In this document: positions 1 to 64,000 of the stretch, piece after piece
Numbering within the stretch: the stretch's first letter is position 1
Layout of the letters: each line of letters opens with the position of its first letter
Origin: Paludibacter sp.
Lineage (GTDB): Bacteria; Bacteroidota; Bacteroidia; Bacteroidales; Paludibacteraceae
NCBI GenBank assembly: GCA_017882285.1
Contig: JADGPS010000003.1
Coordinates: 1-64,000, forward strand
Direction of reading: 5' to 3'
DNA length: 64,000 nucleotides
Position numbers and translations under genes: made by a program
Notes under the pieces: model-generated
What the model saw: only the letters and a program-made list of their open reading frames with translations
Database searches by the model: none
Told to the model about the DNA's origin: nothing

Positions 1-1
1 T

Positions 2-199
2 CGGCTATCAGAAACCATTGGCGATAAAACGCTACTGGGATTGATACGTAAATACCTTCAAAGCGGCATCATGGTTGACGGAGTTGTAAGTCAACGTACC
101 GAAGGCACACCTCAAGGTAGCTGAAACTAATCATCAATCGAGAGAAAAGTCAGGTTTGTGAAGTAAATCAAACCAAATTCTTAGGTTACACCATTCAAG
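2..199 (+). pseudogene. Group II intron reverse transcriptase/maturase remnant (internally deleted, frameshifted)
   Basis: Frame 2 reads RLSETIGDKTLLGLIRKYLQSGIMVDGVVSQRTEGTPQGS*; another frame then continues LKLIINREKSQVCEVNQTKFLGYTIQ. Both are typical LtrA-type RT blocks, and the catalytic YADD segment that should lie between them is missing. Confidence 0.72.
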
Positions 200-204
200 T
201 GGTA

Positions 205-236
205 CAAAGATATATTTTTATTTTCAGATACTCAAA
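205..236 (-). promoter_or_regulatory. Bacteroidetes-consensus promoter directed leftward (TTTG-N20-TATCTTTG)
   Basis: Reverse complement TTTG (236-233), exact 20-nt spacer, TATCTTTG (212-205). Homologous to the copy at 6643-6674. Confidence 0.5.
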
Positions 237-289
237 ACATACTCAAAACATACTCTAAAAACACCCCGAAATAAGTCAAAACAAATCTA

Positions 290-310
290 TTCTTACCATT
301 ATTCTTACCA
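290..310 (+). repeat. Paired 12-bp-period direct repeat (TTCTTACCA x2), putative arm-type integrase sites of the left-hand element
   Basis: TTCTTACCA at 290-298 and 302-310, in the same position relative to the att core as TGTCCCC x2 at 6707-6725. Confidence 0.45.
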
Positions 311-320
311 AAAATCAAAA

Positions 321-351
321 CCCCCGATAATATGTTATTTATTATCAGGGG
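321..351 (+). other. Hairpin next to att core (CCCCcGATAAT / ATTATCaGGGG)
   Basis: Stem-loop between arm repeats and att core; counterpart at 6737-6765 shows compensatory base changes. Confidence 0.5.
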
Positions 352-355
352 TTTA

Positions 356-381
356 TTTGGTTTTAAATGTTGTCTCACCAA
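356..381 (+). repeat. att direct repeat, left copy
   Basis: TTTGGTTTTAAATGTTGTCTCACCAA; 25/26 identical to 6769-6794, which contains the 3' end of tRNA-Gln. Confidence 0.85.
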
Positions 382-512
382 AACACCTTTATATCTTTTC
401 GCTCTTTATTTTACTTACTCACAAATATAAATTAAAAGTACTGATATACAATATCTTTGAATAATTGTTTTATCATAAAAGAGTAAACAGAATAAAAATA
501 AATAAAGAAATT

Positions 513-534
513 TTGTCCCCCCATTTGTCCCCCC
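513..534 (+). repeat. Paired 12-bp-period direct repeat TTGTCCCCCC x2, putative arm-type integrase sites
   Basis: TTGTCCCCCC at 513-522 and 525-534; related TGTCCCC pair at the other end (6707-6725). Confidence 0.5.
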
Positions 535-555
535 GAAAATAATTTACTATCTTTG
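524..555 (+). promoter_or_regulatory. Integrase promoter (TTTG-N20-TATCTTTG)
   Basis: TTTG 524-527, 20-nt spacer, TATCTTTG 548-555, upstream of ATG 586. The -33 box overlaps the second arm repeat. Confidence 0.6.
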
Positions 556-585
556 TTGCGTGTTTAACCAATCATACATACAACA

Positions 586-1950
586 ATGGCAAAAATTAAA
601 TTTTACCTCAAAGACAGTAAACAGACTGAAACCGCTATTTATGCACGAATCAGTTACGGCGCAACAATAGCAGACACCGACGGCAAAGAGTACATCAGTC
701 TAAAGTACTACATTGCAAAGAGTATAAACCCCATATTTTGGAATCCAAAGACCAACCGAGCCAAAGGAACAAAAGACTTTCCGGAATATCCTGAATTTAA
801 TAACCGTTTAGATGTTATTGAATCAACTATAAACAGCGTTTTTCTAAAGTTTGAATTGTCGAACATTACCCCAAACAATAAACTAATTAAAATCGAATTA
901 GATAAAATCCTGAAACCTGAAATAATTATTTCAAAAGACGAGAACCCAAACGATTTATTTCCGTTTATCGACCACCTGATTAAAACATCGCCCAACAAAC
1001 ATTCAACTATAAAAAGTTTTATGGTTGTACGAAAAAATTTACAAGACTACCAAAAGGCAAAGAAAACGGTTTTAAACTTCAATAGTATTGATATTGACTT
1101 TTACAACTTCTTTATTGACTACCTGACTAAACCGACCAAAGGGAAAAACAAGGCAGGGCAAACCATAACAAAGGCGGGACTATCAAAGAACACAATCGGC
1201 ACACGAATAAAGATACTCAAAACCTTTATAAACGAGGCAAACGATAGAGGTATTAATGTACTACCTGACTACAAAAAGAAATCATTCAAAGTACTTAAAG
1301 AAGAAACTAATTCAATCTATTTGACTGAATCGGAATTAATGCAAATGTACTACATTGAAACATCGCCCGAGAGTTTGGAAATTTTGAGAAAGGAATTTTT
1401 TACCGACAAATTACCCGACTATTTGGCAAAAGTCCGGGACTTGTTCCTGATTGGTTGTTATACAGGGTTGCGGTTTTCTGATTTGTCGAAACTGAATAAA
1501 GACAATATCACTAAAGACAATACGATAAATGTTAAAACCATAAAAACGAATCAAAGTGTAGTCGTACCAATCCACCCGATAACTAAACAGATATTTGAAA
1601 AGTATAACTATCAATTACCCCGAGAAATTAGCAATCAGAAATTTAATGAGTATTTGAAAGACGTTGCAAAAATAGCACGGATAAACGAACCCATTACAAC
1701 CGAATCGACCAAAGGCGGTTTTAAAGTATCTGAAACAACCGAAAAATACAATTTAGTAACCAGCCACACCGCCCGCCGTTCCTTTGCTACCAACGCCTTT
1801 TTATCTGATATGCCGAGTATTTCTATAATGAAAATAACAGGACACAAAACAGAATCGGCGTTTATGAGATATATTAAAATGAGTGCAAAAGATAACGCTA
1901 TCAAAATGCAATCACATCCGTTTTTCAATAAATTAATCATTGCTAAATAA
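586..1950 (+). CDS. Tyrosine recombinase/site-specific integrase
   Basis: SAM-like N-terminal region plus catalytic blocks (TGLRFSDL, HTARRSFATN, ITGHKTESAFMRYIK). Confidence 0.95.
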   Translation: MAKIKFYLKDSKQTETAIYARISYGATIADTDGKEYISLKYYIAKSINPIFWNPKTNRAKGTKDFPEYPEFNNRLDVIESTINSVFLKFELSNITPNNKLIKIELDKILKPEIIISKDENPNDLFPFIDHLIKTSPNKHSTIKSFMVVRKNLQDYQKAKKTVLNFNSIDIDFYNFFIDYLTKPTKGKNKAGQTITKAGLSKNTIGTRIKILKTFINEANDRGINVLPDYKKKSFKVLKEETNSIYLTESELMQMYYIETSPESLEILRKEFFTDKLPDYLAKVRDLFLIGCYTGLRFSDLSKLNKDNITKDNTINVKTIKTNQSVVVPIHPITKQIFEKYNYQLPREISNQKFNEYLKDVAKIARINEPITTESTKGGFKVSETTEKYNLVTSHTARRSFATNAFLSDMPSISIMKITGHKTESAFMRYIKMSAKDNAIKMQSHPFFNKLIIAK

Positions 1951-1957
1951 TTGAAGT

Positions 1958-2725
1958 ATGGAAACGAAAATTAATCATTTAGAATTAAAAGAGATTGAAA
2001 TTTTAAAAACTGCGGAAAATCAACATGAATTAACCCGATTTGGGTTGACATTAATTTTCCTTTTGAAAAACGAATTTGAGCGTTCTAAAAATGATTTTCA
2101 AATTAAGTTTGATACCGATTTTAGTAAATTTGTAATTGGTTCAAATGCTACTAAAAAAACTTTTATAAAATGTGAAAAAGAGGAGTTAAACCTACTAATA
2201 AATACTATTAAGGATTGTTTTGGTACAGGATACCAATCATTTAATGAATATAAAAATTTAATTGCCTATCTGGAATTTTTGGAATCCTTAGATAATCATC
2301 AAAAAGAAAACACCACTACACCACCAAAACAACCGATAACCTTTGAGGGACTGTTTATAAGTCCTTATTCCGAATATATTGATTTGTTATTAGAAAAACT
2401 TAGTGATATTGGATTGATAAAAACAAAAAATAATTGGAGAGAATGGCAAACCGGAAAAGTAGAAAAAAACGAAACATCAAAATTCTATTATTATTTAAAA
2501 AGAAAAAAGGTTTTGAATGTTGACTATGTTACAACTCCCGCCCTGATTTGTTTTAATGATAAATTTGGAATTGAAGTATATAAAGACAAGGAAACCCCAA
2601 AAACAGATAGATTTGTTCAAATTAAAACCCTTACTTCAACCGAAAAAAGAGCCACAAAAACTAATCTATTAGAAAAATTTGATATTGTATTTAATAAGTG
2701 GATTGAAAAAATACCATTAAAGTAA
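1958..2725 (+). CDS. Hypothetical protein of the integrative element
   Basis: 255-aa ORF 8 bp downstream of int, same strand. Confidence 0.75.
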   Translation: METKINHLELKEIEILKTAENQHELTRFGLTLIFLLKNEFERSKNDFQIKFDTDFSKFVIGSNATKKTFIKCEKEELNLLINTIKDCFGTGYQSFNEYKNLIAYLEFLESLDNHQKENTTTPPKQPITFEGLFISPYSEYIDLLLEKLSDIGLIKTKNNWREWQTGKVEKNETSKFYYYLKRKKVLNVDYVTTPALICFNDKFGIEVYKDKETPKTDRFVQIKTLTSTEKRATKTNLLEKFDIVFNKWIEKIPLK

Positions 2726-2737
2726 GTTAAACATTAT

Positions 2738-2778
2738 ATTCCGCACTATTCCGTACTATTCCGCAACGGAAACGGAAT
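2738..2778. repeat. Iteron-like array: ATTCCGYACT x3 with 10-bp period followed by an inverted copy
   Basis: ATTCCGCACT 2738, ATTCCGTACT 2748, ATTCCGCAAC 2758, then CGGAAACGGAAT on the same strand. Confidence 0.7.
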
Positions 2779-2836
2779 ATAAAAGACTGAATAAGAGTAC
2801 ATTAAATTTGCTGAAAAATTAAAAATCAGCAAATTT

Positions 2837-3139
2837 ATGAACGAAGTTATTTTAAACGGAATTAGTTTTGAGCAGTTACAAGACAGTATCAGAACTATTG
2901 TACAAAATGAAGTACAAAAAATTGTATTAGGGTTGACCACCGCCCCCGAACCCGCCCCCGAACTCATCACAAGAAAACAAACCTGCCACATTTTGGGTAT
3001 TTCCTTACCTACATTAAACGAATGGACTAAAACAGGTATTATTCCGGCGCAACGTATCGGAACACGTGTACGCTACCAAAGAGCCAACGTGTACGCATCT
3101 TTGAAAGACATTGAAACCCTTAAATATCGGAGGGCGTAA
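2837..3139 (+). CDS. Helix-turn-helix (MerR/excisionase-like) domain protein
   Basis: LITRKQTCHILGISLPTLNEWTKTGIIPAQRIGTRVRYQRANVYASL resembles HTH_17/excisionase-type domains. Confidence 0.85.
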   Translation: MNEVILNGISFEQLQDSIRTIVQNEVQKIVLGLTTAPEPAPELITRKQTCHILGISLPTLNEWTKTGIIPAQRIGTRVRYQRANVYASLKDIETLKYRRA

Positions 3140-3142
3140 ACA

Positions 3143-3538
3143 ATGGCAAAGAAGTGTTTAACCGCAACCGCAAAAAAAGGCGTTTTTATTCAAAATGTAA
3201 TCCATACCGACATATTTGATTTAATGCCCGAATCAGGCGCAAATTTGCCCTTTTCTTATTTCCGTAGGAGTTTACCCATACAGCCGTATTTAATCCAACA
3301 GGGGGCAAAGTATGTTGTTGAAAGCCACAAAGGAATTACTAAAGTATTGCACACCGGATTGAAACCCACCAAAGTAAACGGAATCTATTCCGGCGACGTA
3401 TATGATCAACAAACGAGGTTGAAAAGTTTGATTTTGTTTTGTTCCAACCCCGCCGAATGTAGTTATACAGTCTATTTTTTCAATGGACTACCCCCGAAAA
3501 GTCTGAATAAAGTTTTAAACGAAATTTTGGCGAAATGA
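3143..3538 (+). CDS. Hypothetical protein, translationally coupled to Rep
   Basis: 131-aa ORF; its end overlaps the next start by 4 bp. Confidence 0.7.
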   Translation: MAKKCLTATAKKGVFIQNVIHTDIFDLMPESGANLPFSYFRRSLPIQPYLIQQGAKYVVESHKGITKVLHTGLKPTKVNGIYSGDVYDQQTRLKSLILFCSNPAECSYTVYFFNGLPPKSLNKVLNEILAK

Positions 3539-4707
3539 TAGACAGCGTAACATCAAACCTGACTGTATTGAATATCGGAATTGAAAAACCCGAAAAGGTC
3601 AAAGGTTTACGGATTAGACCGATTAAAGATAATTTTTATTCAGTTCGTGGAAGTTTACACAAATACAAAAACAATGGACTACATAACGCCGATGATTTTC
3701 AGTTGAGTGATTTAAAAAACACCCTGAATCTGTTATCTAAAGAAATAGGTTTAAATGCCGACATCGCCCCCCTTAATGGTTTTGAGTTCGGCGTGAATAT
3801 AAAACTACCAACGAACCCGAATAATGCCTTAAATCGACTTATATTACATAAATCAAATCAGGCGAACAATAGCAAAGACTATAAAGAATTTGATTATAAA
3901 AATCATTCGTTCAAATTTTATAATAAGTCCGGTTTGACAAATATAGAGCCGTATCACTCCGATAACATCTTGAGGGTTGAGGTCAAAGTCAACAAAATGA
4001 CTTATATAAAACAAAAGGGCGTTTATTGTAAACGAATAGCTGATTTATTAGATGTTGAGGTTTGGGAACGATTTGAAAAAATACTGATTGAAACAATACA
4101 GGAATGTTTATTTATTGATTTTTCGACAAAAGAGATTAATTCATTATCGACTAAAAATTATATTCAATATCTGAAATATATTAATCCGACTATTTGGGAA
4201 CATTTATACAATGAAACGAGGGGAAACCGCAACAAATACAGCCGAGAGCGGTTAAAGTGTGAAACGTTTATTAATCAGTACAGTAAATCAACTCTTAAGA
4301 CTGATATTATAAACCTGATTAAAGACAAATGTACGGAATTGCGGGACATTTCAAAGGCAAATGAGATAGTTAAAAAGTGGGACAAAATTACCGTTTTTCA
4401 ATCTATAAATAAACCGAGAGAATGGGACAAAATTACCTATAAGATAAACAGTAATTCTGTACCAACCCGCACCAACTCCGAAACACGTTGTAAAGGTTGC
4501 GGTTGTATCATTGAAAAACCCCGAAAAGGTCAGTTATATTGTAGTGCAAATATTGTTGGATATAAAGAGGCGCACAAATGCCGGAATAATAACAGTAATA
4601 TCCGAAACAACACAAAAAGGTCAATCAGGCGGGTTTTATCTATTCCTTTGATGTTTGACTTGTCGGACACCATCGCACCGGAGAAAAGAATTTATTTAAA
4701 CCAATAA
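3535..4707 (+). CDS. Probable replication initiation protein (phage/plasmid II/X-like) with C-terminal Cys motif
   Basis: GSLHKYKNNGLHNADDFQLSDLKNTLNLLSKEIGL...FEFGVNIKLP...FYNKS...ILRVEVKV is reminiscent of the II/X Rep family; C-terminus has CKGCGC...CxxN-type cysteines. Assigned from pattern memory only. Confidence 0.5.
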   Translation: MIDSVTSNLTVLNIGIEKPEKVKGLRIRPIKDNFYSVRGSLHKYKNNGLHNADDFQLSDLKNTLNLLSKEIGLNADIAPLNGFEFGVNIKLPTNPNNALNRLILHKSNQANNSKDYKEFDYKNHSFKFYNKSGLTNIEPYHSDNILRVEVKVNKMTYIKQKGVYCKRIADLLDVEVWERFEKILIETIQECLFIDFSTKEINSLSTKNYIQYLKYINPTIWEHLYNETRGNRNKYSRERLKCETFINQYSKSTLKTDIINLIKDKCTELRDISKANEIVKKWDKITVFQSINKPREWDKITYKINSNSVPTRTNSETRCKGCGCIIEKPRKGQLYCSANIVGYKEAHKCRNNNSNIRNNTKRSIRRVLSIPLMFDLSDTIAPEKRIYLNQ

Positions 4708-4742
4708 CCAAACTATACCACTTCAGGTAAGAATGGAATAAT

Positions 4743-5063
4743 ATGAAAATAACATTCAAATACATATTTATGGCACAGAAAAAAGGACAAACAGGTAATC
4801 CGAATGGAAGACCAAAAGGAACACCAAACAAAACTACAGCCGGAATGAGAGCCAAAATTCAAAAGTTAGTTGATGCAAATTGGAAAACCATAACACTGGA
4901 TATTCAAAAAATGCCTTCAAGAGATAGAGTTGACATAGTTGTTAGATTATTGCCTTTTATTGCAGTTAAAATGCAGAGCACTAATCTGAATATCGATTTT
5001 GACCAACTGGACGATGAGCAGCTCAATGAAATTGTAGATATATTAATTGAAAAAATGAAATAA
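4743..5063 (+). CDS. DUF5681-like protein
   Basis: GQTGNPNGRPKGTPNKTTAGMR motif; start may be the internal ATG at 4770. Confidence 0.65.
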   Translation: MKITFKYIFMAQKKGQTGNPNGRPKGTPNKTTAGMRAKIQKLVDANWKTITLDIQKMPSRDRVDIVVRLLPFIAVKMQSTNLNIDFDQLDDEQLNEIVDILIEKMK

Positions 5064-5084
5064 AAATTTAAAAAAAAAATCAAA

Positions 5085-5288
5085 ATGGGAACCTCAAAAA
5101 AGACTATTGTGTTAACAATTGCATTAAAGAAAAGATTATTGAAATCTTTACAATCTGGGCAATTAATTCTTGAACATTACCCGGAGTTCTTTTCAGAACC
5201 ATCTATAGCAGACATAGACATCTCTTTTTTAACAGAAGAAGAGAAAGCCGTATTATTAAAAATTGCACGCAACAGTAATAATTATTAA
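5085..5288 (+). CDS. Small hypothetical protein
   Basis: 67-aa ORF in an unidirectional gene string. Confidence 0.5.
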   Translation: MGTSKKTIVLTIALKKRLLKSLQSGQLILEHYPEFFSEPSIADIDISFLTEEEKAVLLKIARNSNNY

Positions 5289-5306
5289 TCATAAAAATAA
5301 ACTAAA

Positions 5307-5891
5307 ATGAATAAAGAAAAAATTTTAATTAACGAGAACCAAATAAGGCAAAATGACTTATTAGCACAAGCACATGAAACGGTTAAACTTATCAATGGTG
5401 AGCTGATTCCAGCACTCTACGAAATCGGTATGGTTTTGACCCTTGATATAATTCAAGACAGCCTCACAGGCACAAATGAAATTCGAAAGATGTTTTTTGC
5501 TAATGTGGAGAAAGACACGAAAAATATCAAAACCATCGCAATAAAAAAGAAATTGGTTGAGGCAGCTGAAAAATCGTTTGAAACGTTTAATAATGAGCTG
5601 GATAGTCTCAAGAAAGACCTTAAACAAGTCGACTATTTGACTGTTGAGGATGGATTGTGTATTCTTTCAGAAGAAAATGAAGAGAAGCTGATTGACAGTG
5701 CCCGGATTTATCTTACCGAACCAAAAGAGATTGAAATTTATAAAATTCACAGAGAGGCAGCAGAAATTTTGAATCGGTTATTCAAGGGCAAATTTCCTTT
5801 GTTTTGGTATAACATTTTTGTTGAAAACAACGGCGTTATTTCAGTCAATGACAGTACTCTATACTCAAAAATAGTAAACAATGGAAACTAA
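5307..5891 (+). CDS. Hypothetical protein
   Basis: 194-aa ORF in the mobile-element operon. Confidence 0.65.
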   Translation: MNKEKILINENQIRQNDLLAQAHETVKLINGELIPALYEIGMVLTLDIIQDSLTGTNEIRKMFFANVEKDTKNIKTIAIKKKLVEAAEKSFETFNNELDSLKKDLKQVDYLTVEDGLCILSEENEEKLIDSARIYLTEPKEIEIYKIHREAAEILNRLFKGKFPLFWYNIFVENNGVISVNDSTLYSKIVNNGN

Positions 5892-6069
5892 ATTGAAAGA
5901 AGCCCATATTGAGCGATTAGAAAGATTAAAATTTGAATCGGAAAATAGACCGAATGCAATACAAGGGTTGACAGATGAACCAACATTAGGAGAAACCGCC
6001 ATCAGAGGACTACCAGTGCCAAAAAAAAGTGTATTAGAAAATCTTAATTCACACAGTGAAAGTGATTAA
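5881..6069 (+). CDS. Small hypothetical protein
   Basis: 62-aa ORF overlapping the upstream ORF end by 11 bp. Confidence 0.45.
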   Translation: METKLKEAHIERLERLKFESENRPNAIQGLTDEPTLGETAIRGLPVPKKSVLENLNSHSESD

Positions 6070-6184
6070 AAGATATATTTCCCGTCCCGCCTTTTTGCGA
6101 CAAAGAAATCAAGTTGACTATTCATACCGACAATAAATTTTTTCGATTTTTTTTAAATATCGTTTTTATGTAAATAAATATGTT

Positions 6185-6192
6185 TATTTTTG
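6185..6192 (+). promoter_or_regulatory. -7 element (TATTTTTG) upstream of the lipoprotein gene
   Basis: Matches TAnnTTTG, about 30 bp before ATG 6221. Confidence 0.35.
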
Positions 6193-6220
6193 ACGAATAA
6201 ACAATTTAAAATCTATCAAA

Positions 6221-6538
6221 ATGAAAAAATTATTATTGTTCTTTATTTTATGCATGCTGTTTTTTTCTTGTGATAATGGTATGACTTATAAAGTCACGAA
6301 TCTATCCGGTGTTGATTGGTATAAAACTGAAATTTGGTTTGCGTCTTCATCGGTAGCTGGATCTGGTCTTGATGGCTCGCAGTATGTTGGTACTGTATTG
6401 ATTGGTAATTCAGCAAGTTTCACTACAAAAAGTTCGTATTTTTATATATATGCAAAAGATAAAAATGGGGACATGGTAATGAGCCAAACTCAACCTATTT
6501 CAATAAATAATTTTGTTACGAGAAATGATTTGTATTGA
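6221..6538 (+). CDS. Small putative lipoprotein (cargo of the integrative element)
   Basis: MKKLLLFFILCMLFFSCDNG: signal peptide with lipobox-like Cys. Confidence 0.75.
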   Translation: MKKLLLFFILCMLFFSCDNGMTYKVTNLSGVDWYKTEIWFASSSVAGSGLDGSQYVGTVLIGNSASFTTKSSYFYIYAKDKNGDMVMSQTQPISINNFVTRNDLY

Positions 6539-6565
6539 TCAGACTATTGCAGTCCGATTGGACAC

Positions 6566-6598
6566 AAAAAAAGAGCGGTCAGGAACCACCCCGACCGC
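6566..6598 (-). terminator. Intrinsic terminator on minus strand
   Basis: Hairpin 6575-6580/6593-6598, then 7 T on the minus strand. Confidence 0.7.
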
Positions 6599-6637
6599 CA
6601 ATTGTGTTTAACCCACCAACGGCAAACCGTAGGAAAG
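6566..6637 (-). ncRNA. Candidate small RNA with own promoter and intrinsic terminator
   Basis: Downstream of TTTG-N20-TACCTTTG; ends in GCGGTC...GACCGC stem followed by TCTTTTTTT on the minus strand; no ORF. Confidence 0.4.
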
Positions 6638-6642
6638 TGATA

Positions 6643-6674
6643 CAAAGGTATGTTTTTATTTTCAGATACTCAAA
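6643..6674 (-). promoter_or_regulatory. Bacteroidetes-consensus promoter directed leftward (TTTG-N20-TACCTTTG)
   Basis: Exact 20-nt spacer; conserved with 205-236. Confidence 0.6.
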
Positions 6675-6706
6675 ACATTAAAAAAATCAGATACTTTTCT
6701 ACATAA

Positions 6707-6725
6707 TGTCCCCTCACTTGTCCCC
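6707..6725 (+). repeat. Paired 12-bp-period direct repeat TGTCCCC x2, putative arm-type integrase sites
   Basis: TGTCCCC at 6707-6713 and 6719-6725; matches 513-534. Confidence 0.5.
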
Positions 6726-6736
6726 TTTGTTAAAAA

Positions 6737-6765
6737 CGCCCGACTATCTATTTGATAATCAGGCG
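6737..6765 (+). other. Hairpin next to att core (CGCCcGAcTATC / GATAaTCaGGCG)
   Basis: Homologous and covarying with 321-351. Confidence 0.5.
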
Positions 6766-6768
6766 CAA

Positions 6769-6794
6769 TTTGGTTTAAAATGTTGTCTCACCAA
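6769..6794 (+). repeat. att direct repeat, right copy, overlapping tRNA-Gln 3' end
   Basis: TTTGGTTTAAAATGTTGTCTCACCAA. Confidence 0.85.
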
Positions 6795-6854
6795 GATTCG
6801 AACTTGGTCAGGCAGAACCAAAAACTGCAGTGCTACCATTACACCATGAGACAA
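6782..6854 (-). tRNA. tRNA-Gln(TTG)
   Basis: Cloverleaf on minus strand: TTGTCTC acceptor, GGTTCGAAT-type T arm, anticodon loop TTTTGGT. Confidence 0.92.
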
Positions 6855-6949
6855 TCGTAGGCTTTATTTCTAAAGCGGTGCAAAGATACGAATTTTTTCT
6901 TTTTGCCAAAATGTTTTTGGAAAATTATTCCGAAAATGACCGATTTTGG

Positions 6950-8242
6950 TTATTCTGCCGTCAGCAAAAAGTAATTCTTTTTTCCTTTTTGAACCAATAA
7001 ATATTTGTTGTTCAGCAGTTTCGAGCTGTTAAGTATTTCGTCTTGATTTTCGAGCTTTTCTTTGTTGATACTCACACCGCCCGATTGTACCAATTTCCGC
7101 ATTTCACCTTTCGAAGGAAAAACGGCAGCTGAATCGGTCAACAAATCAATCGCTTTTACGCCGGTCTCGAGCGCGGATTTTGAAATTGTGAACTGCGGAA
7201 CACCATCGAAAACAGCCAGCAACGTTTCTTCATCGAGCTTTTTCAACGATTCTGAAGTTGAATTTCCAAAAAGTATATTAGATGCATCAACGGCGGCATG
7301 GTAATCTTCTTCGGAGTGAACCATCACGGTTACTTCCTGTGCCAATCGTTTTTGAAGAATGCGCAAATGTGGTGCTGTGGTATGTTCAGCTACCAAAGCC
7401 GCGATTTCATCTTTGCTGATTGCAGTAAAAATTTTGATGTATTTTTCGGCATCGGCATCGCTTACGTTTAGCCAAAACTGGTAGAATTTATACGGTGAAG
7501 TATACCGGCGATCGAGCCATACATTGCCACTTTCGGTTTTTCCAAATTTACCGCCATCGGCTTTGGTAATTAGCGGACAAACCAACGCAAAGGCTTCACC
7601 GCCTGTTTTGCGGCGAATCAATTCCGTTCCGGTGGTGATGTTTCCCCATTGATCGGAACCGCCCATTTGCAGTTTGCAGTTTTTGGTCTGGTACAAATGC
7701 AAAAAATCGAAACCTTGAAGTAATTGGTATGAAAATTCGGTGAACGACATGCCGACATTTGAATCGTTCGCCAATCGTTTTTTTACTGAATCTTTGGCCA
7801 TCATGTAGTTAACAGTGATGTGTTTGCCAATATCGCGAATAAAATCCAGAAAAGAATAATCTTTCATCCAGTCGTAATTATTCACCAATTCGGCCGCATT
7901 TGGTGCATCGCTGGTGAAATCCAGAAATTTTTCCAATTGACTTTGAATACAATTTTGATTGTGGCGCAAAGCCTTTTCATCCAATAAATTACGTTCAGCC
8001 GATTTGCCGGATGGATCGCCAATCATGCCGGTAGCACCACCAACCAGCGCAATCGGTTTATGACCGGAACGCTGAAAATGTTTCAGCATCATCACGCTCA
8101 CCAAGTGACCGATATGGAGTGAATCGGCTGTTGGATCAATTCCCACGTAAGCCGATGTCATTTCTTTTTTCAATTGTTCTTCAGTGCCGGGCATCACGGT
8201 GTGAATCATGCCTCTCCACTGCAATTCTTCGATAAAATTCAT
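6950..8242 (-). CDS. tyrS: Tyrosyl-tRNA synthetase
   Basis: [54 protein letters not shown]. Confidence 0.97.
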
Positions 8243-8383
8243 GTAAATTTTGTTTTCGTTTGAGTGTGCAAAGATACTACTTTTTAGTTTTATGAACAAT
8301 AACAAAACTTTTGAACCATTTTCACGTTGGCATATTAATTTAATTCACTACTTTCGCTTTTATTCCATTCAAAAAATAAGAAA

Positions 8384-9139
8384 ATGAATTTCAAAAATCT
8401 CTTTTTTACAATTCTTTTGGCTGTTTCGTTGGCTTCGTGCAGTCATAAAACATGGACAATTACACATGCCTCATCGATAAAAATTCCGATTGACAGTACC
8501 ACCGAAGTGCTTGCCGATAAAAGTTATAAAGCTTATTTACAACCAATTAAACAAAAATTAGATGCACAAATGAATGAAGTTATCGGGCAAGCCTCCGAAA
8601 CTATGAAAGGTCATGCACCCGAAAGTTTGCTTTCAAATTTCAATGCAGATGTCTACCGTCAGGCTGCTTCGGACTTTTTGGGAGAAAAAGTGGATATTGC
8701 AATTGTGAATTTAGGTGGTTTGCGCACCGTAGTTCCGGCAGGAAACATTACGGTTGGAAAAGTTTTTGAATTAATGCCTTTCGAAAATGAATTGGTGGTG
8801 TTGTGGCTCAAAGGTGATAAATTGCGTGATTTGTTGCAATTTTTTGCCGGTGTTGGCGGCGAAGGCGTTTCGGGTTTGCGCATGGAAATCAGCAATGGCA
8901 AAGCGGTGAATGTAACCGTTGACGGAAAACCATTGGATGTCGAAAAGCTTTACAGCATTGCCACCAACGATTATTTGGCAGGTGGAAATGATAAAATGGT
9001 GCAACTGGCTCAATATGAAAAACGGGTGAATACAGGCGTGAAAATCAGAACAATTTTGCTCGATTACATCAAAAATGAAACAAAAAAAGGGAATAAAATT
9101 CAGTCGAAATTAGATGGAAGAATAACCCCTAACCCCTAA
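8384..9139 (+). CDS. 5'-nucleotidase C-terminal domain lipoprotein
   Basis: MNFKNLFFTILLAVSLASCSH; NFNADVYRQAA...GGLRTVVPAGNITVGKVFELMPFENELVVLWLKG. Confidence 0.88.
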   Translation: MNFKNLFFTILLAVSLASCSHKTWTITHASSIKIPIDSTTEVLADKSYKAYLQPIKQKLDAQMNEVIGQASETMKGHAPESLLSNFNADVYRQAASDFLGEKVDIAIVNLGGLRTVVPAGNITVGKVFELMPFENELVVLWLKGDKLRDLLQFFAGVGGEGVSGLRMEISNGKAVNVTVDGKPLDVEKLYSIATNDYLAGGNDKMVQLAQYEKRVNTGVKIRTILLDYIKNETKKGNKIQSKLDGRITPNP

Positions 9140-9150
9140 AGGGGAACTAA
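9125..9150 (+). repeat. Inverted repeat, left copy, flanking DUF559 gene
   Basis: AACCCCTAACCCCTAAAGGGGAACTA; reverse complement of 9701-9728 with few differences. Confidence 0.8.
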
Positions 9151-9176
9151 ATTTACATAAATATTTTAACTGACTT

Positions 9177-9626
9177 ATGAATAAAGGTAAAGACAACAAC
9201 CATGAAAATGAGAATAATACTGACCTTCCTTTAATAGTTGGAGGTACAAATATGTTTTACGGTGCTTTGCCAATTCATTTTGAATTAGCAAAAAAATTAA
9301 GAAACACACAAACTGAAGCAGAAATGTATCTCTGGGAACAATTAGAGAATTTAAAATTTCCAAAAGTTAGGTACAAAAGACAACATCCAATTCTCTATTT
9401 TATTGCTGATTTTTATTGTCATAAAGCGAAACTTATAATTGAGGTTGATGGTGGTTATCATGATATCCCCGAACAATATTTATACGATAAAAATAGAGAT
9501 TCTGAGTTAGAAGCATTAGGGTTAAAAGTAATACGATTCACAAATGAGCAAGTATTGTTCGATATTGAAAATACATTAAAAAAAATCGAAAGTGAAGTTC
9601 AAGTAAGATGCAACAACCCTCTATAA
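9177..9626 (+). CDS. DUF559 domain protein (Vsr/PD-(D/E)XK-like nuclease fold)
   Basis: AKKLRNTQTEAEMYLWEQL...FPKVRYKRQHPILYFIADFYCHKAKLIIEVDGGYH..YDKNRDSELEALGLKVIRFTNEQV. Confidence 0.93.
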   Translation: MNKGKDNNHENENNTDLPLIVGGTNMFYGALPIHFELAKKLRNTQTEAEMYLWEQLENLKFPKVRYKRQHPILYFIADFYCHKAKLIIEVDGGYHDIPEQYLYDKNRDSELEALGLKVIRFTNEQVLFDIENTLKKIESEVQVRCNNPL

Positions 9627-9663
9627 TATAGATCAATATTTAAATTCATTTAAACAATTCATA

Positions 9664-10545
9664 ATGACTAAAGAAATTAAATTTCAAAACAAAAGTAACT
9701 TAATTCCCCTTCAGGGGTTAGGGGTTTTTTTATTTTTATTTTTCTCAATTTCTGTTTTTTCCCAACAGAAAATCAAACTGGTGATTTTGCACACCAACGA
9801 CACACACAGTCAGGTAGAACCAACCGAAAAATCGACATTAAAAACAGCCAATATGGGCGGATATGCCCGCCGAATGGGCGTTATCAATCAAATTCGCACC
9901 GAAGAAAAAAATGTGATTTTGGTGGATGCCGGTGATTTTTCGCAAGGAACGCCGTACTTTAATTTTTTCAACGGACGTGTGGAAGTTGATGCCATGAACC
10001 GCATGAAATACGATGCCATAACGCTTGGAAATCACGAGTTTGATAACGGAATTGATACCTTGGTAGTGGTTTTGAAGAAAGCTCAATTTCCAATTTTGAG
10101 TTCCAATTACAAGTTGGACAAAACACCACTTTCCAATTTGGTAAAACCGTATTTGATATTGGAACGAGGCGGTTTACGAATCGGTATTTTGGCTCTGGAT
10201 GTGAATCCGAAAAGTCTGATTCTCGAAAATAATTACAAAGGATTGCTTTATGAAGATCCAACTGAAAAAGCAAACGAAATTTCAACCCTTTTAAAAAAGA
10301 AAGAAAAATGTGATGTAATCATTTGTCTATCGCATCTTGGAGCCGATACCACCAAAGCCGAAGTAAACGACTTTGAAATTGCCCACACAACCCGCTACAT
10401 CGACGTGATTATTGGCGGACATTCGCACAGCATGATTACCAACACCACCGAGAAAAATGCAGCCGGAAAATCGATTGTGATTGCTCAAATGGCGAAAAGC
10501 GGCTTGTATTTAGGAAAAGTTGAATTGGATTTGGAGAAAAAGTAA
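9664..10545 (+). CDS. 5'-nucleotidase/metallophosphatase N-terminal domain protein
   Basis: LVILHTNDTHSQVEP..ILVDAGDFSQGTPYFNF..AITLGNHEFDNG..IIGGHSHSM. Confidence 0.93.
   Translation: MTKEIKFQNKSNLIPLQGLGVFLFLFFSISVFSQQKIKLVILHTNDTHSQVEPTEKSTLKTANMGGYARRMGVINQIRTEEKNVILVDAGDFSQGTPYFNFFNGRVEVDAMNRMKYDAITLGNHEFDNGIDTLVVVLKKAQFPILSSNYKLDKTPLSNLVKPYLILERGGLRIGILALDVNPKSLILENNYKGLLYEDPTEKANEISTLLKKKEKCDVIICLSHLGADTTKAEVNDFEIAHTTRYIDVIIGGHSHSMITNTTEKNAAGKSIVIAQMAKSGLYLGKVELDLEKK
9701..9728 (-). repeat. Inverted repeat, right copy, inside the metallophosphatase signal-peptide coding region
   Basis: AATTCCCCTTCAGGGGTTAGGGGTTTTT encodes ..LIPLQGLGVFLF.. Confidence 0.8.
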
Positions 10546-11538
10546 TTAAACTCTTTTCTTTACCAAAAACACCGACCCAACCAACATGGGAATTATAAAG
10601 TTGACCATCCAAATGCACATTCCGGCTAAAGCGATATTCACTATCTGACCTGAAAATGCACCAATTGTCAGCACAGCAAACGAACTTCGAACAGCAACTT
10701 CGGAAAATGCCGGTGATGGTGTAAAAGTGACTAATAGATAATTGGTTGGAATGGCAATAATCGCCTGCCAACAGCTTAATTCAATTCCGAAAAAGCGCAA
10801 CATTAGGAAAAATTGTACACAAAAAATTGTGTAGCGAAACAACGAAACAAACATGATTTGAACTAAATCTTTTAATTGGAAATCGGAAAGACAATCGGTA
10901 AATACTTTGATTTTTGCAGAAAACCGACTTCGTTTAAAACGGTGACTAAGTTGTGGAAGGAAAAAATAAAACAATCCGAAAATTAGCAAACAGTCAATTA
11001 ATAAAATGATGTATTGAGTTGTGTTTGCTTCCACTTTTCCGACAGTGGAACTATAAAACAAAATAAAAGCCGGAACACCACATAACGTCATGATTATATT
11101 CTGAGTCAAGCTATTCACCACACACAAAGTTACACCGGCTTTTCTGTTCTCGGCATCCAGATACATTACCCGACCGATCAATTCTCCGACACGATTTGGT
11201 GTAAAAAATCCGGTGGAAATGCCTGCCAATACAGCTTTTATAGAAGTTTTGAAATTGATTTTCTGAACATTGGAAGTCAATAATTGCCATTTAAAAGATT
11301 CCAACAACCAATTCACTGGTAGTAAAACAAAAACTGCTGCCAACCACCAAAATTGCGAAACCGGCATTTTTCCCCATTGAGCAAAAAGTTCGTTGTATTG
11401 GTTGAAAGTGAGAAGTTTATAGGTGAGGAAAGAATATGAAAGAATGAGAATTAACAACCCACAAACACTAAAAGGGAGTTTTGAGTTGTGAAATTTAAAA
11501 TTTATTTTGGTAATTGAAGATGAACTTGAGCGTACCAT
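10546..11538 (-). CDS. Lysylphosphatidylglycerol synthase/flippase TM-region protein (UPF0104-like)
   Basis: Multi-TM protein; STGFFTPNRVGELIGRVMYLD and PSPAFSEVAVRSSFAVL motifs. Confidence 0.75.
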   Translation of the reverse strand: MVRSSSSSITKINFKFHNSKLPFSVCGLLILILSYSFLTYKLLTFNQYNELFAQWGKMPVSQFWWLAAVFVLLPVNWLLESFKWQLLTSNVQKINFKTSIKAVLAGISTGFFTPNRVGELIGRVMYLDAENRKAGVTLCVVNSLTQNIIMTLCGVPAFILFYSSTVGKVEANTTQYIILLIDCLLIFGLFYFFLPQLSHRFKRSRFSAKIKVFTDCLSDFQLKDLVQIMFVSLFRYTIFCVQFFLMLRFFGIELSCWQAIIAIPTNYLLVTFTPSPAFSEVAVRSSFAVLTIGAFSGQIVNIALAGMCIWMVNFIIPMLVGSVFLVKKRV

Positions 11539-11552
11539 TTTTTAAGCCCTCT

Positions 11553-12056
11553 TCAGGAGTTTTTTTGGTTGGGTCTAAACGTAAATTTCTTCTGTGAAAA
11601 ATAGCTAAACATCGTTGTAAAAATGGTGACAATCATTTTAGATGGCGTCGGGAAAAATCCCACAAGGTCCACTAAAATTTTCAATCCCAAATAGTTCAAC
11701 AACAAATTCGCCAACACAACCAACAAATATCGAAAAAGTTGCACTCTTCCACGCAAATCGGAACTAGTGAATGTCACGTATTTTTGAAGTAAAAATCCCG
11801 ATAGAAAAGTTACTGGAAAAGTTATAAAAAGTGCAGCAATGTGCGAACTAAGTGTTACAAAACCAAGATGTAACATTTGATGTTTCAATACGAAATTGTA
11901 AACCAAAAAGAACAAAACCCAATCGAAAACCATGTTGGCAACTCCCGAAACTCCGTATCGGAAAAACTGACTTGGCATGTATTTACGAAATGGCGGATAA
12001 AAGAAATCAATACATTTACAAATCCAATTTCCTATGATTTCAAAAATTTTTTTCAT
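11553..12056 (-). CDS. GtrA-like family membrane protein
   Basis: FFRYGVSGVANMVFDWVLFF... four-TM GtrA pattern, C-terminal FSQKKFTFR. Confidence 0.85.
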   Translation of the reverse strand: MKKIFEIIGNWICKCIDFFYPPFRKYMPSQFFRYGVSGVANMVFDWVLFFLVYNFVLKHQMLHLGFVTLSSHIAALFITFPVTFLSGFLLQKYVTFTSSDLRGRVQLFRYLLVVLANLLLNYLGLKILVDLVGFFPTPSKMIVTIFTTMFSYFSQKKFTFRPNQKNS

Positions 12057-12307
12057 TATTGTTTTAAGTATGCTTCTTAAATAAATAAACTGACAATTAA
12101 AGTATTACAATCGAAAAATTTTTGTTATTTTTGTCACCTATAAAACGCTGTTTTCTTGTTTGCTTTGCAAAGATACAATTTATGAATTTACAATTCACAA
12201 TTTACAATTTACAATTTAGTGATTCGTTGATATTTAACATTTAGATTGACGAATATAGTTAAAAATATTTTATTTATCACGCATCTTGCCCGACGACAAT
12301 CAACTAT

Positions 12308-13087
12308 ATGACACAAGTAAGAGCAAAAAAATACCTCGGACAACATTTTCTGAAAGACATGGAAATTGCTCGTCGCATTGCTGAAAGTTTGCCAATTGAA
12401 GAGCGAACTTCTGTGCTCGAAATTGGTCCGGGAATGGGCGTTTTGACTCAGTTTTTGCTTCAAAATCCGTTGATAGATTTAACGGTTGTTGAAGTGGATG
12501 GTGAATCGGTAGAATATCTGCACCAGCATTTTCCACACCTTAAAGTCATTGAAGGGGATTTTTTGAAACTGGATTTAAAGACGATTTTTCCTGATAAATT
12601 TTTTGTAATCGGTAATTTTCCATACAATATTTCCAGTCAGATTTTCTTTAAAATGCTGGAGAACAAGGATTCTATTCCGTGTCTGGCCGGTATGATTCAA
12701 AAAGAAGTGGCTGAGCGAATTGCAGCTCCTTCCGGAAGTAAAACCTACGGAATTCTGAGTGTGTTGATGCAGGCATATTATAAAATTGAATATCTTTTCA
12801 CTGTACACGAATACGTTTTTGATCCGCCGCCAAAAGTGAAATCGGCTGTGATTCGGTTTACGAGAAATGATATTTCACAGATCAATTGCAATGAACAACT
12901 CTTCAAATCGGTTGTAAAAACAGCTTTCAATCAGCGTCGTAAAACCTTGCGTAACTCTTTGTTGCCTTTGGTGGAAAAAGGAAATCCCATGTTTGTAGAT
13001 CCGCTTTTCGATTTGCGTCCGGAACGGCTTGATGTAGAAGCTTTCATCGACCTGACAAATCGAATTGAAGCTGCGTTGAAAGATTAA
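12308..13087 (+). CDS. rsmA: 16S rRNA dimethyladenosine transferase
   Basis: KKYLGQHFLKD..VLEIGPGMGVLT..VIGNFPYNISSQIFF; NQRRKTLRNSL. Confidence 0.97.
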   Translation: MTQVRAKKYLGQHFLKDMEIARRIAESLPIEERTSVLEIGPGMGVLTQFLLQNPLIDLTVVEVDGESVEYLHQHFPHLKVIEGDFLKLDLKTIFPDKFFVIGNFPYNISSQIFFKMLENKDSIPCLAGMIQKEVAERIAAPSGSKTYGILSVLMQAYYKIEYLFTVHEYVFDPPPKVKSAVIRFTRNDISQINCNEQLFKSVVKTAFNQRRKTLRNSLLPLVEKGNPMFVDPLFDLRPERLDVEAFIDLTNRIEAALKD

Positions 13088-13289
13088 TTTTCTAAGTTTT
13101 TTTCAAATCAATAATACTTATTTTTACAGTCACTTATTTTATATTGATAACTCACAGTTGATATTTGTCATCTATCAAATAGCGCATTGCCATGTTCTGG
13201 CAGCTTTTGTCTCAAACATTAAAACCGAATGAGATTTTAATGAATTTATGTGTAATTAATTATTGGAATTTATAAAAATCCTTCTTATT

Positions 13290-14594
13290 ATGAAAACACA
13301 ACCAAACTTTTCAATTGACAAATTTTTGTCGTTTCCTGTTATTTCTCTGCTCCTTTTTGGTTTTGCTGTTCGCACACTCGCTGTAAACGATTTTCCGCCG
13401 GTGAAAAGCAGCGAATCTGATAATTTTATCGAATACAAAGGAAAAATTGTCGACAAAAAAACCGGAAGCTCCTTGGCATATGCCGGTTTGACAGTCGTTG
13501 GTACGAATATTTCCTCCATTTCGAATTCGGAAGGTGATTTTTCGATTAAAATTTCGAAGGGAATCTCCAATCCTAAGATAAAAGTCAGCTTTATCGGGTA
13601 CAAAAATAAATTGGTAACACTTACCGATTTAAAACCGGATAAACCTCGAATTGAATTGGAACCGTTGGCCGTTGAATTACCGGAATTAAACGTGATTTCG
13701 AAAGATGCTGAAGTACTTATTCGAGCAGTACTCGAAAAAAGAGGCGATAACTATTTCAATACTCAAACTCTAATGACAGCTTTTTATCGCGAAACAATCA
13801 AAAAAAGCAGAACTTATGTTTCACTTGCCGAAGCGGTGGTAGAAGTAAACAAACAGCCTTACACTTCCTTTAAACCGGATGCTGTAAAGCTTTATAAATC
13901 ACGCAAAAAAACCGACTATAACAAACTGGATACGTTGGCATTCAAATTACAGGGTGGTCCTTTTAATTCATTGTATCTGGATATTATGAAAAATCCGGAT
14001 TATATTTTTACGGATGATATGATTATGAATTATGAATTTACCTTTGATTATTCCACCCACGAAGATAACCGACTGATTTATGTACTTGATTTTAAACAAA
14101 ATCCGAACAAAAAAGAACCGATGTATTATGGAAAATTATATATTGATGCCCAAAGTTTAGCCTTAAAAAGCGCGGTTTTTAGTTTGAATATTACCGATAA
14201 AGACGCTGCCGCCGAAATGTTTATCAAGAAAAAACCGTTTAATGCCCGCGTCTATCCTATTGACGCCAAATATCGGATTGATTACCTCGAAAAAGATGGA
14301 AAATGGTATTATGCTTATAGCCGTATTGAACTGGGAATGAAGATTATATGGAAGAAAAAACTATTCAATACCAATTATTATTCTACTGTCGAAATGGCAA
14401 TAACCGATTGGGGAAAAGGTGCTGAAAACAAGGCATTTGATTATAAAGACCGGCTTAAACCTTCGGTCATCATCAGCGACGAAGTTTCCGGTTTTTCCGA
14501 TCCAAAATTTTGGGGGGAATTCAATGTTATCGAACCCGAAAAATCAATTGATTCGGCAATAAAAAAGATTCAGAAACAATTAGAAAAAAAATAG
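13290..14594 (+). CDS. Carboxypeptidase-regulatory-like/DUF5686-type outer-membrane-associated protein
   Basis: GKIVDKKTGSSLAYAGLTVVGTNISSISNSEGDFSIKI domain after signal peptide. Confidence 0.75.
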   Translation: MKTQPNFSIDKFLSFPVISLLLFGFAVRTLAVNDFPPVKSSESDNFIEYKGKIVDKKTGSSLAYAGLTVVGTNISSISNSEGDFSIKISKGISNPKIKVSFIGYKNKLVTLTDLKPDKPRIELEPLAVELPELNVISKDAEVLIRAVLEKRGDNYFNTQTLMTAFYRETIKKSRTYVSLAEAVVEVNKQPYTSFKPDAVKLYKSRKKTDYNKLDTLAFKLQGGPFNSLYLDIMKNPDYIFTDDMIMNYEFTFDYSTHEDNRLIYVLDFKQNPNKKEPMYYGKLYIDAQSLALKSAVFSLNITDKDAAAEMFIKKKPFNARVYPIDAKYRIDYLEKDGKWYYAYSRIELGMKIIWKKKLFNTNYYSTVEMAITDWGKGAENKAFDYKDRLKPSVIISDEVSGFSDPKFWGEFNVIEPEKSIDSAIKKIQKQLEKK

Positions 14595-14602
14595 CCCCTT
14601 TT

Positions 14603-15928
14603 TTATAAAGTAGGAATGCTCATTCCGGTGATTTTGCGGTACAAATCAAGCGCATAGATATCGGTCATACCGGAAATATAATCTAAAATCGACATGATTT
14701 TACCGTAAACAGTCGGACTGTTAGTTTCGTATTGTTCAGGAATCCGCATTAAAAGTTGTTGCGAATATGCTTTTTCGGGATTCAAAACGGCTGACACCAA
14801 ATGGTCGAGCAGTGTGAGAATAATTTTGTAACCCGCCAATTCCACATCCAGAACTTCGGATGAGCGATAAATCTTTGCTTTAGCCATTTTTTTGCAGTTC
14901 TGATACGCTTCGGCAGATTGTTGCGGCAATTTCTTGATTAACGAAGAAGTGCAAGTACCGTTCAAAATGGCTTCTTCGTTTTCGACAAAAAGGGATGAAC
15001 ATTCCTCAATCAGTTGCCCGATAACTGACGAACGCAAATATGCAATTTGCTCATTTACATCCGTTACCATAAACATGGTTTCTTGTCGGCGAACTTTTCG
15101 TTCAGCATTGAAAAATCCAAGAAACAGATTTTTTGTCTCGTCAGAAGTCAGGATTTTCAACTTGTGCGCATCTTCAATATCCATGATTTGATAGCAAATA
15201 TCATCGGCAGCTTCCACCAGATAAACCAATGGATGACGTGCAAAATGATTTGGGTTTTCCTGCGAACGTGGAACTCCAAGCTCTAAAGCAATTTTTTCAA
15301 AATCGGCTTTTTCGGAATCAAAAAAACCAAACTTCTGTTTTTTCGGGTCGGAATAAATCGAAGCATAAGGATATTTTATTATTGCAGCCAATGTGCTGTA
15401 AGTTAAGACGAAACCACCCGGACGACGACCGTGGAACTGATGGGTAAGTAATCGCAAAGCATTTGCGTTTCCTTCGAAACAAGTGCAATCTTTCCATTCT
15501 TCTGCAGTCATTTCGTTGTGTAAATGTTGCCTGTTACCTTCCGAAAAGAAAGTGGCAATGGCTTTTTCACCCGAATGTCCGAAAGGCGGATTTCCCAGAT
15601 CGTGCGCCAGACAAGCTGCCGAAACAATGAAACCGATTTCGTCCAGAAAAGGTGATTGTTTTTCTGACTTTGAACTCAATCGATGTGCCACGTTTACGCC
15701 TAAAGAGCGACCAACACAAGCAACTTCTAGACTATGTGTCAGCCGATTGTGCACAAACACACTTCCCGGAAGAGGAAAAACCTGTGTTTTATTTTGTAAC
15801 CTGCGGAATGGTGCAGAGAAAATCAATCGGTCGTAATCGCGCTGAAATTCACTGCGGTCATCGGCTCGTTTCTCGTGGTATTCTTCCAATCCGAAGCGTT
15901 TGGTAGATAAAAGTTGATTCCAGTTCAT
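14603..15928 (-). CDS. dgt: Deoxyguanosinetriphosphate triphosphohydrolase
   Basis: RSEFQRDYDRLIFSAPFRRLQNKTQVFPL..RLTHSLEVA..CLAHDLGNPPFGHSGE HD motifs. Confidence 0.95.
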   Translation of the reverse strand: MNWNQLLSTKRFGLEEYHEKRADDRSEFQRDYDRLIFSAPFRRLQNKTQVFPLPGSVFVHNRLTHSLEVACVGRSLGVNVAHRLSSKSEKQSPFLDEIGFIVSAACLAHDLGNPPFGHSGEKAIATFFSEGNRQHLHNEMTAEEWKDCTCFEGNANALRLLTHQFHGRRPGGFVLTYSTLAAIIKYPYASIYSDPKKQKFGFFDSEKADFEKIALELGVPRSQENPNHFARHPLVYLVEAADDICYQIMDIEDAHKLKILTSDETKNLFLGFFNAERKVRRQETMFMVTDVNEQIAYLRSSVIGQLIEECSSLFVENEEAILNGTCTSSLIKKLPQQSAEAYQNCKKMAKAKIYRSSEVLDVELAGYKIILTLLDHLVSAVLNPEKAYSQQLLMRIPEQYETNSPTVYGKIMSILDYISGMTDIYALDLYRKITGMSIPTL

Positions 15929-16018
15929 TTTATAAGTTCAAAGTTTATAAAGTTCGTAAAGTTCATAAAGTTTTAAATACCAAAGACTTTAAACTCTATG
16001 AACTTTATTAACTTGTAA

Positions 16019-16726
16019 CTAATTAGGCATGTGATATTTCTTCAATTCACTTCTTAATTCTTTACTTTTTGCATCGGTTACTTTGTCCATCCAACGCCAG
16101 AATTTATCGCCGTGATTCATTTCTTTGGTGTGGCAAAGCTCATGAAGTATCACATAATCAATCAAATGAATCGGAAGTAACATCAAATAAAGCGATAGAT
16201 TGATGTTTTTCTCACGTGAGCAACTTCCCCAACGACTTTTGCTGGACTGAATTTTGACATTCGAAAAGAAAAGGCCGTGCTTATCAGCCAATTGTTTACT
16301 ACGGCTCGGTAAAAGTCGCTTGGCTTCTTTGCGCAGAAAATAACTGATTCCGTTCCAAAAATACTGTTGAGTTTCGATTGTCAAACAATCTGTTCCAACA
16401 GGATATTCGATATTTAATGTGCTGTTTTTTAATGCAAAATAGATATTCTTTCGGTTAGTTGATTTGGCTTCCACCACAAAAGTTAGCGTTTGAAGTTTGG
16501 AGCTTTCATCAATAATAATATTTCGTTTTTGCAACCCTTTTTCCAACTTTTCTTGCTTTTGAATCAGTTTAGTACGAATAGAATTGATAAATTTCAGGGC
16601 ATCATTTTCAGTAGCTTTTGTTGGCAAAGTTACCCGCAGACCTGAACTTAAAATCCGCACACGAATATGTTTAGACCGCGCGTTGCGGACAAATTCAATA
16701 GTTCCTAAATCGGTATCTGAAAGCAT
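16019..16726 (-). CDS. YgjP-type (DUF45) metallopeptidase
   Basis: SRWGSCSREKNINLSLYLMLLPIHLIDYVILHELCHTKEMNHGDKFW. Confidence 0.9.
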   Translation of the reverse strand: MLSDTDLGTIEFVRNARSKHIRVRILSSGLRVTLPTKATENDALKFINSIRTKLIQKQEKLEKGLQKRNIIIDESSKLQTLTFVVEAKSTNRKNIYFALKNSTLNIEYPVGTDCLTIETQQYFWNGISYFLRKEAKRLLPSRSKQLADKHGLFFSNVKIQSSKSRWGSCSREKNINLSLYLMLLPIHLIDYVILHELCHTKEMNHGDKFWRWMDKVTDAKSKELRSELKKYHMPN

Positions 16727-16818
16727 TACTTAAAAAAAAATGAAATAAATATACTCTATAACAGCACAAAGGTACATTTTTTTTGAGCAAAAAATAGAGG
16801 TTTATTGCTTGAAACGAA

Positions 16819-16826
16819 TAACTTTG
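16819..16826 (+). promoter_or_regulatory. -7 element TAACTTTG upstream of lolD
   Basis: Matches TAnnTTTG; lies inside the longest ORF call, supporting the downstream start 16854. Confidence 0.45.
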
Positions 16827-16853
16827 CAAAAAATTTCGGAAAACACGAAAAAA

Positions 16854-17513
16854 ATGATACTTGCTAAAAATATACACAAGAGTTTCGGCGATTTGGATGT
16901 ACTTAAAGGAGTTGAGCTGAATGTAACCAAAGGTGAAATTGTTTCCATTGTCGGACCAAGTGGTGCCGGGAAAACCACTTTGTTACAGATTTTGGGAACG
17001 CTTGACAAACCAAATGCCGGTGAAGTGCTGGTTGATGGTATCGATTTTAGTAAATTGGGAGAAAAAGAACTGGCAGCTTTCCGAAACAAACACATTGGCT
17101 TTATATTTCAATTTCACCAATTATTACCTGAATTTACAGCGCTTGAAAACGTGATGATTCCGGCTTTAATAGCCGGAAAAGATAACAAAAAAACTACTCA
17201 AAAAGCCAAAGAAATACTTGCATATCTGCAACTCACCGATCGCATGGAACATAAACCCAATGAATTGTCGGGAGGTGAAAAACAACGGGTGGCCGTAGCT
17301 CGTGCTTTAATTAACGATCCCTCGTTGATTCTGGCTGATGAGCCATCGGGTAGTCTGGATACGAAGAATAGAGATGAATTACACAAATTGCTTTTTGATT
17401 TACGTGATAAATATGGGCTTACGATTGTGATTGTAACACACGATAAAGAATTGGCAGCACTTTCAGATAGGGTAATTGAAATGAGAGATGGAACTATAAT
17501 TTCCAATTACTAA
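16854..17513 (+). CDS. lolD: ABC transporter ATP-binding protein (LolD family)
   Basis: Walker [35 protein letters not shown]. Confidence 0.88.
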
Positions 17514-17576
17514 ATTTTCAATTTTAAATGAAAAGAAATTGGATATTAAGTAATTGAGAATTGTGAAATCGATTTG

Positions 17577-17648
17577 TAGTCCCGCCGGGAATCGAACCCG
17601 GATCTAGTGTTTAGGAAACACTTGTTCTATCCATTGAACTACAGGACC
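17577..17648 (-). tRNA. tRNA-Arg(CCT)
   Basis: Cloverleaf on minus strand; AGTGT-TTCCTAA-ACACT anticodon arm, CCGGGTTCGATTCCCGG T arm. Confidence 0.92.
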
Positions 17649-17704
17649 GCATTTGGTGGCGCAAAATTACATTAATTTACCGATATAAAAAATAATCAGA
17701 TTTC

Positions 17705-18337
17705 ATGAGCAAAAATAAATTCTTCGTCGTTTGGGAAGGTAAAGAACCGGGTATTTACCGTTCGTGGGAAGAATGCAAGCGACAGATTCACGGTTTCGAA
17801 AGTGCTATTTTCAAAGGTTTTGCCACTGAAGCAGAAGCCCGCGAAGCCATGGTCTCACCTTGCTGGGACTATATTGGTAAAAATGCAAAAATAAAGAAAC
17901 CAACCACAGAAGAAATTGCTAAATATGGAGCTCCTAATTTTGAAAGTTTATCGGTGGATGCAGCTTGCAGTGGCAATCCCGGCTTGATGGAATATCGGGG
18001 CGTATACAGCAAAACCGGTGAAGAATTGTTTCGCCAGGGACCTTTTAAAGACGGAACCAACAATGTCGGCGAATTTTTAGCTATGGTGCATGGGTTGGCT
18101 TTTTTGAAACAAAAAGACAGTCCGTTACCCATTTACACCGACAGCAAAACGGCTTTGGCCTGGGTAAAAGCCGGAAAAACCCGCACCAAATTACAGAAAA
18201 ATGAAGTAAACGTGATTCTATTCGATTTAGTGGCTCGTGCCGAAAATTGGCTGCAGGAAAATGAATACACAACCGAAATATTAAAATGGGAAACCACCGT
18301 TTGGGGTGAGATACCAGCTGATTTTGGGAGAAAGTAA
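17705..18337 (+). CDS. rnhA: Ribonuclease H (viroplasmin/caulimovirus-type N-terminus plus RNase H domain)
   Basis: KFFVVWEGKEPGIYRSWEECKRQIHGFESAIFKGF; SVDAACSGNPG..EFLAMVHGL..IYTDSKTAL. Confidence 0.92.
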   Translation: MSKNKFFVVWEGKEPGIYRSWEECKRQIHGFESAIFKGFATEAEAREAMVSPCWDYIGKNAKIKKPTTEEIAKYGAPNFESLSVDAACSGNPGLMEYRGVYSKTGEELFRQGPFKDGTNNVGEFLAMVHGLAFLKQKDSPLPIYTDSKTALAWVKAGKTRTKLQKNEVNVILFDLVARAENWLQENEYTTEILKWETTVWGEIPADFGRK

Positions 18338-18381
18338 CTTGTTTTTGCAAAATACGAATAAGTAAATAATTTAAAATCTTC

Positions 18382-19311
18382 TTATCTGATGTGCCAAAAC
18401 ATCTTTATACAATAATATGCTTTCCTGATTTCATTTCTCTTTTTGAAAAACAATAAAGAATCTCTGTTTTCCCAAAACAAAACCACTCTTTTTAATCTTG
18501 TTTTAAATGAAAAATCAATATAGGAATATGCTAATTTTAAAAGCACTTGCTTTTCGTATTGTAAATTTTCATTTATAGCCATTGAAAACTTAATTATTCT
18601 ATTGTAATTGACTTTTCTTCCTTTGATGATATTTTTGGCATTTTTCTTAATTCCAATTGCTCCCAACGTATTATTGTCGTGTTGACGGTAACTGACCAAT
18701 GGTTCGTTTAAGTAAGGAATTACTCCGTACTGAACAGCATGAAATGCCAGCCAATAATCAAATGGAATTTCATCGGGGAAAGGTAATGCGTATTTCAACA
18801 AGTCTCTGTTTATTAACATTGTATGACCTGATATTCCATTATATAAAACAAAATTTAAACAACTTGTACAAGTTGAAAGTCTTCTGAAATCAGAGAATTT
18901 TTTCCCTAAAGTAATTCCGTCAGATCCTATATATTCGTTGTCAGAGTAAGCCATGAAGTTTTCACCGATTGCTCTCACAAGTTTTGATATCTTGTTTGGA
19001 TACCAAATGTCGTCCTGATCGGCAATAGCTATAAATTTTTTGCTGGTTAATGTTAGTGCTTTTTCAAAGTTCCGTATAAAACCCTTATTTGAGCTATTCC
19101 TGAATATCTTAAAATTGCTATATTTACCGGCATATTCCTGCAAAATTTTCCAGGTATCATCCGTTGAATTATCATCAACGCATATAATTTCGGAAATATT
19201 TGCATAGTCCTGATTTAGAATACTTTCTATCTGTTCATGTAAGAAAATCTCTCCATTGTAAGTGCACAAAGCAATAGATATTTCCGACAGCTGGTTTTCT
19301 GGTTTATTCAT
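18382..19311 (-). CDS. Glycosyltransferase family 2
   Basis: ISIALCTYNGEIFLHEQIESILNQ..CVDDNSTDDT..IADQDDIW. Confidence 0.92.
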   Translation of the reverse strand: MNKPENQLSEISIALCTYNGEIFLHEQIESILNQDYANISEIICVDDNSTDDTWKILQEYAGKYSNFKIFRNSSNKGFIRNFEKALTLTSKKFIAIADQDDIWYPNKISKLVRAIGENFMAYSDNEYIGSDGITLGKKFSDFRRLSTCTSCLNFVLYNGISGHTMLINRDLLKYALPFPDEIPFDYWLAFHAVQYGVIPYLNEPLVSYRQHDNNTLGAIGIKKNAKNIIKGRKVNYNRIIKFSMAINENLQYEKQVLLKLAYSYIDFSFKTRLKRVVLFWENRDSLLFFKKRNEIRKAYYCIKMFWHIR

Positions 19312-19315
19312 TTAA

Positions 19316-20185
19316 TTATTTTTTTCTCCAATAAAGTCCGGTTTTCCCCGATTGATAGTCTAATATCCCATGTATTATATATCTTATCTTCAGTAATTTA
19401 TCCTGATTATCATATAATATTGTTTTTCTGACTAATCTTTTCCATCTTTTTTGCAACCGACGAGCTTCCGATGGATATAATTTACTTACTATAAAAACAT
19501 TTCGTGTAATATAATAGAATCGGATAGGGTTGTAATCATCAATATACTTCGTAAAACCTAAAACTTTTGTTTTTCGGATACCATTTCCCACAAAATGTTC
19601 CAGAAAAACAGTATTTATTCGGACAATTTGTAAATTCATTTTACAAATTCTCAAACAAATTTCTTCATCTATCCAGTCTATAAACAAGTCTTCCAAAAAT
19701 AGACCGACCTTCTGAATTTTTTCTATCAAGATTAAATTACCTGAAGTCATCGTATAATTAATAGGAGAGTACTTATTTTCGAAAATCGGTTTCGGTTTAT
19801 TATTCCGGGAATCAAAATGAACAGGCGAAAATATTGCAACTTTTTCAAAATCAGGATATTCGTTTGAATTTTGGATAAAAAGAGGTAAATTTTTCTCAAA
19901 AAAACAGCTGTCCTGATCCAGAGTCAATATCCATTCAGCTCCCGATTCTATTGCAAGTTTACAGCCCTGATTCAGTGCAGTAGCAATTCCCCGGTTTCCC
20001 TTGTTGGCAATATATATTATTTTTGAATGATCAAATCCTGCTAAAAGAATCGAGTTATCAATATCGGAATTATCTATAACAATCAGCTGATTAATATTTT
20101 GGATATAGCTGTTTATATTATCTACATTTTCTAATGAAGGATAATACCAAATTACAATTCCATAAAGCTTGCTCTGTTCAATCAT
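19316..20185 (-). CDS. Glycosyltransferase family 2 (rhamnosyltransferase-like)
   Basis: GIVIWYYPSLENVDNINSYI..VIDNS..NKGNRGIATALNQGCKLAIESGAEWILTLDQDS. Confidence 0.88.
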   Translation of the reverse strand: MIEQSKLYGIVIWYYPSLENVDNINSYIQNINQLIVIDNSDIDNSILLAGFDHSKIIYIANKGNRGIATALNQGCKLAIESGAEWILTLDQDSCFFEKNLPLFIQNSNEYPDFEKVAIFSPVHFDSRNNKPKPIFENKYSPINYTMTSGNLILIEKIQKVGLFLEDLFIDWIDEEICLRICKMNLQIVRINTVFLEHFVGNGIRKTKVLGFTKYIDDYNPIRFYYITRNVFIVSKLYPSEARRLQKRWKRLVRKTILYDNQDKLLKIRYIIHGILDYQSGKTGLYWRKK

Positions 20186-20195
20186 TTTAACTTGT

Positions 20196-21035
20196 TCAGG
20201 ACTTAAATTGCTGTTTTTGAATGCCAAAAGGCGTGAAAGTTATCCTGTTTCGGTTATTTTCTTCATACAGCCGTTTGTTTGGTTCATGGTTTGTATCGAA
20301 AGGAACGTGATAATAATGGAAAAGTGTAACCAAATGCTTTTTCGAAATCGGATAGACTTCAATCCGGCTTAAACGTCCTTCTAAATCAGTATCTTCTCCT
20401 GTTCCCGGGAATAAAAATCGCTCATCAAACCCATTTACTTTCATCAAATCAGCTTTCCAAAGAGAATAATTACAACCCAATAAATATCTACGTCTGTCTT
20501 TCAAAAACATCTTTCTTAGAAAGGGATTTCGAATCCGAAGTATATTTTCCATATAAGTTTTTTCCCCACCAAAAACTGTTTCAAAAAATAACGGAAATCC
20601 AATGGCAAATTCAAGATAACCTTCTTTTATTTTTTTGATTGTCAAAGTTTTAGATATGTTTTCCGTTAACATTATCCGTCGTCCGCTTACAATCTGATTT
20701 TCAGCTCTGCTTTCAATATGCTCTTGTATAAATCTTCTGTGAGGTATACAATCACCATCAATAAAAATCAGATATTCACCTTCAGAAGCAACAACGGCTT
20801 TATTCAAGATTTTGTTTTTTTGCCAACCATTATCTTCCTGCCAAACATGTTTAATCTGGAAAAAATAAGTTGATTTGATACGATTTATTTCGGCTGCAAC
20901 CTCTGTTTTAGAACCATCGTCGGCAATGATGACTTCAAATTCACGAAAAGTTTGAATTTCTAAAGCAGCTAAAACAAGCTTTAACAATTCAATTTTATTG
21001 TAGAAAGAAATAATTAAACTTATAGAACGGGGCAT
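20196..21035 (-). CDS. Glycosyltransferase family 2
   Basis: SLIISFYNKIELLKLVLAALEIQTFREFEVIIADDGS..LIFIDGDCIPHRRFI; paralogous to 22024-22833. Confidence 0.9.
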   Translation of the reverse strand: MPRSISLIISFYNKIELLKLVLAALEIQTFREFEVIIADDGSKTEVAAEINRIKSTYFFQIKHVWQEDNGWQKNKILNKAVVASEGEYLIFIDGDCIPHRRFIQEHIESRAENQIVSGRRIMLTENISKTLTIKKIKEGYLEFAIGFPLFFETVFGGEKTYMENILRIRNPFLRKMFLKDRRRYLLGCNYSLWKADLMKVNGFDERFLFPGTGEDTDLEGRLSRIEVYPISKKHLVTLFHYYHVPFDTNHEPNKRLYEENNRNRITFTPFGIQKQQFKS

Positions 21036-21115
21036 ATTTGCTGTAAATTTTGTTGAATTAATAATTTTTTTGTTGAATCAGTTTTTCCGGAAGAAGTCAA
21101 TATTTGCGTTTATCC

Positions 21116-22003
21116 CTATTCTTTGGAATAACTATATTCACTTCCATTCACAAAATTGTTTTGATAATTTATAACTGAGAAATCAATAGTAGTAAACTTT
21201 TCATTCGCATTTTCAAGTAGTTTCAATGGAACTGAGCCATAGAATGAAGCCCACATTGAGAAAGTACTTGGAGGTCCCATAATATAGTCACATTCACTTA
21301 AAGCATATAGATCTTCAATACCTAAAGAGTTTTCTAACATATTGATATTCAAATCACCATAGTTTTCAGAATTAACAGCTTCAATAGAGCTTATAAAAAA
21401 AGCAACTCTTTTCTCAGCCAATTCATTACTTAAAATGGTCATATAATTACAGTAAACAGTATCATCAAAGAAATAAATTCCTTTTTGAAAATTGATATAG
21501 TCACCCCTTCTTATATGAACACCAATAACAACATCGTATTGCTGTTTTAGTTTTAAAAAAAGTGCATTAGTTCTTCTACAATACTCGTCTTTAGGTTTGA
21601 AAAGACTTTTAATTTGCGGTTTGAAGTTTAAAAAAGCATCAATATCTTTTTTATGTTTCCAGGAATTAATTATTACAATTCTTTTGGGGTCACAAAATAA
21701 TTCGTTTATTTGATTTTCGGGGGGGAAATAAATATTAAATAATCTAAAAAGTGGACTAATTTTTATTTTGTGTAATTTATATAATGATGAAATGCCAAAT
21801 TTAATAGTCTTTTCTGTTCTACTATTTTCAGCTAATTTGAATTTTATATTTTGGAATTGATTCAAATTTTCAAAAAAAGATTCATATTCTTTGAAATTAG
21901 GAATATATATTTCAACATCATTCTTCATACCATATGCAATGAAAAACGAAAATGCCCATAATTTATTGCACATTTGATTTCGGTTGTCACTAAGTATAAT
22001 CAT
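21116..22003 (-). CDS. Alpha-1,2-fucosyltransferase-like protein
   Basis: VVIGVHIRRGDYINFQKGIYFFDDTVY resembles GT11 motif I. Confidence 0.7.
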   Translation of the reverse strand: MIILSDNRNQMCNKLWAFSFFIAYGMKNDVEIYIPNFKEYESFFENLNQFQNIKFKLAENSRTEKTIKFGISSLYKLHKIKISPLFRLFNIYFPPENQINELFCDPKRIVIINSWKHKKDIDAFLNFKPQIKSLFKPKDEYCRRTNALFLKLKQQYDVVIGVHIRRGDYINFQKGIYFFDDTVYCNYMTILSNELAEKRVAFFISSIEAVNSENYGDLNINMLENSLGIEDLYALSECDYIMGPPSTFSMWASFYGSVPLKLLENANEKFTTIDFSVINYQNNFVNGSEYSYSKE

Positions 22004-22023
22004 AGTTGTTAGTTGAGGTTTTT

Positions 22024-22833
22024 TTATTTTTTTATTATTCCATTGACACACACGAAGTTGTTTTCGAGTTGTTTTTTCTGACATATAGCCATATTTTCAT
22101 CCTGATTCACCCAGTTTTCAATGTGTGATAAATGATATTGAATTGCAAGGTTTCGAACCGATTTATGGTTGAAACCTCCGGCATCAAATCGCCAGGTCAG
22201 GTCATAATCTTCTCCTACTGCAGGCAATATATAATCTTCGTCGAACCCGTTGATGGAAAAAATTGCTTTTTTTGAAAATGACATATTACTACCTGTTAAG
22301 TGGTTCAATGACCTCATTTTTGGAATAAATCCAAATAAACCATCGGGTGAAATAAAAATACCTTCTTCAATGTATCTCATTCCTCCTCTACCAAAGAAGA
22401 ATCTACGGAGTAAAAGATCTTGTAACGATTTTATTTTTGAACTATTCACTAAAATAAGCTGTGAATTACCATTATCTAATTTTACTCTTTTTCCAGCCAA
22501 TACAGAATTATTATCTGCATAGCGAAGATGCATTTCAATGAACTTATGATGCAGCACACAATCACCATCTATAAAAATCAACCAATCGGCTTTTGATGCC
22601 CGAATGGCATTGTTCATTGCTTTATTTTTTCTCCAACCTACGTCAGCCTGTGTCAAATGTTGCCAGTGTTGTGTAAACGGATATTGAATCAGAAAATTTT
22701 TCACCTCTGTATTTTCTCCATCTTCTGAAATTATTATTTCAAAATCTTTTTCAGTTTGTAATTGAAGTGAATCCAACACAGCTTTCAGAAAAGGTATATT
22801 ATTGTATATTGATATTATCAGCGAAGCTTTCAT
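22024..22833 (-). CDS. Glycosyltransferase family 2
   Basis: SLIISIYNNIPFLKAVLDSLQLQTEKDFEIIISEDG..LIFIDGDCVLHHKFI. Confidence 0.9.
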   Translation of the reverse strand: MKASLIISIYNNIPFLKAVLDSLQLQTEKDFEIIISEDGENTEVKNFLIQYPFTQHWQHLTQADVGWRKNKAMNNAIRASKADWLIFIDGDCVLHHKFIEMHLRYADNNSVLAGKRVKLDNGNSQLILVNSSKIKSLQDLLLRRFFFGRGGMRYIEEGIFISPDGLFGFIPKMRSLNHLTGSNMSFSKKAIFSINGFDEDYILPAVGEDYDLTWRFDAGGFNHKSVRNLAIQYHLSHIENWVNQDENMAICQKKQLENNFVCVNGIIKK

Positions 22834-22839
22834 GTAGTT

Positions 22840-24327
22840 TTATTTCTTATGTTGATGTTTACTCCAGCGCATTTTCAACACGTTTTCGATACAAAGGTTT
22901 TGATTGAAGTCACGAACTGTTGCATATTCTTTCACCATTAAAGTAAGGCTTTCAGAATCGATATTTAATCGTTCAAAATTTTTGCAACCTTTTTCCAAAT
23001 CAACAATTCCAAATTCCATTCGGTTCAAATCCAAAATTTCTATATCAATTTTTTGGTTTTTTTGCTGAAATAAGATATTTCCTGCAGAATAATCGCGATG
23101 CCAAATTCCCTTATCATGAAGCTCAGCTGTAAAACGACCGATCGACTTCAAAATTTCATTTCTGTCAGGAAATTTTGGATTTTCTATCAGATCTTTAAAA
23201 GTATAATTACAATCCGATTGAAGGCTGGCATAATAACTTTTTGAGAACAAAAATAAGCATTTTTGCTCATAATAACCTATCGGTGTTGGTGTCCCGATAC
23301 CTGAAGCAATCAGTTTCATTGCATATTCGTAAGACCTGCGGGCTTTTGAAGCACGAAAATTCGAATAAACCAATCGATTGATAAAATTCGGCTTCCGAAA
23401 TGATTTAACTACGATTTGATATTCCTTTTCTTTAAATATTTTAATTGAATTTCGTCGGGCATGAATTGTAATTCCTTCGTTATCAAAGTTTTCATGGATA
23501 TTATATATAAATTCGTCCAAAATATCAAAATCTGGATTTACAACAATTCGTTCGGGTCTTATTAACTGAGAGAAAAAATTGAACAGTCGTGACCATGTAC
23601 GTCTATAATGAAGTTTTCCGCCTAATTCACGATAAAAAAACGCTTTGTGCCGGGTATTTAGAATTTCTATTACTTTTCTTTTATGGTTTCTGTCAGTTAT
23701 TCTTTTCGAATTATTTCGTATTCGATATTTTAAACCAACAAATGGTAAATTTACAACTTCCCCATCTCTTTTAAGAAGGGCTATCCAAAATTCCCAATCC
23801 TCTCTTCCCAAAATATTTTCACAATATCCTCCTACAAACTCCCAATCTGATTTTCGATACATAGCACATGTATCGATCATATTTTTTCTGGCTAAAAGTT
23901 TTAATGAAAATTGAGGTAATTTCCATTCACCTTCTCTGTCACCAAAAAAAACAGATTTACATCTTACAACTTTAACTTTTGCATTATTATCCAATACAGT
24001 AACAGCTGCTTCAATATAATTAGTTGATATTAAGTTATCGGCATCAACAGGTAAAATATACTTTCCTATAGCTTCTCTAATAGCATGATTTCGGGCTGCC
24101 GAAACTCCAGAATTGTGTTGGGTAAAACACCTAACGCGGTTATCTTTATCAGAATATTTCTTGGCAACTTCATACGATGCATCAGATGAACCATCATCCA
24201 CAATTATTACCTCAAAACTTTGATAAGTGGATAATAATACAGAATCTATGGTTTCGGCAAGAAAATCCTGCATATTGTAGACAGGTATAATAATTGAAAC
24301 CATGGAATTGTCAATTTTCTTTACCAT
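22840..24327 (-). CDS. Fusion: family 2 glycosyltransferase + LPS/Kdo-kinase-like domain
   Basis: N-term SIIIPVYNMQDFLAETIDSVLLSTYQSFEVIIVDDGSSD; C-term FTAELHDKGIWHRDYSAGNILF..IEILDLNRMEF kinase catalytic-loop-like motif. Confidence 0.82.
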   Translation of the reverse strand: MVKKIDNSMVSIIIPVYNMQDFLAETIDSVLLSTYQSFEVIIVDDGSSDASYEVAKKYSDKDNRVRCFTQHNSGVSAARNHAIREAIGKYILPVDADNLISTNYIEAAVTVLDNNAKVKVVRCKSVFFGDREGEWKLPQFSLKLLARKNMIDTCAMYRKSDWEFVGGYCENILGREDWEFWIALLKRDGEVVNLPFVGLKYRIRNNSKRITDRNHKRKVIEILNTRHKAFFYRELGGKLHYRRTWSRLFNFFSQLIRPERIVVNPDFDILDEFIYNIHENFDNEGITIHARRNSIKIFKEKEYQIVVKSFRKPNFINRLVYSNFRASKARRSYEYAMKLIASGIGTPTPIGYYEQKCLFLFSKSYYASLQSDCNYTFKDLIENPKFPDRNEILKSIGRFTAELHDKGIWHRDYSAGNILFQQKNQKIDIEILDLNRMEFGIVDLEKGCKNFERLNIDSESLTLMVKEYATVRDFNQNLCIENVLKMRWSKHQHKK

Positions 24328-25049
24328 TAAATTTTATCGCGATTATCTATCAGTTTTTTCCAATAATACTTCAAAGGATTTGTATATTTCAGATTTTTCC
24401 ATGGACGGCTACTGTGTGGTAAATGCACTACGGGAAGCGATGTCATCAAATAATTTTTGTACCCCAGTTCCACCGATTTATGCGAAATAAATACATCGTA
24501 CCACGATTTTTCGGGATTCAGATTTTCGAAATCAAATGAAGATAAATATCTGTTTGTCAAAAGCGTACAGCAAAAACTAAGTCGCTTTTTGGTCTCAATT
24601 ATTCCCGAACTAAACTTTTGAGCGTACAAATACGGAAAATTAATGTTTCCATCTTCACTTGTTGTTACCGCCGCAATCATACCGGGGTTTTGCAAGCTAT
24701 CAACTGAATCAACCATTTTCTGAATGGTATTCTTTTCAACTATCACATCCGATTCAACAATCAGCAAATGAGCATTTTCAGCAATCGCCTTTTTTTGAGC
24801 GACTTGCAAAATCAGCAAATAATTAGGTGAAGGATGCGAAGTGATATCTTTCAGGTTTACCAATGAAAATCCTTGTTTTTCAGACTCGTTTGTTAGTTGT
24901 TGAGTCGTTTCATCTGAACTGAAATCGTTGTAAATTGTATAATTAAAATTAGCATCAATTTCCGGACTCATAATGCCATCAATCGTTCGAAGCGTAGTTT
25001 CCAGCGAATCTTTTACAGGCGTTATGATATGCAATTTGCTCATTTTCAA
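24327..25049 (-). CDS. Glycosyltransferase (GT-A type)
   Basis: LHIITPVKDSLETTLRTIDGIM..YNDFSSDETT; LLIVESDVIVEKNT. Confidence 0.8.
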   Translation of the reverse strand: MKMSKLHIITPVKDSLETTLRTIDGIMSPEIDANFNYTIYNDFSSDETTQQLTNESEKQGFSLVNLKDITSHPSPNYLLILQVAQKKAIAENAHLLIVESDVIVEKNTIQKMVDSVDSLQNPGMIAAVTTSEDGNINFPYLYAQKFSSGIIETKKRLSFCCTLLTNRYLSSFDFENLNPEKSWYDVFISHKSVELGYKNYLMTSLPVVHLPHSSRPWKNLKYTNPLKYYWKKLIDNRDKI

Positions 25050-25051
25050 TA

Positions 25052-26539
25052 TTATTTGAAAATTTTATTTAACACGGGAATAGTTCTCAAAGGGAAATCG
25101 CGTTTTACTAACAGTACCAAAAATGCCAGCATTAAAAGTGATTTCAACATAACATTCAAAGCAGTAATATGGGTATGTATAAACAAACTAATGACATACA
25201 ACAAAACAGTAACAGCGGTATAAAGTCCGATTGTTTTCATGTCATATTTAATAGGCATAAATTTTTGTCCGAAATAATACGAAACCACCATGATAACAAA
25301 GTAACAAACAAATGCAGCCCAGGCACAACCCATATAACTGTATATTGGAACTAAAATAACGTTCATTACTACGATTATAATTGTGCCAAGAATGGAAAAC
25401 CATGCTCCAAACATAGTTTTATCGGTTAGTTTATACCAAAGCGAAAGATTGAAAAATACACCCTGAAATATAAACGAAAACAGTACAATAGGCACCACGT
25501 TTAATCCCGCCCAATAGTCGTGTTGAATGATATATTTAAACACATCCAAGTAAAGCACCATTCCAAGAAAGATGAGTAATGAAAACAGAATGAAGAACTT
25601 CATAGCATCGGCATAAGCCGCCAGACTACTTTTGTCTTTATGTTGAGCAAAAATAAAAGGTTCGTATGAATAGCGAAATGCTTGAGTGAACATTAACATC
25701 ACCATTGCAATTTTCGAGGTCGCACCATAAATTCCAAGTTCTGTTGCACCTTCTTTTCCGGGCATTAAAAACGGAAAAAGAATTTTATCCAATGTTTGAT
25801 TCATAATTCCTGCCACGCCTAAAACAAGTAATGGGAGCGAATATACTAACATTTTTTTGAGTAAAACCTTGTCAAATACAAATTTTACTACAAATACATC
25901 GGGCAATAAAGCGATGGTAACCAACGCGGTAGAAAGAATATTGGCCACAAATACATAGCCAACGCCGTAATGCGGATTATAGAACCAATTTACCAATGCC
26001 GGTGCTTTTACTGCCAACCACGGACAAATCAACAAAAAGAAAAGATTGAAAAATATGTTGGTGAAAATCATAAACAATTTCAATCCGGCAAACTTAATCG
26101 GGCGGTTTTTGTACCGAAGATAAGCAAACGGAATGCAGCCAAAAGCGTCCATTGCCACCACCACACCAAGCATGGATATATATTCCGGGTGTTTTGTATA
26201 ACCCATTGCTGTGCCAATTTGTTGGGAAAATATTACGCACGCAATGGCAAAAAGTATCGAAGAAAATCCAACAGCAATTAAAGTGGTACTATATACTTTG
26301 CCCGCTTCGTCTTTGTTTTTGTTGGCAAAACGGAAATAACCGGTTTCCATGCCGTAAGTTAAAATCACCAATAATAAAGCCGTCCATGCGTACAGGTTCG
26401 TCACAATTCCATATTCGGCGGAACTTTCCAAAACATAAGTATAAAGTGGCACCAACATCCAGTTCAGGAATTTTCCTAAAATGCTGCTAACTCCATAAAT
26501 GGCGGTCTCTCTCGCCAGTTTTTTCATTTGTTCTGCCAT
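25052..26539 (-). CDS. Oligosaccharide flippase family (Wzx/MATE-like) protein
   Basis: ETAIYGVSSILGKFLNWMLVPLYTYVL; ~12-14 predicted TM segments. Confidence 0.88.
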   Translation of the reverse strand: MAEQMKKLARETAIYGVSSILGKFLNWMLVPLYTYVLESSAEYGIVTNLYAWTALLLVILTYGMETGYFRFANKNKDEAGKVYSTTLIAVGFSSILFAIACVIFSQQIGTAMGYTKHPEYISMLGVVVAMDAFGCIPFAYLRYKNRPIKFAGLKLFMIFTNIFFNLFFLLICPWLAVKAPALVNWFYNPHYGVGYVFVANILSTALVTIALLPDVFVVKFVFDKVLLKKMLVYSLPLLVLGVAGIMNQTLDKILFPFLMPGKEGATELGIYGATSKIAMVMLMFTQAFRYSYEPFIFAQHKDKSSLAAYADAMKFFILFSLLIFLGMVLYLDVFKYIIQHDYWAGLNVVPIVLFSFIFQGVFFNLSLWYKLTDKTMFGAWFSILGTIIIVVMNVILVPIYSYMGCAWAAFVCYFVIMVVSYYFGQKFMPIKYDMKTIGLYTAVTVLLYVISLFIHTHITALNVMLKSLLMLAFLVLLVKRDFPLRTIPVLNKIFK

Positions 26540-26568
26540 AAAGTTAATGTGCCAACGCGATAAATAAT

Positions 26569-27603
26569 TTAGTATTTTTGTAAAGAATTTTCGGCCAACT
26601 CAATGGCTTTTTTAAGTTTTTCTTCCAATAAATTTTTTGTTGGGAGTTTTGTAATGTATTCAGCTACTTTTATATGTTCATCCATATCGAGCATCAAGTA
26701 ATTGATTTGCTCCGGTGATTTTTCGGCACACAAAATCAGACCGATTGGTTTGCTCTCGCCTTCCCGTTGTTCATTGTGTTCAAGCCAACGAAGATACAAT
26801 TCCATTTGGCCTTTGTATGCAGCTTTGAATTTATCAAGTTTTAAATCGATTGCAATTAAACATCGTAAACCACGATGATAAAAAAGCAGATCGATATAAA
26901 AATCCTCATTATCAATGATTATTCTTTTCTGACGGGCAAGAAAAGCAAATTCAGTTCCCATTTCGGTTATAAAATGCTGCAAATTAGCCAAAATAGCCGA
27001 TTCTAAATCTTTTTCGCTGTAAGAGTCATGTAATCCCAAAAAATCCAGAAAATACGGATCACGAAAAGTTAAATCCGGACTGATTTGTTTTTCATTTTTA
27101 AGCAGTTCCAAATCATTCAGAATGGTTTTTTCCGGTTTTTTACTTATTGCAGTCCGCTCAAAAAGCATACTGTTCATTCGTTCTTGCAGCGTGCGTACAC
27201 TCCAGCATTCGTGAATGCATAGTTGGGTGTAAAATTCACGTTTAATGGAATCTTTAATATAGATAAGAGAATAAATGTGAGACCAACTCAATTGTGCAGA
27301 CAGTGTCTGCACAATTTGATTGTCGGTGTATAATTCATTGAATTTTATAAAGTTATGAAGATTTCTTTTAGAAAAACCGATTCCATACAACTTAACAAGT
27401 TGATTACTTAATTCTGAAACAATTGTTTTCCCATAATCAGCTCTACCATTTTTCAGAATATCTTCATTGATTTGTTTTCCAATATTCCAATACAAAAGTG
27501 TTAGTTCACTATTTACAGTTTGGGCAACACGTTGACGTGTACCGTCAATTAACGATACAATCGATTGTAATAAATCCGTATTTACAGGTTTTATGTTACT
27601 CAT
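26569..27603 (-). CDS. DUF1016/PDDEXK nuclease domain protein (YhcG-like)
   Basis: LYWNIGKQINEDIL..LSWSHIYSLIYIKD..FLGLHDSYSEKDLESAILANLQHFITEMGTEFAFLARQKRI..DFYIDLLFYHRGLRCLIAIDLK. Confidence 0.94.
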   Translation of the reverse strand: MSNIKPVNTDLLQSIVSLIDGTRQRVAQTVNSELTLLYWNIGKQINEDILKNGRADYGKTIVSELSNQLVKLYGIGFSKRNLHNFIKFNELYTDNQIVQTLSAQLSWSHIYSLIYIKDSIKREFYTQLCIHECWSVRTLQERMNSMLFERTAISKKPEKTILNDLELLKNEKQISPDLTFRDPYFLDFLGLHDSYSEKDLESAILANLQHFITEMGTEFAFLARQKRIIIDNEDFYIDLLFYHRGLRCLIAIDLKLDKFKAAYKGQMELYLRWLEHNEQREGESKPIGLILCAEKSPEQINYLMLDMDEHIKVAEYITKLPTKNLLEEKLKKAIELAENSLQKY

Positions 27604-27892
27604 AATTAGTTCGTTTGAAAAAATTCAATACTTTTTCCATCCATTTCATTTCGGATGATGGTTCGAAATCTTCCTTTTTTAGGTAGCCTGCTTCAAGTAG
27701 CAGTTTGATGGCTTCCTCGGCCTGTTCGTCACTGACATCGAGTTTTACACCGCCGTCCACATTGCCCAGATAAGCCCAGTTAATATGCTCATCTCTTCCA
27801 TAACATTCTATTCCGAATGATTCCAGATAAGATTTCGCTATCTCAAATTCCACTGCATTGTTGAAAGATCTCAGTGTAACAGGTTCGTTCAT
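27596..27892 (-). CDS. DUF2007-type putative signal-transducing protein
   Basis: VTLRSFNNAVEFEIAKSYLESFGIECYGRDE...GVKLDVSDEQAEEAIKLL. Confidence 0.85.
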   Translation of the reverse strand: MNEPVTLRSFNNAVEFEIAKSYLESFGIECYGRDEHINWAYLGNVDGGVKLDVSDEQAEEAIKLLLEAGYLKKEDFEPSSEMKWMEKVLNFFKRTNYE

Positions 27893-27935
27893 AGATTATT
27901 GATTTATTATTATACTTACTGCTTACCGCTTGCTG

Positions 27936-28952
27936 TTAAAATAATGTTCCCGTTTCTCCCAATCGTACTTTTCCTAAATGTTTATATGCCAATTCTGTTG
28001 CTTCGCGTCCCCGAGGTGTGCGTTTCATAAATCCTTCTTTAATCAGGAAAGGTTCGTACACTTCTTCCAACGTTCCGGCATCTTCGCCTAAAGCTGTCGC
28101 AATGGTGGTTAAACCAACCGGTCCACCACTGAATTTATCGATAATGGTGGTCAGAATTTTATTGTCAATTTCGTCCAAACCGTATTTGTCAATGTTCAGA
28201 GCTTCAAGTGCGTAACAGGCAATCTCCATATCAATGCTGCCGTTACCTTTGACTTGGGCAAAATCGCGCACACGGCGAAGTAAAGCATTGGCAATACGTG
28301 GCGTACCACGACTGCGACGACCAATTTCCAACGCTGCCTGATCGTCAATTTTCACATTGAGCAATCGTGCCGACCGTTTGATAATGCCGGTAATTACTTC
28401 AATATCATAATATTCAAAATGGCAATTAATCCCAAAGCGAGCACGCAACGGCGAAGTCAGCAACCCGCTACGGGTTGTTGCACCAATCAAGGTAAACGGA
28501 TTCAAATCCAACTGAATGGAACGCGCACTCGGTCCTTTATCTATCATGATATCAATGCGATAATCTTCCATGGCGGAATACAAATATTCTTCCACAATCG
28601 GACTCAGGCGGTGAATTTCGTCGATAAAAAGTACATCATTCGGTTCGAGACTGGTCAGCAAACCTGCCAGATCGCCCGGTTTATCGAGCACCGGACCGGA
28701 TGTAATTTTAAAACCCACGTTCAGTTCGTTGGCAATAATGCTGGAAAGCGTGGTTTTGCCCAGTCCGGGAGGTCCGTGCAGCAGCACGTGATCGAGCGAT
28801 TCGGTGCGCATACGAGCCGCCTGCACAAAGATTTTCAGATTCTCGATAATTTTATTTTGTCCGTTAAAATCCGAAAAAGTCAGTGGACGCAAAGCGTTCT
28901 CGAACTCCTTTTCGCCCTTTTGGTTGTTTCGTATGTCGAAATTTTCTTCCAT
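27936..28952 (-). CDS. ruvB: Holliday junction helicase RuvB
   Basis: [65 protein letters not shown]. Confidence 0.98.
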
Positions 28953-29024
28953 ATATTTTAATTAAGAGTTACAAGTTACGAGATCAAATACAAAACTTGT
29001 AACTCGTAACTTCTTTTCTTGTAA

Positions 29025-29930
29025 CTATTTTGTCAATTCCTTGAACACTTCCTCCATGCTTCTTTCAATCCTGTTGATTGTCAGAATTTTATTATTTGTT
29101 TTTACGGCAAAATCAAAAACAGCTGATCGAATATCGGATGTTGAAATTATCGTAAAATGCTTTTCATTCAGCCTGTATACTGCCGAAACTTCGTTGATTT
29201 TTTCAAGTTCTTTCTGTGAAATTTCATTGGAAAATTCAACTTCGAAATGAAAACTATTTTCGTCAAATGCTCTGATTTTCGATAAATCGGAATAATCTGC
29301 CACAATTTCACCTTTATTGATAATGATTACCCGGGTGCATATTGCTTTGATTTCCTGCATAATATGCGTACTGAGCAACACCGTTTTATCTTTTCCTATT
29401 TCCCTAATCAGACTTCGGATTTCTTCCAATTGGTTGGGGTCAAGACCCGTTGTCGGTTCATCCAAAATCAGCACTTTTGGATTCGGTATTAAAGCTTGTG
29501 CCAATCCTACTCGTTGTCTATATCCTTTCGACAGTTGACCGATTTTTTTATGAAACTCAGGACGTAAACCCACTTTATCAATTAATTCGTTTACACGCAG
29601 CTCTTTTTCTTTTCCCAATTTATATGTTTCTGCCACGAAAAGCAAATATTCTTTCACGTACATGTCGGTATATTGCGGATTTTGTTCCGGCAAATAACCT
29701 ACCAACTCGCTTGTTTTCAGTTGATTATCTTTTACTTCCAATCCACAAATCTTTGCCGAACCGGTTTGGTAACCCAACGAACCGGCCAAAATCTTCATCG
29801 TCGTAGTTTTTCCGGCTCCATTTGGTCCCAAGAAACCAACCACTTCACCTTCACCAATTTCAAAATTGATGTTGTTGAGCACTGTTTGTTCGCCGTACTT
29901 TTTTGAAAGACTGGATATGCTGATTGACAC
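29025..29930 (-). CDS. gldA: Gliding-motility-type ABC transporter ATP-binding protein
   Basis: MSISISSLSKKYGEQTVLNNINFEI..GPNGAGKTTTMKILAG..LPEQNPQY. Confidence 0.85.
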   Translation of the reverse strand: MSISISSLSKKYGEQTVLNNINFEIGEGEVVGFLGPNGAGKTTTMKILAGSLGYQTGSAKICGLEVKDNQLKTSELVGYLPEQNPQYTDMYVKEYLLFVAETYKLGKEKELRVNELIDKVGLRPEFHKKIGQLSKGYRQRVGLAQALIPNPKVLILDEPTTGLDPNQLEEIRSLIREIGKDKTVLLSTHIMQEIKAICTRVIIINKGEIVADYSDLSKIRAFDENSFHFEVEFSNEISQKELEKINEVSAVYRLNEKHFTIISTSDIRSAVFDFAVKTNNKILTINRIERSMEEVFKELTK

Positions 29931-30019
29931 CTTTTAATTTACAATTTTCAGATTTACAATTTACAATTGCAAAAGTACTAAATCTGTATGGGAATGGAAA
30001 ATAAATCGGATTTGTTGTT

Positions 30020-30688
30020 CTATTTTCTGAAAATTGCTACAATGACTGAAAGCAAAATATACCAACCAATTAGCAATGCAAACGCATTTAATTGGAAAAT
30101 TGCCAGTATTATAGCACAGCCAAATAAAAATAGAAATTGAATTTGATTGTCTTTCCATGCCAGATTTTTGAATTTCAAGGAAAACATAGGAATTTCGGCA
30201 ACCAATAAATAGCTGAATAACAACGTAAAGACAACCAAAATCCATAAATTTGTTACAAGAAAATCGGAAAATGAAAACGCCAATCCTGCCCAGAAAATAG
30301 CATTCGCCGGAGTTGGCAGACCAATAAACGATGAGGTTTGACGCTCGTCGATATTGAATCTGGCTAATCGAAGTCCTGAAAAAACCGGAATCAGAAAGGC
30401 CAGATAGGGTAACCATTCGTTAATGCCAGTTTCATTCAACAATGAAAACACGATAGCACCCGGTGCCATCCCAAAACTTATCACGTCAGCCAATGAATCC
30501 AATTCTTTACCCATTGGCGAATAAGCTTTCAACATTCTGGCAGCAAAACCATCCAGAAAATCGAAAACGGCTGCAATTAAAATGGCTATAAAAGCCCCTT
30601 GATAATTGCCATTGAAAGCCAGAAAAACCGCTACACAACCTGAAAACAGATTGAGACTGGTAATGAAGTTGGGAATATGTTTTTTCAT
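30020..30688 (-). CDS. pssA: CDP-diacylglycerol-serine O-phosphatidyltransferase
   Basis: ITSLNLFSGCVAVFLA..FDFLDGFAARMLKAYSPMGKELDSLADVISFGMAPG. Confidence 0.95.
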   Translation of the reverse strand: MKKHIPNFITSLNLFSGCVAVFLAFNGNYQGAFIAILIAAVFDFLDGFAARMLKAYSPMGKELDSLADVISFGMAPGAIVFSLLNETGINEWLPYLAFLIPVFSGLRLARFNIDERQTSSFIGLPTPANAIFWAGLAFSFSDFLVTNLWILVVFTLLFSYLLVAEIPMFSLKFKNLAWKDNQIQFLFLFGCAIILAIFQLNAFALLIGWYILLSVIVAIFRK

Positions 30689-30777
30689 AAGTACAAATTT
30701 TGCGAATTAAAACGAATTAAACAAATTTCAATCAATAACAATTAATAACGCCGAAGGCAAATATCTACGAATAACTT

Positions 30778-31230
30778 TTATTCTTTATTTTTTGAATCAA
30801 TCCAAATCGTTACCGGTCCATCATTAACCAGAGCCACTTTCATGTCTGCTGCAAAAGTACCGGTTTTTACTTCTTTGCCAAGTTTCAGACTCAGTTCTGA
30901 GCAAAAATGCTCATACAGCTGAATGGCAATTTCATGTTTTGCGGCTTTAATATACGATGGCCGGTTTCCTTTTTTTATCATGGCGTGAAGGGTAAACTGG
31001 CTAACAACCAGAATTTCACCATCAACATCCACCACCGAACGATTCATTATACCATTTTCGTCATCAAAAATTCGCAAACCGGTGACTTTTCCGGCGAGCC
31101 AGTCGCTGTCCTCTGTTGTGTCGGCTTCTGTAATTCCCAGCAATACTAACAATCCCACTGAAATGCTCGACTTGATTTGACTGTCAATTTCTACCGAAGC
31201 TTTGTTTACCCGTTGAATTAAAATGCGCAT
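30778..31230 (-). CDS. dtd: D-aminoacyl-tRNA deacylase
   Basis: MRILIQRVNKASVEID..VVSQFTLHA..KGNRPSYIKAA..VKTGTFAADMKVALVNDGPVTIWID. Confidence 0.96.
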   Translation of the reverse strand: MRILIQRVNKASVEIDSQIKSSISVGLLVLLGITEADTTEDSDWLAGKVTGLRIFDDENGIMNRSVVDVDGEILVVSQFTLHAMIKKGNRPSYIKAAKHEIAIQLYEHFCSELSLKLGKEVKTGTFAADMKVALVNDGPVTIWIDSKNKE

Positions 31231-31551
31231 TCTTTGTTCAATAAATCTGTTTTCAAGCGACAAAATTACAAAAAAATGTTGATAGTCAATTTGGTTGATT
31301 TTTTTGATTGAAAGTTACTCTCAAAAAGCCCTATGAAAGGTGTTTTATGAAAACGTAAAATCTGAACAAATCATTCAAAAATCATATCAAAAATTCCTCA
31401 TAAAAAATCAATTTTTCCCCTTCAAACTCAAAAAAATACGGCAATTTTGTATTTGACAAAGAAGTTTAGCTCTAAAGTAATTAAATTTTAAATTTCTGAG
31501 CTAATTATTTGTAAATCAATTTGTATATTTGTATCATAAAAACAACTGAAA

Positions 31552-32727
31552 ATGTCCAAATTAAAATTTAAAGCATCAATAATCGGTTTTATTTTGCTGA
31601 TACCGATGGTAGTTTTGGACGGAAAACCCTATTCAATTTGGATGGCCGATTCCGAAATGAAGCGGAATCCCGAAAGTTGGATGATTGATTTTTCCAAAAA
31701 GCTGAAATGGGATTATTGCAACGGTCTTGAACTTCAGTCCATTTATCAGGTTTGGAAAAAGACGGCAGATCCCAAGTATTTTAATTATGTGAAAAGTTAT
31801 GCTGATACAATTATTAATGAAAATGGCAATATCACAGGATATAAACCTGATGATTTAAGTCTTGACAAGCTGAATTCCGGAAAGATTTTATTTGATCTTT
31901 ATGCCAAATCGAAAGAAGAAAAGCTGAAAAAAGCAATTGATTTACTTCGAAATCAAATTAAAAATCAACCTCGCACGAGCGATGGCGGTTTCTGGCACAA
32001 AAAGATTTATCCAAATCAAATGTGGTTGGACGGACTTTACATGGCTTCGCCTTTTTTAGCTGAATATGCCTATCGCTTTGGTGATAAAGAATTGTACGAC
32101 GAAGTTGCCAATCAGATTCTGACTGTTGCAAAACATACATTCGACTCCAAAACCGGACTTTATTATCACGGTTGGGACGAAAGTAAGCTGCAAAAATGGT
32201 CGAATCCACAAACCGGACTTTCGCCCAATTTTTGGTCACGAAGCATGGGTTGGTACATGATGGCCATGGTGGATGTGCTTGATTTTCTACCGAAAAATCA
32301 TCCTAAACGTCCTGAAATTATCAAAATTCTGACCAATTTAAGCCAATCGCTCTACAACTACCGTGATCCGAAAACCGGCATGTGGTTTCAGGTTACCGAC
32401 AAAATGAACGAAACGGGAAATTACGTTGAATCGTCCGGCTCGGCGATGTTTATTTACACGTGGGTGAAAGGTGCTCAAAAGGGTTATTTGTCCAAAGAAT
32501 TTCTCGAAAAAGGAAACAAAGCGTACGATCAGTTCGTAAAACAATTTATAAAAGAAAATCCGGATGGAACTATTTCTGTTACAGATGTTTGCTCCGTTGC
32601 CGGATTGGGTGGCGAACCACGTTACCGCGACGGAAGTTACCAATATTATATTTCAGAACCAAAACGAGATAATGACCCGAAAGCGGTTTCTCCATTTATC
32701 ATGGTTAGTGTTTTGTTGAAAAAATAA
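31552..32727 (+). CDS. Glycoside hydrolase family 105 (unsaturated rhamnogalacturonyl hydrolase)
   Basis: GGFWHKKIYPNQMWLDGLYMASPFLAEYA; NFWSRSMGWYMMAMVDVLDFLP. Confidence 0.93.
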   Translation: MSKLKFKASIIGFILLIPMVVLDGKPYSIWMADSEMKRNPESWMIDFSKKLKWDYCNGLELQSIYQVWKKTADPKYFNYVKSYADTIINENGNITGYKPDDLSLDKLNSGKILFDLYAKSKEEKLKKAIDLLRNQIKNQPRTSDGGFWHKKIYPNQMWLDGLYMASPFLAEYAYRFGDKELYDEVANQILTVAKHTFDSKTGLYYHGWDESKLQKWSNPQTGLSPNFWSRSMGWYMMAMVDVLDFLPKNHPKRPEIIKILTNLSQSLYNYRDPKTGMWFQVTDKMNETGNYVESSGSAMFIYTWVKGAQKGYLSKEFLEKGNKAYDQFVKQFIKENPDGTISVTDVCSVAGLGGEPRYRDGSYQYYISEPKRDNDPKAVSPFIMVSVLLKK

Positions 32728-32735
32728 AAAATCCA

Positions 32736-33680
32736 ATGAAAAAATTAGTATTATTCTATTTCTCCCTGATTAGCTTAGGAGCTTATTCCCAGCAACATTA
32801 CGATATCGTTGTCGGCCGAAACGGAACCGGGAATTTCCGGAATATCCAGCAGGCCATTGATTCTGTACGGGCTTTTAATCCTGCCGGTACGGTTACCATT
32901 TTTATCAAAAAAGGCTTTTACAAGGAGAAACTCGAGATTCCAACGCATGTATGTAATGTCCAGTTGATTGGTGAAGACCGTGACAAGACTATTATCAACT
33001 GGGACGATCATGCCAAAATCAATAAAATGGGAACTTTTAAAACCTACACATTTAAAATTTGTGGGAATGATGTCCGTCTTGAAAATCTGACTGTTGAAAA
33101 TTCTGCCGCACAAATGGGGCAAGCCGTTGCACTTCACGTGGAAGGCGACCGCGCCGTTTTTGTAAACTGCCGGTTTTTGGGAAATCAGGATACCATTTAC
33201 ACCGGACGCGAAAATACGCGCCAGTATTTCCTGAATTGCTACATCGAAGGAACAACCGATTTTATTTTCGGTCCGTCAACCGTTTGGTTTGAAGGTTGTT
33301 CGATTTTCTGCAAACGAAACTCGTATATTACCGCCGCCAGTACGCCGCAAAACATCAAATACGGCTATATTTTGAATAATTGTAAAATAATGCTTGCCGA
33401 CAGCGTGACGGAAGAATATCTCGGTCGTTCGTGGCGGTCGTATGCCATGACTTTGTACATGAATTGCCAACTTCCAAAAGGAATCCGGCCTGTTGGTTGG
33501 GACAATTGGAGAAATGCTGAAAATGAAAAAACGGCGCGTTATATGGAATTCAATAACATTGGCGAAGGTGCTGATACTTCCGGCAGAACCTGGTCGAAAG
33601 TGCTGACTAAAAAAGAAGCGGCCGAATATACTGTAGAAAATGTGCTGAAAGGCTTTGATAACTGGAATCCAACAAAATAA
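32736..33680 (+). CDS. Pectinesterase (CE8)
   Basis: VVGRNGTGNFRNIQQAIDSV..NCRFLGNQDTIYTGREN..IEGTTDFIFGPSTVWFEGC. Confidence 0.95.
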   Translation: MKKLVLFYFSLISLGAYSQQHYDIVVGRNGTGNFRNIQQAIDSVRAFNPAGTVTIFIKKGFYKEKLEIPTHVCNVQLIGEDRDKTIINWDDHAKINKMGTFKTYTFKICGNDVRLENLTVENSAAQMGQAVALHVEGDRAVFVNCRFLGNQDTIYTGRENTRQYFLNCYIEGTTDFIFGPSTVWFEGCSIFCKRNSYITAASTPQNIKYGYILNNCKIMLADSVTEEYLGRSWRSYAMTLYMNCQLPKGIRPVGWDNWRNAENEKTARYMEFNNIGEGADTSGRTWSKVLTKKEAAEYTVENVLKGFDNWNPTK

Positions 33681-33714
33681 TTTACAATTTATTCATTTAC
33701 AATTTACTATTTTA

Positions 33715-34461
33715 ATGAAAACAAAGTGGTTAATTTTATTTTTACTTACTGTCAGTTTTACGCAAGCAAAAGTTCGAATCTTTACCATTGGTGATTCAAC
33801 CATGGCTGATTATGATACCATCAAATACAGTGGCGATAAGGAACAGCGCGGTTGGTGCCAGCTATTTCCCTTGTTTTTAAAAAGCGATGTGACGTTGAAA
33901 AATGCAGCCAAAAACGGTCGAAGTTCAAAATCATTTTACAAAGAAGTGTGGGTAAAACTGCGCAACGAACTGAAACCGGGCGATTATGTTTTCATCCAAT
34001 TCGGACATAATGACGAAAAGCAAAACGGACTGGATACCGACGAAAACGATTCAACCGCGCGCGGCACCAATCCATGGAGTCAATACCAAAAATACCTGAA
34101 ATTGTACGTGAATGAAGTTCGCGAGCGTGGAGCCATTCCGATTCTTTTCACACCGGTGGTGCGACGATATTTCAACGGTAATTCGTTGACTCAAAAAGCC
34201 CAACACAATTTATCGGAAATTGCCGGTGATTCAACGCTGGATTACGTTGCTTCGATGAAAAAAGTTGCAAAAGATTTAAAAGTTATGTTGATTGATATGA
34301 CGGCTTCCACCAAAAAACTCGTTGAAAGTTATGGGCCGGACAAAGCAAAAGCCGAACTGTATATTAAAGCCGATGACACGCATTTGAAAAATGAAGGTGC
34401 GTACCAGTTTGCTAAACTGGCGGCTAATGAGCTGAAAGAAAAGCATATCATATTCAAATAA
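33715..34461 (+). CDS. Rhamnogalacturonan acetylesterase-like SGNH hydrolase (CE12)
   Basis: RIFTIGDSTMADYD..NAAKNGRSSKSF..VFIQFGHNDEK; DDTHLKNEGA. Confidence 0.92.
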   Translation: MKTKWLILFLLTVSFTQAKVRIFTIGDSTMADYDTIKYSGDKEQRGWCQLFPLFLKSDVTLKNAAKNGRSSKSFYKEVWVKLRNELKPGDYVFIQFGHNDEKQNGLDTDENDSTARGTNPWSQYQKYLKLYVNEVRERGAIPILFTPVVRRYFNGNSLTQKAQHNLSEIAGDSTLDYVASMKKVAKDLKVMLIDMTASTKKLVESYGPDKAKAELYIKADDTHLKNEGAYQFAKLAANELKEKHIIFK

Positions 34462-34493
34462 AACTAAAAATCACTCAGTTAACCTTAGAAAAA

Positions 34494-35840
34494 ATGGACA
34501 GACGTAAATTTATTTCAACTTCGGCTGTTGCGGCGGCGGGAGCTATTTTAAGTTCGGTTCCGGGAGTTGCCAAAGCAATGAGTACTACCGGCAATAAAGG
34601 ACCAAAAAAGAGAATTGCCCTGATTGGAACCGGTTCACGTGGCACTTCCATGTGGGGAATTGATGTTATTAAAGATTATAGCGATTACGTGGAATATGTC
34701 GGATTGTGCGACATAAATCCGGGACGAGTGGAAGCGGCAAAGAAATACATGGGCGCAACCTGCAAAACCTTCACCGATTTCGAAACCATGATGAAAGAGG
34801 TAAAACCTGATATTCTGATCGTTACGGTAATGGATTCCCTGCACGACAAATATATCATTCGCGGAATGGAATTGGGTTGTGATGTAATTTCTGAAAAACC
34901 AATGACCACCGACGAAGTGAAATGCCAGACCATCCTTGATGCACAAAAACGAACCGGTAAAAAACTGATTGTCACGTTTAATTACCGTTATTCACCTCAC
35001 CGTGCCAAAATTTGGGAACTAATACAAAAAGGCGAAATTGGTGAAATCACTTCCGTTGATTTTCACTGGTATCTCGACACCAGTCACGGAGCTGATTATT
35101 TCCGTCGCTGGCATCGCAAACGTGAATTCAGCGGCTCACTTTGGCTGCACAAAGCTTCACATCACTTCGATTTGCTGAACTGGTGGATTGATTCCGAACC
35201 GGAAGAAGTATTCGCTTACGGTAATCTCGATTTTTATGGTAAAAATGGAAAACAACGGGCTGTGAACTGCCGAAGTTGCAACCACAAAGATACCTGTGAT
35301 TTTTATTGGGATGTAAACAAAAACAGCTATTATAAAATGCTTTACACCGATAATGAGCAATACGACGGTTACCTGCGCGATGGTTGTGTATTCAAAGAAG
35401 ACATCGATATTTTCGACAAAATGGGTGCTTCCATTAAATATGCCAACGGCGTTCAGGTTTCGTATTCTTGCGTAACTTATGCACCGTATGAAGGTTATAG
35501 AATAGCTTTTAATGGCACAAAAGGAAAAATTGATGCTTGGATTGAAGAAAAAAATCCTGTGTACCAATCGGATTATGATGAAATAATGATTACCCATAAT
35601 TTCGGTAAACGTGATTTTGTTCGGGTTTTAAAAAGTGAAGGTCACGGTGGTGGTGACAAACTGCTTCACGATCATATTTTTATAAATAACCACGAAGATC
35701 CGTTTCGTCAGTCAGCCGGAATTCGCGATGGTGCTTTTGCTATTCTGATTGGAATTGCCGCACGCAAAAGTTGTGATTCCGGGAAACCGATAAAAATTGC
35801 CGATTTGACAGATTTGAAACCAATGGCTAAAAAAGCTTGA
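34494..35840 (+). CDS. Gfo/Idh/MocA family oxidoreductase with Tat-like leader
   Basis: MDRRKFISTSAVAAAGA; RIALIGTGSRGTSMWG..SEKPMTTDEVKCQTILDAQKRTGKKLIVTFNYRY. Confidence 0.93.
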   Translation: MDRRKFISTSAVAAAGAILSSVPGVAKAMSTTGNKGPKKRIALIGTGSRGTSMWGIDVIKDYSDYVEYVGLCDINPGRVEAAKKYMGATCKTFTDFETMMKEVKPDILIVTVMDSLHDKYIIRGMELGCDVISEKPMTTDEVKCQTILDAQKRTGKKLIVTFNYRYSPHRAKIWELIQKGEIGEITSVDFHWYLDTSHGADYFRRWHRKREFSGSLWLHKASHHFDLLNWWIDSEPEEVFAYGNLDFYGKNGKQRAVNCRSCNHKDTCDFYWDVNKNSYYKMLYTDNEQYDGYLRDGCVFKEDIDIFDKMGASIKYANGVQVSYSCVTYAPYEGYRIAFNGTKGKIDAWIEEKNPVYQSDYDEIMITHNFGKRDFVRVLKSEGHGGGDKLLHDHIFINNHEDPFRQSAGIRDGAFAILIGIAARKSCDSGKPIKIADLTDLKPMAKKA

Positions 35841-35844
35841 GAAT

Positions 35845-37515
35845 ATGATTAAAAAATTTAGTTTGTTTCTTCTTATTTTTTCTTTTTCAGTAAGTTACAA
35901 CTTATTGAGCGCACAATCAGTTTCAAAAGTATGGGTTTCGGATTTGGGAAACGGAACATATAAAAATCCGGTTTTGTATGCCGATTATTCCGATCCGGAT
36001 GTATGCCGTGTTGGGAATGATTATTACATGGTGGCTTCGTCGTTTGGAAATATTCCCGGACTTCCCATTCTTCATTCCAACGATTTGGTAAACTGGACGA
36101 TCATCGGTCATGCCCTTCTGAAAATGACGCCCGAAGAACGCTTCAACTCACTTCAACACGGTAACGGCGTTTGGGCACCGAGCATTCGGTTTCATAACAA
36201 TGAATTTTATATTTATTTCGGCGATCCCGATGCCGGAATTTACATGACTAAAACCACCGATCCTGCCGGAGTTTGGTCGCTTTTGACACTGGTAAAAGAA
36301 GGCAAAGGATTGATTGATTCCTGTCCGTTTTGGGATGAAGACGGAAAAGCATACTTGGTTCACGGATTTGCCGGAAGTCGTGCCGGAATGAAAAGCGTGC
36401 TCGGCATTTTTGAGATGACGGCTGACGGAACAAAAGCATTGACTGAAATTCGGCTGGTTTTTGATGGCCATCCTAATAATCCAACCGTCGAAGGTCCGAA
36501 ATTCTACAAGCGAAACGGATTTTATTATATTTTCTGTCCGGCAGGTGGCGTGAAACCCGGTTGGCAACTGGCTTTGCGTTCCAAAAACATTTTTGGACCG
36601 TATGAAGAAAAACGCGTGTTGGCACAAGGAAAATCCGAAGTAAACGGACCGCATCAGGGCGCATGGGTGGATACGCAGGACGGAAAAGAAGACTGGTTTC
36701 TTCATTTTCAGGATCTCTATACTTATGGACGCGTAGTACATTTGCAACCAATGAGTTGGATAAATGATTGGCCGGTTATTGGCATCGACAAAGATGGAAA
36801 TGGTTGTGGAACTCCGGTTTCTATCTTTAAGAAGCCAAATGTTGGGAAAACTTATCCGGTTGCAAGTCCTGCCGAAAGTGATGAGTTTGATGGACAGACA
36901 CTCGGACTTCAATGGCAGTGGCAAGCCAATAGCAATCCGTTGTGGTATTTCTGTGCAGGCGATAAAGGATATTTACGGCTTTTTGCCTGGCAATTGTTGG
37001 GTGAAGCAAAAAACCTGTGGAATGCACCGAACCTGTTGCTGCAAAAATTTCCGGCTCCCGATTTCGTTGCTACAACTAAAATGACTTTTTCGCCTTACAA
37101 AAAAGGTGAACGCGCCGGATTGGTGATTATGGGATTGGATTATGCCTCGTTGACCATTGAAAATGCTGAAAGCGGATTGACATTGAACCAGATTGAATGT
37201 GTGAATGCTGATAAAAGCACTCCTGAAAAAATAAATACTTCAATTTCGCTTTCGCAAAACACCGTTTTTCTTCGTGTAAAAGTCATTCAAAGCAAAGCGA
37301 TAAACAAAGACGGAATCAACGAACCGAAAGCCAATTGTTCTTTTAGTTACAGCATTGATGGCAATCTGTTTATTCCGATTGGCGAAAAATTTATTGCGCG
37401 TGAAGGACTTTGGATTGGAGCCAAAGTCGGACTTTTCTGTACCCGTCCGAAACCGTTGAACGATTCAGGATATGTTGATGTGGATTGGTTCCGGATTACG
37501 GCGGTAAATGAATAG
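35845..37515 (+). CDS. Glycoside hydrolase family 43
   Basis: YKNPVLYADYSDPDVCRVGNDYYMVASSFGNIPGLPILHSNDLVNWTIIGHAL; C-terminal beta-sandwich region. Confidence 0.95.
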   Translation: MIKKFSLFLLIFSFSVSYNLLSAQSVSKVWVSDLGNGTYKNPVLYADYSDPDVCRVGNDYYMVASSFGNIPGLPILHSNDLVNWTIIGHALLKMTPEERFNSLQHGNGVWAPSIRFHNNEFYIYFGDPDAGIYMTKTTDPAGVWSLLTLVKEGKGLIDSCPFWDEDGKAYLVHGFAGSRAGMKSVLGIFEMTADGTKALTEIRLVFDGHPNNPTVEGPKFYKRNGFYYIFCPAGGVKPGWQLALRSKNIFGPYEEKRVLAQGKSEVNGPHQGAWVDTQDGKEDWFLHFQDLYTYGRVVHLQPMSWINDWPVIGIDKDGNGCGTPVSIFKKPNVGKTYPVASPAESDEFDGQTLGLQWQWQANSNPLWYFCAGDKGYLRLFAWQLLGEAKNLWNAPNLLLQKFPAPDFVATTKMTFSPYKKGERAGLVIMGLDYASLTIENAESGLTLNQIECVNADKSTPEKINTSISLSQNTVFLRVKVIQSKAINKDGINEPKANCSFSYSIDGNLFIPIGEKFIAREGLWIGAKVGLFCTRPKPLNDSGYVDVDWFRITAVNE

Positions 37516-37543
37516 AAATTTTAAAAATCTAACTAAAACAGAG

Positions 37544-37615
37544 TAGTGCGTAGCAGAATCGAACTGCTATCTTCGGATTGAGGAACCGATCTCCTAACCA
37601 TTAGAGGAACGCACC
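37544..37615 (-). tRNA. tRNA, probably Glu(CTC), with atypical anticodon loop
   Basis: Cloverleaf on minus strand: GGTGCGT/ACGCACT acceptor, AGCAG-TTCGATT-CTGCT T arm; anticodon arm TCGGT-TCCTCAA-TCCGA. Confidence 0.75.
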
Positions 37616-37762
37616 GTACTATTAATTTGCACAAATTTTAAGTGAAAATTTATATCTTTTCTTTCAATAAATAAATCAGTGAATGCCCTTTTAGAATAGA
37701 TTAACTGACTACGAAAGCAAGCAACGATTCAAGGTTTGTTGAAGTGGATTGGTTTGGATCAA

Positions 37763-38062
37763 TTATCTATTTTGAGCAAAATAAAATCCGGCTGTTCCCA
37801 CCAATGGAAAGCAGAAAATGCCACCCAACAGATAATAGATGGGAACCTGTCTGAAGACCAGCATGATTTGTTCTATCAGACCTGAATAGATTCCCAGATA
37901 GATGGAAATAGCCATTCCTATAGCGGCAAAAACCCATACAATCCAACTGCGGTCGGCTTGTTCGGGGAGTTTTCGCATGACGCGCCGGGTAAATCCGTTA
38001 TCCGCAATCTCTTTTTTGTTTTGGCTGAAAAAATCTTTCAGCAGTTTGTCAGTTGTTTCCAT
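37763..38062 (-). CDS. Small two-TM protein, possible anti-sigma partner (DUF5056-like)
   Basis: ORF overlaps the end of the sigma factor gene; N-term METTDKLLKDFFSQNKKEIADNGFTRRVMRKLP. Confidence 0.7.
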   Translation of the reverse strand: METTDKLLKDFFSQNKKEIADNGFTRRVMRKLPEQADRSWIVWVFAAIGMAISIYLGIYSGLIEQIMLVFRQVPIYYLLGGIFCFPLVGTAGFYFAQNR

Positions 38063-38594
38063 ATCCTGCTTTTGTTAAGTAAACACTTAATTTTTCTTTC
38101 CCTTTCAGAATGTAAGTTTTGACCGTTCCGAGAGGACAATTCATAATTTTGGCAATTTCTTGGTGCGTTTTATCTTCCATATAAAACAATAAAACCGCTG
38201 TTTGTTCTTCTTTTCGCAGCATTTTTAACGCTTTATAAATATCCATTTTCTCCGCCGAGAATTCATTGAGCGTATAATGTTGGCTGTCAATAACCTGTTC
38301 GTCAATATCTTCGTAATGTTTTTGTGCCCTTACCGAGTCGTAATAAACATTGTAAGCAATTCGGTAAAGCCATGTTGAAAAACCCGAAAGTCCCTTGAAG
38401 GCAGTTATGTTCAGGTAGGCTTTGATAAAGGTTTCCTGTGCCAGATCGTCGCTCAACGGACCATCGCCCACAGTCAGGTTCAGGAAGAACCGCCGTATGG
38501 GCGACTGGTATTTACAGGTTAGTTTATCGAATGCGCTTTTATCTCCGAGTAAAGCAACCCGTGTGACCCAGCGGATATCATCCGTGTTGCTCAT
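38049..38594 (-). CDS. ECF-type RNA polymerase sigma factor
   Basis: DDLAQETFIKAYLNITAFKGLSGFSTWLYRIAYNVYYD; HQEIAKIMNCPLGTVKTYILKGKEKL. Confidence 0.95.
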   Translation of the reverse strand: MSNTDDIRWVTRVALLGDKSAFDKLTCKYQSPIRRFFLNLTVGDGPLSDDLAQETFIKAYLNITAFKGLSGFSTWLYRIAYNVYYDSVRAQKHYEDIDEQVIDSQHYTLNEFSAEKMDIYKALKMLRKEEQTAVLLFYMEDKTHQEIAKIMNCPLGTVKTYILKGKEKLSVYLTKAGYGNN

Positions 38595-39207
38595 CGTTAT
38601 TTACCGTTGAATCAGGTTTTGGTTTTTCAAGAAAATGAACCAACAAATAACCTATACCAACAAAGGCGGGAACGATACCGAAAATCAACCCATTTTCTTT
38701 ATGCAACACTATAAATGATATTAACAGTGCTAATCCTACTACTAACCAAAGAATTCCTTTCTTCAGATTTGATGCAGGATTTGCTTTTTTGGGGTCGTCG
38801 AAGAAATGTTCCGGAACGGTTTGCCCCATTTCCAGCGATTTGGTAAACAAATCGTACTTGCGTTTCGATTCCATGTTTTTGTGACGCACATTCACTACAA
38901 TAATAGTTCCTGCAAATAAAAATGGTAAAGCACATATAAGGAAGATAGCTGCACTTCCAAGTGGCATAGCCTGATGATTGTCGGCTTCAATTTGTTTTTT
39001 CTCAACTTCCTGTTCTCCTCTTTTAAGCTGAAGAATTTGATCGGGAGACAGTTTCGAGAACATGACAGAATCTTTCTTTTGTTCCTGAATCTCTTTGTTG
39101 TTTTTGACAACTTCCTGTTTCAGACTATCAACATTGATAGTGGAATTTGCAGCTTGAACTCCTGTAAATAAGAGTGCTGCTAATAGAAATAATCCAATTC
39201 GTTTCAT
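38578..39207 (-). CDS. DUF6249-like membrane protein in sigma-factor operon
   Basis: Signal peptide plus C-terminal TMs; overlaps sigma gene start. Confidence 0.6.
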   Translation of the reverse strand: MKRIGLFLLAALLFTGVQAANSTINVDSLKQEVVKNNKEIQEQKKDSVMFSKLSPDQILQLKRGEQEVEKKQIEADNHQAMPLGSAAIFLICALPFLFAGTIIVVNVRHKNMESKRKYDLFTKSLEMGQTVPEHFFDDPKKANPASNLKKGILWLVVGLALLISFIVLHKENGLIFGIVPAFVGIGYLLVHFLEKPKPDSTVNNDEQHG

Positions 39208-39592
39208 AATCGTAAAATTTTAGAGTGTAAAAATAATGTTTGTTTTCTAATTAGACGCAACGAACTGTCTTTTTGGATTTAAAACGGATAAAAAAAATTG
39301 GAGTTTAACTTTTTTTCTTTAATTATGAATTGTTTGCTAGTATTTTCTGGTGACCGAAAAGGATAATTTTGGAAAAAATTAAACCGACTGTTTAAGTTAT
39401 TCAAAAAAATAACTGATTGATTATTGAATACTGATTTCTTAATCTTGTTGTTTTTAGTCTGCAAAGATACTGAAAAACAGACATTGGCAACAATGAGAAG
39501 CTTTATTTTTTTTAAAATACCTAAAAAACTGAGAATTAGAATGAACTAAATTATTTTCAAGATGTTTTGGTGCTAAAGGAAATACGATTAAA

Positions 39593-41884
39593 ATGAAAAC
39601 GGAGAAATTTGATGTAACGGGTATGACTTGTGCTTCGTGTGTGGCGCATGTCGAAAAAAGTGTGAGTAAATTAGAAGGTGTGAAAACTGTCAATGTCAAT
39701 TTACTGACTAATAGTATGACCGTTAGTTTTGATGAATTACACCTGAATGCATTAAACATTGAAAAATCGGTTGAAAATGCTGGTTATGAAGCTCATTTAC
39801 ATGAAATTGACTCTAAATCTAATCAACATTCGACTCCCAAAATTGATTATGTAAAACAAGAACAGGATGAAATGAAAATGCGATGGTGGATTTCATTCGT
39901 GTTTTTACTTCCATTGCTTTACATTTCAATGGGTCACATGATCGGATTGCCTTATCCTCATGCTTTTCATTCTACTGAAAACGCATTGTTGTATGCATTC
40001 ACACAATTTTTACTCACTCTACCAATTGCATTTGTCAATAAAAAATACTTTTTAAACGGCTTTAAATCCTTATTTAAAGCCGCTCCCAATATGGATTCGC
40101 TGATTGCCATTGGTTCGTCGGCGGCTATTGTTTATGGTATTTTTGCAATTTACCGTATCGGCTATGCTTTTGGTCAATCCGATTTACCAACGGTGGATCA
40201 GTTTTCGCAGGATTTGTATTTCGAATCCGGTGCAACTATACTAACACTTATCACACTTGGCAAGTATCTCGAAGCAAAATCGAAAAGCCGAACATCAGAT
40301 GCCATAACCCGTTTAATGGATCTGGCTCCCAAAACGGCACTTGTTATTCGTGATAATCAGGAAATTGAAGTTCCGATTGAAGAAGTCTTGGTAGGAGACA
40401 AAGTGGCTGTTAAACCCGGTCAGCGTGTTCCGGTGGATGGCATGGTTGAAAGTGGGAATTCTTCGGTGGATGAATCGGCTCTGACCGGTGAAAGTATGCC
40501 TGTTTTCAAACAAAACGGTGACACAGTGCTTTCAGCAAGTATGAATAAATCAGGCTATTTTACTATGTGTGCCACAAAAGTCGGAAATGACACCACGCTC
40601 TCGCATATCATTCAATTGGTGGAAGAAGCTTCAGCTTCCAAAGCCCCGATTTCTAAGTTAGCTGATAAAATCAGTAGTGTATTTGTTCCCGTCGTGATTG
40701 GCATTGCTGTGCTTGCAACAGGTGTGTGGATGTTATTGGGTTATCCTTTTGATTTTGCTTTGTCTATTGGCATTGCCGTTTTGGTTATTTCGTGTCCGTG
40801 TGCATTGGGATTGGCAACTCCGGTAGCGATTATGGTTGGAACTGGAAAAGGAGCGGAACATGGTATTTTAATCAAATCAGCAGAATCGCTCGAAATGGCG
40901 CATAAAATTGATACTGTTGTGCTTGATAAAACCGGCACACTAACAGAAGGGAAACCACGTGTAACGGACATTTTCTCCAATAAAATCATTTCCGAAAAAG
41001 GATTGCTTCAATTGGCTGCTTCGCTTGAGAAACCTTCCGAACATTCGCTGGCAGAAGCTATTTTGATGGAAGCGGAAAAACAACAACTGAAGATTAAACC
41101 GGTTGAGAATTTTCTGGCTATTCCCGGCCAGGGAATTGAGGCAAGTATAGAGAAAAAAACTTATTTGGCAGGTAATCTTAAATTGATGACCGACCGAAAG
41201 ATAAATCTGCAAGAATTTGCTGCTTTATCCGATAAACTTGCCAAAGAGGGAAAAACACCTTTGTATGTTGCCAATGAGAAAGAAGTTGTGGGAATTATTG
41301 CTGTGGCTGATGTGTTAAAAACGACGAGTATTGAAGCGGTAAAACTTTTCAAAGCGATGGGAATGGAAGTAGTTATGCTCACCGGCGATCATGCAGGAAC
41401 TGCAGCTGCCATTCAATCACAACTTGGAATTTCGTCGGTTGTGGCTGAAGTTTTACCGCAAGATAAAGACAAAGAAATTGCAAAATTGCAGGCTACCGGA
41501 AAAACCGTGGCAATGATTGGCGATGGAATTAATGATGCACCGGCTTTGATGCGTTCAAATCTGGGTATTGCTATCGGGGCAGGAACTGACATTGCCATTG
41601 AATCGGCCGATGTGGTGTTGATGCGCAGCGATTTGTTGGATGCTGTCACAACACTAAGACTCAGTAAAGCGGTGATGCTGAATATCAAACAAAATTTATT
41701 TTGGGCATTCTTTTATAATATTATCGGGATTCCGCTTGCTGCAGGAGCATTTTATGCTGTTTTGGGTTGGAAACTGAATCCCATGTTTGCAGCTGCAGCT
41801 ATGAGTTTCAGCTCGGTGACGGTAGTATTGAATGCGTTAAGATTATTGAGATTTAAACCAACCGTTTCACAACTAAACAACTAA
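39593..41884 (+). CDS. copA: Copper-translocating P-type ATPase
   Basis: GMTCASC HMA motif, CPCALGLATP, DKTGTLT, GDGINDAPAL. Confidence 0.95.
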   Translation: MKTEKFDVTGMTCASCVAHVEKSVSKLEGVKTVNVNLLTNSMTVSFDELHLNALNIEKSVENAGYEAHLHEIDSKSNQHSTPKIDYVKQEQDEMKMRWWISFVFLLPLLYISMGHMIGLPYPHAFHSTENALLYAFTQFLLTLPIAFVNKKYFLNGFKSLFKAAPNMDSLIAIGSSAAIVYGIFAIYRIGYAFGQSDLPTVDQFSQDLYFESGATILTLITLGKYLEAKSKSRTSDAITRLMDLAPKTALVIRDNQEIEVPIEEVLVGDKVAVKPGQRVPVDGMVESGNSSVDESALTGESMPVFKQNGDTVLSASMNKSGYFTMCATKVGNDTTLSHIIQLVEEASASKAPISKLADKISSVFVPVVIGIAVLATGVWMLLGYPFDFALSIGIAVLVISCPCALGLATPVAIMVGTGKGAEHGILIKSAESLEMAHKIDTVVLDKTGTLTEGKPRVTDIFSNKIISEKGLLQLAASLEKPSEHSLAEAILMEAEKQQLKIKPVENFLAIPGQGIEASIEKKTYLAGNLKLMTDRKINLQEFAALSDKLAKEGKTPLYVANEKEVVGIIAVADVLKTTSIEAVKLFKAMGMEVVMLTGDHAGTAAAIQSQLGISSVVAEVLPQDKDKEIAKLQATGKTVAMIGDGINDAPALMRSNLGIAIGAGTDIAIESADVVLMRSDLLDAVTTLRLSKAVMLNIKQNLFWAFFYNIIGIPLAAGAFYAVLGWKLNPMFAAAAMSFSSVTVVLNALRLLRFKPTVSQLNN

Positions 41885-41913
41885 TCAACTAAACAACTAA
41901 ACAAATTACAATT

Positions 41914-42123
41914 ATGTCAGAAAAAACATTGCAAATTAAAGGAATGAGCTGTGGCCACTGTTCAGCCCGTGTAGAAAAAGCACTGAACGCCATCGATGGT
42001 GTGGAAGCAAAAGTGGATTTAGAAGCTAATACAGCAAAACTTACATTATCGAAAGATGTCAGTGACGAAACGTTGAAAACTGCTGTTGATAATGTCGGCT
42101 ATGAAGTGGTGGGAGTGAAATGA
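41914..42123 (+). CDS. Heavy-metal-associated domain protein (copper chaperone-like)
   Basis: LQIKGMSCGHCSARVEKALNAIDGV. Confidence 0.93.
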   Translation: MSEKTLQIKGMSCGHCSARVEKALNAIDGVEAKVDLEANTAKLTLSKDVSDETLKTAVDNVGYEVVGVK

Positions 42124-42145
42124 ATTCCAACAGTTTCTTTAAACA

Positions 42146-42177
42146 ACGGCAGCTTCAATTCGTTTTGAAGCTGCCGT
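42146..42177. terminator. Bidirectional hairpin terminator
   Basis: 13-bp perfect stem ACGGCAGCTTCAA/TTGAAGCTGCCGT between convergent genes. Confidence 0.75.
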
Positions 42178-42194
42178 CGTTAGTTGATTAATTA

Positions 42195-45014
42195 TTACAT
42201 TTTCTCTTTCAAAAACCTTCCGGTATAGGATGCCTTGCAATCTCTTATTTCTTCAGGCGTTCCTTCAAAAACCAGATTTCCACCGTTATCACCGCCTTCG
42301 GGACCAATATCGATGATGTGGTCGGCACATTTGATTATTTCAATATTGTGCTCGATAATAATGACAGTATGACCTTTGGCAATCAGAGCATCAAAGGCTT
42401 TCAGCAGCGTTTTTATATCATGAAAATGAAGTCCGGTTGTCGGTTCATCGAAAACAAAAATGGTTGGCTCCGGCTTTTCATTGGCAAGAAATGAAGCCAG
42501 TTTTACACGCTGGCTTTCACCACCCGAAAGTGTGCTGCTCGATTGTCCGAGTTTTACATAACCCACCCCAACATCCTGAAGCGGTTTCATACGTTTTACA
42601 ATTTTCTTTTCAGTATTTCCCTGAAACTGAGAAAAAAACTCTATAGCCTGATTGACAGTCATTTCCAAAACATCGAAAATGTTGACACCTTTGTATTGAA
42701 CGTCCAGAATATCTTGTTTAAAGCGTTTTCCGTGGCAATGATCACATTCCAGTACCAAATCGGCCATAAACTGCATTTCAACTGTTACGGTTCCTTCACC
42801 CTGACATTCTTCGCAACGTCCACCTTCAGTATTAAATGAAAAATGCGATGCCGAATAATTCATTTGCTTCGAAAGTTGCTGATCGGCAAAGAGTTTACGA
42901 ATTTCGTCGTACGCTTTTATGTAGGTGACCGGATTAGATCGGGAAGAACGCCCAATGGGATTTTGATCGACAAATTCAATATCTTTTGCCAAATGCATAC
43001 TGCCTTTCAACATTCCGAACTGACCGGTTCGGTCGGCAATACCGCCATAATGTTTTTTTAGGGCGGTGTAAAACACATTGCGAACCAAAGACGATTTTCC
43101 CGAACCGCTGACACCTGTAACGACTGTCATTATATTCAGTGGAAATTTAACATCAATACCTTTCAGGTTATTCTCACGAGCACCGATTACTTCGATATAA
43201 TTATTCCATTTCCGGCGTTGAAGGGGGACAGCGATTAGTTCCATCCCCAACAGATATTTCAGCGTGAATGAATTTTCAATTTGGGAAGAAATTTCTTCAT
43301 TATTCTCGTAAGTAAAATCGAGTGTTCCCTGAAACACGACTTCACCGCCCAAACGACCGGCTTTAGGACCAATGTCGATAATATAATCGGCAGCACGCAT
43401 AATTTCTTCGTCGTGTTCCACCACTACCACTGTATTTCCAAGGTCACGAAGTTGTTTTAATACTTTAATCAGCAAATGTGTATCGCGAGAATGCAAGCCA
43501 ATACTTGGCTCGTCCAGAATATACAACGAACCGACTAAGCTGCTTCCAAGCGAAGTTGCCAGATTAATACGCTGGCTTTCACCTCCCGAAAGCGAATTTG
43601 ACAAACGATTTAGCGTCAGATAGCCCAATCCGACGTCAAGTAAAAAGCGAATGCGGTTGTTGATTTCGATTAATAAGCGCTTTGCAATGGTGGCATCCTG
43701 TTCGTCCAGTTGAATATTTTCAAAGAAATCATTCAGGCTTTTTACAGACAAAAGTACAAGTTCCGATATAGATTTTCCATCGATGCGTATATAGGACGCT
43801 TCCTTTTTCAATCGGCTGCCATTACATGCCGGACAGGTAGTTTTGCCCCGATAACGAGCCAACATAACCCGATATTGAATTTTATACTGATTGGCTTCAA
43901 GATGTTTAAAAAAAGCATTCAGCCCTTCGAAATATTTATTTCCTGTCCAAATTAATTGACGTTGTTCATCGGTTAATTCGTAATAAGGTTTGTGAATGGG
44001 AAAATTGAATTTTGTTGCCGAGTGAATGAGTTGATTTTTCCATTCACTCATCACTTCGCCTTTCCAGCAAACAACAGCATCTTGGTAAATCGAGAGTGTT
44101 TTGTTCGGTACAACCAGGTCTTCATCAATGCCTATTACCCGTCCGAATCCTTCACAAACAGGACAAGCACCAATAGGACTGTTGAAACTAAAAGTATGAA
44201 CTGTCGGAGTTTCAAATTGCATGCCGTCTGCCTCAAAATTCTTTGAAAAATAAAGCATTTGTGACTCATTTCCAGTAATCATTTTAAGCACACAAACTCC
44301 GTTTCCTTCAAAAAATGCAGTTTCAATAGAATCGGTTAATCGGCTTATGGCAGTTTGCGTATGTTCCACCACCAATCGGTCAATCAGCAAATAAACATTT
44401 TTATTGTCGGCTCTGGTAATTTCTTTTAATAATTCAGGGATTGGAATTGTTTCGCCGTCCACCTCCAAGCGACTAAATCCCTGTAACTGTAAACTAGTAA
44501 GCTGTTCGCTGAGTGTTCTGTCTGAACTTGCTATCACGGGAGTCAGGATCATCAATTTTGTTCCATCAGGAAAATTCATTGCAGCGGTAACCACATCTTC
44601 TGCCTGGTGTTTGGTTACTAAATCACCTGAAATGGGTGAGTAAGTTTTGCCAATCCGGGCATAAAGCAGTTTGATGTATTCGTAAATTTCGGTAGAAGTT
44701 CCAACCGTAGAGCGCGGATTGCGGGTATTTACTTTTTGTTCGATGGCTATGGCGGGCGGAATTCCTTTGATAAAATCCACTTCCGGTTTACTCATTCGTC
44801 CTAAAAACTGACGGGCATAAGCCGAAAGACTTTCCACATACCGGCGCTGACCTTCGGCATACAAGGTATCGAAAGCTAAAGAAGATTTTCCTGAACCGGA
44901 AAGTCCTGTGATTACTACCAATTTGTTGCGTGGAATTTCAACATCGATGTTTTTCAGGTTGTGTACACGGGCACCTTTTATAATTATATTTCCTTGTTTG
45001 GACACTTTTCTCAA
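42195..45014 (-). CDS. uvrA: Excinuclease ABC subunit A
   Basis: [59 protein letters not shown]. Confidence 0.97.
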
Positions 45015-45142
45015 GAATTAAATAAAACAGACAACAGACAAAAGACAACAGACAAAAGAGTTTAGTAAATTAACCTGCAAAGATACGATTTAAGAAACGA
45101 ATATCGAATACAGGACATTGAATTATTACCAATAGAACTAAT

Positions 45143-45159
45143 ATGCAAAATTCATGCAT
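45143..45159. promoter_or_regulatory. Candidate ArgR operator palindrome
   Basis: ATGCAaaattcaTGCAT within CTAATA..TATTAG, upstream of argR. Confidence 0.3.
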
Positions 45160-45271
45160 TTATTAGTCGAAAAAAGGGATTTAAATTGTATAAAAAACAA
45201 ATAAATCGAGGAATATTGAATAAATATCAAATTATTTTAATCGAAAGCATTGTTATATGCAAAATATATTG

Positions 45272-45279
45272 TATTTTTG
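45272..45279 (+). promoter_or_regulatory. -7 element TATTTTTG for argR
   Basis: GTATTTTTGCGG matches TAnnTTTG just before ATG 45306. Confidence 0.4.
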
Positions 45280-45305
45280 CGGCAAATATAAATAATTATG
45301 CATTT

Positions 45306-45776
45306 ATGAAGAATAAACGAAACCGTATACAGATTATTTCTGAAATTCTCCGGTCAACTGTTGTAGGTAGCCAGGAAGAATTACTGAAAATTTTAAATCA
45401 GCGACAATACGAAGTAACTCAGGCCACCTTATCGCGTGACTTGAAATTACTGAAAGTTGCCAAAACCCCCTTGTCGAATGGTGCGTATAAGTATATTTTA
45501 CCATCATATAACAAACCTCTTCCCTCTTCCGGTTCATTCAACACATTAATTGCACACGGTGCGGTTTTGAGCCTTGAATTTTCAGGACAATTGGCTGTCA
45601 TAAAAACAAAACCAGGTTATGCAAGTGCTATCGCCTGGGATATTGACAACAAATCCACAGAATATGTGTTGGGAACAATAGCTGGCGACGATACCATTTT
45701 GGTTATTCCGCGCGAGGGTGTGACACATGAAGATATTCTCGAGATGATGAATATCACCTTTTCCGAAAAGGAATGA
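45306..45776 (+). CDS. argR: Arginine repressor
   Basis: RNRIQIISEILRSTVVGSQEELLKILNQRQYEVTQATLSRDLKLLKV; GTIAGDDTILVIPREG. Confidence 0.93.
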   Translation: MKNKRNRIQIISEILRSTVVGSQEELLKILNQRQYEVTQATLSRDLKLLKVAKTPLSNGAYKYILPSYNKPLPSSGSFNTLIAHGAVLSLEFSGQLAVIKTKPGYASAIAWDIDNKSTEYVLGTIAGDDTILVIPREGVTHEDILEMMNITFSEKE

Positions 45777-45822
45777 TAGGTTTTAAGGTATAAAAAAGAT
45801 TGTAGTTTACTTAGTTAAAGAG

Positions 45823-46422
45823 TTGTTTTCAAATTTAAAAGAACTCGTTAAATTGATTATGGACGAAAAGATAAACGTTGATGAGATAAAGGTACAAGTA
45901 GCTGATGAGCTTTATTTAAGTTATGTTGATACGATTTTGACCACTATAGCAGATGCAGCCAAAGTGCGAGGAACAGGTATTGCCAGACGCTCGCCCGAAT
46001 ATATCGAGCAAAAAATGAAAGAAGGAAAAGCCATTATAGCTTTAGCAGGAGAGGAATTTGCAGGATTTTGCTATATCGAAACTTGGGGAAATAAGAAATT
46101 TGTTGCCAATTCGGGATTAATCGTTGTAGAGAAATACCGTGGTAACGGTTTAGCCAAACGCATCAAACGTAAAGCTTTTGAACTTTCTCGTCAGCGGTAT
46201 CCCAACGCTAAAATTTTTGGTTTAACCACAGGCTTGGCTGTCATGAAAATTAACTCCGAATTGGGTTATAAACCGGTTACATTTTCCGAACTCACCGATG
46301 ACGAAGCATTTTGGAAGGGCTGCCAAAGCTGCGTAAATTATGATATTTTGCAGCGCACCGATCGCAAACATTGTTTGTGTACCGGTATGTTATTTGATCC
46401 GGCAAAAGACCTCGAGAAATAA
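45823..46422 (+). CDS. GNAT N-acetyltransferase linked to arginine synthesis
   Basis: SGLIVVEKYRGNGLAKRIKRKAFEL; located between argR and argG. Confidence 0.85.
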   Translation: MFSNLKELVKLIMDEKINVDEIKVQVADELYLSYVDTILTTIADAAKVRGTGIARRSPEYIEQKMKEGKAIIALAGEEFAGFCYIETWGNKKFVANSGLIVVEKYRGNGLAKRIKRKAFELSRQRYPNAKIFGLTTGLAVMKINSELGYKPVTFSELTDDEAFWKGCQSCVNYDILQRTDRKHCLCTGMLFDPAKDLEK

Positions 46423-46476
46423 TTATTTACAATTGAAAGACTTGGGACTATAGACCTTTGACTTAGACAAAAGAAT

Positions 46477-47676
46477 ATGAAAGAAAAAGTAGTTTTAGCA
46501 TTTAGCGGAGGATTGGATACTTCCTTCTGTGCCAAATATTTATCCGAAGAAAAAGGGTATGAAGTACATACCGCTGTTGCCAATACAGGAGGATTCAGTA
46601 CCGAAGAGTTGAAAGTGATTGAGGATAAGGCTTTTCGTTTGGGAGCAACATCGCACGTGGCGCTGGATGTGACTCAGGAATATTACGAAAAGAGCATTAA
46701 ATACATGGTTTTTGGTAATGTGTTGCGTAACGGAACGTATCCCATTTCGGTTAGTTCGGAAAGGATTTTTCAGGCTATTGCCATTATCAATTATGCCAAA
46801 GAAATTGGTGCCGGTTATGTAGCACACGGAAGTACCGGAGCCGGAAACGATCAGGTACGTTTTGACTTGACTTTCGAGATATTGGCACCGAACATAAAAA
46901 TTCTGACGCCAACCCGGGACATGGTGTTGACCCGCGAATATGAAATCAACTACTTGAAAAAACATGGTTTCCAAGCCGATTTCAAAAAAATGGAATATTC
47001 TATCAATAAAGGTTTGTGGGGAACAAGTATTGGTGGAAAAGAAACACTTAAATCAGAACAAACTCTGCCTGAAGAAGCTTATCCAAGTCAGGTTGAAAAA
47101 CAAGGCGAAGAAACCGTGACCATTGAATTTGAAAATGGAGAACTTTGTACAATCAACGGTCAGAAAAATGATAACAAGGTATTGTTGATTAACAAATTGG
47201 AAGAAATTGCCAATAAATACGGTATTGGTCGCGATATGCATATTGGCGACACCATTATCGGTATTAAAGGTCGTGTAGGTTTCGAAGCTGCCGCACCGAT
47301 GTTGATTATCAACGCGCATAAAATGCTTGAAAAACACACGCTTACTAAATGGCAACAATACTGGAAAGACCAATTGGGTAACTGGTACGGCATGTTCCTG
47401 CACGAAGCTCAATACCTGGAGCCGGTAATGCGCGATATTGAACAATTCTTGCAAAGCTCCCAACAAAATGTAACCGGAAAAGTGATTGTAAAACTTCGAC
47501 CATATAGTTATACATTAGTGGGTGTTGAAAGTACTTTCGACCTGATGAAAACCGATTTTGGAGAATATGGCGAAGTAAACCGCGCCTGGAGTGCTGATGA
47601 TGTGAAAGGTTTCACCAAAATCCTTGGAAACCAAATGAAAATTTACTACAACGTTCAGAAACGGAACGGAAAATAG
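46477..47676 (+). CDS. argG: Argininosuccinate synthase
   Basis: KVVLAFSGGLDTSFCAKYL..YVAHGSTGAGNDQVRFDL. Confidence 0.96.
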   Translation: MKEKVVLAFSGGLDTSFCAKYLSEEKGYEVHTAVANTGGFSTEELKVIEDKAFRLGATSHVALDVTQEYYEKSIKYMVFGNVLRNGTYPISVSSERIFQAIAIINYAKEIGAGYVAHGSTGAGNDQVRFDLTFEILAPNIKILTPTRDMVLTREYEINYLKKHGFQADFKKMEYSINKGLWGTSIGGKETLKSEQTLPEEAYPSQVEKQGEETVTIEFENGELCTINGQKNDNKVLLINKLEEIANKYGIGRDMHIGDTIIGIKGRVGFEAAAPMLIINAHKMLEKHTLTKWQQYWKDQLGNWYGMFLHEAQYLEPVMRDIEQFLQSSQQNVTGKVIVKLRPYSYTLVGVESTFDLMKTDFGEYGEVNRAWSADDVKGFTKILGNQMKIYYNVQKRNGK

Positions 47677-47702
47677 AAAAACAATAAAACTAAAAGATTA
47701 CC

Positions 47703-47736
47703 AAAAAGCCTTTGCTATAAAAAGCAGAGGCTTTTT
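47703..47736 (+). terminator. Intrinsic terminator after argG
   Basis: AAAAAGCCTTTGC-TATAAAAA-GCAGAGGCTTTTT. Confidence 0.8.
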
Positions 47737-47758
47737 AATATATTGAATATCAATTAAT

Positions 47759-47789
47759 TTTGATGTTTAGAATAAAAATTGTACTTTTG
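47759..47789 (+). promoter_or_regulatory. efp promoter (TTTG-N19-TACTTTTG)
   Basis: TTTG 47759-47762, 19-nt spacer, TACTTTTG 47782-47789. Confidence 0.6.
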
Positions 47790-47822
47790 CAGCCGATTAA
47801 ATTAATTTATAAATTTTACTTC

Positions 47823-48389
47823 ATGATTAATGCTCAGGAAATCAAAAACGGAACGTGCATCCGCATGGATGGAAAGTTGTATTTTGTTATAGAATTTCTT
47901 CATGTAAAGCCCGGCAAAGGCAATACTTTTATGCGTACTACACTGAAAGATGTAGTGGATGGTCGCGTTATTGAACGACGTTTTAACATCGGCGAAAAAT
48001 TAGAAGATGTACGCGTAGAACGCCGCCCTTATCAGTTCGTTTATAAAGAAGGCGAAGATTTTATTTTTATGAATCAGGAAACCTACGACCAACATCCAAT
48101 TAATCGGGATTTAATAAACGGAGCTGATTTTTTACTTGAAGGAATGAGCGTGGAAGTTGTATCAGATGCTTCAACCGATACTGTGCTATATGCCGACATG
48201 CCTGTTAAAGTACAAATGAAAATAACTTATACTGAACCGGGTATGAAAGGCGATACAGCTACCAACACACTTAAGCCCGCAAGAGTTGAGTCAGGTGCCA
48301 CAATACGTGTACCTTTGTTTATCACCGAAGGCGAAACTATTGAAATTGATACCCGTGATGGTTCTTATCTCGGTCGTGTAAAAGCATAA
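47823..48389 (+). CDS. efp: Elongation factor P
   Basis: MINAQEIKNGTCIRMDGKLYFVIEFLHVKPGKGNTFMRTTLKDVVDGRVIERRF. Confidence 0.96.
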   Translation: MINAQEIKNGTCIRMDGKLYFVIEFLHVKPGKGNTFMRTTLKDVVDGRVIERRFNIGEKLEDVRVERRPYQFVYKEGEDFIFMNQETYDQHPINRDLINGADFLLEGMSVEVVSDASTDTVLYADMPVKVQMKITYTEPGMKGDTATNTLKPARVESGATIRVPLFITEGETIEIDTRDGSYLGRVKA

Positions 48390-48410
48390 TCATTTCAAAC
48401 AATATTAATA

Positions 48411-48586
48411 AGAGGCTGTCTCAAAACTAGTTGAGTCAGCCTCTTTTGTATAAAATAGAAGTTGAGTTTAAGAAGATTATTTTCAAATATTCAATTCTGA
48501 GAATATCAATTTCGATAAAAATGAAGATTTTTGTCTAAAAACAAGAATAAAAAAACTGTCTCAAATTTAATTTTGAGACAGCCTCT
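48411..48586. mobile_element. MITE-like 176-bp unit with 16-bp perfect terminal inverted repeats
   Basis: AGAGGCTGTCTCAAAA at left end and TTTTGAGACAGCCTCT at right end; each end also forms a local hairpin. Confidence 0.5.
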
Positions 48587-48590
48587 AATT

Positions 48591-49694
48591 CTAAACGTGA
48601 GTAACAAATAAAGGGGTATCTGAATGAAGTACCATTTTATATGCCAAACCCGGATTGAACAATCGTGCAAAAAGATTTCGTCGACGGGTATTGAATGCCA
48701 GCACATTTATCTGATTATTAATCATGAAATTATTCAACAATTCAGGCGTATCAGTAGTTTTTAATAATGCATAATTTGTAACAAGTTGAGGGTAATGATT
48801 TGCAAAATATGATTTTATTCCGGCAAGCATTACTTCACTCCATGCCACATTTTTATCCGAAGCATGAATAAAATACATCTCAACTTTTTCAGATGCAAAG
48901 AGCGAAATGGCTCGGTCAATAGCAATTAAATCCTTTTGATCGAAATTTGTCAAAAATGCGACACGTTTTATATCATTAGGCGATTGCATGGTCATTAAAA
49001 CCGGAACTGCAAATACGGGCGATACACAAGCTTCCATCACTTCGGCTGTTACACTGCCAATCAATTCATTATTCAGTTTTTTCCCGTGTGTTCCCATAAC
49101 TACTAATGCCGGATTGTTTTTTTTGCAATAGTCAAGAATCTGATCCTCAGGGACTCCTTCTTTTAACTCGAAACGGAATGGAATATTGGGCAATTCACCT
49201 TTGGCAATCCGGTCATGAGTCAGTTTGGTCATAGCTTCAATTTCCGAATTAGCCGAACTAATAATTTTTCGTAATAAATCACTATCGCTAATGCTATAGG
49301 TGCTCATATCGTTGTTAGATGAGATAGTAAAAGCAGGACTAAAATACACATACAAAAACACTACTTCGGCTGCCAGAATATCGGCAAAATGAAAACCAAA
49401 ATCAATTGCTTTCGTAACCTGATCAGAAAGATCAATCGGAATTAATACTTGTTGAGTTGCCGTACTTCCTGTGGCAGGTTCGTGTTCCCAAGCACTTTCC
49501 ATTTCTTCAACAATTTTCAAAGCTCGAGGCAAATCACTTTCTTTAATGCGAACCCGAACTCCGACAGCCAACTCAGGATGTTCCAGATTCAGATTATGAA
49601 TTACGGTTTCTATTCCATTTTCTTCTAAAACGGATTTTATCATTTGCGCCCTTTGAAAAGTGCGAATGGCCAGGGTTACTAATTTGTCTTCCAT
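48591..49694 (-). CDS. Universal stress protein with N-terminal DUF2007-like domain
   Basis: VTLAIRTFQRAQMIKSVLEENGIETVIHNLNL; VLIPIDLSDQVTKAIDFGFHFA..LVVMGTHGKKLNNELIGSVTAEVM. Confidence 0.88.
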   Translation of the reverse strand: MEDKLVTLAIRTFQRAQMIKSVLEENGIETVIHNLNLEHPELAVGVRVRIKESDLPRALKIVEEMESAWEHEPATGSTATQQVLIPIDLSDQVTKAIDFGFHFADILAAEVVFLYVYFSPAFTISSNNDMSTYSISDSDLLRKIISSANSEIEAMTKLTHDRIAKGELPNIPFRFELKEGVPEDQILDYCKKNNPALVVMGTHGKKLNNELIGSVTAEVMEACVSPVFAVPVLMTMQSPNDIKRVAFLTNFDQKDLIAIDRAISLFASEKVEMYFIHASDKNVAWSEVMLAGIKSYFANHYPQLVTNYALLKTTDTPELLNNFMINNQINVLAFNTRRRNLFARLFNPGLAYKMVLHSDTPLFVTHV

Positions 49695-50020
49695 AATGAT
49701 TTATATTTTATTGATTTTCAATTTAATATCGAATTTATCTTAAACGGAAATTGCTAATTTTCGAAGACGTTGTAAAGATAATCGATTTTAACTTACACTT
49801 GAATTATTTTTGAAGAAATTTTGATGTAAATCTACAATTAATAAGTATCAGATTTAAATTGCAAATTGTTTTTTAAAATAATATTTTAATTAAAACACAA
49901 ATTAACGCTGGTGTGTTCACCTTTTTAGATTATTATTTTTCAACTCTAACCACTTCTTTTCGGAATTGCAGAATATTAGGGTTTAATTAAGTGCACATTA
50001 CTTATCTCAAAAAAATTAAT

Positions 50021-50028
50021 TACTTTTG
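50021..50028 (+). promoter_or_regulatory. -7 element TACTTTTG for gldE
   Basis: TTACTTTTGCAC, about 60 bp before the proposed start at 50087. Confidence 0.45.
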
Positions 50029-50086
50029 CACAAACGGAAATTCAGTTTCTGAAAAAATATTCACTAAAAAACGTGTTTCATTGGAA

Positions 50087-51403
50087 ATGGACTCATCATT
50101 AATAAGAGATAATATCAAAATTTTTCCAGCAATTATCTCGCTGACAATAACCATAGTGTTGTTGTGTTTTTCGGCGATAATTTCAGCTTCTGAAATTGCA
50201 TTTTTTTCGCTGGATCCGCAAACCATGAATGAACTGGAAGAAAGTGAGCGAAAAGGCGACCACAATATACTTCGATTACTTAAAAAACCTCGACGCTTGC
50301 TGGCAACCATTCTAATCACACAAAACTTTCTAAATGTAGCCGTTATCCTTTTATTAACCCATTTCACAACCACATTGCTGAATTTTGATAATGCACCGTT
50401 ATTGGGATTTGTTTTTCAAACGATCATTATTACTTTTGCCATTCTCCTTTTTGCCGAGATAATGCCAAAAGTATATGCAACTCAATTTGCAAAAAAAACT
50501 GCTTTTAAAACAGTTCCAATTTTAGTTGCATTAGAGAAATTATTTCGACCTTTTGTTAGTTTACTTGTAAATTCCACATCAGTTGTTAGTAATAGGCTTG
50601 TTAAGCATAGTCGCTCAAATATTTCGCTGGATGAATTATCTCATGCACTGGAACTTACGTCGAATAATAAAGATGAAGACACTGAAATTCTGGAAGGAAT
50701 AATCAAATTCGGGAATATTCAGGTAAATGAGATTATGACTTCTCGGGTAGATATTGTAGATGTGGATATAAAATTGAATTACAAGCAATTGCTTGATATA
50801 ATCATCAAATCGGGATATTCACGCCTTCCGGTTTATGGAGTTACCCGCGACAATATAAAAGGCCTTCTTTACAGTAAAGATTTATTGGCTCATTTGGATA
50901 AACCTGTGAATTTTCGCTGGCAAAGCTTAATTCGTCCGGCATATTATGTACCTGAAACAAAGAAAATTGACGATTTACTGAATGAATTTCAGGAAAATAA
51001 GGTACATTTAGCTTTAGTGGTGGATGAATATGGTGGAACTTCGGGATTGATAACATTGGAAGATATTCTGGAAGAAATTGTGGGCGATATCAGCGACGAA
51101 TACGATGAAGAAGAACTGTTATTTACTAAAATCGATAATCACACGTTCATTTTTGAAGCCAAAATTTTGTTGAATGATTTTTTCAAAATTGCTGAAATTG
51201 AAGAAGATGACTTTTTAAAAGTGACCGAAGAAGTTGAAACTTTGGCGGGTCTTATTCTTGAATTAAAAGGTGATATTCCGGCTAAAAATGAGCGAATAGG
51301 TTACGGTCGTTATGTTTTCGAAGTAGTTTCAGCCGATAACCGGCGAATAAAAAAAGTAAAATTGTATATTAAAGATGATTTCAAAAAGTCGAATGAGTTA
51401 TAA
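50087..51403 (+). CDS. gldE: CNNM/CBS-domain transporter family, gliding motility protein GldE
   Basis: SASEIAFFSLDPQ..; CBS pair; LVVDEYGGTSGLITLEDILEEIVGDI; next to gldD. Confidence 0.88.
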   Translation: MDSSLIRDNIKIFPAIISLTITIVLLCFSAIISASEIAFFSLDPQTMNELEESERKGDHNILRLLKKPRRLLATILITQNFLNVAVILLLTHFTTTLLNFDNAPLLGFVFQTIIITFAILLFAEIMPKVYATQFAKKTAFKTVPILVALEKLFRPFVSLLVNSTSVVSNRLVKHSRSNISLDELSHALELTSNNKDEDTEILEGIIKFGNIQVNEIMTSRVDIVDVDIKLNYKQLLDIIIKSGYSRLPVYGVTRDNIKGLLYSKDLLAHLDKPVNFRWQSLIRPAYYVPETKKIDDLLNEFQENKVHLALVVDEYGGTSGLITLEDILEEIVGDISDEYDEEELLFTKIDNHTFIFEAKILLNDFFKIAEIEEDDFLKVTEEVETLAGLILELKGDIPAKNERIGYGRYVFEVVSADNRRIKKVKLYIKDDFKKSNEL

Positions 51404-51433
51404 TGAGGCGAATTAATAATTCCAAAACTGAAA

Positions 51434-52015
51434 ATGAGATTTTTTCGAAGAGATAACATATTCTTGACCTGCAGTATAATACTGTTTTTAAGTTCTTGTG
51501 GCAACACATCAATTCCCCGTCCGTATGGATATTTCAGAGTTGACTTACCAAAACATGTATATCGAATGATTGACACATTGAATTTGCCTTATCGGTTCGA
51601 TTTGCCGGGAAATGCAAAACTTATTCAACGCGATGCCAAAGATGATAAATTCTGGATGGATATATATTATCCTAAATTGAATGCAAGCATTTATTGCAGT
51701 TACAAACCGGTTAAAGGGAATTTAATTGATTTACTGGAAGATACGCGTAAAATTGTTTACAAACACAGCATTCGTGCAGATGGTATTGGAGAAAAAGTCT
51801 ATGATCATCCCGAAAAAAATGTACATGGTATTTTGTACGATTTGAAAGGAAATACTGCTTCGTCCGTTCAATTTGTTTTGACCGACAGTTTACATCACTT
51901 TTTTCGTGGAGCGCTGTATTTCAATAATGTGCCCAATAAAGATTCGATTGCGCCTATGTCAAATTATATTCGGGAAGACGTAATCCGGATTATGGAAAGT
52001 TTTGAGTGGAAATAA
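51434..52015 (+). CDS. gldD: Gliding motility lipoprotein GldD
   Basis: LFLSSCGNTSIPRPYGYFRVDLPKHVYR; downstream of gldE. Confidence 0.9.
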   Translation: MRFFRRDNIFLTCSIILFLSSCGNTSIPRPYGYFRVDLPKHVYRMIDTLNLPYRFDLPGNAKLIQRDAKDDKFWMDIYYPKLNASIYCSYKPVKGNLIDLLEDTRKIVYKHSIRADGIGEKVYDHPEKNVHGILYDLKGNTASSVQFVLTDSLHHFFRGALYFNNVPNKDSIAPMSNYIREDVIRIMESFEWK

Positions 52016-52635
52016 TGAAGCAAGAGTTGATAACATTTAATGACGCCTACTTATTGGTTTGGGAAATGACCGAAAGTATTGACAAATTAAAAATGGAACT
52101 TCAACTTTCTGATATTGAATCTATTGAATTCAATAAATTAGTTTCAGAAAAACGTAAACTAGAATATCTGGGTGTGAGAGTTGCTTTTAAAGTCTTGTTC
52201 GGCAAGAAAGTCGTTATTCAATATGATGGGGATGGAAAGCCGTTTCTTACTGATAATAGTTTTCAGTTGAGTGTATCACACAGTAAAAACCTGATTGCCG
52301 TGATAGCACATTCCACTCGTCCGGTTGGAATCGATATTGAATGCTCAACTGATAAAATTCAAAAACTTTACAAACGATTTTTGAGCAAAACAGAACAAAA
52401 AGAACTTTCAGATGGCAAAAATATAAATCAATTATTATTGGCGTGGTCGGCGAAGGAAACTTTATTTAAAATCATTGGAAAAGAAGCTGTTGACTTCGCC
52501 AATCAATTAAGAATTTTCCCTTTTGACGTAAAATCGAACGGTGAAATCGTCGCTGAACATTATCCGACTAAAGAACTGTATCAATTAAACTATATTCAAA
52601 ATTCAGTTTACACCTTGGTATTTTGTCTGGCATAA
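52015..52635 (+). CDS. 4'-phosphopantetheinyl transferase superfamily
   Basis: FQLSVSHSKNLIAVIAH..VGIDIEC..LLAWSAKETLFKIIG. Confidence 0.92.
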   Translation: MKQELITFNDAYLLVWEMTESIDKLKMELQLSDIESIEFNKLVSEKRKLEYLGVRVAFKVLFGKKVVIQYDGDGKPFLTDNSFQLSVSHSKNLIAVIAHSTRPVGIDIECSTDKIQKLYKRFLSKTEQKELSDGKNINQLLLAWSAKETLFKIIGKEAVDFANQLRIFPFDVKSNGEIVAEHYPTKELYQLNYIQNSVYTLVFCLA

Positions 52636-52651
52636 AAAAAATACAAATTTG

Positions 52652-53401
52652 ATGAAAAACATTTATAAAACCATTCTTCAGAATAAAGAAGAAAACCGAA
52701 AAATGTTGGCAGTATTGCTTGATCCCGATCAATGTCGCGGAAGCATTTTAGCAAGTACAATTGCCGCATTGAAATCCCATGTGCCTGATTTTATTTTTGT
52801 GGGTGGTAGCCATACTGTATCTTCTGTTGATTTATTCGTTGAACTTTTAAGAGAAGAAACCCAAGCCAGTATCGTATTATTTCCGGGAAATGCGTCTCAA
52901 TTCAGCACAAAAGCAAATGCGCTTTTATATCTTTCACTTCTTTCGGGTCGAAATGCAGAATTTCTTATTGGTCAACATATTACTTCGTCAATCCCCATAA
53001 AAAAATCAGAAATCGAAGTCATCCCAACCGGATATTTGCTGATTGATGGCGGAAAACCAAGTTCGGTAGAATACATCAGCAATACACGTCCAATTCCGCG
53101 CGACAAAAAAGAAATCGCACTTTCAACTGCTGTCGCGGCTGAATTGTTGGGAATGCAAATGGTCTATCTTGAAGCAGGAAGTGGTGCTGCTGTTCCTGTT
53201 CCTGCGGAAGTTATTCATTATGTGAAATCCGGTTTAAGTATTCCGCTTGTAGTGGGTGGTGGAATTAAAACTATCGAACAATTAAAAATTGCTTTCGAAG
53301 CAGGTGCTGATTTAGTGGTAGTTGGAAATGTTTTTGAAACTGAACCAACTAAAATAGCTGATTTCGTTGAGTGTGCCCGTTTGTTTGGAGAAGATTTGTG
53401 A
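52652..53401 (+). CDS. Geranylgeranylglyceryl phosphate synthase-like protein (PcrB/GGGPS family)
   Basis: AVLLDPDQ..FIFVGGSHTVSS..VVLFPGNASQFS..YLEAGSGA..PLVVGGGIKTIEQ. Confidence 0.9.
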   Translation: MKNIYKTILQNKEENRKMLAVLLDPDQCRGSILASTIAALKSHVPDFIFVGGSHTVSSVDLFVELLREETQASIVLFPGNASQFSTKANALLYLSLLSGRNAEFLIGQHITSSIPIKKSEIEVIPTGYLLIDGGKPSSVEYISNTRPIPRDKKEIALSTAVAAELLGMQMVYLEAGSGAAVPVPAEVIHYVKSGLSIPLVVGGGIKTIEQLKIAFEAGADLVVVGNVFETEPTKIADFVECARLFGEDL

Positions 53402-53405
53402 AAAT

Positions 53406-53951
53406 TTATTTTGCCGGATTAGTGGAAATACGATCAAAAAACGGATTTTTTGACGAACAACAAATAGGAATTCCATAAATATTGCTGCAACCCGGCATCA
53501 TTCCCAATTCCTGTGCAACTCGTCCCACCGAAAACATAACCCGACTATCCACTCGGCGGTCTGCTGCTACTGAACAAGCAGAGCCAATAGCAATGCCGAC
53601 ATCAACCGAGTTTATTGAGCATGGCACTGAAGGATATTCATTTTTTTCGGCACAGGTCTCAAATCCACAATACCCGCAATTTAAATTGTGTATTTGTTGT
53701 TTGGTTCCAATCAGCACGATGGCTTCGGCATTAAGAATGTTCGGAGCATCGCGCAACAAAAATTTCAAACCTGTTTTTTTAGCATATTCCAACATGGCAT
53801 CTGATAGCTGTTTAATGTTTTCACCGGTTATCGTTGCGACTTCGATAATATCGAAACCTTTTCCTTTCGGTGCAGTGCGGGCTGCCGTCATCATTTCGTT
53901 GGCCACTTGCAGAAGACGTTCGCGACGTGTATTTCGTTCGTTGATTAGCAT
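53406..53951 (-). CDS. Ferredoxin domain-containing protein (DUF2148)
   Basis: TAPKGKGFDIIEVATITGENI; LNCGYCGFETCAEK. Confidence 0.88.
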   Translation of the reverse strand: MLINERNTRRERLLQVANEMMTAARTAPKGKGFDIIEVATITGENIKQLSDAMLEYAKKTGLKFLLRDAPNILNAEAIVLIGTKQQIHNLNCGYCGFETCAEKNEYPSVPCSINSVDVGIAIGSACSVAADRRVDSRVMFSVGRVAQELGMMPGCSNIYGIPICCSSKNPFFDRISTNPAK

Positions 53952-54012
53952 AATTACATTTACAATTTATTCATTTACGATTTACAATTGTGACTTACAA
54001 TTGAATTTAATT

Positions 54013-54807
54013 TTACATAAATTCTTCAATTTTTCCCAATATCAATTTATCGAGTAACTTGTTGGAAGCCACAATTTCACGTCCAAACAAATAGTCATTT
54101 CCACCTTTATAATCAGTTACAGTTCCACCTGCTTCTTTAACAATCAGTGCACCGGCAGCCACATCCCACGGTTTCAGGTCGTATTCCCAAAATGCATCAA
54201 AACGTCCACAAGCCACATAAGCCAAATCAGTTGCAGCAGAGCCAAGTCGGCGTACACCACGTGCATTTTTCATAGTCCATTCCAGAAATTCCATATAACT
54301 TCCCATTTTACTGAAATTATTATAGGGAAAACCGGTTGCCAGCAACGCATCGTGAATATCACCACGCTCTGAAACCCGAATCGGTTCACCATTCAGGTAA
54401 GCTCCGCCATCTTTCCATGCATAAAAACATTCATTCCTACCAACTTCATACACAACGCCCAATACAAGTTCATCGCCATCCAGCAAACCAATGCTGACAG
54501 CATAAACAGGAATACCCTGAATATAATTGGTCGTTCCATCCAGCGGATCAATTACCCAATTATATCGTACGCCACGCTTATTGTTCGTTCCTTCTTCGGC
54601 AATAAAACCCGATTCGGGCAACAACTTTTGCAATTGGTCAATAATTTGTTTCTCCGATTCTTTATCCACGTAACTCACCAAATCATGCAAACCTTTTGTC
54701 TCAATTTTTGAGTCGTCAAAATTTTTTCGTTCATCTCCCATGAATTTTCCGGCTAAACGTGCAATTTCGCAGGTTGCAAGTGTGAGTTGTTGGTATATTG
54801 AAGTCAT
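54013..54807 (-). CDS. suhB: Inositol monophosphatase family protein
   Basis: GFIAEEGTNNKRG..WVIDPLDGTTNYIQGIPVYAVSIGL; KPWDVAAGALIVKEAGG. Confidence 0.92.
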   Translation of the reverse strand: MTSIYQQLTLATCEIARLAGKFMGDERKNFDDSKIETKGLHDLVSYVDKESEKQIIDQLQKLLPESGFIAEEGTNNKRGVRYNWVIDPLDGTTNYIQGIPVYAVSIGLLDGDELVLGVVYEVGRNECFYAWKDGGAYLNGEPIRVSERGDIHDALLATGFPYNNFSKMGSYMEFLEWTMKNARGVRRLGSAATDLAYVACGRFDAFWEYDLKPWDVAAGALIVKEAGGTVTDYKGGNDYLFGREIVASNKLLDKLILGKIEEFM

Positions 54808-54864
54808 TTTTTTACAATGTGTATTGTTGATAATATAATTGAGCCAAAAATTGAAATTAAACTA

Positions 54865-55998
54865 TCAAAACTCTTCAATAAAATCTAAATAATTACTTCG
54901 ATTTATGACTGAGAATTTAGCTCCGACGTAATTATCGGTAAAAGCCCTTGGTGCTTTGGGTAATTTATCGCCCCACTTGAATTCATAGGCCTGAATAGTC
55001 CCAGCCGACTCTTCTATTAGATCAATTTCTTGACCATCATACGTTCGCCAAAAGTAAAACGATTTGTCATTTGTTGTATATGCATTCAATTTTAATCGTT
55101 CACTTATCAGGTAATTTTCCCACAGTTGGCCAACATCATTTCGTTGAACAAGTGGATTATAATTACCGATGATGGCGTTTCGTATTCCAACGTCGTAAAA
55201 AAAGTACTTCCCTGCCTTCGATATTTCTTTTCGCAAATTACCTGAGTAAGCACCCAAGCGATAAATAACAAAAACTTTTGAAAGCAAATCCAAATACTTT
55301 TCCACTGTATTTCTGCTCAAACCCAATTGTTTGGCTAATTCATCATAAGACACTTCATTCCCAATTTGAAAGGCAACCAAACGAAGTAATTCACTCATTT
55401 TTTTTGAGTTTTTCAATCCGTCGATAATCAAAATATCTTTCAAAAGGTACGCATTTACAATATCACGCAAATAATCTTTTTTTTGATCGAAATCAGTTAT
55501 ATTAATCACTTCGGGATAAGAACCATAAATCAAACGGTCTTCAAGATGTTGTTTGGTTTCAAGCATGTTTTCCAACTGCGAAAGTTCAACCTGATTAAAT
55601 GAAAATAGATGAAATTGAGTACTTCTGCCTACCAACGGTTCACCTGCTTTGTTTTGCAAATCGAATGAAGACGAACCACTTGCCAGCACTTTAATATCAG
55701 GAATTTCATCAACAATTAATTTTAGTTTTCGTCCTATTTCAGGGATATTCTGTGCCTCATCAATAGCCAACAAATCAATTCCATTCAAAAGTCGTTTGTA
55801 ATTTGCAATTGATTGAGGTTCAAGTAAAGCCAACGAATCAAAATCTTCACCATTCAGCACGAGTACTTTTCCTTTATATTTTTCAAGAATCTGCCGCATT
55901 AGAAAGGTTTTACCCACTCTACGTGCTCCCAACAACAAAACAACTTTGTTGGCTATCAACCTATTCTGAATCTTTTCTTCTATCGAGCGTTTTATCAT
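54865..55998 (-). CDS. DUF4143-type AAA ATPase
   Basis: VVLLLGARRVGKTFLMRQI..LAIDEAQNIPEIGRKLKL..YEFKWG nuclease-like C-terminus. Confidence 0.92.
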   Translation of the reverse strand: MIKRSIEEKIQNRLIANKVVLLLGARRVGKTFLMRQILEKYKGKVLVLNGEDFDSLALLEPQSIANYKRLLNGIDLLAIDEAQNIPEIGRKLKLIVDEIPDIKVLASGSSSFDLQNKAGEPLVGRSTQFHLFSFNQVELSQLENMLETKQHLEDRLIYGSYPEVINITDFDQKKDYLRDIVNAYLLKDILIIDGLKNSKKMSELLRLVAFQIGNEVSYDELAKQLGLSRNTVEKYLDLLSKVFVIYRLGAYSGNLRKEISKAGKYFFYDVGIRNAIIGNYNPLVQRNDVGQLWENYLISERLKLNAYTTNDKSFYFWRTYDGQEIDLIEESAGTIQAYEFKWGDKLPKAPRAFTDNYVGAKFSVINRSNYLDFIEEF

Positions 55999-56043
55999 TT
56001 GCTGAAATTATTTGTTGCAAAAATACTATAAATTTTGGACAAC

Positions 56044-56101
56044 TGAACTATTTACTATAAATTTATTCATTCAATTGAATATATTTATAGTAAATAGTTC
56101 A
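56044..56101. repeat. Long inverted repeat (19-bp perfect arms, 20-bp spacer with inner 12-bp palindrome)
   Basis: TGAACTATTTACTATAAAT ... ATTTATAGTAAATAGTTCA; spacer contains ATTCAATTGAAT. Confidence 0.9.
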
Positions 56102-56214
56102 ATGGATTGAAGAATTTACTGTTTTATAATAAATATTTCAGTTAGAAGATAAAAAAAAGGAAAAACCCGAAATGAGATTTCCGATTTGTCCTTTATATGA
56201 TTGACAAGAAAAAA

Positions 56215-58893
56215 TCACTTTTTTAGTGAAGCAATTCCCTCTTTCAGCGAAGCAATCTTACTTTCCGCATCTGCTTGTTTTTTGCGTTCTGCTTCCACCA
56301 CTTCAGGATTGGCATTTGTCACGAATTGTTCATTTCCAAGTTTCTTCATTACCGATACAATAAAGCCTTCGAAGTATTTTATTTCAGCTTCCATCTTGGC
56401 AATTTCCTCTTCTGCATTAATCAAACTACCCATTGGAATCGAAAATTCGGTTGTGCCAACAAGGAATGAAATAGAACCAGCTGCTTTGTCAGTAACGTTT
56501 TCAATGGTTTCCAGATTACCAAGTTTAGCAATTACAGGAACAAATTTAGTGAAGCCGTCACTAACTGAATCTGAAGTAAGAGCCGCAGTGACGGCTTTTT
56601 GTATAATCTGCATACTCAACATTTCTTTGTTCGGAATATTCTTTTGCAAACGAACGGTACGAATTCCCGCAATAATTTCTTTTGCATATTCAAACTCAGT
56701 AATCAGTTTTTCATCAGCAACAACAGCTTTTGGTTGCAACTGAATCATAATACTTTCGCCTTCTTTGCGGTCTTCCAACGCTTGCCAAAGTTCTTCGGTG
56801 ATAAATGGCATAAAAGGATGCAACACTTTCAACAATGAATCGAAGAAACCAAGCGTAGCTTCGTAAGTCGTGCGGTCAATCGGTTGCTGGTAAGCTGGTT
56901 TTGCCATTTCCAGGTACCACGCCGAAAATTCGTCCCAGAACAATTTGTAAACCGCCATCAACGCTTCCGACAAACGGTATTTTGAGAACAAATCATCAAT
57001 TTCAATCAAAGTTTTGTTCAGTTGTGCTTCGAACCATTTTACCGCCATGCGAGCCGATTCCGGTTGAGGTATTTCTCCCCCTCCTTGGGAGGGGGTTGGG
57101 GGGAGGTGCCAGCCTTTTACCAATCGGAAAGCATTCCATATTTTATTGTTGAAATTCCGACCTTGCTCGCAAAGACTGTCATCATAAGGCAAATCGTTTC
57201 CGGCAGGCGAAGTTAACAACATACCCAAACGCACCGCATCAGCACCAAAATGCGCAATCAAATCCAACGGATCAGGCGAGTTACCAAGCGATTTCGACAT
57301 TTTACGACCCAATTTATCACGTACAATTCCTGTAAAATAAACATTTTTGAAAGGTAGATCATTCCGGTATTCGTATCCGGCAATAATCATTCGCGCCACC
57401 CAAAAGAAAATAATTTCCGGTGCAGTTACTAAATCATTCGTTGGATAATAATATTTTATGTCATCATTTTCAGGATTGTTGATTCCATCAAAAACCGAAA
57501 TTGGCCACAACCACGAAGAGAACCAGGTGTCCAACACATCTTCATCTTGACGAAGTTCATCAATTGATAATGGATAATTGACAGTTGACAATGCTTTTTC
57601 GTAAGCTTCTTCCTTGGAATTAGCCACTACAAAACCACCTTGCGGCAAGAAATAAGCCGGAATTCGGTGCCCCCACCAAAGTTGACGCGAAACACACCAG
57701 TCTTTCACGTTTTCCATCCAATGACGATACGTATTTTTAAATTTAGCAGGATACAATTGAATTTCATCACTCATAACGGCTTCCAAAGCCGGTTTCGCTA
57801 GGTTTTCCATTTTCACAAACCATTGCATCGAAAGCTTTGGTTCGATTACGGCATCAGTTCGTTCGGAATAGCCAATTTTATTGGTATAAGCCTCAACCTT
57901 ATCAAGTAAGTCGGCTGTTTTCAAGTCTTTTTCAATTTGCTTGCGAACATCAAAACGATCCATTCCGGCGTATTGCGCACCATTTTCGTTCAATGTTCCG
58001 TTGTCATTGAAAATGTCAATTGAAGTCAAATTGTACTTTTCGCCCAACATATAATCGTTCACATCGTGCGCCGGAGTAACTTTCAGGCAACCTGTTCCAA
58101 ATTCAATATCCACATAATCGTCTTCTATAACCGGAATTACGCGATTGATAAGCGGAACAATTACTTTTTTACCTTTCAAATGAGCATTCTTCGGATCATT
58201 CGGATTGATACACATGGCGGTATCGCCCATTATGGTTTCGGGACGTGTTGTTGCCACCACTGCAAAACCATCTTCGCCTTCAATTTTATATTTTAAATAG
58301 AAGAGTTTTCCTTGCTGTTCTTTAAAAATCACTTCTTCGTCCGATAAAGCCGTCAACGCTTTCGGATCCCAATTCACCATGCGTACACCACGGTAAATCA
58401 AACCTTTGTTGTACAAATCGATAAAAACTTTGATTACACTTTCCGATCGCGGTTCGTCCATGGTGAACGCAGTCCGATCCCAATCACACGAAGCTCCGAG
58501 TTTCTTCAATTGTTCCAGGATGATTCCACCGTGTTTGTGCGTCCAATCCCAAGCGTGACCCAAAAATTCATCGCGGGTCAAATCCGTTTTTTTAATTCCT
58601 TCGGCGGCAAGTTTCCCCACCACTTTGGCCTCGGTAGCGATGGAAGCATGATCGGTTCCCGGAACCCAACAAGCATTTTTGCCCTGCATACGTGCCCGAC
58701 GCACCAGCACATCCTGAATGGTATTGTTCAACATGTGACCCATGTGCAACACACCGGTTACGTTTGGCGGTGGAATGACAATAGTATAAGGCTCACGATC
58801 ATCTGGTTTTGAGCTAAAAAAATCATTATCTAACCAATATTGATACCATTTCGATTCGATGTCGGTGGGATTGTACTTACTTACGAGTTCCAT
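56215..58893 (-). CDS. valS: Valyl-tRNA synthetase with in-frame palindromic-repeat insertion
   Basis: [81 protein letters not shown]. Confidence 0.97.
57075..57106 (-). repeat. Palindromic GC-rich repeat inside valS
   Basis: Minus strand CTCCCCCCAACCCCCTCCCAAGGAGGGGGAG; CCCCCTCC/GGAGGGGG stem. Confidence 0.88.
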
Positions 58894-59244
58894 TATTAAT
58901 AATTTACAATTTAATTATTTACGATTTACAATTGAATTCTAAAGATATTTTATTGGTTTTCAATAATATATAATTTCAAAAAATCTTAAAAAAACAGAAT
59001 GCAAAGATACAAAAAAATGACGTTTAGCGAAAATAAATAAGATGAAAAACGAAAGAGGTTATTTAAAATCAAGTTATTGATGTAAACAAAAACGGATTCT
59101 TCTGAAAATAAAACTCTTTCATCAATGTCTTCAGAAAGATATTGATACCTTATTTAAAATGCAAATAATCACAAAATACTTCAAAATGCATCCAATTAAA
59201 GTTTTTTTTGGGTTTGAATATTTTACTCAGTCGCAAATAATATG

Positions 59245-59252
59245 TAAATTTG
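59245..59252 (+). promoter_or_regulatory. -7 element TAAATTTG for guaB
   Basis: TGTAAATTTGCAC, upstream of ATG 59331. Confidence 0.4.
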
Positions 59253-59318
59253 CACGCAATATTTTTCATAGCGATATCCATTGTTTATGGTTCGTCGACT
59301 GAAAAAAATAACCGATAA

Positions 59319-60809
<1,491 letters not shown>

Positions 60810-60890
60810 ATAACTTATAATTAACAATTAAAAAAGTATAATTATCGGTTAAATTCAATTTTATATCAGATTTTATATAATAACTTTGCG

Positions 60891-60898
60891 AAGCAATT
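60891..60898 (+). promoter_or_regulatory. -7 element TAACTTTG upstream of the PPIase operon
   Basis: ATAATAACTTTGCG matches TAnnTTTG. Confidence 0.4.
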
Positions 60899-61000
60899 TT
60901 CAACCTTTAAACACAACAAAAATTAAATAACACCGTTTAAATTTTAATCCGAACATCAATGTTAATTTTAATTAGAATCTATCAATCATCTAAATAATTT

Positions 61001-62944
61001 ATGAAACGCTCAGTAAAAACTTTATTTGCTTTTTTAGCTTTATCGGTGTGCACTTTTGCTCAATCAACCGATCCGGTTCTTATGACTATAAACGGCAAAC
61101 CCGTGTTAAGGTCTGAATTTGAATACATTTACAATAAAAACAACACGAACAATTCGTTGGACAAAAAAACGCTTGAAGAGTATGTTGATTTATTTATAAA
61201 TTTCAAATTGAAAGTTGAAGAAGCCAAAACGCAGGGAATTGATACCACCAAATCGTTTATTACAGAATTATCGGGTTATCGTTCGCAGTTGACTAAGCCG
61301 TATTTGACTGATTCGAAGGTAGATGAAGCTGTACTTCACGAAGCTTACGACCGCTCAAAAGAAGATGTGGATGTTAGTCACATTTTGATTCGCATTCCAC
61401 AAAATGCGACTCCTGCAGATACATTGAAAGCTTGGGACGAAATAAATACCATTTGGAAACGACTTCAAAAAGAAGATTTTGCTAAAGTGGCAAAAGAAGT
61501 TTCACAGGATCAATCGGCTGAGCAAAACGGTGGTCATATTGGTTGGATTTCGGCTTTTCGTATTGTATATCCTTTTGAAACAATGGCTTACAATACTGCT
61601 GTTGGTACAATCTCCAAACCGGTTCGTACCGCATTCGGTTATCATGTGGTGAAAGTTCATGCCCGTCGGAATTCGTTGGGTGAGGTGTTGGTTTCGCATA
61701 TTATGCTTTTCACTTCGAAAGGTGAAGACGATAAAAACAAAAAATCAAAAGAAAGAATTGATTCAATTTACCAACGCATTCTGGCCGGTGAAGACTTCGG
61801 AACGCTGGCAACTAAATTTTCTGATGATAAAGGTTCTTCGGTTAAAAACGGTGAATTACCCTGGTTTGGAACCGGTCGCATGGTTCCTGAATTTGAAACA
61901 GCAGCTTTTGCTTTGAAAGAAAAAGGGGATGTTTCGCAACCCGTTCAATCGCCTTATGGCTGGCATATTCTGAAATTGATTGATAAAAAAGGCTTGGCAT
62001 CGTACGACGAAATAAAAGCGGATCTGGAACGCAAAATTAAACGTGACGAACGCGCAAATCGAGGTCAACAGGCATTTCTGGTAAAATCGCGTGCAGAAAA
62101 CAATTTCCAGCTTAATACTGCCAACTTAAAGGAATTTTATAAAATTCTTGGAAATAATAAACTCAGCGATTCAATTTTTATAGCTGATGCTGCTAAGCTG
62201 GATAAACCACTCTTTAGTTTTGCCGGAAAAAATTATACACAGTCTGATTTTGCTAAATATCTGAAGAAAAATAATAATACCGAAAAAAGTATTTCTTCCG
62301 AAATAATTGATGAGAAACTGGATGCTTTTGTAGATGCCGAATTATTGGCTTACGAAGATGCTCAACTCGAAAAGAAATACGACGATTTCCGCTTTTTAAT
62401 GCAGGAATATCATGATGGAATTTTATTGTTTGAAGTTAGCAACAGAGAAGTTTGGGACAAAGCATCGAAAGATACTGAAGGACTGGCAAAGTACTTTAAC
62501 GCACACAAAGACGTTTACAAATGGGAAAAACCACATTACAAAGGACGTGTGATAATGTGCAAAGACAAAGAAACATTTGATGCGGCAAAACTGATTGTGA
62601 AGAAATCTGATATTGATTCCATTGACAAATACTTGCGTACCCGACTCAATGACAGCATTCAGCACGTGAAAATTGAAAAAGGCTTGTTTGTTCAGGGAGA
62701 TAACAAGGTGGTTGATAACCAGATTTTCAAAACCAAAGATAAATTTATTCCAGCAGCCGATTATCCGTTTGCTTTTGTGGTTGGAAAAATGCTGAAAAAC
62801 AAACCAGAAGATTACACAGATGTACGTGGTTTGGTTACTGCTGATTATCAGGAATTTTTGGAACAAGAATGGATTAAAGCACTTCGAGCAAAATATCCGG
62901 TGAAAGTTGACGAAAATGTTTTGAAAACGGTTAAGAAAAACTAA
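61001..62944 (+). CDS. Peptidylprolyl isomerase (parvulin repeats)
   Basis: VSHILIRIPQNATPADTLKAWDEINTIWKRL..EQNGGHIGWISAFRIVYPFE; second repeat VSHIMLFTSKGED. Confidence 0.93.
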   Translation: MKRSVKTLFAFLALSVCTFAQSTDPVLMTINGKPVLRSEFEYIYNKNNTNNSLDKKTLEEYVDLFINFKLKVEEAKTQGIDTTKSFITELSGYRSQLTKPYLTDSKVDEAVLHEAYDRSKEDVDVSHILIRIPQNATPADTLKAWDEINTIWKRLQKEDFAKVAKEVSQDQSAEQNGGHIGWISAFRIVYPFETMAYNTAVGTISKPVRTAFGYHVVKVHARRNSLGEVLVSHIMLFTSKGEDDKNKKSKERIDSIYQRILAGEDFGTLATKFSDDKGSSVKNGELPWFGTGRMVPEFETAAFALKEKGDVSQPVQSPYGWHILKLIDKKGLASYDEIKADLERKIKRDERANRGQQAFLVKSRAENNFQLNTANLKEFYKILGNNKLSDSIFIADAAKLDKPLFSFAGKNYTQSDFAKYLKKNNNTEKSISSEIIDEKLDAFVDAELLAYEDAQLEKKYDDFRFLMQEYHDGILLFEVSNREVWDKASKDTEGLAKYFNAHKDVYKWEKPHYKGRVIMCKDKETFDAAKLIVKKSDIDSIDKYLRTRLNDSIQHVKIEKGLFVQGDNKVVDNQIFKTKDKFIPAADYPFAFVVGKMLKNKPEDYTDVRGLVTADYQEFLEQEWIKALRAKYPVKVDENVLKTVKKN

Positions 62945-62957
62945 TAACCTATTGATG

Positions 62958-62993
62958 CAGAAATAAAAGACCTACCTTTGACTTTTATTTCTG
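62958..62993 (+). terminator. Intrinsic terminator
   Basis: CAGAAATAAAAG/CTTTTATTTCTG stem followed by a T tract. Confidence 0.75.
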
Positions 62994-63033
62994 TGTCTTT
63001 TTTTTTATACTTTTGGGGATTACCGTATTTCAC

Positions 63034-63903
63034 ATGACAAAGTTTACATTCTTTCCGATTATTGCTGCTCTTATCTTGCTGAGTTCGTGTACTCATAAAG
63101 TGCAGGATGTAAAGAGTAAACCACTGCTCGAAGTGGAAGGAAAGTTTTTGTATGCTGATGAAATTCAACAAGTTATCCCGCCAAATGTAAACGACACCGA
63201 TAGTACCGAAATAGCTGATAGTTATACTCGTAAATGGGTCACCGACGTGTTGATGTACGAAAATGCAAAAAGAAACATTACCAACCAAGCCGAAATTGAC
63301 GAACTGGTCGAAAGTTACCGTAAATCGCTGACAATTCATCAATATCAGCAAAAAATGATTGAACAACGTCTTCCAAAAGAATCTTCGGAAGAAGACCTGA
63401 AAGCTTTTTACACCCAATATAGCGATCAGTTGGTTTTGAAAGAAAACATTGTTCAGGGTTTGCTCCTAATTGTTCCAAAAAATGCTCCGAAACTACCCAG
63501 TGTTCGCAGTTGGGTGCAGTCGGCAAATACCAAATCGCTCGAAAGTATTGAGAAATACAGCATTCAAAATGCCATCAGTTACGATTATTTTGGCGATAAA
63601 TGGTTGGATTTTAACAAAGTACTGAAAAAGATACCATTAAAAATTGAAGATCCGGCTAAATTTCTTTCTACCAATAAATTTGTCGAAACTTCGGACAGTA
63701 CACAACAATATTTTCTAAAGATTGAATCTTACAGAATTAACGGTCAGGTAGAACCGTACGAAATGGCAAAAAACAGGATTGCCATAATTTTGCTTAACAA
63801 ACAAAAAGCGGAATTTATTTCTAAATTTGAAGACGAACTTTACAACGACGCTGTTAATAATGAAACAGTCACTTTTTTCAACAAAAAGAATTCAAAACAT
63901 TAA
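63034..63903 (+). CDS. Lipoprotein related to periplasmic peptidylprolyl isomerases
   Basis: MTKFTFFPIIAALILLSSCTH; SurA-like N-terminal helical pattern, adjacent to PPIase gene. Confidence 0.7.
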   Translation: MTKFTFFPIIAALILLSSCTHKVQDVKSKPLLEVEGKFLYADEIQQVIPPNVNDTDSTEIADSYTRKWVTDVLMYENAKRNITNQAEIDELVESYRKSLTIHQYQQKMIEQRLPKESSEEDLKAFYTQYSDQLVLKENIVQGLLLIVPKNAPKLPSVRSWVQSANTKSLESIEKYSIQNAISYDYFGDKWLDFNKVLKKIPLKIEDPAKFLSTNKFVETSDSTQQYFLKIESYRINGQVEPYEMAKNRIAIILLNKQKAEFISKFEDELYNDAVNNETVTFFNKKNSKH

Positions 63904-63942
63904 AATCCAAACTGCATAAGTTATTCAAAGTCAATATAAAAC

Positions 63943-64000
63943 ATGAAAAAAATAATTATTTCACTTCTTTTTCTTTTAAGTATTGTACCTCTTAAAATGT
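63943..64000 (+). CDS. 5' end of a secreted protein (probable next PPIase-operon gene), truncated by the window
   Basis: MKKIIISLLFLLSIVPLKM signal-peptide start. Confidence 0.5.
   Translation, partial: MKKIIISLLFLLSIVPLKM

Follow-up and report, generated by a model that had tools for sequence, protein, structure and literature searches.

A 6.4-kb element inserted at the 3′ end of a tRNA-Gln gene in Paludibacter sp. carries, near its right end, a predicted small RNA (sRNA) gene whose linker is complementary to two other sites on the element: the leader of the integrase gene (int) and the start of the replication operon. The gene anatomy, its conservation, both target sites and the co-variation of the sRNA with the int leader are directly observed. 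We consider it likely that the ~73-nt RNA is a regulator that base-pairs at both sites and restrains integrase as well as replication, an interpretation in which transcription, duplex formation, repression and immunity are inferred. On the int mRNA, the linker would cover the first ~10 nt; in the replication operon, it would pair with codons 4–7 of the opening ORF, which overlaps rep. Such pairing would most likely block ribosome loading and may also expose the mRNA to RNase. Made constitutively, a single RNA could thereby limit both integrase and replication in a resident element, and it would likewise silence any incoming relative that has the same seed. Few sRNAs of Bacteroidota mobile elements are understood; if the interpretation is correct, replication and integrase are under the joint control of one RNA family, which would account for quiet small integrative elements.

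The window, by which we mean the whole 64,000-nucleotide stretch of DNA that was analysed, contains the element between two att core repeats (Table 1). The gene order is tyrosine integrase, an unknown ORF, an HTH/excisionase-like gene, ORF3143, Rep and small ORFs. Rep has no Pfam match and no PDB sequence match; its AlphaFold model (pLDDT 77) has the RCR initiator 4cij as top PDB match (prob 1.00, E 2e-3, low TM) and also matches an Inoviridae Rep in BFVD. Judged from this model, Rep is probably a rolling-circle initiator, an assignment that is not firm. Direct repeats of TTGTCCCC lie near both element ends (513–536 and 6705–6730). Because the −33 TTTG of int overlaps one of these repeats, integrase bound to its arm sites could repress its own promoter. 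Window positions 1–196 hold fragments resembling a group-II-intron-type reverse transcriptase (read by eye, without a family search), which adjoin a second copy of the sRNA promoter (about 197–240). Together, the fragments and the second promoter copy suggest that another element was once present in tandem at this tRNA-Gln.

Table 1. Features of the element and of its predicted sRNA gene, in window positions.
Feature	Position	Strand	Basis
Second sRNA promoter copy without sRNA body, remnant of earlier tandem element	205..236	-	promoter match; repeat comparison
attL core repeat	355..381		27-bp repeat, 96%
Integrase promoter, TTTG-N20-TATCTTTG	524..555	+	consensus match
Target 1, GUGUUUAACC, predicted 5′ end of int mRNA	560..569	+	complementarity to seed; co-varies with sRNA
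Tyrosine integrase	586..1950	+	Pfam PF00589, PF13102
HTH_17 / excisionase-like protein	2837..3139	+	Pfam, PHROGs
ORF3143, overlaps rep start by 4 nt, opens replication operon	3143..3538	+	ORF list
Target 2, GUGUUUAACC, codons 4–7 of ORF3143	3154..3163	+	third box copy; complementarity
Putative rolling-circle-type replication initiator (weak structural match)	3535..4707	+	AF2 model and structure search
Intrinsic terminator, 11-bp stem then CTTTTTTTGT	6574..6599, T run to 6566	-	terminator prediction
Predicted small RNA, ~73 nt, start near 6638	6566..6638	-	R1 covariance-model match, 107 bits
sRNA seed GGUUAAACAC (DNA form GGTTAAACAC), linker between two hairpins	6604..6613	-	fold; near-invariant in alignment A1
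sRNA 5′ hairpin, CC-U-ACGG-UUUG-CCGU-U-GG	6616..6633	-	RNA folding; pair counts
sRNA promoter, TTTG-N20-TACCTTTG	6643..6674	-	exact consensus match (Bacteroidota promoter)
attR core repeat, within 3′ end of tRNA-Gln	6768..6794		27-bp repeat; tRNA match

The initial annotation had described a consensus promoter on the minus strand, about 70 nt without an ORF, a strong terminator and a small 5′ hairpin, and each of these features is borne out. The promoter matches the consensus exactly and is kept in relatives, the ORF list contains no ORF of at least 50 aa on the minus strand at 6566–6674, the hairpin was located in the predicted fold, and the terminator is the top terminator-like site of the whole element when ranked by GC pairs. 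The fold consists of two hairpins (z = -4.0 against shuffles) joined by the GGUUAAACAC linker, which is largely single-stranded, except that its first few bases belong to the stem that closes the 5′ hairpin. Apart from those bases, the locus has what is expected of a trans-acting base-pairing sRNA: its own promoter and an intrinsic terminator, both read from sequence, and an unpaired seed that is conserved, co-varying and complementary to translation-initiation regions. Helix co-variation within the sRNA is modest (4 pairs with double changes). The score of the R1 covariance model is partly a self-match, since the window sRNA is among its building sequences. No Rfam family, P4 CI and c4 RNA included, is matched at gathering score.

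The perfect 10-nt complement first reported in the int leader, 16 nt before the ATG, is also there: the box, GTGTTTAACC in DNA, is the exact complement of the seed and lies 26–17 nt before the int ATG (586). Two features had been missed, the int promoter and target 2. The promoter predicts an int transcription start at about 559–563, and the seed complement is therefore the extreme 5′ end of the int mRNA. With target 2, the sRNA matches the replication-operon start as well, which, together with the likeness of its relatives to rolling-circle-plasmid copy-control RNAs, extends the original proposal. When duplex sites were ranked with the sRNA locus itself left out, the two targets came first and second in the window and in the related elements L003 and L041, and first and third in L065. 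Chance repetition of the boxes is rejected on shuffle counts and on the genome-wide 10-mer count: two extra exact copies lie on the plus strand of the element against 0.011 expected, a number reached in 0 of 2,000 shuffles, and three of the seven copies of GTGTTTAACC in the 3.18-Mb genome are inside the 6.4-kb element, with one more in a second integrase leader. Shuffled sRNAs had 10-mer matches to two translation-initiation regions in 0.34% of trials. The host-genome target check was limited to the exact 10-mer. The second integrase-like leader (L226, on contig C28 of G000, box at 160–169 on the minus strand) reads AGTGTGTTTAACCAATC...ATGGCAAAA, and its gene is cut by the contig end; the window sRNA could act on this leader.

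The initial annotation had named the absence of the promoter–terminator pair or of the complementarity from related elements as a refutation; the idea survives this check, with 12 other elements that keep the sRNA and its complementarity. By DNA search, the sRNA locus is present in 15 of 149 relatives, some of the weakest being promoter-only or chance matches; its identity reaches 95% where the adjoining Rep is 76% identical. Across 48 genomes of the genus, the covariance model gave 10 strong matches, and there were further matches in a virus collection (L003), in another genus (L052) and in an element with an int 48% identical (L065), along with degenerate ones in another family (L071/L173). 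Where element ends are readable, the sRNA is positioned at the right end, mostly next to a tRNA gene. R1 matches below ~37 bits were rejected as relatives, being mostly ordinary terminators; weak matches that proved real include L072 (38 bits) and L163 (27 bits). The fold of the L171 sRNA rests on sequence cut at the wrong end. Pattern scans of IMG/VR for the sRNA and for the int leader gave no match, and most IMG/VR integrase relatives are without box and without sRNA.

Target 1 is kept in elements with int down to 48% identity, and target 2 in most of these. The int leaders of L041, L042, L043, L055, L056, L061, L065 and L173 retain GTGTTTAACC, that of L052 reads GTGTTTAACT, and that of L003, GTATTTGACC, faces an altered sRNA, GGUUAAAUAC. 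Against the interpretation, genome G016 has the int box without a detected sRNA; a related element there (L054) carries type I restriction-modification-like genes, and the sRNA was not found in it. Another related element (L052, 8025–10838) encodes a 937-aa tape-measure-like coiled-coil protein and no other evident structural genes. A 6.4-kb contig (L202; G183 C234) has two identical rep matches 3,740 bp apart; it may be a free plasmid that was assembled with part of its sequence repeated.

The target 2 box was found in the window, L003, L041, L042 and L056; the L043 copy differs by one edge change. The ORF that follows the HTH gene in L065 is non-homologous, yet has TGTTTAACC at codons 5–7. 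In G374, a distant homologue of ORF3143 has ACGTTCAAATC at target 2, which fits the element's own seed with one wobble; the box is altered to GUUCAAAU in this element, where the seed is altered too. Because the box is kept in the non-homologous L065 ORF and changed with the seed in G374, target 2 follows the seed and not the protein, which argues for selection on the nucleotides. A codon test at this site is suggestive only: a single codon is used at 12 of 52 invariant residues, and CLT is one of two fully identical triplets among ten.

Five further seed variants are found in other elements (GUAUUUGACC, UGUUCAAAC, UGUUCAAAU, AUUCAAAUGUG and UGUUCGAUU), each common to the element's sRNA and its own int leader. 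Weak model matches beside integrases in other families were the source of new seed/leader pairs. The sRNA of G374 (GUUUGAACAU) goes with the leader AUGUUCAAAC, that of G439 (AUUUGAACA) with UGUUCAAAU, and that of G423 (GGUUUGAACA) with UGUUCAAACC. The last two variants (G220 and G667) turned up among Rep homologues from a profile search after the co-variation rule had been formulated, and served to test it. The antisense RNA of G220, an element whose int is about 29% identical, contains CACAUUUGAAU, and the int leader has the form TACCTTTG-TTATA-ATTCAAATGTG-TAATT-ATG, giving an 11-nt complement that is equalled by 0.09% of shuffled sRNAs. In G667, which belongs to another family of the class, the shared sequence is UGUUCGAUU over 9 nt and then 6 nt (UUAACC) past a short internal loop; its sRNA was recognised by eye.

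Over seven distinct seed pairs, 2 of 5,040 arrangements, the cognate one included, were as good as the cognate or better, and a duplex-energy permutation test over 11 elements gave 5e-5. These p-values overstate independence, since the sequences are related and represent about five independent seed changes. G:U extension was no greater in cognate than in non-cognate pairs, and wobble gives no statistical support. The three elements without such an RNA that were checked (G348, G232 and G261) have no box common to their int and rep leaders. An automatic terminator filter applied to Rep homologues from other families of the class found none; the filter also missed two known sRNAs, so this result is not evidence of absence. 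Conservation and co-variation support, at the level of sequence, the control of integrase by the sRNA that had first been put forward, with transcription and the sign of the control inferred.

Co-variation of repeats alone cannot tell RNA pairing from DNA operators. The boxes are direct repeats on the DNA, one at the int start site and others in or near the rep operon, with the HTH gene between them. GTGTTTAACC and its variants might thus be a site at which the HTH/excisionase-like protein or the integrase regulates int and rep, the sRNA copy being merely another operator. We regard this as unlikely. Wherever a copy is near rep or attR, it is part of the linker in a promoter–hairpin–terminator unit, and the whole unit is kept even when it is at the other element end. 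No promoter was noted at target 2, which is within a coding sequence, and the box of G220 is entirely different from that of the window while the HTH stays recognisable.

Pairing of the sRNA with two mRNAs, which we prefer, is also favoured by the layout of the relatives. In G374, G439, G423, G220 and G667, the sRNA gene is mid-element, in front of rep, and encodes an RNA antisense to the rep leader; in the first three, this RNA starts about 10–20 nt ahead of rep, and its promoter extends into the first rep codons. The initial annotation had left room for a box that is simply a repeat near each end. Such a repeat might serve in integrase arm-binding or in excision, and two of the window boxes do share an orientation and are set in from the att cores by about 180 bp at attL and 155 bp at attR. 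Repeats of this kind would be confined to the two ends, whereas the window has a third copy mid-element (3154). In the family as a whole, the alternative breaks down: the five relatives have their second copy mid-element, inside the antisense RNA gene before rep. Separate arm-site-like direct repeats (TTGTCCCC in the window, GGTAAGAATA in others) already stand at both ends, and we give the end-repeat explanation almost no credence.

A different question is whether the sRNA, having paired with the 5′ end of the int mRNA, protects or activates it and so raises integrase synthesis. In the examined leaders, the target occupies mRNA positions of about +1 to +12, where pairing can block 5′-end-dependent decay, and pairing there could stabilise the message instead of repressing it. 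Target 2, however, is within the translation-initiation region of another ORF, and the relatives have the antisense-to-rep layout, known in pMV158 to inhibit rep translation (PMC4485353). We find such 5′ shielding quite improbable and retain restraint of both mRNAs as the favoured interpretation.

Orphan sRNAs without a matching integrase (L045, L051 and L053), which also count against the favoured interpretation, are well preserved and near tRNA genes, and L045 retains a 210-bp int fragment; they may be remnants or may still be acting. In L047 (9767–9853), the sRNA adjoins a different type of element, one that has primase-like genes and another integrase. More speculatively, the integrative elements of Bacteroidia may have turned a plasmid-type copy-control RNA into a brake on both replication and integration; seed variants would then be immunity groups, and the orphans at tRNA sites host-resident RNA immunity against the same seed class. 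We offer this only as a tentative possibility. The co-varying seeds predict incompatibility groups between elements and open the interpretation to a direct test by compensatory mutations.

Element-encoded RNAs that control their own element have precedents. RNA-OUT of Tn10/IS10 is an antisense RNA that blocks translation of its own element's recombinase, in cis and over ~35 bp, whereas the present sRNA has a 9–15-nt seed and would act in trans on two mRNAs. The P4 CI immunity RNA is grouped with c4 as an element-encoded short RNA matching short leaders. The present sRNA is like the P1/P7 c4 antisense RNA (PMC12197685) in this respect, and its seed-specific pairs could give immunity groups. Unlike c4 and P4 CI, it has no Rfam match at gathering score, and it is predicted to target integrase and replication genes rather than an antirepressor or an attenuated leader. 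RteR of the Bacteroides element CTnDOT is a Bacteroidota mobile-element sRNA, ~90 nt long, that limits transfer (PMC7366714; original title via PMC10994844); unlike the present sRNA, it acts on the tra operon, and the available part of the source describes no integrase target (PMC7366714). The literature covered, which mostly excludes subscription journals, yielded no description of an integrase-targeting countertranscript RNA.

In pMV158, a single-stranded stretch of RNAII next to the terminator hairpin binds and inhibits repB (PMC4485353), which is functionally a close parallel. Like RNAII and other rolling-circle countertranscripts, the sRNA is, in G374, G439, G423, G220 and G667, a short terminator-ended antisense RNA before a putative rolling-circle-type rep, and its predicted pairing region is likewise a single-stranded stretch beside the terminator hairpin. 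Unlike RNAII, it matches the integrase mRNA too and has an extra 5′ hairpin. The defining feature of a countertranscript, being antisense to the rep leader, is present in those five elements and absent from the window. There the sRNA gene is ~1.9 kb downstream of rep and, as in the rest of the Paludibacter clade, at the attR end, from which its RNA would have to act in trans. The sRNA appears to be a countertranscript RNA of the rolling-circle-plasmid type that would also restrain integrase.
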